36,314 nucleotides of DNA. Source: Firmicutes bacterium ZOR0006. Lineage in GTDB: Bacteria; Bacillota_I; Bacilli_A; Culicoidibacterales; ZOR0006. Below are positions 1-36,314 of this stretch, one piece after another (positions within the stretch are counted from its first letter, which is position 1; each line of letters opens with the position of its first letter). The stretch lies in assembly GCA_000798955.1 (NCBI GenBank), contig JTLC01000037.1, forward strand, positions 1 through 36,314. Direction: 5' to 3'. The notes under the pieces were generated by a model that was not told the origin of the DNA, did no database searches, and saw only the letters and a list, made by a program, of their open reading frames with translations. A program made the position numbers and the translations under genes.

Positions 1-36
1 TGCAAGCCGTTTAAAGCGGTGACAAGTTATTGTTTC

Positions 37-84
37 AAAGAAAAAACAACGAATCCTGTCAAAGATTATCGTTGTTTTTTCTTT
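37..84. terminator. Bidirectional terminator shared by the toxin-like gene and an incoming plus-strand transcript
   Basis: Two perfect 16-bp arms (37-52 and 69-84) flank a 16-nt loop. The ends are A-rich on one side and T-rich on the other, so the hairpin can terminate transcription in both directions. The left arm lies just past the stop codon of the small ORF, and the right arm overlaps its last Lys/Gln/Arg codons. Shared convergent terminators are typical of Fst/par and TxpA/RatA type I toxin-antitoxin loci. Confidence 0.75.
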
Positions 85-197
85 TTGGTTTGAATTTTAT
101 CAACAAGTTCAACACTTGATGATAGACAATCAATTACGAGTTGCAGCAGTTCAAAAACGACTTTTGCGACCATAAGTATTGCGATAAACTCAATCAT
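66..197 (-). CDS. Small hydrophobic peptide, type I toxin-like (43 aa)
   Basis: A 43-residue peptide starts MIEFIAILMVAKVVFELL, has one hydrophobic segment (about residues 2-22) and ends in a basic tail with KKKKQR. This layout fits the holin-like/Fst-like membrane toxins of type I systems, but I recognise no named family. I chose the start at 197 because AAGGGAG lies about 5 nt upstream. A longer in-frame reading to 302 exists but lacks a ribosome binding site and would begin inside the likely 5' leader. The start codon overlaps the stop of a 13-codon upstream ORF (ATGA), which suggests coupled translation. It has its own promoter and terminator and is separate from rpoD. Toxicity and an antisense RNA are inferred. 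Confidence 0.6.
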   Translation of the reverse strand: MIEFIAILMVAKVVFELLQLVIDCLSSSVELVDKIQTKKKKQR

Positions 198-235
198 GGG
201 ACTCCCTTCTTGGAAGTACACCAAAGAAAAACCAT
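194..235 (-). CDS. Leader peptide ORF overlapping the toxin-like gene (13 aa)
   Basis: ATG at 235 is preceded by GGAGGTGAT, the best Shine-Dalgarno match in the transcript. The ORF reads MVFLWCTSKKGVP and stops at TGA, whose first two bases are the last two of the next gene's ATG (ATGA). The coding sequence contains the AAGGGAG ribosome binding site of the downstream peptide. Translation of the leader would therefore control access to that site, as mok does for hok. The peptide itself resembles nothing I know. Coupling is inferred from geometry. Confidence 0.5.
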   Translation of the reverse strand: MVFLWCTSKKGVP

Positions 236-292
236 GGGCATCACCTCCATACTTGGAAACTTTGCCACAACAATAAACTTCTTGCAAGCGAA

Positions 293-321
293 ATTGTATC
301 ATAGTTGACTATCTGAATCAA
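293..321 (-). promoter_or_regulatory. Promoter of the toxin-like locus
   Basis: On the minus strand TTGATT (316-321) and TACAAT (293-298) are separated by exactly 17 nt. TG one base before the -10 gives an extended -10. The predicted transcript starts near 286 and carries about 50 nt of leader before the 13-codon ORF. Confidence 0.7.
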
Positions 322-340
322 GAAATCGGCTAAATAACGC

Positions 341-378
341 AAAAAAACCACGAAAATTGAATTTTTCGTGGTTTTTTG
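341..378. terminator. Terminator of the rpoD operon, probably bidirectional
   Basis: CCACGAAAA and TTTTCGTGG form a hairpin with A and T runs on both outer sides. It lies about 90 nt beyond the rpoD stop codon, so the minus-strand T tract ends the dnaG-rpoD message. The same structure can insulate on the plus strand. Confidence 0.8.
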
Positions 379-395
379 TTACCAATTTGTTACCA
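377..395. repeat. Tandem 8-bp direct repeat TGTTACCA
   Basis: TGTTACCA occurs at 377-384 and 388-395, a period of 11 bp (one helical turn). On the minus strand it reads TGGTAACA twice. Tandem TGGTAACAA motifs occur at the 3' ends of some Gram-positive phage tyrosine integrase genes, so this may be a remnant of a lost element. That origin is only a guess from memory of such sequences. Confidence 0.35.
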
Positions 396-463
396 TTAGC
401 CTTGAAAGGAAAACATGAAAGCTTGTATTTACTGGCTTAAATGCATGTCAAAAGGCAGATTCA

Positions 464-1669
464 TTATTTTTCCATGAAATCTTTGAGGTGTTTGCTTTTT
501 GATGGGTTACGGAGTTTACGAAGAGCTTTCGCTTCGATTTGACGGATACGCTCACGCGTTACCCCAAATTCTTGTCCAACTTCTTCTAATGTACGTGTAC
601 GTCCATCATCTAATCCGAAACGTAAGCGTAACACGCGTTCTTCACGATCAGTTAAACGTTCTAAAACATCACGAATTTGTTCTTTTAAGACTTCGTTCGT
701 TGCATATTCTGTCGGTGAAACTGAATCTTGATCTTCGATGAAATCTCCTAAGTGTGAATCATCTTCTTCACCGATTGGTGTTTCTAATGAAACTGGTTCT
801 TGCGAAATTTTTAAAATTTCGCGGATTTTATCAACTGGTAATTCCATCGCTGCTGCTAACTCTTCTGGGTCCGGTTCACGTCCTAATTCTTGAACCAGGT
901 TCCGTTGAATACGATTTAATTTATTAATCGTTTCTACCATGTGAACAGGAATACGGATTGTACGAGCATGATCCGCAATTGCACGTGTAATTGCTTGGCG
1001 AATCCACCACGTTGCATATGTTGAAAATTTAAACCCTTTTTCATAGTCAAACTTTTCAACTGCTTTAATTAGTCCCATATTTCCTTCTTGAATCAAATCA
1101 AGGAATAACATTCCACGTCCAACATAGCGTTTTGCAATACTAACAACAAGACGTAAGTTGGCTTCAGCTAACCGTTGTTTCGCAATTTCAGCACGGAATG
1201 GGTCATCACCAACGATGATACGAGCAAGCTCAATCTCTTCGTCTTGTGTTAATAAATCAACACGTCCGATTTCTTTTAAGTACATCCGAACTGGGTCATT
1301 AATACGAATTCCGATATCTTCGATATCATTTTTCTTATGTAATAACTTATCACTAATGTCATCTTTAAAATCATCAGTTTCAATATCTGGAACCACTTCT
1401 TCATCAATTGATAAATCATCTAGATCATCCGCAACAATCTCATCTTCTAAATCTTTCGCATCAATGCTATCTTCTAAAGATTCAACAGCGTTGATTTTAT
1501 TTTCAACGAGATATGTCATCACGTCGAGTGGATCAACATCGGGAAAGGCTTTAATCTCATCTGTAATCTGTTCATGAGTAATAAAGTTTTTTTGCGTTTT
1601 CGTGTATTCTGTAATACTATCAATTAAATCTTGGGGAATTGTGATTGTTTTGCTTTTGCTCGTACTCAT
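464..1669 (-). CDS. rpoD: Primary RNA polymerase sigma factor RpoD/SigA (401 aa)
   Basis: This is the housekeeping sigma-70 factor that directs core RNA polymerase to -35/-10 promoters. After an acidic region 1.1 (about 1-120), region 1.2 begins at [12 protein letters not shown]. Region 2 contains [33 protein letters not shown] and [12 protein letters not shown], the last being the -10 recognition helix. Region 4 contains the [21 protein letters not shown] for -35 recognition and ends [10 protein letters not shown]. All landmarks are present and the length is normal for Bacillota. GGAGGG lies 7 nt before the ATG. It is the last gene of the dnaG-rpoD pair, 13 nt after dnaG, and is followed by a strong terminator. 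Confidence is very high. Confidence 0.98.
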
Positions 1670-1682
1670 AGTAAACCCTCCA

Positions 1683-3458
1683 TTATTTTTGTTTTATTTT
1701 CATGATTTCTAAAAAGTAACCGAGCTTCTCGTCCTCGCTTGTAGCAAGTTTCAATTTGGCTTCAAGTTCCTTAATCTGGTCATCATTAACACGATTTTTG
1801 ACTGTCGCGATGCAGTCCGTAAAATACGCGAGGTTAATCATTTCTTGATCATATCCATACATAATCTCACTGAAAATTTTAGCAAGCTCAGGCTCGTCAC
1901 GTAAATATTCAATCAGATCGCGAATTTCCAACTGTTCGTGCTCGCGGTAGGCACTTAAAATATAGTAAGCAATTGCCCGTAATTGGTCATCATACAAAAA
2001 GTTGAGTTCTTGTTGATATCGCTTTGCATATTCAATTGAAGTTGCAAGTGCAAATAGAATATGCCGCTCGGCAATTTCCTCTTTTCGATAACGCTTATGT
2101 GTCTGCTGCTGAATGGGCATGGCCACCGGTATTCGGCTTGGTGATGCCTGGTGAGTTTGAAGCGCTGCTAATTGCTGTTGCAATGTCACAAACGTAATTT
2201 CAAATTCTGCTGCTAAACGTTGTAAGTAAAGTTCAACTTCAATCGGATCAGAATTATTTGCCAATTCCTGTAACACCCGCACTAAATATTCTTTACGATC
2301 TTCGTAATTATTTAATTGCAAGCCTGTTCGGAAAGAGCGATATTTGAATTCCAATAAACTAATAGGCTCTTGAATTAAGGTTTGTAATGCCTGTTCACCG
2401 AACTGTTTCGCATAGTCATCAGGATCGAGACCGTCGGGTAAATAGGCGACCTTGACTTCTATTCGTTGCTGTTCTAATAGTTTTGCTGCTGTCAAAGTTG
2501 CTTTCCGGCCTGCTAAATCACCATCATAACAAATAATTGCGGTATTTACATAACGCTTTATAAGCTTTGCTTGTTCCATTGTAAAGGCGGTTCCTAGTGA
2601 TGCGACGGTTCCTAAAACATTTGCATTCACAAAGGCAACAACATCCATCACACCTTCAGTCAAAACTAAAAACTTTTGCCGCCGAGCCGCATCTTTTGCC
2701 TTATTTAAAAAGTAAAGTACTTTCCCTTTTTGGAAAATCGGTGACTCAGGACTATTATAGTATTTCGGTTTTTCATGATCAGCAGCATCAATAATCCGAC
2801 CACTAAAGCCAACCACACGTCCATCAACATCCCAAATAGGAAAAACGATTCGGCCAAAAAAGGCATCGTATTTTGATTGTGTCTCTTGTCCATGAACAAG
2901 GCCAAGTTGCATCGCATCAGTGATAGCCAATTCCCGACTTGCTAAGAAAGCGGGTAACAAATGTTCTCGTGGGGCAAATCCAACTTCAACTGCCTGCAGT
3001 GTTGCTTCGCTGAGTTGGCGTTGCTCGAGCAAATATTGTCTTGCTTGCTCTCCTTGTGGACTTGTGAGAACCTGTTGGTAGAGCTTACTCACCCAATCAT
3101 TAGTATCAAATAATGCTTGCATATGTGGTGCGACTGGTGCTTTTTGTTGTTGCTGATAATCACCGGCTGGAATATCAAGTCCATATTTTTGTGCTAATAG
3201 GAGTACACTTTCAACAAAAGAAAGATGTAAGTACTTCATCACAAAACTGAAAGCATTCCCACCTTCGTGACACCCAAAACAATGAAAAATTTGTTTATCA
3301 GGTGAAACTGACATTGAGGGGCTATCTTCTTGATGAAATGGACAACAAGCAAAATAGTTACGACCACGCTTTTCTAATGGAATATAATCAGCGATTACTT
3401 CAACAATATCGGCTTTATGACGTACTTCATCAATAAATAGTTCTGGCAACTTTGCCAT
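1683..3458 (-). CDS. dnaG: DNA primase DnaG (591 aa)
   Basis: DnaG synthesises RNA primers at the replication fork together with the DnaB-type helicase. The N-terminal CHC2 zinc-binding domain has C39, H42, C60 and C63 (CPFH and CFGC). The TOPRIM catalytic core has the acidic motifs [12 protein letters not shown] and [11 protein letters not shown]. The C-terminal about 150 residues, from [20 protein letters not shown], correspond to the helicase-interaction domain. The length is typical. GGAGGGGGA precedes the ATG. The gene lies between glyS (32 nt upstream) and rpoD (13 nt downstream), the classic macromolecular-synthesis arrangement. It is probably transcribed from the T-box-controlled glyS promoter unless an internal promoter was missed. 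Confidence 0.98.
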
Positions 3459-3490
3459 GCTCCCCCTCCGTTCTCAGTGATTAGTGTTTT

Positions 3491-4867
3491 TTAAAATTGC
3501 ATTGCTGTTTCAATATATGCTTTTAATTCATCAATGTGAACACGTGTTTGTTCCATCGTGTCACGGTGACGAACTGTCACTGTTTGATCGTTTAACGTAT
3601 CATAGTCGACAGTAATACAGAATGGTGTTCCAATTGCATCTTGGCGACGGTAACGTTTCCCGATTGTTCCAGCTTCATCGTACTCAACCATGAAATCTTT
3701 AGCTAATTTTGCGTACACATCTAAAGCTGGTTCGCTTAATTTCTTCACTAACGGTAACACACATGCTTTATATGGTGCTAACGCTGGGTGTAGTCGCATA
3801 ATTTCACGTGAATCATTCTCATCGATTTGTTCAACATCATACGCATCATTCATGATTGCTAACATTAAACGATCAACCCCAACTGATGGTTCGATACAGT
3901 ACGGAATATATTTTTCGTTTGTTTGTGGATCATGGTATTCCATGCTTTGTTTTGAATGATCTTGATGTTGACGTAAATCATAATCCGTACGGTCAGCGAT
4001 TCCCCAAAGCTCTCCCCAACCAAATGGGAATTTGTATTCAAGGTCACTTGTTGCATTTGAGTAGTGTGATAATTCATCAGCATCATGATCACGCATACGC
4101 ACATTTTCCGGATTTAAACCAACATTATATAAAAATTGTTGCGCTTGATTTTTCCAATATTCGTGCCACTCTAAATCTGTTCCTGGCTTACAGAAGAATT
4201 CTAGTTCCATTTGTTCGAATTCACGTGTTCGGAAAATAAAGTTCCCAGGTGTGATTTCATTACGGAATGATTTCCCGATTTGTCCGATACCAAATGGGAC
4301 TTTTTTACGTGATGTTCGTTGTACATGTTTGAAGTTAACGAAAATCCCTTGTGCTGTTTCAGGACGTAAATACACGGCATTTTTTGCTTCTTCGACAACA
4401 CCTTGGAAGGTTTTGAACATTAAGTTAAATTGACGAATTTCTGTGAAATCAGTTGCTCCACAATTTGGACATTGGATGCCATTCTCTTGAATGTACACTT
4501 CCATTTGCTCATTTGTCCAACCATCAGCAACGATTTCTTGATTTGAAAAATCTTCAATTAATTTATCAGCACGGTGACGTGTTTTACATGCTTTACAGTC
4601 CATCAATGGATCTGAGAAACCACCGACATGTCCTGATGCTACCCAAACATTCGGGTTCATCAAAATTGCAGTATCAACACCAACATTATATGGTGATTCT
4701 TGAACAAATTTTTTCCACCATAATTTCTTTAAGTTATTTTTTAATTCGACACCTAACGGTCCATAATCCCACGTATTTGCGAGTCCGTTGTAAATTTCAC
4801 TTCCTTGATAGACGAATCCTTGCGCCTTTGCATGATTCACAAGTTGTTCCATAGTATGGTTTGCCAT
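3491..4867 (-). CDS. glyS: Glycine-tRNA ligase, single-chain alpha2 type (458 aa)
   Basis: This class II aminoacyl-tRNA synthetase charges tRNA-Gly. It is the one-polypeptide form, as in Staphylococcus, and not the GlyQ/GlyS alpha-beta pair. It has [19 protein letters not shown] near the N-terminus and two cysteine pairs in the insertion (C91/C94 and C133/C136, CPNC). Motif 2 is FRNE at 201-204 followed by [12 protein letters not shown], and motif 3 is [10 protein letters not shown] chose ATG at 4867 because AAAGGAGG stands 10 nt upstream. An in-frame extension to 4933 would run into the T-box terminator hairpin. Expression should respond to uncharged tRNA-Gly through the leader at 4888-5186. 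dnaG and rpoD follow directly. Confidence 0.97.
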
Positions 4868-4887
4868 AAATAAAAATCCTCCTTTAA

Positions 4888-5186
4888 TATAAAAAAGCGA
4901 ACACGACGCTATGCACTGCCTCAAAGACATCACATAGGGACGAGTTCACTCGCGGTTCCACCCTATTTATCTTCAGGCTTAACATGGGTTCATGAGTGCC
5001 TGAAAATCACTTTTTTAAGAAATCACTCCAGGCTCCATTCATCAATTGCGTTTTCCACTTGGCTTTCACCGACCCAAGTTCGCTTGTTGGTACGTCAACA
5101 GATTACTCTTCCCTTCTTAGTGAAGTATAGATCTTATGGTTGCCTTTATGCATGCTCAAAAAGCAGGAGTCAACCCCAAGATTTGT
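4888..5186 (-). promoter_or_regulatory. T-box riboswitch, glycine-specific, upstream of glyS
   Basis: The T-box signature AGGGTGGAACCGCG lies at 4951-4965 on the minus strand. Its TGGA can pair with the UCCA end of an uncharged tRNA-Gly with discriminator U. Stem I has the loop-E type AGAGTA motif and the 3' pattern GAA-T-GGA-G, which places the specifier codon at 5034-5036 as GGA (Gly). Downstream, an imperfect hairpin with a T run (4891-4955) forms the terminator that competes with the antiterminator. Low glycine charging should therefore allow transcription into glyS, dnaG and rpoD. The specifier assignment comes from manual alignment to the usual T-box layout. Confidence 0.92.
4891..4955 (-). 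terminator. Conditional terminator of the glyS T-box leader
   Basis: Minus-strand bases run from GCGAGTGAACTCG to CATAGCGTCGTGTTCGC, then CTTTTTTAT. The arms pair imperfectly (GCGA, AC, CG, CTATG segments), leaving a U-rich tail. The 5' arm overlaps the T-box antiterminator sequence, as expected for mutually exclusive folds. Confidence 0.75.
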
Positions 5187-5192
5187 TCTTTT

Positions 5193-5221
5193 ATTATAGC
5201 CAAAAACCTTGAGAAAAACAA
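5193..5221 (-). promoter_or_regulatory. Promoter of the glyS-dnaG-rpoD operon
   Basis: TTGTTT (5216-5221) and TATAAT (5193-5198) are spaced by 17 nt on the minus strand. The predicted start near 5186 gives a leader of about 320 nt, the right size for a T-box. Confidence 0.8.
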
Positions 5222-5231
5222 GCCTTTCGCA

Positions 5232-5269
5232 TAAAAAAATAAAAAGAACGAGCTACACAATGTAGCTCG
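5232..5269 (-). terminator. Terminator of the era-recO operon
   Basis: CGAGCTACA and TGTAGCTCG form a 9-bp perfect stem with a 3-nt loop. A T-rich tail follows on the minus strand. It lies about 40 nt after the recO stop and just before the glyS promoter. Confidence 0.85.
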
Positions 5270-5310
5270 AGCGTTATGCTTCACTTTAGCGCCTGAAAAG
5301 GCTCGCTTTT

Positions 5311-6048
5311 TTAAAACTTTAGGTCTGTACTTAGAAATTTTTGGCTTTTTAAATACAATCCTGAGTACTGTTCAAAAATTTGATCAAACACTTGTCGCAA
5401 AATCGGCTTGACTTCAGTTGGCAATTTAATGTTTACTAATGTACTCACATCTTGGCGACTTAAAGCAATCAAGGTTTTAATGACTAATGGTTGATCAACT
5501 AGCTGCTGCCGATTTTGTGGTGCATGATTCGCACAGACAAAACCACCCATTGCCAACGAGAAGCCAATAATTTGCTGACTTTGACATATCGCACATCCAG
5601 ATAATTGCAGGGCAATCCCTAAACGCATCAAAATTTGTAATTCGAATGCTAGCGTCAATCCTTCTGGTTCATGCCCCTCATCCATTAATTGTAAGCATGT
5701 CAAAAACCAAGTGAACAATTCAGGATCTGGTTGATAATCGACACCAACTTGGTTGATGAGTTCACACAAATAAGCAGCATGACTCATTGCTTGATAATTC
5801 ATTTTCAAGCGGCTGAAATAATCAATTGTCTCACCTTGGTATAACAATGATAAGCCATCTCGTTGCGAGATGCCGAAATCACCATAGGTAAATAATTGGG
5901 TTAATGCTTTGTAGCGACTATTTGCCCGCTTTGCTCCACGAACCAACAGTGGTACTCGACCAAGCTCTTGGCTAAAGACACTGATAATTTCATCATTTTC
6001 TTTAAAGTCAATTCGCCGTGTGACAATACCTTTGATTTCCGTTGCCAT
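5311..6048 (-). CDS. recO: DNA repair protein RecO (245 aa)
   Basis: RecO works in RecFOR-pathway recombinational repair: it anneals ssDNA and helps load RecA on SSB-coated DNA. The N-terminal OB-fold begins IKGIVTRRIDFKENDEIIS with LVRGAKRANSRYKALTQLF, both characteristic. The C-terminal half has a cysteine cluster (CAIC and VCANH) matching the zinc-binding site of RecO proteins. The length is usual for Bacillota. The ATG is 2 nt after the era stop, and the weak purine-rich site lies inside the end of era, so translation is likely coupled. The era-recO order is conserved in Bacillota. Confidence 0.95.
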   Translation of the reverse strand: MATEIKGIVTRRIDFKENDEIISVFSQELGRVPLLVRGAKRANSRYKALTQLFTYGDFGISQRDGLSLLYQGETIDYFSRLKMNYQAMSHAAYLCELINQVGVDYQPDPELFTWFLTCLQLMDEGHEPEGLTLAFELQILMRLGIALQLSGCAICQSQQIIGFSLAMGGFVCANHAPQNRQQLVDQPLVIKTLIALSRQDVSTLVNIKLPTEVKPILRQVFDQIFEQYSGLYLKSQKFLSTDLKF

Positions 6049-6050
6049 AA

Positions 6051-6956
6051 TTAATAATCTTCTTTTTGGTATCCAAAATCATTGAGGTGAATTTGTTTAT
6101 TTCGCCAATCTTTGACAACTTTCACCCAAGTTTGCAAGTGCACCTTCGTTCCCAAAACACGGTTAATATCTTTGCGGGCATCTGTCCCAATGCGTTTCAG
6201 CATTTGGCCATTTTTGCCAATGATAATCCCTTTTTGACTTGGACGTTCGACAATAATTGCAACCATAACTTCAAGACGACCATCTTCATCACGAGTAATG
6301 TCTTCAATTGTCACGGCAACTGAATGCGGAATTTCTTCACGCGTATGCCACAATACTTTTTCACGTACGATTTCCGCCATGATAAAACGTTCCGGATGAT
6401 CCGTCACTTGCCCCTCAGGGTAATACTGTGGGCCTTCTTCTAAATAATTATATAAAACATCGAGTAGCACATCTAAGTTTTCGTGTTTTTTCGCTGAAAT
6501 TGGAATAATTTCGGCAAAGTCCATTTCTGACTTCGCTTGATGGATGAAGTGATATAATTGTTCTTTTGTTAGCAAGTCAATTTTATTGACAACAAGAATC
6601 ACTGGTTTGTGAATGTTTTTCAAATGTTCCATGATGAAACGATCACCTGTACCAATTTCTTCAGAGGCATTTAACATAAATAAGACAACATCAACACCAC
6701 CTAATGATTTTAAGGCTGTATCCGTCATAAATTTTCCAAGTTCATGCTGTGGTTTGTGAATCCCTGGTGTATCGATAAAGACATACTGGGCCGCATTTGT
6801 TGTCACAACACCTTGGATTTTGTTACGTGTTGTTTGTGGCTTGTCACTCATAATTGCTACTTTTTGGCCAACAATCGCGTTTAAAAATGTCGATTTACCA
6901 ACATTTGGACGACCAACGATTGAAATAAATCCCGAATGGAATGCTTGTTTACTCAT
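6051..6956 (-). CDS. era: GTPase Era (301 aa)
   Basis: Era is an essential GTPase that binds the 3' end of 16S rRNA and assists 30S maturation. G1 is GRPNVGKS (15-22), G3 is DTPG (62-65) and G4 is NKID (124-127). G5 is ISAKK. The C-terminal KH domain carries the GxxG loop in GIIIGKNGQMLKRIG. All functional motifs and the usual length are present. GAGGGAAAAAGT precedes the ATG. It is the first gene of the era-recO pair, and a candidate promoter lies about 75 nt upstream. Confidence 0.98.
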   Translation of the reverse strand: MSKQAFHSGFISIVGRPNVGKSTFLNAIVGQKVAIMSDKPQTTRNKIQGVVTTNAAQYVFIDTPGIHKPQHELGKFMTDTALKSLGGVDVVLFMLNASEEIGTGDRFIMEHLKNIHKPVILVVNKIDLLTKEQLYHFIHQAKSEMDFAEIIPISAKKHENLDVLLDVLYNYLEEGPQYYPEGQVTDHPERFIMAEIVREKVLWHTREEIPHSVAVTIEDITRDEDGRLEVMVAIIVERPSQKGIIIGKNGQMLKRIGTDARKDINRVLGTKVHLQTWVKVVKDWRNKQIHLNDFGYQKEDY

Positions 6957-7027
6957 ACTTTTTCCCTCAACTTCTCTACTTTAAATTTGGCAATCAGACT
7001 GTTGCCATCAGGTACTTAGACAGTGTT

Positions 7028-7033
7028 ATTATA
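7028..7033 (-). promoter_or_regulatory. Candidate -10 of the era promoter
   Basis: TATAAT on the minus strand, 71 nt before the era start codon. The -35 region at 17 nt is poor (TTTCTT), so only the -10 is convincing. It lies just after the terminator-like hairpin of the upstream ABC permease gene. Confidence 0.45.
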
Positions 7034-7040
7034 CACCCCT

Positions 7041-7077
7041 TTTGCAAAAAAAGAAACCACAGGCAGATTTCTTTGCG
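7041..7077 (-). terminator. Weak terminator after the BceB-like permease gene
   Basis: AAAGAAA and TTTCTTT arms with a T run on the minus strand follow the permease stop by about 25 nt. The stem is A/T rich, so termination may be inefficient. Confidence 0.45.
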
Positions 7078-7101
7078 CTTTAACACATCACAATTTCGCC
7101 A

Positions 7102-9141
7102 TCATTCACAATATTCACGGATTTGACGGGAACAGATTGCATACGTTGTCAGAGCATACCCACCATAAAAGATTGCAAAGACCGCAGCGGTAAATAAAGC
7201 ACCGGCCAATAAATCAGGCTTACCAAGCTCAATCAAATAACTCTGCACGATTCGAATTCCCACAATCGCATGGATCAAAGCAAGTCCGAGCGGTAAGAGA
7301 AAATGGACACTGACTTGCGTCGCCACAGAACGCTTGAACATCGTTTCTTCAAGACCTAATCGTTGTAACGTTTTATAACGCGGTAAACTATCGACTATTT
7401 CTGTGAGTTGCTGTAATGCTAAAATCGCAACACTAGCAAGCATAAAAATAAAACTTAAGTAAAGGCCAATAAATAAAATCACATTCGTAAATCCCGTACT
7501 TTCTTGAATTAAGCCTAGGCGGGTGATTCCGCTAAAATAACCAGCAGAAAATTGTTCTGCTTGATTTTGAAATTCGTAAAAGGCATGGTCAAGCTCTTTT
7601 AGTCGCGTTTGCTCGTGATTATCTATTACGTTGATATTGACACGTTCTTTCAATTGATAGACATTTTCTTGTTGCAATGCTCGTTCAGGAACAATCAACG
7701 CATATGAGGAGACAGCCATTTGTGTACTGAGTGTCAAGGGCTGTAGCGGTGTTTTCTGTGTGGCATTGATTAATTCAAAGTTTTGGGTCCCCAGTTTGAT
7801 TGTTTGTTGCTGACTGACAAATTGGGCGAAGGTATTTTCAATTGCTGGGATATCACCTAATAACAATACTTGGTTTTCAGCTAATGTGATTGGTTCACGC
7901 CCTGTCATCGCCAAAATTGCATTATAATCACGCTCACTGTAGAGATACGGATCACTAATTTGATATGGTTTTGCCAAATAGGCTTTTTCACTTGCTACTA
8001 TAGCCTGCTCTTTCAATAGTTCAACAACGTTGGTCACTGTACCATATTCACTAAACTGGTAAACTTGATCTCCTGGCTGAAAGACAAATCCTGCTTGGGT
8101 AATCATTTCCTGTAAATCATGATTCGTGGTGCCATCATACGCATAATAACTTGCTGAGGCATCAACTGGTGTTTGGGCGATTAGAGTTCTTTCTAATGCG
8201 GTTTTAAAGCCAAAACTCGTTGCTAAGGCACCAACAGTCAAGAAGAGTAACAAGCAAATGATTGTGGTCGAGATGTAATTCGTTTTGACTTTACTGTAAA
8301 TTTGGCGAAATGTAAACATCCGTACTCCTGATAAATACTGGTGGGGAAATTTTTGGGCGCCAACTGCAAACCAGCTAGCAAAACTCCAAAAAAAAGCAAA
8401 GGTTCCCAAAACTCCGCACCCAATTGGCAACCAAAAATAAGGGTTATTAGGATCAAGGCCAATTTTCATTGCTAGCCAATAAGCAAAAGCAAGGCAACTG
8501 ATTGCTAATAAGCTAATGAGGGTGACAATCATCAGTCGTGGTTGTTTGATGCGTTCATTCTCGCGGTTGGCGCTGAGTAACTCGTGCAATGAATATCTCA
8601 TCATGACAATACTATTAAACAGCAAAACAATAAAGAAAATCAGACCAAAGGCGACAAATGTGACCCCTGCTGCTCGTGGCGACCACAAAAAGCGATAAGC
8701 GGTGAGAGGGACCAAAAACAGTTGGGTTGCTAATGTTGATAGAACTTGGGAGATAATGACACCAAACAATAATCCAACTAACAAAGAACCTAGACCGACT
8801 AGTAAGGTTTCAATTGTCAAAACCAAGGCGACATGCCATTTATTCATGCCTAAACTTCCATAGAGCCCTAGTTCACGTTTACGACGCTTGACCAAAAAGT
8901 TATTCGCATAAATAATCAAAGCCCCGAGTACACAGGAAATTACTAAAGACAAAATTTCCATTAAAAATTGGAGCAATGCCACATACTCGGCTTGCCGCTC
9001 GCTGATTTGCGTGAGAGCCGTTTGATCACTAATAGCATTGAAAGCATAAAACAAGCAAATTCCCAATGTTAATGTCAAAAAGTAGATAGCATAATCACGG
9101 GTACTTTTTCGAACATTGTTCCAAGCCATTTTAACGTACAT
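7102..9141 (-). CDS. BceB-type ABC transporter permease (679 aa)
   Basis: This is the membrane subunit of a peptide-7-exporter-type system that senses and detoxifies cell-wall-active antimicrobial peptides. The start [21 protein letters not shown] and the following segment GICLFYAFNAI are typical of the family. About ten hydrophobic segments are visible. A hydrophilic region of about 200 residues (roughly 315-520) between segments seven and eight corresponds to the extracellular sensing domain, and FtsX-like segments flank it. The ATG at 9141 has GGGGGTGA about 6 nt upstream. GTG at 9150 and ATG at 9129 are alternatives. The gene overlaps the ATPase gene by about 11 nt. The peptide substrate cannot be told from sequence. 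Confidence 0.9.
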   Translation of the reverse strand: MYVKMAWNNVRKSTRDYAIYFLTLTLGICLFYAFNAISDQTALTQISERQAEYVALLQFLMEILSLVISCVLGALIIYANNFLVKRRKRELGLYGSLGMNKWHVALVLTIETLLVGLGSLLVGLLFGVIISQVLSTLATQLFLVPLTAYRFLWSPRAAGVTFVAFGLIFFIVLLFNSIVMMRYSLHELLSANRENERIKQPRLMIVTLISLLAISCLAFAYWLAMKIGLDPNNPYFWLPIGCGVLGTFAFFWSFASWFAVGAQKFPHQYLSGVRMFTFRQIYSKVKTNYISTTIICLLLFLTVGALATSFGFKTALERTLIAQTPVDASASYYAYDGTTNHDLQEMITQAGFVFQPGDQVYQFSEYGTVTNVVELLKEQAIVASEKAYLAKPYQISDPYLYSERDYNAILAMTGREPITLAENQVLLLGDIPAIENTFAQFVSQQQTIKLGTQNFELINATQKTPLQPLTLSTQMAVSSYALIVPERALQQENVYQLKERVNINVIDNHEQTRLKELDHAFYEFQNQAEQFSAGYFSGITRLGLIQESTGFTNVILFIGLYLSFIFMLASVAILALQQLTEIVDSLPRYKTLQRLGLEETMFKRSVATQVSVHFLLPLGLALIHAIVGIRIVQSYLIELGKPDLLAGALFTAAVFAIFYGGYALTTYAICSRQIREYCE

Positions 9142-9895
9142 CCGTCTCACCCCCTAGTAAACGAATTACCTCCATCAAACGATTAAAAAAATCTGTCCGA
9201 CTCAAATTCCCTCGTGTAAGTTCAGTAAAAAACTTGCCATCTTTGAGAAAGACAATCCGTTGAGCATAACTCGCCGTAAAAGGATCGTGTGTCACCATAA
9301 TCAGTGTCGCAGCTAAGTCTGTATGCAACTGACTCAGCAACTCTAACAACTTTCTTGCTGCTTGTGAATCAAGCGCACCTGTAGGTTCATCGGCCAAAAT
9401 CAGAGTCGGCTGCGTAACAACTGCTCGAGCTGCAGCAACACGTTGCTGTTCTCCCCCCGATAGTTCATAAGGGTATTTGTCGAGTAACGGCCCAATGCCC
9501 AACTGTTGACTCACTTCACGTACCCGACTTTGCACAAGTGGTGCCGCAATTTTTTGGATTGTGAGGGCGAGGGCAATATTTTCAAATGCTGTCAGCGTAT
9601 CAAGTAAATTTAAATCTTGAAAAATAAATCCTAACTGTTCACGACGAAATTTTGCTAATGTTTTTGCAGACATATTCGTTACATCTTGATTATTGATGAT
9701 GATTTGACCAGTTGTCACCGCATCAATAGTGGCAAGACAATTGAGCAAGGTGGTTTTCCCACTCCCAGACGGACCCATAATTGCGACGAATTCCCCGGCA
9801 GTTACCTCTAAATCAATTAGATTGAGTGCTTTTGTTAATTGACTTTTATTTCCATAATATTTTTCGACTGCTTGTACTTGTAAAATTGGTTTCAT
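9131..9895 (-). CDS. BceA-type ABC transporter ATP-binding protein (254 aa)
   Basis: This is the ATPase partner of the adjacent permease. Walker A is GPSGSGKT (41-48), the Q-loop lies in [10 protein letters not shown], and the signature is LSGGE (145-149). Walker B is LILADE (165-170) followed by PTGALD, and the switch histidine is H203 in VTHDP. These features match the MacB/LolD/BceA group. ATG at 9895 is preceded by GAAAGGAG at good spacing. An upstream in-frame GTG at 9913 overlaps that site and is unlikely. A BceR-like dyad and a TATACT -10 with a poor -35 precede the gene, suggesting response-regulator-dependent induction. Confidence 0.95.
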
Positions 9896-9975
9896 CCAAA
9901 TTACTCCTTTCACTTTTTCTTTTTGAGTATAGGCGATCTCAGAAAACCCTGCCTTAGATTTCCCTTGCAGTTTTC

Positions 9976-9989
9976 GAACATTTTTGTAA
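9976..9989 (-). promoter_or_regulatory. BceR-like operator upstream of the ABC transporter genes
   Basis: On the minus strand the site reads TTACA-AAAA-TGTTC, close to the TNACA-N4-TGTAA consensus of BceR-type regulators. A TATACT -10 lies about 55 nt downstream (toward the ATPase gene) with no recognisable -35, as expected for an activator-dependent promoter. Assignment is by similarity to the known consensus. Confidence 0.55.
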
Positions 9990-10030
9990 GTTTTAATTAC
10001 GCAAAAGAAAAAAGCGACTTTCGCGCCCTT

Positions 10031-11041
10031 TTAATCGAGTGTCTGATGGCCTCCATGCGGGAAGCAAAGACTGACTGTTGTCCCCACCCCTTGTTGGCTC
10101 ATAATTGTGAGTTGCAGATGTAATTTGTTGGTCAACCGCTGACAAAGATATAACCCAATGCCCGTTGATGGTGCACATTCACGTCCATTGCTTCCCGTAT
10201 AGCCTTTTTTACAGACATGCTGCAATTCGTGTTTGGCAATACCACAGCCCTGATCAATCACTTCAACACGAACGTTGTCTTGCTCTTGCCGCACACAAAT
10301 CGTAATGTTCTGGTCTTGTTCACTATACTGACAAGCATTTTGAATAATTTGTTGTAAAATAAATTTTACCCACTTCGGGTCACTGACCACTGATGTTTGT
10401 GTTTCATTTAGAATGATTTGTAAATTTTTTGCGCGTAAAGCAAAGGCTTGAGTTTGAATAGCTTGGCGAATGATCGGCTCAATAAGAAAATTGCGGACAT
10501 GATAGTCCTGATTCGCTTGTGTACTCTTGACATAATAAAGTGCTTGTTCAACATACTGCTCAACCGCTTGCAGTTGTTGTTTCATCTCCAAGCGATTTGC
10601 TTGCGGAACATGTTTGGTGAGCAAGTTCGCTGCTGCTAGCGGTGTTTTCACCTCATGAACCCAGGTTGCTACATACTCTTGATACGTATTATTTTCTTGC
10701 TCGTGAAGCTTCACTTGCTCATGCATTGAGCGATTGCTTATTTTCAGCCATTCATAACTCATTTTTCCAGCCAAAAAATGTGGTTGTTTCATAACAACTG
10801 GTAATAAATAGGCTCGGTCTAATTTGGCCAACGTTTGTGTCGTTTCGCGATAAAATTTGATTGTTCGCCAATAGTCATAAACAAAATACATAATCAACGG
10901 AAAGAACCAAAGCAAAGCTATGATAAAAGCCCCAATTGGTGGAATCCGCCAAATTGTCAACAATAAAATGATGCCACAATATAATAGGAGCTGACTGACG
11001 ATAAAAGTACTTTTATCCACTAGATATTGTTTCCATGTCAT
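10031..11041 (-). CDS. BceS-type intramembrane-sensing histidine kinase (336 aa)
   Basis: Two transmembrane helices (about 13-30 and 36-55) are joined by only a few residues, so there is no extracellular sensor. This is typical of BceS kinases that take their signal from the transporter. The H box is WVHEVKTPLA with phospho-acceptor H129. The N box contains QQIIQNACQYS (N235), G1 is DQGCGI (263-268) and G2 is GIGLYL (294-299). The ATG overlaps the response-regulator stop as ATGA. A gap of 136 nt separates it from the ABC ATPase gene and holds a weak GCGA/TCGC hairpin with a T run and a BceR-like box. Partner assignment rests on adjacency. Confidence 0.95.
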   Translation of the reverse strand: MTWKQYLVDKSTFIVSQLLLYCGIILLLTIWRIPPIGAFIIALLWFFPLIMYFVYDYWRTIKFYRETTQTLAKLDRAYLLPVVMKQPHFLAGKMSYEWLKISNRSMHEQVKLHEQENNTYQEYVATWVHEVKTPLAAANLLTKHVPQANRLEMKQQLQAVEQYVEQALYYVKSTQANQDYHVRNFLIEPIIRQAIQTQAFALRAKNLQIILNETQTSVVSDPKWVKFILQQIIQNACQYSEQDQNITICVRQEQDNVRVEVIDQGCGIAKHELQHVCKKGYTGSNGRECAPSTGIGLYLCQRLTNKLHLQLTIMSQQGVGTTVSLCFPHGGHQTLD

Positions 11042-11709
11042 CGTAAATAATACCCCATTCCCCGTTTTGTTTCGATCATGTTTTCGCCACCAATCTGCTC
11101 GAGTTTTTTACGTAGCCGATTTACATTTACTGTTAGCGTATTGGTGTCAATATAGACATCAGAGGCCCACAAATAATCCATTAACTCATCACGACTAACC
11201 ACTGTTTGTGGTTGCTGCAAGAGACAAATCAAAATTTTAAATTCGTTTTTCGTCAACTCGCAAAACTGCTGCTGATATTCGACACTCCCTCTTTTCAAGT
11301 CAAGTGTCAGCCCATTATAGCTGAGTTGTTCTTGCTCTTTGGATGTGTGCATCGTGCGACGCAACAATGCCTGAACCCGCGCAATTAAAATTTGTTCTTG
11401 GTATGGTTTCGTTAAAAAATCATCAGCACCTAAGTTCATGCTCATAATTTCATCAAGTTCACTATTCCGACTCGTCACGACCATAATCGGAATCATTGAT
11501 GTTTCACGAATGACACGACAAATATGATAGCCGTCGTAGCAAGGCAATTGTAAATCTAATACAAGCAAATCTGGTTGTTGTTCATGAACTGTTTGAAAAA
11601 TAGTTTGAAAATCAGTTGGTGCAGTGACATCATAACCATAGCGACGCAAGAGGTTTGTCAGTTCCCGACGAATAATCGGTTCGTCTTCAACAATCATAAT
11701 TTTTGGCAT
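11038..11709 (-). CDS. BceR-type OmpR/PhoB-family response regulator (223 aa)
   Basis: The receiver domain has the acidic pocket E8/D9, phospho-acceptor D52 (LVLDLQLP) and the conserved lysine in TKPY. The C-terminal winged helix ends METKRGMGYYLR-like, as in PhoB-family regulators. I chose ATG at 11709 because GAGGGAGCAAT precedes it. The in-frame ATG at 11739 has no ribosome binding site and lies in the leader. It should activate the downstream ABC operon, probably through the TTACA-N4-TGTTC box. Translation of the kinase is coupled by a 4-nt overlap. Confidence 0.95.
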   Translation of the reverse strand: MPKIMIVEDEPIIRRELTNLLRRYGYDVTAPTDFQTIFQTVHEQQPDLLVLDLQLPCYDGYHICRVIRETSMIPIMVVTSRNSELDEIMSMNLGADDFLTKPYQEQILIARVQALLRRTMHTSKEQEQLSYNGLTLDLKRGSVEYQQQFCELTKNEFKILICLLQQPQTVVSRDELMDYLWASDVYIDTNTLTVNVNRLRKKLEQIGGENMIETKRGMGYYLR

Positions 11710-11748
11710 ATTGCTCCCTCTTTTTCGTTGTTTTTTCATATTAGTTAA

Positions 11749-11754
11749 AGTATA
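11749..11754 (-). promoter_or_regulatory. Extended -10 promoter of the regulator-kinase operon
   Basis: TGCTATACT on the minus strand forms an extended -10, 40 nt before the response-regulator ATG. No strong -35 lies 17 nt upstream (AACAAA). Confidence 0.55.
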
Positions 11755-12103
11755 GCATACTTATTCTGCTCTTTGTTAAAAACTACTAGCCTTATTTCAT
11801 TCAACTAGCGTTTCACACTTTTACTTTTAATCTTTGTAGAGAATTTCGTTTGTTCTTCAGTACAATACTAGCTACTCTTGCTTCACTAGCTATAAAACAA
11901 CAAGATTATTCGTCTTTCCCACTTGTTCGAAATCATATTTTCACCCGTAATTAGCATGTCCTCACCAATGCTTAAATTACCAGTCTCTGATTTACATTGC
12001 ACGTCCATACCTCTATCTGCAACTTATCAGTTTTTAGAGATTATTTCACTTATTGATTTGTAAATTACATGTAACTATTGAAGAAATTTCTTTTTTTGTT
12101 ATT
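11755..12103. other. Intergenic region between divergent regulator and ica-like operons
   Basis: About 350 A/T-rich bases. I see no ORF with a ribosome binding site, no strong hairpin terminator and no repeat longer than a TAGCTA pair near 11870-11892. It separates the minus-strand regulator operon from the plus-strand polysaccharide operon and may hold upstream regulatory sequence for the latter. Confidence 0.5.
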
Positions 12104-12125
12104 TTATCACAAAAATTCGTGATAA
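12104..12125. promoter_or_regulatory. Inverted repeat at the ica-like promoter (candidate operator)
   Basis: TTATCAC and GTGATAA are perfect 7-bp arms separated by 8 nt. The right arm overlaps the position expected for the -35 of the TATAAT at 12142-12147. This placement fits repressor binding. No icaR-like regulator is adjacent. Confidence 0.5.
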
Positions 12126-12141
12126 TTTTCACAATTTAAGC

Positions 12142-12147
12142 TATAAT
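12142..12147 (+). promoter_or_regulatory. -10 element of the ica-like operon promoter
   Basis: TATAAT lies 32 nt before the icaA-like start codon. The -35 at 17 nt is GTGATA, part of the 12104-12125 dyad. Confidence 0.6.
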
Positions 12148-12178
12148 GAAGATGTTTTTTTTATTAAGGAGGGGTTTT

Positions 12179-13459
12179 ATGTTTGAAACATGTATCAAAA
12201 TTGCGGGCGAATTTGTTTTTTGGTATCCATTATTGATGTCACTTTTTTGGATTGCGGGCGCACTCATTTTTACTTTTTTTCGCGAAAGTAAAAAACATGA
12301 GACACAATTTGCAGACATCAATTGGCCAAAGATGAGTATTTTAATTCCTTGTTACAATGAAGCTGAAACGATTGCTGAAACAATTCAGCACCTTTCGACT
12401 TTATCGTATCCTGACTTTGAAATTATTGCGGTCAATGATGGGAGTCGTGATCAGACCGGGCAAATTCTGACACAACTCGCAACAACACAACCAAAATTAC
12501 GGGTCATTGATTGTCGAGAGAACAAAGGCAAAGCAAATGCCTTACATATCGCTGCTCATGCTGCACAATCAGAATATTTATTATGCATCGATTCTGATGC
12601 CATTTTGGATGATCAAGCACCATTTTATCTTATTCATCACTTCTTAGTTAAGGGTGAACGTGTTGGTGCAGTAACCGGTAATCCTCGAATTCGCAATCGT
12701 GACACACTGCTAGCACGGATGCAGCTTGTCGAGTACGCTTCCATTATTGGTTCAATTAAGCGCGCACAAAAAGTCATGGGCAAAGTAATGACTGTTTCAG
12801 GTGTTGTCGTTGCCTTCCGCAAAAAAGCACTCGTCAGTGTCGCACTTTGGGATCGGGACATGATTACTGAAGATATTGCTATTTCTTGGAAGTTACAAAA
12901 AAATTTCTGGGATATTCGCTATGAGCCACGAGCACTTTGTTGGATGCTTGTACCAGAAACACTCAAAGGTATTTACCAGCAACGCGTTCGGTGGTCACAA
13001 GGTGGTCAAGAAGTACTCTTCCGTCACTGGAATATTTTCACTGATTGGCGCCAACGGCGAATTTGGCCAATTTATCTTGAGCAACTATTAAGTGTCATTT
13101 GGTCATTTTTATGGGTTTTCGTCACAGTGCATTTAATTTTCACTGCCGATACCATTTCGCAAGTTTTGGTTTGGTTCTCATTCAATTCTTTTGCACTTGT
13201 CTTTCTCAGTCACATTCAACTGATGCTTTCGCTAAAAAATGAAGTCAAATATGATAACATCTTCACTTACTATCTCTGGGCTGCTTGGTACCCTGGTGTT
13301 TACTGGATGATCAATACTTTTGTCGTGATAAGTGCAACACCAAAAGCAATTGCTGCTCGTTGGAAAGGAGGTTATGCCGTATGGGATTCACCAGATCGCG
13401 GGAATCGCAAAGATTCATCATTCAATCACATCAATCAATCTTCAAAAAGTGTCTCTTAA
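12179..13459 (+). CDS. icaA: Poly-beta-1,6-N-acetylglucosamine synthase, IcaA/PgaC-like GT2 (426 aa)
   Basis: This is a processive family-2 glycosyltransferase that polymerises GlcNAc from UDP-GlcNAc at the membrane to make the biofilm polysaccharide PNAG. The GT-A core contains ILIPCYNE, NDGS (86-89), the DSD metal site (138-140), the TED base (230-232) and QQRVRW (267-272), the processive-synthase signature. A hydrophobic helix lies near residues 15-34 and further membrane segments lie after 305. ATG at 12179 has AAGGAGGGG 4 nt upstream. An in-frame ATG at 12146 overlaps the promoter and lacks a site. It overlaps the next gene by 79 nt. The neighbours IcaD-like and IcaB-like support the PNAG call over hyaluronan or cellulose synthase. 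Confidence 0.9.
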   Translation: MFETCIKIAGEFVFWYPLLMSLFWIAGALIFTFFRESKKHETQFADINWPKMSILIPCYNEAETIAETIQHLSTLSYPDFEIIAVNDGSRDQTGQILTQLATTQPKLRVIDCRENKGKANALHIAAHAAQSEYLLCIDSDAILDDQAPFYLIHHFLVKGERVGAVTGNPRIRNRDTLLARMQLVEYASIIGSIKRAQKVMGKVMTVSGVVVAFRKKALVSVALWDRDMITEDIAISWKLQKNFWDIRYEPRALCWMLVPETLKGIYQQRVRWSQGGQEVLFRHWNIFTDWRQRRIWPIYLEQLLSVIWSFLWVFVTVHLIFTADTISQVLVWFSFNSFALVFLSHIQLMLSLKNEVKYDNIFTYYLWAAWYPGVYWMINTFVVISATPKAIAARWKGGYAVWDSPDRGNRKDSSFNHINQSSKSVS

Positions 13460-13857
13460 GTTTTGCAACTGCACTCATCTGGGGCTATTCACTTGTTGTT
13501 TTTTATCTTTTTTTTAGCGGCCTATTTGACCATAATGATCCGATGATTGCGATTGTCAAAATTGCCCTTAATATTACAAATGATGGCATTCAAGCTTTTT
13601 TTCTGACATGTTTCAGCTTCTTCTGCTTGGCCTTCATCGGTCTCTTAATTTGGCGTACATACAATAAAAAACGCTTTGGTTCATTGACACGACGAACGTA
13701 TCCATTACCAACAACCGCAACGGAAATTTTAGCACTACAGCTCATTGCTCCCAACGATTATGATCGTCTCCACGCAGAACAAGTCGTTGTCTTTGAGACT
13801 AATCCAATTCGTGATTTAACTGCAGAAACTCTTGGGGAGGATACTACTTATGATTAA
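13381..13857 (+). CDS. icaD: IcaD/PgaD-like PNAG synthesis auxiliary membrane protein (158 aa)
   Basis: A small protein with two transmembrane helices (about 28-48 and 70-93) and a cytoplasmic C-terminal tail, lying between an IcaA-like synthase and an IcaB-like deacetylase. PgaD/IcaD proteins have this size and topology and are required for full synthase activity. ATG at 13381 follows AAAGGAGG by 9 nt, and the 5' end overlaps the synthase gene in another frame. Sequence similarity in this family is low, so position and topology carry the call. It overlaps the deacetylase gene by 8 nt. Confidence 0.72.
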   Translation: MGFTRSRESQRFIIQSHQSIFKKCLLSFATALIWGYSLVVFYLFFSGLFDHNDPMIAIVKIALNITNDGIQAFFLTCFSFFCLAFIGLLIWRTYNKKRFGSLTRRTYPLPTTATEILALQLIAPNDYDRLHAEQVVVFETNPIRDLTAETLGEDTTYD

Positions 13858-14701
13858 AAAAATTGGCTTTCGCTTTATTTTTCTCGGCTTTTTCGCCCTC
13901 ATCATCTCTCAACTTTTTACATTAGCAACGGTTGAGGCTGCAAAGCCACCTGTCATTACAGGGACAAATCAGTGTGTTGGCTTAAATTACCATCGTGTCC
14001 GTCAACCTACATTTTGGAATAAAATGGTGCCATTTGTGACACAAAATGAATCACTTAAAACCTATTCTGTTTTTAGTGATGATTTTGCCGCGCAATTGGA
14101 TACGTTAGTTGCCGCTGGGGCTTACTTTGCGAAACCTGATGAGTTACTACACTTTCAAGAAACAAACACGTATCCAGAGAAGTGTGTCTGGATTTCCTTT
14201 GATGATGTTGATGAAACTGTCTTTAACAACGCCTTTCCACTTTTAGAGGCTCGGCAAATTCCTTTTACTCTCTTTGTCATTTCCGGCCATGTTGGTGACA
14301 AAAATTTTAACAACCTCGCTATGACAAATTGGGATGAATTGCGAACAATGCGTGATAGTGGTCTCGCAACCTTTGGCTCCCACACCCACGATATGCATTA
14401 CCTCGAAGATAACAAAGCGGTGTTTTTAGCGGCAGATAAGCACGCAGAATTTGCTGCTGACTTAGAACTTAGCAAAAAGACGATTGAACACGAACTCGCT
14501 ATTGCTGTGACAAGTATTGCCTATCCTTTTGGTGAAACCGATGATACTGTCACAGAAATTGTCAGAGGTCTTGGCTTTACGAATGCTTCGTTATTGAGTC
14601 CAAATACAATTAAGGCTGATGGTGATGCCCACTATCAAAACCGTTATGTCGTTTCGCAAGCACTTTTTGAATCAACAATTTTACCGTGGCTTCATGCTTA
14701 A
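13850..14701 (+). CDS. icaB: PNAG N-deacetylase, IcaB/PgaB-like CE4 (283 aa)
   Basis: This is a secreted or membrane-anchored polysaccharide deacetylase that partially de-N-acetylates PNAG so it stays on the cell surface. A signal or anchor helix (about 9-30) precedes the NodB-homology domain. LNYHRV opens the domain, and the catalytic FDD holds D118/D119. The metal-binding histidines H178 and H183 lie in SHTHDMH. The spacing matches PgaB/IcaB, where H-x4-H is found. ATG at 13850 is preceded by GGGGAGGAT. It is the last gene of the operon and a strong terminator follows. There is no icaC-type acyltransferase after it. Confidence 0.88.
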   Translation: MIKKIGFRFIFLGFFALIISQLFTLATVEAAKPPVITGTNQCVGLNYHRVRQPTFWNKMVPFVTQNESLKTYSVFSDDFAAQLDTLVAAGAYFAKPDELLHFQETNTYPEKCVWISFDDVDETVFNNAFPLLEARQIPFTLFVISGHVGDKNFNNLAMTNWDELRTMRDSGLATFGSHTHDMHYLEDNKAVFLAADKHAEFAADLELSKKTIEHELAIAVTSIAYPFGETDDTVTEIVRGLGFTNASLLSPNTIKADGDAHYQNRYVVSQALFESTILPWLHA

Positions 14702-14726
14702 TTGGGGCATGCATGAACAATGCTTT

Positions 14727-14767
14727 ACTCAGCTCGTACCAACACCTGGACGGCTGAGTTTTTTTAT
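14727..14767 (+). terminator. Terminator of the ica-like operon
   Basis: ACTCAGC and GCTGAGT pair around a 19-nt loop and are followed by a T run. Confidence 0.85.
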
Positions 14768-14833
14768 GGCTTCACTCACTACTTGAATCACGCTATTTCG
14801 CTCTTAAAGTAACCTGGATGTTTGCTGCCAATA

Positions 14834-14880
14834 AAAAACAACCATTACGCACGAATTTGACCGGACATAATGGTTGTTTT
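14834..14880. terminator. Terminator of the ywbE/arsC-like operon, possibly bidirectional
   Basis: AACAACCATTA and TAATGGTTGTT form an 11-bp stem with A and T runs outside. It lies against the stop codon of the minus-strand ArsC/Spx-like gene. Confidence 0.8.
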
Positions 14881-15221
14881 TATTCCCAGTTTTTCCAAAC
14901 GTCTGGACAATAGCCCACTGTCGCTTGCTTCCCATTGCGGACAATTGGGGTTTGGAGAATTTGTTGATTTTCGAGTAATTTTGCTTCCTGACTTTCTGGT
15001 GTCAAATACTTGAGTAAAGCTACGGCTTTTTGATCCTTTGCTTGTGCATCAATCAAGGCATCTAAACTACCAACGGCTTGTTTCACACTCGTGAACTCAC
15101 CTTTACTAAGACCTTTTTCCTTTAAATCGACAAATTGAAATTTAATTTTCCGCTCTTGAAAATACCGTTGTGCTTTTTTCGTTTCAAAATCTTTTTTCGT
15201 ACCAAATATTTGGATGTTCAT
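14880..15221 (-). CDS. ArsC/Spx-family thioredoxin-fold protein without the catalytic cysteine (113 aa)
   Basis: The N-terminal strand-loop-helix MNIQIFGTKKDFETKKAQRY, the TPIVRNGK motif and the C-terminal GYCPDVWKNW match the ArsC/YffB/Spx fold. The position of the usual CxxC or catalytic Cys is taken by TKKD, and the only cysteine is near residue 105. It is therefore unlikely to be an arsenate reductase. A conserved group of such Cys-less proteins exists in Bacillota, and its function is unknown to me. AGGAG lies before the ATG. It is 15 nt after the YwbE gene, so the two are probably co-transcribed. Confidence 0.8.
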   Translation of the reverse strand: MNIQIFGTKKDFETKKAQRYFQERKIKFQFVDLKEKGLSKGEFTSVKQAVGSLDALIDAQAKDQKAVALLKYLTPESQEAKLLENQQILQTPIVRNGKQATVGYCPDVWKNWE

Positions 15222-15236
15222 AGACTGCTCCTGACT

Positions 15237-15434
15237 CTATTCGCTGATAATCGCTTGTACACGACCAACAATTCCATTGTCTAACATCACTTTGATGCCA
15301 TGGGGATGTTGGGGCGAATTCGTTAAAATTCGTTTGACTGTTCCTTGCGTTAATTCTCCCGTACGTTGGTGTTGCTTTTGCACCACTTGCACCAAGGACC
15401 CGATTTGAATCTCACTCCGTTTTTTCCCGTTCAT
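15237..15434 (-). CDS. ywbE: YwbE family protein, DUF2196 (65 aa)
   Basis: A small basic protein matching YwbE of Bacillus: the segments QRTGELTQGTVKRILTN and HPHGIKVMLDNGIVGRV are characteristic. It is probably an SH3-like barrel that could bind nucleic acid, but the function is not known. ATG at 15434 is 6 nt from AAAGTAGG, and the ATG one codon earlier (15437) is also possible. A 14-bp palindrome lies just upstream, between an extended -10 promoter and the ribosome binding site. The ArsC/Spx-like gene follows in the same operon. Confidence 0.85.
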   Translation of the reverse strand: MNGKKRSEIQIGSLVQVVQKQHQRTGELTQGTVKRILTNSPQHPHGIKVMLDNGIVGRVQAIISE

Positions 15435-15450
15435 CATGTACCTACTTTCT

Positions 15451-15464
15451 GTACAAAATTGTAC
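15451..15464. promoter_or_regulatory. 14-bp perfect palindrome in the ywbE leader (candidate operator)
   Basis: GTACAAAATTGTAC is fully self-complementary. It lies about 15-30 nt downstream of the -10 at 15482-15487 and just before the ywbE ribosome binding site. Repressor binding there would block the transcript. Confidence 0.45.
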
Positions 15465-15481
15465 GTTTCTTTTGCTTCATC

Positions 15482-15487
15482 ATTGTA
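15482..15487 (-). promoter_or_regulatory. Extended -10 promoter of the ywbE operon
   Basis: TGGTACAAT on the minus strand, 48 nt before the ywbE start. The -35 is weak (TTTCTT). Confidence 0.5.
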
Positions 15488-15506
15488 CCATATTCACTAA
15501 AAGAAA

Positions 15507-15541
15507 GAAATGAAGGCATCGGTTATCCGCCTTCATTTCTG
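15507..15541 (-). terminator. Terminator of the 15544-16329 membrane protein gene
   Basis: AGAAATGAAGGC and GCCTTCATTTCT form a 12-bp stem and a T/C-rich tail follows on the minus strand. It begins 3 nt after the stop codon. Confidence 0.8.
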
Positions 15542-15543
15542 CA

Positions 15544-16329
15544 TTATTTTGTGTCCTTTGATTTATTTTGTCGTTGATGCCAAAAATACTCACCAATTTG
15601 AATCGTAATAAACGGAAGGAAAAAACAAATAAATAAATTCAACCATACCCATTGATCTTGTACACCAATAAAGGCGAAAAACATCGTCATCGAAATAATA
15701 CTTAAAATCGCAATAATACTAATACTAATCGGGATTCGGCCAAAGACACCAATTAGACCACCGCTCACTGCAAGGTACGCATAATTGCCAATAATCATCC
15801 ACGTTGCTGTCACTTGAGAACTAGGATCCAGTGTAAAACTGATAAGATTCTCTTCACCTAAAAAGAGAAAGAGAAAGGAACCAAAAATGAGACCAATACT
15901 CGCAAAGAATGGCACAAGTAGTGTCAACAGGTCAATCCAATTTGCTTGTGGGATATCTAACCGTCGCAATTCGGCTTCAATCACAAATTTGAAAATGAAA
16001 ATGGCTGCTAAATACGCCCACGCAATAAAGAAGAGAATGCCACCCCAAAACACACCACTTCCATATACGGTAATCAGGATGCCAAAGACTAAAATCGCAG
16101 CAAAATAACTCAAACAGACAATAAATTTATGTTGGCCATACAGCATTGTAATCCCGGCAAAGAGCATGCTCAAATAAAACCAAGCGAGCGTACTCAGCAT
16201 GATAATTCCCCAAACGGTATCACCTTCAAAATCGCGGCTTAAAAAGACTAACCCGGTGATAACACCAACACTCACCGCTGGAAGCATTGCTAATACGAGA
16301 TCAAGTGGATTTAGTTTTACTAACTTCAT
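15544..16329 (-). CDS. Multi-pass membrane protein of unknown function (261 aa)
   Basis: I do not recognise this protein. It is very hydrophobic with about seven or eight transmembrane segments, a short charged stretch FKFVIEAELRRLDIPQANW near the middle and a basic C-terminal tail (HQRQNKSKDTK). No transporter or enzyme motif is visible. ATG at 16329 has GGAGGGTGGG 4 nt upstream. A GTG three codons earlier overlaps that site. It has its own promoter and terminator and so is monocistronic. Confidence 0.8.
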   Translation of the reverse strand: MKLVKLNPLDLVLAMLPAVSVGVITGLVFLSRDFEGDTVWGIIMLSTLAWFYLSMLFAGITMLYGQHKFIVCLSYFAAILVFGILITVYGSGVFWGGILFFIAWAYLAAIFIFKFVIEAELRRLDIPQANWIDLLTLLVPFFASIGLIFGSFLFLFLGEENLISFTLDPSSQVTATWMIIGNYAYLAVSGGLIGVFGRIPISISIIAILSIISMTMFFAFIGVQDQWVWLNLFICFFLPFITIQIGEYFWHQRQNKSKDTK

Positions 16330-16364
16330 CGAACCCACCCTCCATCTTTCTAAATTGTGTACTT

Positions 16365-16392
16365 ATTATAATCGCTTTCGTTTCAGAAACAA
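16365..16392 (-). promoter_or_regulatory. Promoter of the 15544-16329 membrane protein gene
   Basis: TTGTTT (16387-16392) and TATAAT (16365-16370) with a 16-nt spacer on the minus strand, 36 nt before the start codon. Confidence 0.7.
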
Positions 16393-16441
16393 GCAGTTTT
16401 TCAAGAAATTTCCCACGCATTAAACTATCATCATCTGCAAA

Positions 16442-16469
16442 AAAACACAGCCCCGAATAGGCTGTGTTT
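16442..16469 (-). terminator. Terminator after the first membrane-anchored OB/Ig-like gene
   Basis: AAAACACAGCC and GGCTGTGTTTT form an 11-bp stem with a 6-nt loop and T-rich flank. The stem resembles the terminator of the AraC-type gene at 21683-21714. Confidence 0.8.
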
Positions 16470-16480
16470 TGTAATTTCTC

Positions 16481-17332
16481 TTATTTTCCTTCTTCCGGAA
16501 TTGAGACAGTGATCTGGAAGTCATTGATCAACGTACTGCTCGGAATCGTCACGACCATATCATCGGGTTTCAGTGGTGGAAAAACGAGTAATCCCGTTAC
16601 TTTGGAGTACTCAGTGATTGTTGTGGGTAACCGAAGCTCTTGCGATTCCTCAATCACACTTTGGCTCGCAAAAACTTGTTCACCAATTTTGGCGGTTGCT
16701 TGGCCCCAATCGAGCCGAACCGTTTGATTTGTCTGATTTCGAATACTCATGAAGATGCGTGTTTCTTCACGGCTATATTCAATTCGGGTTGCTGTCACGA
16801 CAATACCTGCTTGCTCTTGGCTTTGCTTTGACAGATCATATTCTAAGTATGCTGGTCGGAGCACTTGGAGCGCCGGAAGCTTTTGAATCGCAACTGCTTC
16901 AATAATTGGGACATTATTTTCAACACCGCGGACATAGCCTGTCACTTGCACGTAGCTATCCAGCGAGAAGACAATTGGTAGTTTGCGAAAATAAATCTGG
17001 GTTTCGCCGCCACCACGACTTGGTTCACCATTCAACATAAAAACTTGTTCACCATTTTCCTTTTGTGGCAATGTTTTCACTTGTCCGCGCAGATTGATAA
17101 ATTTACCGAGTGTTGTTTCAGTTTCATTGTACAATGAATCGACTGCTTGTGCCGAATCAGTAGAAATATAAACAGGATTCCCAGCCGCATCATATTCAGC
17201 TATGCTACGTGTTGACTCTGTTTTTGACAAGAAAAAGACAAGTAGACCAATGCTCAAAACAATCAGTGCACAACTCCCGAAGACTGGCAACCACAGTTTT
17301 TTTGTTCGGATCCTATTTTGCAGTTGTTTCAT
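16481..17332 (-). CDS. Membrane-anchored extracellular protein, paralogue A (283 aa)
   Basis: A short basic N-terminus (NRIRTKK) and one transmembrane helix (about 14-35) put the rest of the protein outside the cell. The first part of the ectodomain (about 45-155) contains ETTLGKFINLRGQV and SYVQVTGYVRGV, which look like strands of an OB-fold. The second part (about 175-280), with IEYSREETRIFMSIRNQT and a closing IPSSTL, looks like the Ig-like fold of DUF4352 proteins. It is clearly paralogous to 20701-21561 over its whole length. ATG at 17332 is 6 nt from GGGGGAG, and the ATG two codons earlier touches that site. Function unknown. It has its own extended -10 promoter and terminator. Confidence 0.78.
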   Translation of the reverse strand: MKQLQNRIRTKKLWLPVFGSCALIVLSIGLLVFFLSKTESTRSIAEYDAAGNPVYISTDSAQAVDSLYNETETTLGKFINLRGQVKTLPQKENGEQVFMLNGEPSRGGGETQIYFRKLPIVFSLDSYVQVTGYVRGVENNVPIIEAVAIQKLPALQVLRPAYLEYDLSKQSQEQAGIVVTATRIEYSREETRIFMSIRNQTNQTVRLDWGQATAKIGEQVFASQSVIEESQELRLPTTITEYSKVTGLLVFPPLKPDDMVVTIPSSTLINDFQITVSIPEEGK

Positions 17333-17395
17333 CACCATCTCCCCCTCCAAGCCCCTAGACAAAACTGAGCGTAGCTGTATCATTTTACTGGCACT

Positions 17396-17401
17396 ATTAT
17401 A
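17396..17401 (-). promoter_or_regulatory. Extended -10 promoter of paralogue A
   Basis: TGCTATAAT on the minus strand, 64 nt before the start codon, with a weak -35 (ATGTCG) at 17 nt. Confidence 0.55.
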
Positions 17402-17508
17402 GCAGATAATGCTGATAGCGACATGATTTTTTTGCTAAATTTTACGGTGTTCAGTAGAAAATCACTCGTTGACTGAAGATGAGTCGTTGCTCGCGCTTTT
17501 CATTATCA

Positions 17509-18041
17509 TTATTCAATGCGCAAGTGGAATTGGACATCACCATTTCCAAGTGCTTGTTTTAGTCCGGCTGGATTTTCGAGAGAGCCAATTTTCGTGTAGG
17601 TATAGTGATTGCGCACCGGTTCGTAAAAAATGACAAAATATGTATTATTGTAAATCATCAAATCTCCGGGCTGAATTTCCGCAAATCTTTCGCTTGCGAG
17701 GGTAAACGGGAGTTCGAGCTGGACATATTTTTCGTTCCCATTTAACTCTGTCATCATCATAGCCATTGGCAGTTGTGTTTGGAAATAGGGAATCAGCTGT
17801 GGATGCTCGATGACGGCAATAAATTCCTGGTGATTGACTGTGATGACGATACGCAGCACCTGATCATCGCCTTTTATTTCTTCACTCTTGTTTACGCTAT
17901 GATCACTGCTTGGGGTGATAACGGGTGGCGTTGCTTGCTCGATGCTTTCCCCTTGGTGACCGCAAGCAGTTAAAATCAGCAGCACACTCAGCAAGCCCAG
18001 ATAACACAGCGGTTCGCGTGGTAGACTAACTTGTGGAGCAT
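17509..18041 (-). pseudogene. Cyclophilin-like lipoprotein with an apparent 1-nt frameshift in its signal peptide
   Basis: The body (17509-17994) has a lipobox LILTAC followed by a Ser/Pro/Thr-rich linker. The domain that follows contains VQLELPFTLASERFAEIQPGDLM and FVIFYEP, typical of bacterial cyclophilin-like (CsaA/DUF-type beta-barrel) proteins. No ATG opens this frame. The only start is a TTG at 17994 without a ribosome binding site, which gives a signal peptide lacking positive charge. In another frame, ATG at 18039-18041 reads MLHKLVYHANRCVIW and stops at 17991-17993. Restoring one base near 17998 would join it to GLLSVLLILTAC and make a normal lipoprotein signal. It is either a real decayed gene, a sequencing error, or a gene with an unusual start. 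It follows the dehydrogenase by 11 nt. Confidence 0.6.
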
Positions 18042-18052
18042 CGTCTTTTGGC

Positions 18053-19231
18053 TTAACTATGTAAGCTTTGCGTTAAAATCACTTCTAAGTCACTTGGGGT
18101 TAACGCTTTATAGCCACCGGTTAAAATTGGTGTTCTTTGGATAATCCCAGGAATCATTGCTACCTCAACACCTAAATCACTGAGATTCATGACGACACCA
18201 ATTTCACGCATGTAGGCTTCCATCGCTGCTAAACCTGCTTCCGCAATTTCGACATCAGTTTTGCCTTGCGGATCAACATGCCAGACGTTAATCGCAAAAC
18301 GTTTAAATTTCGCTAAACCATCATGCATAATATAACGATAGTACGCTAAGGAAATCGCTGATAACGTCATTCCGTGTGTTGCATTCGTAAAGCCACCGAT
18401 CGACTGACCAAGCATATGAACCATCCAGTCTGTTGCTTTCCCTTTGGCAACGAGCGTATTTAACGCCCACGTTGATGTCCACATAATATTACTGCGGGCT
18501 TCATAATCGGTTGGATTTTGGACAGCAATTTTTGAGCTATGAATGAGTGACTGGAGTAAGCCTTCCATCAGATAATCAGAAGTATTATCATCCGTACCTG
18601 AGAAGTACTGTTCTAAAATATGTGACATAATATCAAAGCAGCCGGCAATCATTTGATAGTGTGGCACCGAGTACGTATAGGTTGGATCAAGAATCGCAAA
18701 GTGCGGAAAGACGTTTTCACCAAAGACATGGCCAATTTTCAATTTGCTTTCTGGGTGGGTAATCACGGTCCCACCATTCATCTCTGAACCGGTACCAACC
18801 ATTGTTAAAATACACCCAACGGGGATAATTTTCGTTTCCGGGGCAACATCTTCATAGCGTAAAAAGTACGTTTCCCACGGATCAGTTGGACAATATGCTG
18901 AAATCGCGACCGCCTTGGCGTAATCACATGTCGAACCCCCACCGACTGCTAAAATCAAGTCAGCCTTTGCCGTCCGCGCACGTTCACACCCTTCATTTAA
19001 TTTGGCAACCGTTGGATTCGGCATCACTCCTGGGTCTTCAAAGACGTTTTTACCATTCGCCTGTAAAATCTCTAATACGGCTTGATAAATGCCATTTTGT
19101 TTAATTGATCCCCCACCATAAACAAGGAGCACGTTCTCACCATAATTTTGTAATTCTGTTGCCAGTTCTTGAATGGCTTGCTCGCCAAAATGTAATCTCG
19201 TTGGATTATGATACGTAAAATTTCCTAACAT
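18053..19231 (-). CDS. Iron-containing alcohol dehydrogenase, BdhA/YqhD-like (392 aa)
   Basis: This is a group III (iron-type) NAD(P)H-dependent dehydrogenase that reduces aldehydes to alcohols. The Rossmann part has VYGGGSIKQNG and the GGGS motif (97-100). The metal ligands D200, H204, H272 and H286 are all present in CFDIMSH and HMLGQSIGGFTNATHG. The overall sequence resembles butanol dehydrogenase BdhA/YugJ. ATG at 19231 has GGAGG 8 nt upstream. An earlier in-frame ATG at 19258 precedes that site and is unlikely. Its promoter has a MerR-type dyad in a 19-bp spacer, which suggests induction by an aldehyde or similar stress. The cyclophilin-like gene follows. Confidence 0.92.
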   Translation of the reverse strand: MLGNFTYHNPTRLHFGEQAIQELATELQNYGENVLLVYGGGSIKQNGIYQAVLEILQANGKNVFEDPGVMPNPTVAKLNEGCERARTAKADLILAVGGGSTCDYAKAVAISAYCPTDPWETYFLRYEDVAPETKIIPVGCILTMVGTGSEMNGGTVITHPESKLKIGHVFGENVFPHFAILDPTYTYSVPHYQMIAGCFDIMSHILEQYFSGTDDNTSDYLMEGLLQSLIHSSKIAVQNPTDYEARSNIMWTSTWALNTLVAKGKATDWMVHMLGQSIGGFTNATHGMTLSAISLAYYRYIMHDGLAKFKRFAINVWHVDPQGKTDVEIAEAGLAAMEAYMREIGVVMNLSDLGVEVAMIPGIIQRTPILTGGYKALTPSDLEVILTQSLHS

Positions 19232-19280
19232 GTTTGCTTCCTCCATTGGTATTTTCAACTGTTAAACAGTATCTGCTTTG

Positions 19281-19311
19281 AGTATACGCCTTAGAGTCGA
19301 CTTCAAGGCAA
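19281..19311 (-). promoter_or_regulatory. Promoter of the alcohol dehydrogenase with a MerR-type spacer dyad
   Basis: On the minus strand TTGCCT (19306-19311) and TATACT (19281-19286) are 19 nt apart, too long for normal initiation. A 22-bp imperfect palindrome (19288-19309) centred on AGTCGACT fills the spacer. Overlong spacers with a dyad are the hallmark of MerR-family activated promoters. The ZntR operator has a very similar GGAGTCGACTCC core. No merR-like gene lies in the window. Confidence 0.7.
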
Positions 19312-19376
19312 GCCCTTTTTTGAAAAACGCTACCTGTTTTTAACCTGTCTTCAATTACAGCGAAATAGTCGAGTAA

Positions 19377-19382
19377 TATAAT
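19377..19382 (+). promoter_or_regulatory. -10 element for the duplicated membrane protein gene
   Basis: TATAAT lies 63 nt before the start codon, with TTACAG at 16 nt as a partial -35. It is divergent from the dehydrogenase promoter. Confidence 0.5.
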
Positions 19383-19444
19383 CAAGAAAATTTTTTGCGT
19401 TCACGCCACTAACCAGTCGCGGTCGCGCGCGAGAAGGTGTACGC

Positions 19445-20611
19445 ATGTCAGCCAAAATCATCTACCGGACAGCTTTTAGCTTCTGTCTTGTAACAGCCTT
19501 ACTCTATTTCTTCTTTGGGCTTAATTCGCTTACGAGTGGTCTCGCACAATTAGAGTTACCACAACCAAGTACCTATATTGCCGAAATGGAGGCATTGAAC
19601 GCTCCGCAAATTCCGCCACTTGAAGTGCTGCTCGAAGATCAATTCCAAACTCGTTCGCTTGCTCCGACTTCTGATTTAGATACCCTATGGCAAACTGGCA
19701 ATCAAATTCAAGTTATCCAAGGTTTCACCACAGCCACACTGGCACTCATTACCGCTCTCAGTGCTGGATTCGCTCTAGCAAATAAAAAAAGTTTTGCTTG
19801 GACAACACTCGTGCTCGTCATGCTGACGTATCTTGTTGAAGAAATTTTTTCTTTCATTCGCGTCGGCATGTACGGCTTAGGGTCACAGATTATTTTCTAT
19901 GAATATAATTTCTACTTTTTCAACCTGCTCGAAGCCTTGGCGATCTTGGCCGTAGTCGGTAGTGGTCTGTGGGTGCTATTGCGCTATCAACCCCACGTCA
20001 ACACCCCACGTCCCCTTCCGGCTAAAAAACAGGAATCATTTGCGGCAGCAGCAGCCTTACCATTACTGCTTGTAGCACTGATAATGACGAGTTTGATATT
20101 TGCAGCCTATAATTTTGGGGTCTTCAAAGATGCTGCGACACAACTGACAAGTGGTCAATCACCAAGTGTTGTCATTACTCGGCAACTGAAAATTGCTGAA
20201 GCTGAAGCGACAATTGGCAACCTGCCGTTTAATCAAGCAGCAATGAAGGCTTCCTTCGAACGGCAACTCTACACCCCTTCGTTCCGTGCACCAAATGCTG
20301 ATCTTGATACATTATGGACTGCGAGTATGTCAACGCGTATCATCGGCACAACTATTGCCTTTATTTTCGCCTTAACAACAATTTTACTGACGTTCAAAGC
20401 ATTGCAAGGATACAAAACCATGTTGTTTGCGAGCATCGCCGGTCTGTTTAGTACTTTTTTGGCTACCGAACTTACCCGCTTTATCGGTACTGGTATTTAT
20501 GGCGTTGGCCAGTTCGAGTACTATCGCTTTAGCTTCTGGTTACTCGCCTTTGTCTGCTTGCTAACAAGTTGCTTGCTCGTTGTCCATTTCCTCCGACCAG
20601 ATGAAAAGTAA
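19445..20611 (+). CDS. Membrane protein made of two tandem copies of one unit (388 aa)
   Basis: I do not recognise the family. The protein consists of two related halves. Each has a membrane helix, an external stretch ending in DLDTLW (77-82 and 286-291, offset 209), then three further helices with FIRVGMYGLG / FIGTGIYGVG and an aromatic stretch with F/Y residues. About eight transmembrane segments result. No enzymatic motif is visible. AGAAGGTG lies 6 nt before the ATG. Its neighbours on both sides are membrane-anchored or secreted proteins of unknown function, transcribed in the opposite direction, so any link with them is only positional. Confidence 0.78.
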   Translation: MSAKIIYRTAFSFCLVTALLYFFFGLNSLTSGLAQLELPQPSTYIAEMEALNAPQIPPLEVLLEDQFQTRSLAPTSDLDTLWQTGNQIQVIQGFTTATLALITALSAGFALANKKSFAWTTLVLVMLTYLVEEIFSFIRVGMYGLGSQIIFYEYNFYFFNLLEALAILAVVGSGLWVLLRYQPHVNTPRPLPAKKQESFAAAAALPLLLVALIMTSLIFAAYNFGVFKDAATQLTSGQSPSVVITRQLKIAEAEATIGNLPFNQAAMKASFERQLYTPSFRAPNADLDTLWTASMSTRIIGTTIAFIFALTTILLTFKALQGYKTMLFASIAGLFSTFLATELTRFIGTGIYGVGQFEYYRFSFWLLAFVCLLTSCLLVVHFLRPDEK

Positions 20612-20622
20612 TAACTCCAGCT

Positions 20623-20655
20623 GCCCAAGTTCTCTGATGAGCTTGGGCTTTTTTT
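20623..20655 (+). terminator. Terminator of the duplicated membrane protein gene
   Basis: GCCCAAG and CTTGGGC with a 12-nt loop followed by seven T. Confidence 0.85.
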
Positions 20656-20662
20656 GCCAATA

Positions 20663-20696
20663 AAAAAAGAGCTCTTTCGAAATCGAAAAAGCTCAA
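20663..20696 (-). terminator. Terminator after paralogue B
   Basis: GAGCT, TTTCGA and matching CGAAA, AGCTC segments form a stem on the minus strand followed by a run of seven T. It lies 4 nt after the stop codon. Confidence 0.8.
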
Positions 20697-20700
20697 TTCG

Positions 20701-21561
20701 CTACATGAGTCCGGGTGGAATCGGTAAACGCAACTCAAAATTTGTTCCTAAGCTACTGCTTGGAATTGTTAAGTCAGTCGTATAGGCCTTAATACTCGGA
20801 AAAGCAAGAATTCCTTGCACTTCCGAATTGGCTGGAATTGTTATCGGTAAGGCTCGGGTTTCATCAACCAACGCTTGGGCTGGAAAGACCCGATTCCCAA
20901 CTTGAACAGTTGCTTGCTCCCACTCAATCGCCACCTCTGTCGCACTGTTATTGCTCACGGTAATCAGTAGCCGCGTTTCTTCATAGGCATAATCGATTTC
21001 GGTCACGGTCACACTGACATCCACAATTGCTAGCGTTTGATCGGGGAGGTCATATTCAAGAAAGGCGGGCCGTAACACGTCCACAGCTGAAATTGTTGCA
21101 AATGCCGTTGCCTGAATAATTGGAACTTTCGGATCAGCCCATTGCTTTTTCAGCCCACTGACATAACCCGTCACTTGAATATAGCTCCCAACCGGAAAAG
21201 CAAAATCAAGGTTGTCAAAGTAGACAATTGTCTCGCCACCTTGTCGCCCAGGTTCCCCAGTCAAGGTAAATACTTGTTCTCCTTCAGCAGCTTTCGGCTC
21301 CGTTGCTACTTGTCCGCGAATATTAACAAACTTCCCTAATGTTGTTTCGGTTTGATAATAAAGGCTATACATTGCCTGATCATTCTCATTGGCGACATAC
21401 ACAGGATTCCCTTGCTCATCATATTCCGGTGGGACATTGCCTTTGCTACCAAATGGTGCAAGAAACGTCAAGACCAGTGCAACGACACCAACAACGGCAA
21501 AAACACCCGCCAGACTCAAACCAATCACCCGCCCCCGTGTTGCTTTATTTAATTGTTTCAT
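20701..21561 (-). CDS. Membrane-anchored extracellular protein, paralogue B (286 aa)
   Basis: This has the same architecture as 16481-17332: basic N-terminus, one helix (about 13-35), an OB-like region with ETTLGKFVNIRGQV and SYIQVTGYVSG, and a C-terminal Ig/DUF4352-like region ending IPSSSLGTNFEL. Shared blocks include YDEQGNPVYV / YDAAGNPVYI and VLRPAFLEYDL / VLRPAYLEYDL, so the two are paralogues. ATG at 21561 follows GGGTGA, and an in-frame GTG at 21570 overlaps that site. Function unknown. The OB-like part could bind carbohydrate, peptide or nucleic acid, and I see nothing that decides between them. Confidence 0.78.
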   Translation of the reverse strand: MKQLNKATRGRVIGLSLAGVFAVVGVVALVLTFLAPFGSKGNVPPEYDEQGNPVYVANENDQAMYSLYYQTETTLGKFVNIRGQVATEPKAAEGEQVFTLTGEPGRQGGETIVYFDNLDFAFPVGSYIQVTGYVSGLKKQWADPKVPIIQATAFATISAVDVLRPAFLEYDLPDQTLAIVDVSVTVTEIDYAYEETRLLITVSNNSATEVAIEWEQATVQVGNRVFPAQALVDETRALPITIPANSEVQGILAFPSIKAYTTDLTIPSSSLGTNFELRLPIPPGLM

Positions 21562-21618
21562 CGACTTCACCCACTTCCCAACGACAGCCTAGCCATTTGC
21601 AGTTCGTTTTGTGAGCAC

Positions 21619-21624
21619 AGTATA
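21619..21624 (-). promoter_or_regulatory. Extended -10 promoter of paralogue B
   Basis: TGGTATACT on the minus strand, 58 nt before the start codon. No convincing -35. Confidence 0.45.
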
Positions 21625-21682
21625 CCAAATCACAGCAGCACTGACGTTAACTTCTGACTAACTTCCACTAAACAACGATAAA

Positions 21683-21714
21683 AAACACAACCCCGTTTAT
21701 GTGGGGCTGTGTTT
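21683..21714 (-). terminator. Terminator of the SDR-AraC operon
   Basis: AAACACAACCCC and GGGGCTGTGTTT pair completely on the minus-strand RNA if one G-U pair is allowed. On the plus strand the same position is an A-C mismatch, so the hairpin favours minus-strand transcripts. A T run follows. Confidence 0.8.
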
Positions 21715-21718
21715 ACGG

Positions 21719-22723
21719 TTATAACGTTATGCTGTCGTTGATTTCCTGTATGCGCTTGTGGCGATATTTACTGACACTCATTCCCGTCCACAAGTGGAAA
21801 GCTCGCAAAAACGAATTTACTTCTTGGTAGGCAAGCAGAAAGGCAATTTCTTGTGCCGATATCGTTGTATTTTCTACGTAATTTACTGCAAGTAATTTGC
21901 GGGTTTGATTGAGCTCTTTTTGAAAACTCGTGTTTTCCTCTTGTAGTTTACGTTGCAATGTCCGCCGACTCAGATTCATTCGCACGGCAACATCATCAAT
22001 TGTACATAATCCACTCGGAAACAATTCAACTAATAGCGTTTGCACTTGAGCTCGCACCGAATAATCGGCTTCTAATTCTGCCAAACGACGGCGAAGTTCA
22101 GGTTCAAAATAGTCCCACATCGCTGGATTTTGACTTTTAAAAGCAATCTCACTATCTCGACGATCAAAAACAAGTCGAACCGTTGCTGCTTTTTGAACTT
22201 CACATCGAAGAAATGCGGGCATCACGCTATTCGGTGACACGTTTGGATAACTGACTCGCCGGGGCTGAATCATCAGGCCCGTTGCTTTTCTGATGAGATG
22301 AACAAGAAAAACAATTTCAGTCATGGCGAGAAATGCAGGTAATTCATACTCTACCGAATTAATTTCAACTTGGATTTCGTGTGCGGTTTCACTAATTTGG
22401 TACTGAATTGGACCAATCAACTGTTTATATTTGGCTAAACGTTGCAAGCAGACGTACACATTTGGGCTACAATACGCGGCATAAATTGGCGGTGTGAAAC
22501 TTTCGATTTGATCAGCGGTCGCTAACGCAATGATTTTTTGTTCGTCATGTAATTGTAGACCGATGGCTTCCATAAAGCGAAAATATTCTGCATATGTCAG
22601 CGTTGGTGTTGGTTGCTCAAATAATTGTGCATCCAGTGCCGCCACCTGCAAGATTGCGGGGACATCAAGACCAAATTTTGATAGTAACGTCGCATATTGT
22701 CCATCTAACAGCATTCGTTTCAT
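21719..22723 (-). CDS. AraC-family transcriptional regulator (334 aa)
   Basis: The N-terminal 180 or so residues fit the Arabinose_bd-type ligand domain found in OruR-like AraC regulators, with a segment near SPNVYVCLQRLAKYKQLIGP. The C-terminal AraC double HTH has CTIDDVAVRMNLSRRTLQRKL as the first motif. The second is ISAQEIAFLLAYQEVNSFLRAF, followed by the closing HLWTGMSVSKYR. AGGAGA lies before the ATG. It begins 11 nt after the SDR gene and shares its promoter, so it probably regulates that operon. The inducer is unknown. Confidence 0.88.
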   Translation of the reverse strand: MKRMLLDGQYATLLSKFGLDVPAILQVAALDAQLFEQPTPTLTYAEYFRFMEAIGLQLHDEQKIIALATADQIESFTPPIYAAYCSPNVYVCLQRLAKYKQLIGPIQYQISETAHEIQVEINSVEYELPAFLAMTEIVFLVHLIRKATGLMIQPRRVSYPNVSPNSVMPAFLRCEVQKAATVRLVFDRRDSEIAFKSQNPAMWDYFEPELRRRLAELEADYSVRAQVQTLLVELFPSGLCTIDDVAVRMNLSRRTLQRKLQEENTSFQKELNQTRKLLAVNYVENTTISAQEIAFLLAYQEVNSFLRAFHLWTGMSVSKYRHKRIQEINDSITL

Positions 22724-22734
22724 ACGTTCATCTC

Positions 22735-23517
22735 CTATTTAATACTTTGCATTTGTTGAATCAATTTCATTACCATTTTCTTTGGCATTAACGGCATTAA
22801 CATCATCATTGGCTTTTGCCAAAATGTGAGTCCGGCAATGACATTCAACTTCCCTTTCATCATACCATTATATCCCGCTTCTGCAACTGCTTTTGGTGGG
22901 ACAGCATTCGCAAACAATGCCGTATCGCCCATCCCCGATGTTGCCGCAAATCCTGTCGTCATTGCCCCTGGCATTAATGCTGTTACGCTAATATTCGTTC
23001 CCTGCACTTCTTGCCAAATTGCATTTGACAACGACGTTACATAGGCTTTCGTGGCATAGTACTCTGCTTGCAGCGGTCCTGGTGTGAGAGCTGCTGTTGA
23101 GGATACATTTAAGATACGTCCTGAACCACGATGTAAAAAATCAGGCAAAAAGAGTTTTACTAGTTTTGTCAGTGTGACGACATTAACAGCAAGCATTGAT
23201 ACATCTTGCTCCATTGTCCGTTGGGCAAATTCACCGCGGCCACCAAACCCGGCATTATTGATTAAATATTCCACCTCTATATTTTGTGTTTGAGCGTACT
23301 CGTAAACTTTTTCTGCGGCATCAACTTGGGATAGGTCAATGGCAAGAATATGTACTGACACTTGATAGGTTGCTGTCAATTCTGCTTGTAACGCTGCTAA
23401 TGCTGTTTGGGTTTTACTGATTAAGAAGACATCATTGCCTTTGGCTGCATGAAGGTGCGCAAATTCACGTCCAAGGCCACCTGTTGCTCCGGTAATTAAT
23501 GCTGTTTTATTGTTCAT
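22735..23517 (-). CDS. Short-chain dehydrogenase/reductase (260 aa)
   Basis: A classical SDR oxidoreductase. The cofactor motif is TGATGGLG (9-16). NNAG is at 87-90, the catalytic serine is near 140 (NVSS), and the Y153-x3-K157 pair is in YYATK. The substrate is not predictable. The C-terminus (MPLMPKKMVMKLIQQ) is hydrophobic and basic, as in DltE/YqjQ-like SDRs that act near membranes. AAGGAGG stands before the ATG. The AraC-type regulator follows after 11 nt, and a TATAAT element lies about 45 nt upstream. Confidence 0.9.
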   Translation of the reverse strand: MNNKTALITGATGGLGREFAHLHAAKGNDVFLISKTQTALAALQAELTATYQVSVHILAIDLSQVDAAEKVYEYAQTQNIEVEYLINNAGFGGRGEFAQRTMEQDVSMLAVNVVTLTKLVKLFLPDFLHRGSGRILNVSSTAALTPGPLQAEYYATKAYVTSLSNAIWQEVQGTNISVTALMPGAMTTGFAATSGMGDTALFANAVPPKAVAEAGYNGMMKGKLNVIAGLTFWQKPMMMLMPLMPKKMVMKLIQQMQSIK

Positions 23518-23561
23518 ATTATTTTCCTCCTTACAATCTACTCTCGTGATTTGATAGTTTG

Positions 23562-23567
23562 ATTATA
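23562..23567 (-). promoter_or_regulatory. -10 element of the SDR-AraC operon
   Basis: TATAAT on the minus strand, 45 nt before the SDR start, with a poor -35 (TGTGAA). Regulation by the AraC-type protein is plausible. Confidence 0.5.
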
Positions 23568-23643
23568 GCGAAGAAAATCCCCACTTCACACATCATTCAG
23601 TGACACTTTTGCATCAATTCACGCCACACCTTCAGTAAGAAGC

Positions 23644-23669
23644 AAAAAAGCCACTCCGTTTGGAGTGGC
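23644..23669 (-). terminator. Terminator of the Nudix-helicase operon
   Basis: GCCACTCC and GGAGTGGC form an 8-bp stem with a 4-nt loop, then six T on the minus strand, 28 nt after the helicase stop. Confidence 0.9.
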
Positions 23670-23696
23670 CTTGTCATTGCTATCGTTATGGAAATG

Positions 23697-26612
23697 TTAT
23701 TCCTCAACACTTGTAAGATATTCATAGAGTTTTTCATCGACAGGGTCTTGTAAATGCATGTGAATTTGTACGACATTTTTCCCAGCTATTGTCATTGGCT
23801 CCACTTTTCCAGGAATTGGTTTCATATCACCTAAGTAATAAAAGTCTAATCCTTCATCATCACTTTTCTTCACAAAAAGCGGTAAGCGCAAGCCTTCTTC
23901 ATCTGTAGAAACAATCGTTTTCACATCATTACTCGCTAAGGTCCGCCCATTTTTTGAATACCATTCGAGTACTGACTCACTCAAAAATTGATCCTCATAT
24001 TTTGAGGTCTCACTAACTGTCTCGGCTTTATGGTAGGTAACGAAAATCGGACAATTCGTTTTCTCAGGATTAATCATATAACCACCAACGTTTTGTGCAA
24101 CAGGATTTTCCTGCCAATTTAAAATGCGAAAAACATCTTTACGCGTATATTTTTGTTGGAGGATAAAGCCTTCGCGCTCATGTTCTGGATTATATCGCTG
24201 TTTATAGCAGTAATGGGCATAGGCAATAGTGTCTAATAACCATTTTTTAAAGTCACCTTCAGCAATTAAATTGCGAATACTGTCGGTGAACGCCACTTGT
24301 TGGTCATCTTTTTCCAAAATCAGCAAATTATATTTTTGAGCATAGGCTACGAGTTGTTTCTCGTGTTTTTCACGGACAAATTTCAATTCGCAATTTAAAA
24401 GACAACTTTGCCACTCGGCTTCACTTAAAGATAACTCGTATTGCTGTTGTAATTGTTCTGCTACCATTGTTTTCGTCACAACATCATGTACCAATAAAAG
24501 TTCAAGTAAAATAACTTCGCTAATCCGAACACCGTTACACACTTCACTTTGCCATCCCCGTAGTAATTCTTCTGCTGATTCAGATAAAGCATAAAAGTTC
24601 GTTTGCTTGAGACTTTTCACAAAATGATAGTAAGACTTGTTCGCATCAACATATTGGTACGGATCTCGAGCGCCAAAGCGAACAAAATCCATCATCAGTG
24701 GCTGATATCCCAGCTGATACTCAAGCAACCGATAGTCTTCAACTAGCCGTTTGCGTGTCTGGAGGTTACTCTGATTAATTGCCGTAAAAATTTGTTTTTT
24801 GGCAATTTCATCAAAATGAACACTACACGTGCTCGGCATCGAATTAGTCCCTTTCACGACTAATTGTCGCAAGCGATCTTTGTTATATGACTTATCACCA
24901 AACAACGCAATTGGCACTAAAAAGTTATTGGCATAGTTTCCGATGAAATCAATTACGGTTAAATATTCTTTATCTTTGGTTTTACGTAATCCACGACCAA
25001 GTTGTTGGACAAAAATAATTGCTGATTGTGTTGGTCGTAACATTACAACTTGATTCACTGCTGGAATATCGATTCCTTCATTAAAAATATCAACACTGAG
25101 CAAATAATCTAATTTATCAGAATGATTATGTGGTAATTCCAGACGTTCAATTGCTTCTTGCCGTTTTTCTTCAGTTGTTGTTCCTGATAGTGCAAGTGTT
25201 CGCAAACCTTTGGCATTTAATTTTTGAGAAAAAGCTTGGGCCTCATCATTTCTTGAGCAAAAAACTAAGCCCCGAACTTCTCCATCATCACATCCATAAA
25301 ACTGCATTTGTTCATGCATATAGTTTACACGTTCATCGACAACTAGACGGTTAAATTCACTTTTTTCATCAATAATTTCACCATCAAGCGTTAGTTCACT
25401 TACTCCATAATAATGAAACGGGCTCAGCATGTCTTGTGATAAGGCTTCATGCAAACGAATTTCATAGGCCAGATTATGATCAAATTGACTAAAAATATCA
25501 AAACCATCCGTTCGTTCTGGTGTTGCTGTCATTCCAAGCAAAAATTGCGGTTGAAAATAATCAATGATTTTCTGATAACTTTTCGCACCAGCACGATGCG
25601 TTTCATCAATAACAATATAATCAAAAAAAGTTGGTGAAAAGCGTTGTAAATGTTCATCCATTGTCATTGTCTGGGTTGTGGCAAATAAGTAATCCGCTTC
25701 ATCTTTTTGATTTCCAGTATACATCCCAAGTGTTACTGTCCCACCTAGAACTCGCTGGTAACTTTGTAAAGCTGCACGAGCAATATTTTCACGATGGACA
25801 AGAAATAAGAAGCGTTTCGGCTGCTTTTTTTGAACGTGAAAAGCTGATAAATATGTTTTCCCTGTTCCCGTTGCTGAAACAAGCAATGCCCTTTTTTCTC
25901 CCGCATCGTACAAACGATCTAATGCTCGTAGCGCTTGCTTTTGCATCAAATTTGGCTGTAAGCTCCCAATTTTCTCAGTTGGTTGCACAACCGCGCGCCA
26001 ATTAGTCTTTGTACTCTGGTATATTGTTTCATAAACATCAATAAAAGCTTCATCCACAACGGTTGCTTCTTCAAAGACAGCTTCAAATTCTTGTAATGCT
26101 TCTTGCGCAAGTTTTGCCGCTTTAGTTGTCACAACCTTTAAATTCCATTCTTGGTTCTGTGTCAGTGCACTAGCAGTAAAGTTACTACTTCCAATAATTA
26201 ACGTATAGTTATCATCACGATCAAAAAGATAACCTTTGGCATGATAATTCCCTTGTGTTGCCATCCGCAATTCAACATTAGGAAGTTTCAGGATTTCTCG
26301 TAATGCTTGGGGCTGCGTAAAATTTTGATATTGTGAAACCAAAATCTTGCCTTTTATGCCTTTCGCGGCAAGTTCAGCTAATTCTTGTTTTAAAATTGCT
26401 ACCCCACTCGTGGTCATAAAAGCTACGGAAAACCAAAAATATTGGGCTTGCTTCAATTCCCGAACAAGCTGATCAACCACTTTTTTCGCTTGTTGTTCAT
26501 TATTCGTCAAAAGTTGTGGTAAATATTGTTCCGTTATTTTCCCTGAATAATTTGCATCAAAAAAACCAACCTCGATACTTTCACGAAGTTGACTGTATTG
26601 TTGTTCGGCCAT
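23697..26612 (-). CDS. PLD-nuclease/SF2 helicase with DUF3427-like C-terminus (971 aa)
   Basis: Three parts are visible. Residues 40-190 are a phospholipase-D-type nuclease domain with one HKD-like motif (H124, K126, then GSSN at 141-144). Residues 215-590 are a superfamily 2 helicase with Walker A SATGTGKT (246-253), DETH (336-339), MTATPERTDG and motif VI QQLGRGLRK. Residues about 600-971 correspond to the DUF3427-type region, with RKDVFRILNWQENPVAQNVGGY. Such proteins resemble restriction-enzyme subunits and are suspected of roles in defence or DNA repair, but the substrate is not established. The ATG overlaps the Nudix stop (TAATG) after AGGAGGATAA, so the two genes are coupled. The length is normal for the family. 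Confidence 0.9.
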   Translation of the reverse strand: MAEQQYSQLRESIEVGFFDANYSGKITEQYLPQLLTNNEQQAKKVVDQLVRELKQAQYFWFSVAFMTTSGVAILKQELAELAAKGIKGKILVSQYQNFTQPQALREILKLPNVELRMATQGNYHAKGYLFDRDDNYTLIIGSSNFTASALTQNQEWNLKVVTTKAAKLAQEALQEFEAVFEEATVVDEAFIDVYETIYQSTKTNWRAVVQPTEKIGSLQPNLMQKQALRALDRLYDAGEKRALLVSATGTGKTYLSAFHVQKKQPKRFLFLVHRENIARAALQSYQRVLGGTVTLGMYTGNQKDEADYLFATTQTMTMDEHLQRFSPTFFDYIVIDETHRAGAKSYQKIIDYFQPQFLLGMTATPERTDGFDIFSQFDHNLAYEIRLHEALSQDMLSPFHYYGVSELTLDGEIIDEKSEFNRLVVDERVNYMHEQMQFYGCDDGEVRGLVFCSRNDEAQAFSQKLNAKGLRTLALSGTTTEEKRQEAIERLELPHNHSDKLDYLLSVDIFNEGIDIPAVNQVVMLRPTQSAIIFVQQLGRGLRKTKDKEYLTVIDFIGNYANNFLVPIALFGDKSYNKDRLRQLVVKGTNSMPSTCSVHFDEIAKKQIFTAINQSNLQTRKRLVEDYRLLEYQLGYQPLMMDFVRFGARDPYQYVDANKSYYHFVKSLKQTNFYALSESAEELLRGWQSEVCNGVRISEVILLELLLVHDVVTKTMVAEQLQQQYELSLSEAEWQSCLLNCELKFVREKHEKQLVAYAQKYNLLILEKDDQQVAFTDSIRNLIAEGDFKKWLLDTIAYAHYCYKQRYNPEHEREGFILQQKYTRKDVFRILNWQENPVAQNVGGYMINPEKTNCPIFVTYHKAETVSETSKYEDQFLSESVLEWYSKNGRTLASNDVKTIVSTDEEGLRLPLFVKKSDDEGLDFYYLGDMKPIPGKVEPMTIAGKNVVQIHMHLQDPVDEKLYEYLTSVEE

Positions 26613-27016
26613 TACTTATCCTCCTGTTGCAATTGTGCTACAACGTCAAGATCAGCGGGAGCAAAATTTACGCACCCTAATTCACTGACTGGTAACCATT
26701 TACTATCCGCATGTTCTCGAAGTGAAATTTCACCCTGAAACCCCTCAATCTTATAGAAGTGTAATTCAATATCCAACGACTCTTGCTCATATAAAGTAAT
26801 TAAATAGCACGTCGGATTTACAACAGCGATAATTCCTAGTTCTTCTGCTAATTCTCGCTTCAATGCTTGTGGATGATTTTCATTTATTTCAACTTTACCA
26901 CCTGGAAATTCCCACATGAGTCCAAAACTTGTCGCCGCATTTCTTTGGGCAACAAAGATTTCTCCTGCTTGATTATAAATAATTCCAGCAACAACTGTTA
27001 TTTTTCGTTTTTGCAT
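26612..27016 (-). CDS. Nudix hydrolase, MutT-like (134 aa)
   Basis: The complete Nudix box G-x5-E-x7-REUxEExGU is present, from GGKVEINE to RELAEELGI. The N-terminal strand ITVVAGIIYN and the SDLD/PADL end resemble the (d)NTP pyrophosphohydrolases that clean oxidised nucleotides (CTP-diphosphatase/MutT group). The substrate is not certain. ATG at 27016 is 11 nt from AGGGAGTG. A GTG at 27028 touches that site and is less likely. Its stop overlaps the helicase start by one base, so the pair should be made together. A TATAAT lies about 25 nt upstream of the start. Confidence 0.88.
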   Translation of the reverse strand: MQKRKITVVAGIIYNQAGEIFVAQRNAATSFGLMWEFPGGKVEINENHPQALKRELAEELGIIAVVNPTCYLITLYEQESLDIELHFYKIEGFQGEISLREHADSKWLPVSELGCVNFAPADLDVVAQLQQEDK

Positions 27017-27040
27017 TATTGGTATCACTCCCTTTTTCTC

Positions 27041-27046
27041 ATTATA
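27041..27046 (-). promoter_or_regulatory. -10 element of the Nudix-helicase operon
   Basis: TATAAT on the minus strand, 25 nt before the Nudix start, with a weak T-rich -35 (TTTTCT). Confidence 0.5.
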
Positions 27047-27116
27047 AGTTAATCATGATGAAAAGAAAAGATCAACCACTGTTATTGAGTCAACTTACTT
27101 TGTGATTTTCATATTG

Positions 27117-27791
27117 TTACAGTGTCATTTCTAGGTACAGCGGCATATGATCAGAATAGATAATCCATTCTTCAAAATTACCAAGCTCCATATATTTATA
27201 ATAATCCAAATTCAAAAAAGCATAATCGATATGATATGATTTTTCAAAATGGCGATGTAAAAAGAATGTTGCTTGTGTTTCTTGTCCTTGATGTTCATTC
27301 TTTTCGTAGTGATATGCCGATTCTAACTTTACCATTTTGAACTTTTCAACTACATATGTATGGTTACGTTCCTGATGCTTCTTATCCCAACGTTTATTGC
27401 TGTTAAAATCACCCAATACAACTAATTTTTCGTGAAATTTATCATAGTGAATTTCTTGGTAAACACAATACTCTTCAATATGCGGACTTCCTGCCCAAAC
27501 TGCTAGAATATCCAATTCATCATTGATTCTCACTGACAAAAAATGTCTTAACAAAAAATTTTGCCAGCCATTATCTTTTAAGATAATACCCTCTTTAGCA
27601 AATATACCTAATCCTTTATTCTTATTATTCCCTATCCACATATGATTAGATGTAAATTTTTGATATGCACTATGCTTTGTCACCACAGGATTTTCACATT
27701 CTTGAATGACATAGATATCTGCTTCATATGCTTCTATATACTGAAATTTTTCGCGAAATTTCCCCTGACAATTCCAACTAATAATTTTCAT
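27117..27791 (-). CDS. Endonuclease/exonuclease/phosphatase (EEP) family protein (224 aa)
   Basis: EEP-fold metal-dependent phosphodiesterase: SWNCQG (N7), VIQECE (E31), GDFN (127-130), HIDYAFL (187-190) and the terminal SDHMP (213-215) are all catalytic landmarks. Members include exonuclease III, DNase I-like nucleases and lipid phosphatases, so the substrate is open. The gene is more A/T rich than its neighbours, which suggests acquisition. GGGGAGATATC lies before the ATG. I see no clear terminator between it and the Nudix-helicase operon 100 nt downstream, so read-through could make all three one unit. Confidence 0.85.
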   Translation of the reverse strand: MKIISWNCQGKFREKFQYIEAYEADIYVIQECENPVVTKHSAYQKFTSNHMWIGNNKNKGLGIFAKEGIILKDNGWQNFLLRHFLSVRINDELDILAVWAGSPHIEEYCVYQEIHYDKFHEKLVVLGDFNSNKRWDKKHQERNHTYVVEKFKMVKLESAYHYEKNEHQGQETQATFFLHRHFEKSYHIDYAFLNLDYYKYMELGNFEEWIIYSDHMPLYLEMTL

Positions 27792-27942
27792 AATGATATC
27801 TCCCCTTAGGTTTTCAAATTGTCACTAATACAATTAAGTCCTTTTTATACTATTATCTTTAGTCAATATTTACAAGCGATAGTTCATCCTAACTCACCAG
27901 ATAAGCCCATTGTTTTTTCTTGATTTTATCAATGAAGAACAA

Positions 27943-27974
27943 AAACAAGGACAGACTTTCGCCTCTCCTTGTTT
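27943..27974 (-). terminator. Terminator of the HTH-desulfoferrodoxin gene
   Basis: AAACAAGGA and TCCTTGTTT form a 9-bp stem with a 14-nt loop, and a T-rich tract follows on the minus strand. It lies 35 nt after the stop codon. Confidence 0.8.
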
Positions 27975-28009
27975 CGCTCCAACCATGACTAATCATGTCT
28001 ATTATTCGC

Positions 28010-28591
28010 CTAGATATACTGATAAAACAAACCATCTTTGGTGCAATACCAGACTAACATACCGCGTTGTTTTGGTAAGCGGACTTGTAAATCCCACTCG
28101 GGGTACTGCTTGATGATCTCTGCTTTCTCTCCTGTTAGCAGGGCGACAAACGAGATATAGTGCGTTTTCTCCATTGGATGATCCGAATGAACAAACCATT
28201 GATGCTCAATCGGTTCGACACTTAATTTTTCTTCTGGTGTGGCTTTTTGAGCGACTCTCACTTCGAGTTTGCGACCGCAGCACGAAACTTCTGAGTTACC
28301 CGTACAAAATGTGATATGCCCACAATTATCACAAACAAAAAATTTCGACTTCTTCATATTTCCTCCAATAAAATCATTTTCTGGTAATTCACCAACTAAC
28401 AAGCTACTAATATCAACTTCTAAAAGCTCTGATACTGCCAAAACAAGTGAAATATCCGGATAGCCGATTCCACGTTCCCATTTTGAAATCGTCCGATCAC
28501 TGACGTTTAATTGCTCGGCTAACTGTTTTTGCGTCAGTCCTTTTTGTGTTCGTAGCTCATAAATAAGCTTTCCTGTCTTATTTGGTTGCAT
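28010..28591 (-). CDS. XRE-type HTH regulator fused to a desulfoferrodoxin-like domain (193 aa)
   Basis: Residues 5-65 are a Cro/C1-type HTH with LTQKQLAEQLNVSDRTISKW. Residues 84-110 read FVCDNC...VSCCG, matching the rubredoxin-like N-terminal metal site of desulfoferrodoxin (C87, C90, C104, C105). The rest (130-193) resembles the superoxide reductase domain, with HPMEKTHYISF (H138, H144) and YCTKDGLF (C183). The usual final iron ligand in C-N-x-H-G is not a histidine here. This suggests a metal or redox sensor and not an active superoxide reductase. ATG at 28591 follows GGGAGGTGAG. The longer in-frame reading to 28612 overlaps that site. Such HTH fusions occur in Bacillota. The regulon is unknown. 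Confidence 0.85.
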   Translation of the reverse strand: MQPNKTGKLIYELRTQKGLTQKQLAEQLNVSDRTISKWERGIGYPDISLVLAVSELLEVDISSLLVGELPENDFIGGNMKKSKFFVCDNCGHITFCTGNSEVSCCGRKLEVRVAQKATPEEKLSVEPIEHQWFVHSDHPMEKTHYISFVALLTGEKAEIIKQYPEWDLQVRLPKQRGMLVWYCTKDGLFYQYI

Positions 28592-28925
28592 GTGCCTCAC
28601 CTCCCTTTTCAAGATACCACCATCCTAGTAGCTTGGCAACAAACGCTCCGTTGAGTTGGCACTTTTTTTCTCTATCCTACTTGTTTTTTGTCGCCTGAGT
28701 GCTATACTTACACAAATTCAAATCATGAGCGTGGAGGGTAGTAACAGCTCAAATTAAGTTATAAAAAAATATAAAATAGTATTGACTTTAGTTGCTATTT
28801 TTGTAACGCTCGATTCAAGAGGTGATAAAGTTGAAGTATGATTCAAATTTTCACTGTTTTTAGTGCTCGCCTTCAAGGGCGACGTGCAAATAAAGCGAAA
28901 CAGATGATAAAGGAGTTGATTGAAG
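28592..28925. other. Intergenic region with an orphan plus-strand promoter and the left part of the tnpB element
   Basis: About 330 nt. At 28681-28708 there is a plus-strand promoter. A GGAGGG Shine-Dalgarno-like site follows at 28733-28738 but no gene starts after it. From about 28745 the sequence becomes A/T rich and unlike its surroundings, and a hairpin TCGCC/GGGCGA lies near 28867-28882, as expected for the left end of an IS200/IS605-type element. The exact element boundary cannot be set by eye. Confidence 0.45.
28681..28708 (+). promoter_or_regulatory. Orphan promoter pointing into the tnpB element
   Basis: TTGTTT (28681-28686) and TATACT (28703-28708) with 16-nt spacing. TGC before the -10 makes it an extended element. 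No plausible ORF starts behind the downstream GGAGGG. Confidence 0.55.
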
Positions 28926-30056
28926 ATGATCCTCGCTCAAAAAATTAGACTGTATCCAAATGATGAACAAGCACAAAAATTGTGGCAGTCAGTTGGAACA
29001 GCTCGTTTTGTTTACAATTGGACACTTGCTCGCCAAGAAGAAAATTATCAAAACGGTGGAACGTTCATTTCTGACAATGAGTTACGCAAAGAACTGACAC
29101 AACTGAAGAAAACTGACCTTGTTTGGCTAAGTGAAGTATCAAACAATGTCGCCAAACAAGCGGTCAAAGACGCCTGTTTAGCCTATAAGCGCATGTTTAA
29201 CGGTCTTGCTCAAAAACCACGTTTTAAAAGTCGGAAGCGGTCAAAGCCAAGCTTTTATAACGATAATGAGAAACTCAAAGTCAAATTTCAATCAGTTTTG
29301 ATTGAAAAAGTTGGCTGGATCAAAATTAAAGAACAGATTCCAATTGAAGGTAAATATACAAATCCACGCATTAGTCATGATGGAAAGTATTGGTATCTCT
29401 GTGTTGGTGTTGAGCAGGAGTTTGAACAACCAATATTAAGCAATGAAAGCTTAGGTGTTGATGTTGGCATCAAACACTTAGCTGTCTGTTCAGATGGAAC
29501 AGTTTTTAAAAACATCAATAAAAGTCAAACAGTGCGAAAGCTTGAAAAACGCTTACGCAGACTACAAAAACAAGTTTCTCGTAAATATGAAAATAACAAG
29601 AAAGGAAGCCAATTTGTAAAGACGAAAAATATCCTCAAACTTGAACAACAAATGAAATTGCTACACCGCCGTTTAAAACACATCCGCATGAATCATCTTC
29701 ATCAAGTAACGAATCAGATGGTGAAAACCAAACCATCACAAGTAGTTATGGAGACGTTAAATATTCAAGGGATGATGAAAAATAAACACTTAGCGAAAGC
29801 AATTCAGAAACAAGGATTATACGAACTCAAGCGCCAACTGATGTACAAATGCCAAAAATATGGTATTGCATTTATTGCAGCAGATATGTGGTTTCCATCG
29901 TCAAAAAAATGTTCGCATTGTGGAGCGGTCAAAACACGGCTGTCGCTCTCTGAGCGCACATTTGATTGTGAAGCATGTCACTTTACGATTGACCGCGATT
30001 TGAACGCTGCCATCAATTTGAGTAATTATCAATTTACTTCATCACTGAAACGATGA
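28926..30056 (+). CDS. tnpB: RNA-guided endonuclease TnpB, IS200/IS605 family (376 aa)
   Basis: TnpB is the RuvC-type nuclease of IS605/IS607 elements, ancestor of Cas12, guided by a right-end omega RNA. All catalytic landmarks are visible: D179 in LGVDVGIKHLAV, E276 in VVMETLNI, the zinc ribbon C329/C332/C348/C351 (CSHC, CEAC) and D358 in DRDLNAAINL. The N-terminal IRLYPNDEQAQKLW is typical. The length is normal and the frame is intact, so it may be active. ATG at 28926 is 10 nt from AAAGGAG. A TTG two codons earlier is possible. No tnpA accompanies it, so it cannot move without help. Confidence 0.93.
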   Translation: MILAQKIRLYPNDEQAQKLWQSVGTARFVYNWTLARQEENYQNGGTFISDNELRKELTQLKKTDLVWLSEVSNNVAKQAVKDACLAYKRMFNGLAQKPRFKSRKRSKPSFYNDNEKLKVKFQSVLIEKVGWIKIKEQIPIEGKYTNPRISHDGKYWYLCVGVEQEFEQPILSNESLGVDVGIKHLAVCSDGTVFKNINKSQTVRKLEKRLRRLQKQVSRKYENNKKGSQFVKTKNILKLEQQMKLLHRRLKHIRMNHLHQVTNQMVKTKPSQVVMETLNIQGMMKNKHLAKAIQKQGLYELKRQLMYKCQKYGIAFIAADMWFPSSKKCSHCGAVKTRLSLSERTFDCEACHFTIDRDLNAAINLSNYQFTSSLKR

Positions 30057-30233
30057 AACAAATATGTAGGATTCGTTGTATCCGAATTTACGCCCCTGGA
30101 GTGTTATACCAAACAAAAGTAGTTGTCTTGTCCTTGGAAACAAGCTTCACAAGCCAGCCAAATTGAACACGACGAACGGGGAATTAAACAGTTTGTTGTA
30201 GAGTTTTGAGATATTTATAAACTTTTATAATAA
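30040..30233 (+). ncRNA. Candidate omega RNA / right end of the tnpB element
   Basis: The 3' end of tnpB plus the following noncoding stretch up to the fruA junction is where omega RNAs of this family lie. The segment is structured (for example CTTG...CAAG pairings near 30125-30160) and ends at the presumed element boundary, where guide sequence would begin. The call rests on location only. Confidence 0.4.
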
Positions 30234-30605
30234 ATTGGCAACGGAATGATTCCACCATTGGCGATTGCCCTTTCAGTCACAGTGTTCCCAAAACTATGGA
30301 GCAAACGTGATCGTGAAGCTGGATTCTTAAACTATGTGATGGGATCATCATTCATCACTGAAGGTGCAATTCCATTTGCGGCAGCGAATCCATTACGTGT
30401 GATTCCAGCCTTAGCCGTGGGAGCTGCAACAACAGGAGCGTTATCAATGTTCTGCGGAGCTGCTTCATCAGCACCACAAGGAGGAATCTTCGTCTTCCCA
30501 TTAATCACGAACCTTGGAGGATATGTGATTGCGATTGTGGCCGGTACAGTTGTCGCCGCAGTCATCCTATCAATCTTAATCAAAAAACAAAACGCAAAAG
30601 CATAA
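30234..30605 (+). pseudogene. fruA: fruA fragment, C-terminal end of the fructose PTS EIIC domain, inverted
   Basis: The frame reads MIPPLAIALSVTVFPKLW, then SSFITEGAIPFAAANPLRVIP and GGIFVFPLITNLGGY, ending KKQNAKA. This is the conserved C-terminal third of FruA-type EIIC. It has no ribosome binding site, and an in-frame stop in the adjoining element sequence closes it upstream. It lies on the plus strand, while fruR, fruK and the rest of fruA lie on the minus strand. The terminator at 30608-30642, which presumably ended the fru operon, has moved with it. Non-functional as it stands. Confidence 0.85.
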
Positions 30606-30607
30606 AC

Positions 30608-30642
30608 AAAAAGTCACGAACAATAACGCTCGTGACTTTTTT
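30608..30642. terminator. Bidirectional terminator between the fruA fragment and the 121-aa gene
   Basis: GTCACGA and TCGTGAC form a stem with A and T runs on the two sides. It serves the convergent genes on both strands. Confidence 0.85.
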
Positions 30643-30669
30643 GCTTTCTCAGCTGATAGTCAGCAATTA

Positions 30670-31035
30670 CTAGCGTTTTGCGAAGTTTCGAAGCAAACGC
30701 GTCAACCAGAAAAATGCAAGATAAATAAGCGAGCAAAAGAGCCAGACAAAGAGTGCATTGGGAAGTCCTGCAAAGATTGTGACCGTCACAAGTAAGAAAA
30801 GACTGTAGGTGAAGTACACCACCGTAGGAGACAAATGGTACGTACTCGTGATTCCAGTGATGATGGCAACGATAAATAAGAGGAAGAGTAAACCAAAAAA
30901 TAAAGTGAAAGCTTCTGCTTCAGTTGTAAAACTTTGCGAAAGGTTCAAGAAAAATAAGGGGATGATATTCCCAATCCCGGGAATAAACAATAGAATCCAA
31001 TCTTTTAGTGTCCAATTTTGAAGTGACAGCTTCAT
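30670..31035 (-). CDS. Small four-helix membrane protein of unknown function (121 aa)
   Basis: I do not recognise it. Four hydrophobic segments (about 14-32, 42-62, 70-90 and 94-112) are followed by a basic end LLRNFAKR. No motif is visible. ATG at 31035 overlaps the stop that ends the truncated fruA frame (ATGA), and TAGGGG lies 7 nt upstream inside the fruA sequence. If the fruA segment was rearranged, the breakpoint lies at this start codon, and the gene may have lost its own promoter or start and now use fru operon transcription. The start is therefore less certain than the body. Confidence 0.6.
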   Translation of the reverse strand: MKLSLQNWTLKDWILLFIPGIGNIIPLFFLNLSQSFTTEAEAFTLFFGLLFLLFIVAIITGITSTYHLSPTVVYFTYSLFLLVTVTIFAGLPNALFVWLFCSLIYLAFFWLTRLLRNFAKR

Positions 31036-31652
31036 AATACAGCCCCTAAGACTGGGAATAAGAAGATTGCCTTAATTCCTTCTAATGGTTTTGGTAACCA
31101 CGAGAACCCTTTGCGTAACGCTAGGATAATTCCTCCCGCTAAGAACCCGGCTAATAAACCACCAAGGAAACCAGCGCCACCGACATTTGCCAGTAAACCA
31201 CCGACGAACCCGACAACTAATCCTGGACAATCAGCGATACTCATTCCGATAAATCCGGCTAAGACTGGGACAATCACACCGAAGCTGAGATCACCAATTT
31301 GTTTTAAAGCGGCAGCAAACGTATTATATTCTGGGCTTGCTGGATCAGCTGAGTGAATTCCGAACATGAACGAGAAGGCAATCAAGATTCCCTCAGCGAT
31401 TACAAATGGTAACATGTTGCTGACACCATTCATTAAGTGCTTGTAGAATTTACGGCCGATACTTTCATTGCTTGCATCCGCTTCGGTTGCTTCTTCACCA
31501 CCACTTGCTTGATAAATCGGTGCATCTTGTTTTTGGGCTTTCGCAATTAATTCATCGGCTTTGTAGATTCCATCAGCAACTGGTACCGTAATCATATGTT
31601 TCCCTGCAAAACGAGCAGTTGCGACTTTTTTATCCGCAGCAACGATGTCGGT
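31032..31652 (-). pseudogene. fruA: fruA fragment: end of EIIB and start of EIIC of the fructose PTS permease
   Basis: The open frame begins directly after the fruK stop codon with TDIVAADKKVATARFAGK, which is the middle to end of a fructose EIIB domain. It passes through a linker, then enters EIIC (KHLMNGVSNMLPFVIAEG, GFVGGLLANVGGAGFLGG) and ends at IFLFPVLGAVL. The EIIA domain, the EIIB phosphocysteine part and the EIIC middle are missing. An internal ATG at 31595 opens a 187-residue reading, but I see no convincing site, and the product would lack the parts needed for transport. Confidence 0.85.
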
Positions 31653-32576
31653 TTATTCCTCGATTTTCGTAATAATAATTTCGGCTTGGAGTTTTTCGAC
31701 ATCCGCTTTCGTTGCTAAACCAACTTGGTAAGCCGTTGCACTTCCTGTTGCTGCTCCACTTTGTAATGCTTTCGCATAATCTCCAGTTTGTAAAAATTCG
31801 GCCATAAAGCCAGCAAGCATTGAATCACCAGCGCCAACTGAATTCACTAATTTCCCTTTTGGGATATTTGAACGGTAAACGTCACCCGTTTCCGTAATTA
31901 ACGTTGCCCCTTCACTTCCTTGCGAAATCAAGACATTGCGTGCGCCTTGGGCTTGGAGTTGTTTTCCGTACGCAATCAGTTCTGCTTGGGTTTCAATTGT
32001 GACACCGAAAATTTCCGCTAATTCGATGTGGTTTGGTTTAATGATAAATGGGCGGTACGGTAAACACGCCGTTAAGTACGTTTGTGTCGTATCGAGGACA
32101 AGTTTGACCTCATGTTTTTGACATAATTGCGCTAAGGTCACATACGCTTCTACACCCATTCCCGGTGCCGCTGTTCCCGCTAAGAATAACGTGTCGCCAC
32201 TTTGGAAGTTGGTTTCAAAATAATGAACGAGTTCTTGGAATTTTGCGGCATCAATTGTTGGTCCACTGGCATTGATTTCCGTTTCCACGCTGCCTTTTAA
32301 TTTAACATTGATTCGTGTGATTCCATCAGCGGCAATAAAATGCGGGGTAATCGCTTCATCTACGAGTGCCGCTTCAATGAAGCTGGCAGTAAAGCCACCA
32401 AGGAATCCGGTAGCAGTATTTTCTAATCCTAACCGGCGTAAAATAACTGACATATTGATCCCTTTGCCACCAGGCACAAAGGCTTCATTTTGGACGCGAT
32501 TCAAATCGCCTAATTGTAAGTTTGGTACCGGTAAGACTAAATCAATGGCCGGATTAAATGTGCATGTATAAATCAT
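31653..32576 (-). CDS. fruK: 1-phosphofructokinase FruK (307 aa)
   Basis: A PfkB-family kinase that converts fructose-1-phosphate to fructose-1,6-bisphosphate after PTS uptake of fructose. The N-terminus MIYTCTFNPAIDL is diagnostic for FruK/LacC-type enzymes. GGKG (about 37-40) is PfkB signature 1, and SVGAGDSMLAGF holds the catalytic aspartate. It is complete and of normal length. The ATG overlaps the fruR stop (ATGA). Its partner fruA is broken, so unless a second fructose permease exists elsewhere its substrate supply is doubtful. Confidence 0.94.
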   Translation of the reverse strand: MIYTCTFNPAIDLVLPVPNLQLGDLNRVQNEAFVPGGKGINMSVILRRLGLENTATGFLGGFTASFIEAALVDEAITPHFIAADGITRINVKLKGSVETEINASGPTIDAAKFQELVHYFETNFQSGDTLFLAGTAAPGMGVEAYVTLAQLCQKHEVKLVLDTTQTYLTACLPYRPFIIKPNHIELAEIFGVTIETQAELIAYGKQLQAQGARNVLISQGSEGATLITETGDVYRSNIPKGKLVNSVGAGDSMLAGFMAEFLQTGDYAKALQSGAATGSATAYQVGLATKADVEKLQAEIIITKIEE

Positions 32577-33319
32577 TCGTTAATAACCTCGATTCGTTGA
32601 TAATTTTTAAAGTTTTCAGGACAGGCATCAGTAATAATTGGATAACGCTCCAATTCACAGATTTGCGAAAATGATCGTTGATTAAATTTACTCGCATCAG
32701 CAAGAATCACAACTTCATCACTTTGGTGCATCGCCGTCTGCTTGATCGCTGCTTCCGCTTCGTCTGGTGTTGAACAGCCAAAAGTTTCATCAATCGCATT
32801 GACACCGATAAAGCACGTATCAAATGAATACCCCTGTAACTGTTGGAGTGTTTGGAAACCAATTACCGCTTGGGTTTTTGGTTTAATATTGCCACCAACA
32901 ATAATTGTTTTCACATTATGTTCGAGCAACTTCGGAATATGATGAATTCCGTTAGTCACGACCGTAATGTTTTTCGCTTGTAAATATGGAATCAGTGCCG
33001 CTGTTGCTGAACCGGCATCTAAAAAGATGACACTTTCGGCTTTTAAATAATGCTCCGCAACATACTGGGCAACTCGACCTTTTTCATCAACTGCTTGTTG
33101 CGTTTTAAGCTGGAGACTTGATTCACTCAAGTGCTTGCTTTGGACTTTCGTTACACCACCGTGTAAGCGTTCAAGTTGACCATCAGCTTCGAGTTTCAAC
33201 AAATCGCGTCGCGCTGTCGCTTCGGAACTCGCTGTCGCTGTCGCAACTTCTTGAATTGAAAGATAGTCATTTGTTTCTAATAACGTCAGAATTATGTGAT
33301 GTCTTTGTTTGGCAATCAT
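32573..33319 (-). CDS. fruR: DeoR-family regulator of the fructose operon, FruR-like (248 aa)
   Basis: The N-terminal DeoR HTH has RHHIILTLLETNDYLSIQEVA and SSEATARRDLLKLEADGQLERLHGG. The C-terminal sensor domain (DeoRC) has VIFLDAGSATAALIPYL and VVTNGIHHIP, with DASKFNQRSF near the end, where sugar phosphate binds in this family. AGGGTGAGCGAAA lies before the ATG. It is the first gene of the fru operon and probably represses it through the tandem 18-bp sites upstream. Fructose-1-phosphate is the usual inducer. Confidence 0.92.
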   Translation of the reverse strand: MIAKQRHHIILTLLETNDYLSIQEVATATASSEATARRDLLKLEADGQLERLHGGVTKVQSKHLSESSLQLKTQQAVDEKGRVAQYVAEHYLKAESVIFLDAGSATAALIPYLQAKNITVVTNGIHHIPKLLEHNVKTIIVGGNIKPKTQAVIGFQTLQQLQGYSFDTCFIGVNAIDETFGCSTPDEAEAAIKQTAMHQSDEVVILADASKFNQRSFSQICELERYPIITDACPENFKNYQRIEVINE

Positions 33320-33345
33320 TTTCGCTCACCCTCTCTTCTTCACTG

Positions 33346-33374
33346 ATTATACGCACCTTTTTTTCAGTTTGCAA
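33346..33374 (-). promoter_or_regulatory. Promoter of the fructose operon
   Basis: TTGCAA (33369-33374) and TATAAT (33346-33351) are spaced by 17 nt on the minus strand. It lies about 27 nt before fruR. Confidence 0.8.
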
Positions 33375-33382
33375 GGGTTTTC

Positions 33383-33420
33383 AATCATTTTCAATCAAAA
33401 AAAATCATTTCCAATCAAAA
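33383..33420 (-). promoter_or_regulatory. Tandem 18-bp operator sites, probably for FruR
   Basis: AATCATTTTCAATCAAAA (33383-33400) is repeated with one change at 33403-33420, a period of 20 bp. On the minus strand the core is TTGATTGAAAATGATT. The pair ends 9 bp upstream of the -35. Direct repeats of TGATTGAAAA-like elements are typical DeoR-family operators. Binding by FruR is inferred from position. Confidence 0.6.
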
Positions 33421-33465
33421 ATGTGCAATTTTTTGGCGTTTTTAGGGGGAATCAGCATCAAAACA

Positions 33466-33513
33466 AACAAAAAAACCCTTATTGTGCTCATTGTCCGAAC
33501 AAAATAAGGGTTT
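33466..33513 (-). terminator. Terminator of the chitinase gene
   Basis: AAACCCTTATT and AATAAGGGTTT form an 11-bp stem with a 19-nt loop and a T run on the minus strand. Confidence 0.85.
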
Positions 33514-33534
33514 GAATTATCTAATTTGCTTTAC

Positions 33535-36165
33535 TTACAATTTCGTCCACGATGAATCGCTACCTGGAATTGATTGCGTCCACCAGTTCGCTTTATAGAG
33601 CTTCCCTTGGTATTTCACAATCATTCCTTCCGTATAAATTCCCCCAGGTAAGTAGTCTTGACTACCATCTGGATTAATCTCAACTTTACGTTCCCATGCT
33701 TGTGATTGATTTGGATACTCACCTTGGACCCACCACTTCGCTGTGTACTCATGACCTTGATAGATGACGGTATCACCACCATAGTAGATTTTCGTAATCT
33801 CAAAGGTATCATCGCTCGTTGTTGGCTTCGCTTTGACCGTAATCACGCGCATTGCTGTCGTCGTTAATCCTTGTGAGTCGCTTACCGTGTATGTCAGTGA
33901 GTATGTTCCTGCTGTGTTCACGTCAACTTGGCCTGTTACGTGAATCTTCGCTGTCAGGTCACCATCTTCTTTGTCCGTTGCTTTCACACCGGCAAGAGCA
34001 TCGAAAGTGTCACCAACGGTAATTGTTTGATCGCCAATACCACTCAAGACTGGTGCTTGATTTGGTTCTGGTAATGGTTTCGCTTTGACCGTAATCACGC
34101 GCGTTGCTGTTGTCGTTAATCCCTGTGAGTCAGTTACGGTGTAAGTTAGTGGATATGTCCCGACCGCATGACTATCAACATGGCCTGTTACGTGAATCTT
34201 CGCCGTCAAGTCACCATCTTCTTTATCTGTTGCTTTCACACCGGCAAGAGCATCGAAAGTGTCACCAACGGTAATCGTCTTATTGGCAACACCGCTGAAC
34301 ACTGGTGCCTGATTTGGTTGTGGATTTGGCGTTTCTGAGCCTTGTCCATTGACAGCTTTACCGTTAAAGGTAATATTTTGCACATCAGAAAAACATAAGC
34401 CAATCATCCCTTGGAGATTCGCTTTTTCCCCTGGTGCTAATGTTTGCCAACCAGATGACTGAATTGTAATGCGGGTAAAATCACCGTTATCCTCTTGGCT
34501 AACAGTTCCACCCCAAGCTGACTTAAAGACGGCTGATTTTGGCAAATCAAAAGCTAATTCCCAGCCACCTTGCATTGTTTCATCCGTGTTGTTCACAATT
34601 TCAAAATCGTAGGTATAGTTCGGATGATCATAGTTTCCGGTTAACGTGACGGCAACATCAATTGCTTCTAAATCACTAGCTGGATTTTCGGTTTTTTCTG
34701 CTGGTCCCATTGCCTCAAGTCCATTCATTAACCGTGATGTTAACGTATCACCAATAGTATATTTTCCTTCATTGATATCAGTTGAACCAGGAACATAATT
34801 TTCATTCAGACCGTAGTCACCATCCATGACCCAGATTAACGCACCACCCATATTGTGCTCTTCAATGTAATCAAGACGAGCATCAATTGATTGTTCATTT
34901 TCAAAAGTTAAAAAGACTTTTTCATTATTTTGCCAAACATAAGGGACTTGACCGACTTCATCCCAATGCAGTTGGAGATTTGGATCTTGTTCCATTAAGT
35001 TTAAAACATGCCATAACGGATTAACTCCAGCAGGGATTTGCTGCCCGTCTTGATCTAAATCAGCCCAAACGTTATATTTTCCTGTTGCCGGTTGATTACT
35101 CGTACCGTGTAACCCATTCGTGCCACCTTGGACATTTTCCCAACCACGCGTGTAATAGGGAATTCCCATGATAATTTTCTCTGGCGGTAACACCCCACGG
35201 TAATACTTGTAAGCCCAGTCTAACGATAATACTGGTAACATCATGCCAGCTGTTTCTTTATCCGCTGGATCACCGTAGATATTCGCTTGGTTTTCGACAT
35301 GGCTATTCCACCCACCGTGGAAATCATATGACATAATACTTAAAAAGTCTAAGTAACTCGCATATTCGTTTGACTCAACACCACCTAAAACCCATGATGA
35401 CGCACTAACAGCTGCAGTCAAGAGATAGTTTTCCCCATCCTCTGCCGCTGCTTGATCAATTTTCTCACGTAGCACTTTCATAAAGACATTATAACGTTCG
35501 TTGATAATTGCACGTCGTGGTTCTGAAAGGTCAAAATCATCTGGATTTCCAGATTGACTTGTTGATGATGGGAATTCAAAATCGATATCAATACCATCAA
35601 AGCCATACTCACGGATAAACGCTACTGCCGAGTCGGCAAATGTTTCAATTCCCGCATCAGTATCCAACATCGTGTAGAAATTACGCGAACCGGCCCAACC
35701 TCCGACTGACATTAATAATTTTACCTCGGGAAATTTCTGCTTCATCACTTGTAAAACATTGAAGTGCCCTTGATACGGTAACGTCGGATCTAAGGCAATC
35801 GTTTCACCATCATAGCTCAAATCCATTCCTTCAAAAGTTTCTTCAATTGCGGCATGACGATCACCAAACGTCAATTCGTTTGTTTCACCATCGACCATTC
35901 CAAATGAATACTGAATGTGAGTTAAATCATCCCACTGTAAATCCGTTGCATTAAAGAAATTCCGTTCTTCTGCCTTATAGGCCCATTCTGGAAAATACCC
36001 AATTACTTTCCGTTCTAAATCGCCATACTCTGATTGTGTGGCTGTTGTTGCTGCCGTTGTGACGATGTCACTTTGTGCAAAAACACCAAGTGGTGTCATT
36101 GGCACAAGCAATGAGCAGGCAATAGCACTCATTGCGAGTTGTTTGCATTTTTTCGCTGTTAACAT
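33535..36165 (-). CDS. Secreted multidomain GH18 chitinase (876 aa)
   Basis: A signal peptide (1-30, ending GVFAQ) is followed by a GH18 domain (about 52-495). Its substrate-assisted active site is D190, D193, D195 and E197 in DGIDIDFEF. SVGGW and the late MGGALIWVMDGD strand are also present. A CBM2-like domain (about 515-625) follows, then two near-identical Ig-like DUF5011 units (about 640-715 and 722-797), and two CBM5/12-type chitin-binding modules at the C-terminus (YTAKWWVQGEYP and YKANWWTQSIPG). ATG at 36165 has AAAGGAG 8 nt upstream, and an in-frame reading to 36231 lacks one. It hydrolyses chitin outside the cell. No sortase motif is visible. Confidence 0.95.
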   Translation of the reverse strand: MLTAKKCKQLAMSAIACSLLVPMTPLGVFAQSDIVTTAATTATQSEYGDLERKVIGYFPEWAYKAEERNFFNATDLQWDDLTHIQYSFGMVDGETNELTFGDRHAAIEETFEGMDLSYDGETIALDPTLPYQGHFNVLQVMKQKFPEVKLLMSVGGWAGSRNFYTMLDTDAGIETFADSAVAFIREYGFDGIDIDFEFPSSTSQSGNPDDFDLSEPRRAIINERYNVFMKVLREKIDQAAAEDGENYLLTAAVSASSWVLGGVESNEYASYLDFLSIMSYDFHGGWNSHVENQANIYGDPADKETAGMMLPVLSLDWAYKYYRGVLPPEKIIMGIPYYTRGWENVQGGTNGLHGTSNQPATGKYNVWADLDQDGQQIPAGVNPLWHVLNLMEQDPNLQLHWDEVGQVPYVWQNNEKVFLTFENEQSIDARLDYIEEHNMGGALIWVMDGDYGLNENYVPGSTDINEGKYTIGDTLTSRLMNGLEAMGPAEKTENPASDLEAIDVAVTLTGNYDHPNYTYDFEIVNNTDETMQGGWELAFDLPKSAVFKSAWGGTVSQEDNGDFTRITIQSSGWQTLAPGEKANLQGMIGLCFSDVQNITFNGKAVNGQGSETPNPQPNQAPVFSGVANKTITVGDTFDALAGVKATDKEDGDLTAKIHVTGHVDSHAVGTYPLTYTVTDSQGLTTTATRVITVKAKPLPEPNQAPVLSGIGDQTITVGDTFDALAGVKATDKEDGDLTAKIHVTGQVDVNTAGTYSLTYTVSDSQGLTTTAMRVITVKAKPTTSDDTFEITKIYYGGDTVIYQGHEYTAKWWVQGEYPNQSQAWERKVEINPDGSQDYLPGGIYTEGMIVKYQGKLYKANWWTQSIPGSDSSWTKL
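33850..34300 (-). repeat. Tandem DNA repeat encoding the two Ig-like units of the chitinase
   Basis: Two units of about 235 bp match closely at DNA level. The stretch from TTTCACACCGGCAAGAGC to CACCAACGGTAAT is the same in both copies. The copies encode the blocks TVGDTFDALAGVKATDKEDG and SQGLTTTA. The similarity indicates a recent duplication or gene conversion. Confidence 0.8.
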
Positions 36166-36232
36166 GTGTCTGTCTCCTTTTTTTACATTTTGCTTATTTA
36201 TGTCAAGCAGTTGAGGGTATACTCCCGCCACT

Positions 36233-36254
36233 ATTTTACCTTGTTTTCACAAGG
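36233..36254 (-). promoter_or_regulatory. Candidate chitinase promoter -10 with adjoining palindrome
   Basis: TAAAAT (36233-36238) lies 68 nt before the start. A 16-bp inverted repeat CCTTGT-N4-ACAAGG (36239-36254) abuts it, inside the -10/-35 spacer, where a repressor would block polymerase. The -35 is weak, so the promoter call is tentative. Confidence 0.4.
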
Positions 36255-36314
36255 ATTATTGCGACTTGTAAGTTTCCACCACTTTTTTGTCAGATTTTGT
36301 TGCAAAAAAAAAAA

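Follow-up and report, generated by a model that had tools for sequence, protein, structure and literature searches.

The window, a 36,314-nucleotide stretch of DNA from Firmicutes bacterium ZOR0006, carries a fru locus in which a DeoR-type regulator gene and a 1-phosphofructokinase gene lie upstream of fruA (Table 1). The order and orientation of fruR and fruK are those of the Firmicutes fruRKA operon (DeoR-type FruR, FruK, and an EIIABC permease FruA), as in the congener G001, whereas fruA in the window is split, partly inverted, and lacks EIIA, the EIIB phospho-site, and 80 EIIC codons. An earlier note on this DNA had described fruA as two opposite-facing pieces next to an intact fruR and fruK, and this description was borne out: both pieces map colinearly on the intact fruA of G001, and the two upstream genes retain their family matches and show no clear decay. 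Remnant 1 directly abuts the stop codon of fruK (31653-31655), remnant 2 is inverted relative to the operon, and a hairpin separates its convergent EIIC end from a small open reading frame, ORF121. The limits of the pieces needed some correction. The plus-strand piece starts at 30245 and not, as first proposed, at 30234, because positions 30234-30244 are the right end of an IS element shared with its other copies; the minus-strand piece proper starts at 31038, and positions 31036-31037 are probably upstream flank of ORF121.

Table 1. Features of the fru locus and its surroundings (window coordinates; L054 is the fru locus of congener G001).
Feature	Coordinates	Strand	Description and basis
Site A, GGAGG	28733..28737	+	Abuts the IS on its left; target motif and orphan Shine-Dalgarno-like site; similar sites flank other copies
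IS200/IS605-type element	28738..30244	+	About 1507 bp, no full tnpA; ends from other copies
tnpB	28920..30056	+	Uninterrupted, probable ATG at 28926; NF040570, 316 bits (cut-off 100)
fruA remnant 2	30245..30605	+	Last 119 codons of EIIC; L054 ~9335-9693; TIGR01427 positions 230-345
Bidirectional terminator-like hairpin	30608..30641		Perfect 12-nt inverted repeat; 15 pairs in terminator scan
ORF121	30670..31035	-	Small hydrophobic, membrane-protein-like, 121 aa; open reading frame; inverted together with the EIIC end
fruA remnant 1	31038..31652	-	205 codons, mid-EIIB to early EIIC; L054 8476-9093; TIGR01427 positions 7-153
fruK	31653..32576	-	1-Phosphofructokinase, intact, own stop; TIGR03828, 322 bits (cut-off 292)
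fruR	32573..33319	-	DeoR-family regulator, intact; Pfam HTH_DeoR and DeoRC; orthologous position in G001 L054

The minus-strand interval 31035-31652 and the plus-strand interval 30234-30605 matched TIGR01427 with E values of 2e-45 and 2.5e-35, respectively, and the former also matched positions 163-357 of the EIIBC model PRK10712. By these matches both pieces are unambiguously fructose EIIC, and each scores below the TIGR01427 cut-off of 157.55 bits (155.5 and 122.4 bits). The intact operon of a single congener (G001, locus L054) served as the reference. In that operon fruR ends at 6876, fruK spans 6873-7796 and encodes a protein to which the window FruK is 75% identical, and fruA follows directly as a frame of 649 aa (7765-9714) with a likely start at 7801; the identity to this FruA was 83% for remnant 1 and ∼80% for remnant 2. 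Position 31653 of the window corresponds to G001 7796 and position 31652 to 8476, so that 679 bp are missing, a loss that takes in EIIA and the EIIB motif ACPTGIAHT. Remnant 1 ends at ∼9093 and window position 30245 corresponds to ∼9335, which places a second gap of ∼240 bp (80 codons) within EIIC. The loss of about 80 EIIC residues and of the 5′ part of the gene had been claimed from the window sequence and is confirmed by these alignments, which also show just one inverted segment (30245-31035/37) plus two deletions, as the earlier note had proposed. The left flank of the IS element was considered as a source of the missing EIIC sequence and had no match to the congener.

A search with the whole G001 FruA found the missing fruA parts nowhere else in the 1.97-Mb assembly. 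The earlier note had also suggested looking for a second fruA; searches with G001 FruA and TIGR01427 recovered only the two pieces and no second fructose EIIC in the assembly, and G001 has two intact fructose permeases. Judged from these sequences, fruA is a two-piece pseudogene and the sole fructose PTS transporter gene found in the assembly. No working permease is expected from the remaining pieces, since EIIA and the EIIB phospho-site motif are lost, in addition to which 80 EIIC codons are gone and the pieces lie on opposite strands. The prediction is that fructose is not taken up by the FruA route, though fruR and fruK are still present. Elsewhere in the same genome (L061, contig C68 of G000, 9979-10879), a further PTS EIIC gene also appears to be broken, with three separate family matches and an internal stop codon.

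The element to the left of remnant 2 encodes a protein that belongs to the TnpB family (NF040570, PF07282, PF12323, and PF01385), in which RuvC and zinc-finger motifs were recognized by reading. No open reading frame for a Y1 transposase TnpA was present in 28738-28920; tnpA is absent from IS1341-like members of IS200/IS605. The right end of the element, defined by the copies C2, C51, C11, C43, and C33, reads ...AATTGGCAA(C/T)GG in all five of these other copies or remnants, and the sequences diverge directly after it; in the window this end falls at 30244, and the next base is the first of the EIIC piece. The left end, defined by C51 and C2, is at 28738 with an uncertainty of two bases. The element was not found in G001. 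The earlier note had placed the break in fruA beside the IS element, and the link holds but can be refined: the right end of the element is itself the left breakpoint, and it lies at a target-like site.

The target motif is drawn from six copies, both ends being visible in three (window, C2, and C51). The left flanks of these three are GTGGAGG, ATGGGGG, and AAAGGGGG for the window, C2, and C51, respectively, which gives a fixed left motif of GGAGG or GGGGG, and the right end is common to all six. The C2 copy sits at ATGGGGG/TAACG (the slash marks the insertion point), and the frame is open again once its flanks are joined, which indicates an exact insertion without target duplication. An ATG occurs at +8 or +9 to the right of C51, C11, C43, and C33 (frames of 1387, 300, 96, and 97 aa), so that four of the five other copies are 8-9 nt upstream of an ORF start codon, at Shine-Dalgarno positions. 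The 1387-aa frame resembles glutamate synthase by eye. The element thus shares with IS1341-like tnpB elements of the IS200/IS605 group its TnpB family, the lack of target duplication, a conserved right end, and a fixed left-flank motif, and differs in that its motif is G-rich (GGRGG), that most copies are at Shine-Dalgarno positions, and that a full tnpA is missing here. From these flanks, the element appears to insert next to GGRGG, mostly in Shine-Dalgarno sequences. A literature search for tnpB elements that target Shine-Dalgarno sequences or have a GGAG motif found nothing relevant; the preference provides a testable target rule for the TnpB of this element. The same kind of site is present in the intact permease gene. 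At the point matching 30244/30245, G001 reads GGCTGGAGG/AATGGTTCC (GGAGG/AATG, hereafter site B), a typical target of the tnpB element within EIIC.

At the other breakpoint lies the ATG start codon of ORF121, which shares bases with the terminal TGA of fruA remnant 1 (ATGA). As the locus now reads, this overlap places ORF121 next in line among the cistrons of the fru operon, where the fru promoter may drive its transcription. ORF121 had no match in Pfam or NCBIfam, is single copy in its own genome, and had no convincing homologue in the congener, 60 relatives, or 395 genomes of the class; the best matches (E ∼5e-4) contained internal stop codons. The HTH gene on the far side of the element (28010-28612) has no ortholog in the congener. 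About two bases of upstream sequence are kept by ORF121, with no Shine-Dalgarno-like site among them. Site A, by comparison, is a Shine-Dalgarno-like site without a gene, and ORF121 is a gene without such a site. When 30245-31037 is reversed, the Shine-Dalgarno site returns to ORF121 and the EIIC end comes into line with the operon, and of all the evidence, this double restoration argues most strongly that the segment was inverted once, between two target sites. The breakpoints are probably two oppositely oriented target sites of the IS. Repeats at the breakpoints that might have driven the inversion or a misjoin were also sought, and none of note was seen.

We favor, with moderate confidence, a history of recombination between inverted IS copies followed by the loss of one copy and by deletions. 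The ancestral minus-strand order would have been fruR-fruK-fruA, convergent with ORF121 through the bidirectional terminator; that the EIIC end and ORF121 were natural neighbors is suggested by their being convergent genes that share a terminator. Upstream of ORF121 there would originally have been its own Shine-Dalgarno sequence GGAGG and the divergent HTH gene. The original place of ORF121 is inferred, since the search turned up no relative that carries it; nor did any genome show ORF121 next to an intact fruA, and the G001 contig stops 27 bp past fruA. Copies of the tnpB element would then have inserted in opposite orientations at site A, upstream of ORF121, and at site B in EIIC, and homologous recombination between them would have flipped the segment comprising ORF121, the terminator, and the EIIC end. 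The product would be a chimeric IS whose left end lies at site A and whose right end lies at site B, and such an element fits the residue of recombination between two inverted copies. No IS sequence is present at 31036, where a second, inverted copy would be expected. We therefore infer that this copy was lost later, and since the 80 EIIC codons are gone as well, one deletion must have removed both, together with the upstream flank of ORF121, in an order of events that we likewise reconstruct from the present arrangement. A separate deletion of 679 bp would have removed EIIA and half of EIIB. The breakpoint at an IS end and the chimeric flanks are as in inversions between inverted IS copies generally, from which the locus differs in that only one copy is left and the second is assumed.

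The empty junction at 31036 would be accounted for directly if a single copy had inserted at site A and the right end of this copy had been cut and joined to the EIIC target, so that the segment was turned around with no second copy involved, either by aberrant strand exchange by TnpA or by faulty repair of a break made by TnpB, with the EIIC gap arising from the same repair or soon after. This route saves one insertion, and the junction of the right end with EIIC is exactly of the target type, but such one-ended exchange is not known to be established for the IS200/IS605-type family, and TnpA would have to act in trans on a copy without an intact tnpA; we consider it doubtful. It is unlikely that the element itself made the inversion in one step, by one-ended exchange or a TnpB cut, and carries a guide that also recognizes intact fruA. 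If it did, the guide expected from the right flank would fit intact fruA (GGAGG followed by AATG(A/G)TTCCACC), and the element would stand in the way of the gene being repaired or regained.

At the other two junctions there are deletions that show no evident homology, as might be expected if ordinary breakage and illegitimate joining had made the inversion and the IS had inserted later at a breakpoint. The EIIC breakpoint, however, lies exactly at GGAGG/AATG, which in the intact gene is a target-type site, and the IS has no EIIC sequence on its left, so that this sequence of events needs a chance coincidence and appears quite unlikely. An assembly error at the fruA junctions is unlikely as well. 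The assembly is a draft of 93 contigs, and short-read assemblies do misjoin at IS copies, so pieces of a fruA that is really intact or otherwise arranged might have been joined wrongly at the IS. Against this, there is no repeat at 31036 or 31652, the assembly from which the missing parts of fruA are absent is rated 100% complete, the nearest other IS copy is only 94% identical to that of the window, and invariant residues have changed in the pieces, as expected of a true pseudogene; the probability we attach to an artefact is very small. The locus is an ordinary case of IS-mediated pseudogenization with unusually readable scars, and it clearly illustrates the reshaping of a genome by tnpB elements.

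The age of the loss was estimated from 83 related FruA proteins, in which 63 columns within the two pieces are invariant. The window has private changes at four of these (G311E, R366C, F581C, and H589Q) and the congener at none; a further change, V309I, is common to both. The corresponding private changes are one in 40 invariant columns for FruK and one in 39 for FruR. Four of 63 amounts to ∼6% of codons; neutral simulation equates this level with ∼30 substitutions or 3% of bases, an estimate from small numbers. Neither piece contains an internal stop, and the simulated chance of this at that level is ∼0.34, which makes the absence of stops compatible with a short to moderate period of relaxed selection. 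The earlier suggestion that the loss may be recent stands only in part: the frames remain open, yet substitutions have already occurred at four residues that are otherwise invariant. The private changes suggest that decay of fruA has begun, and the lack of stops despite them points to a fairly recent loss; for fruR and fruK, the residue counts suggest no clear decay. Upstream of fruR, at 33379-33421, AATCATTT(T/C)CAATCAAAAA motifs are repeated and are possibly operators of the DeoR-type FruR.
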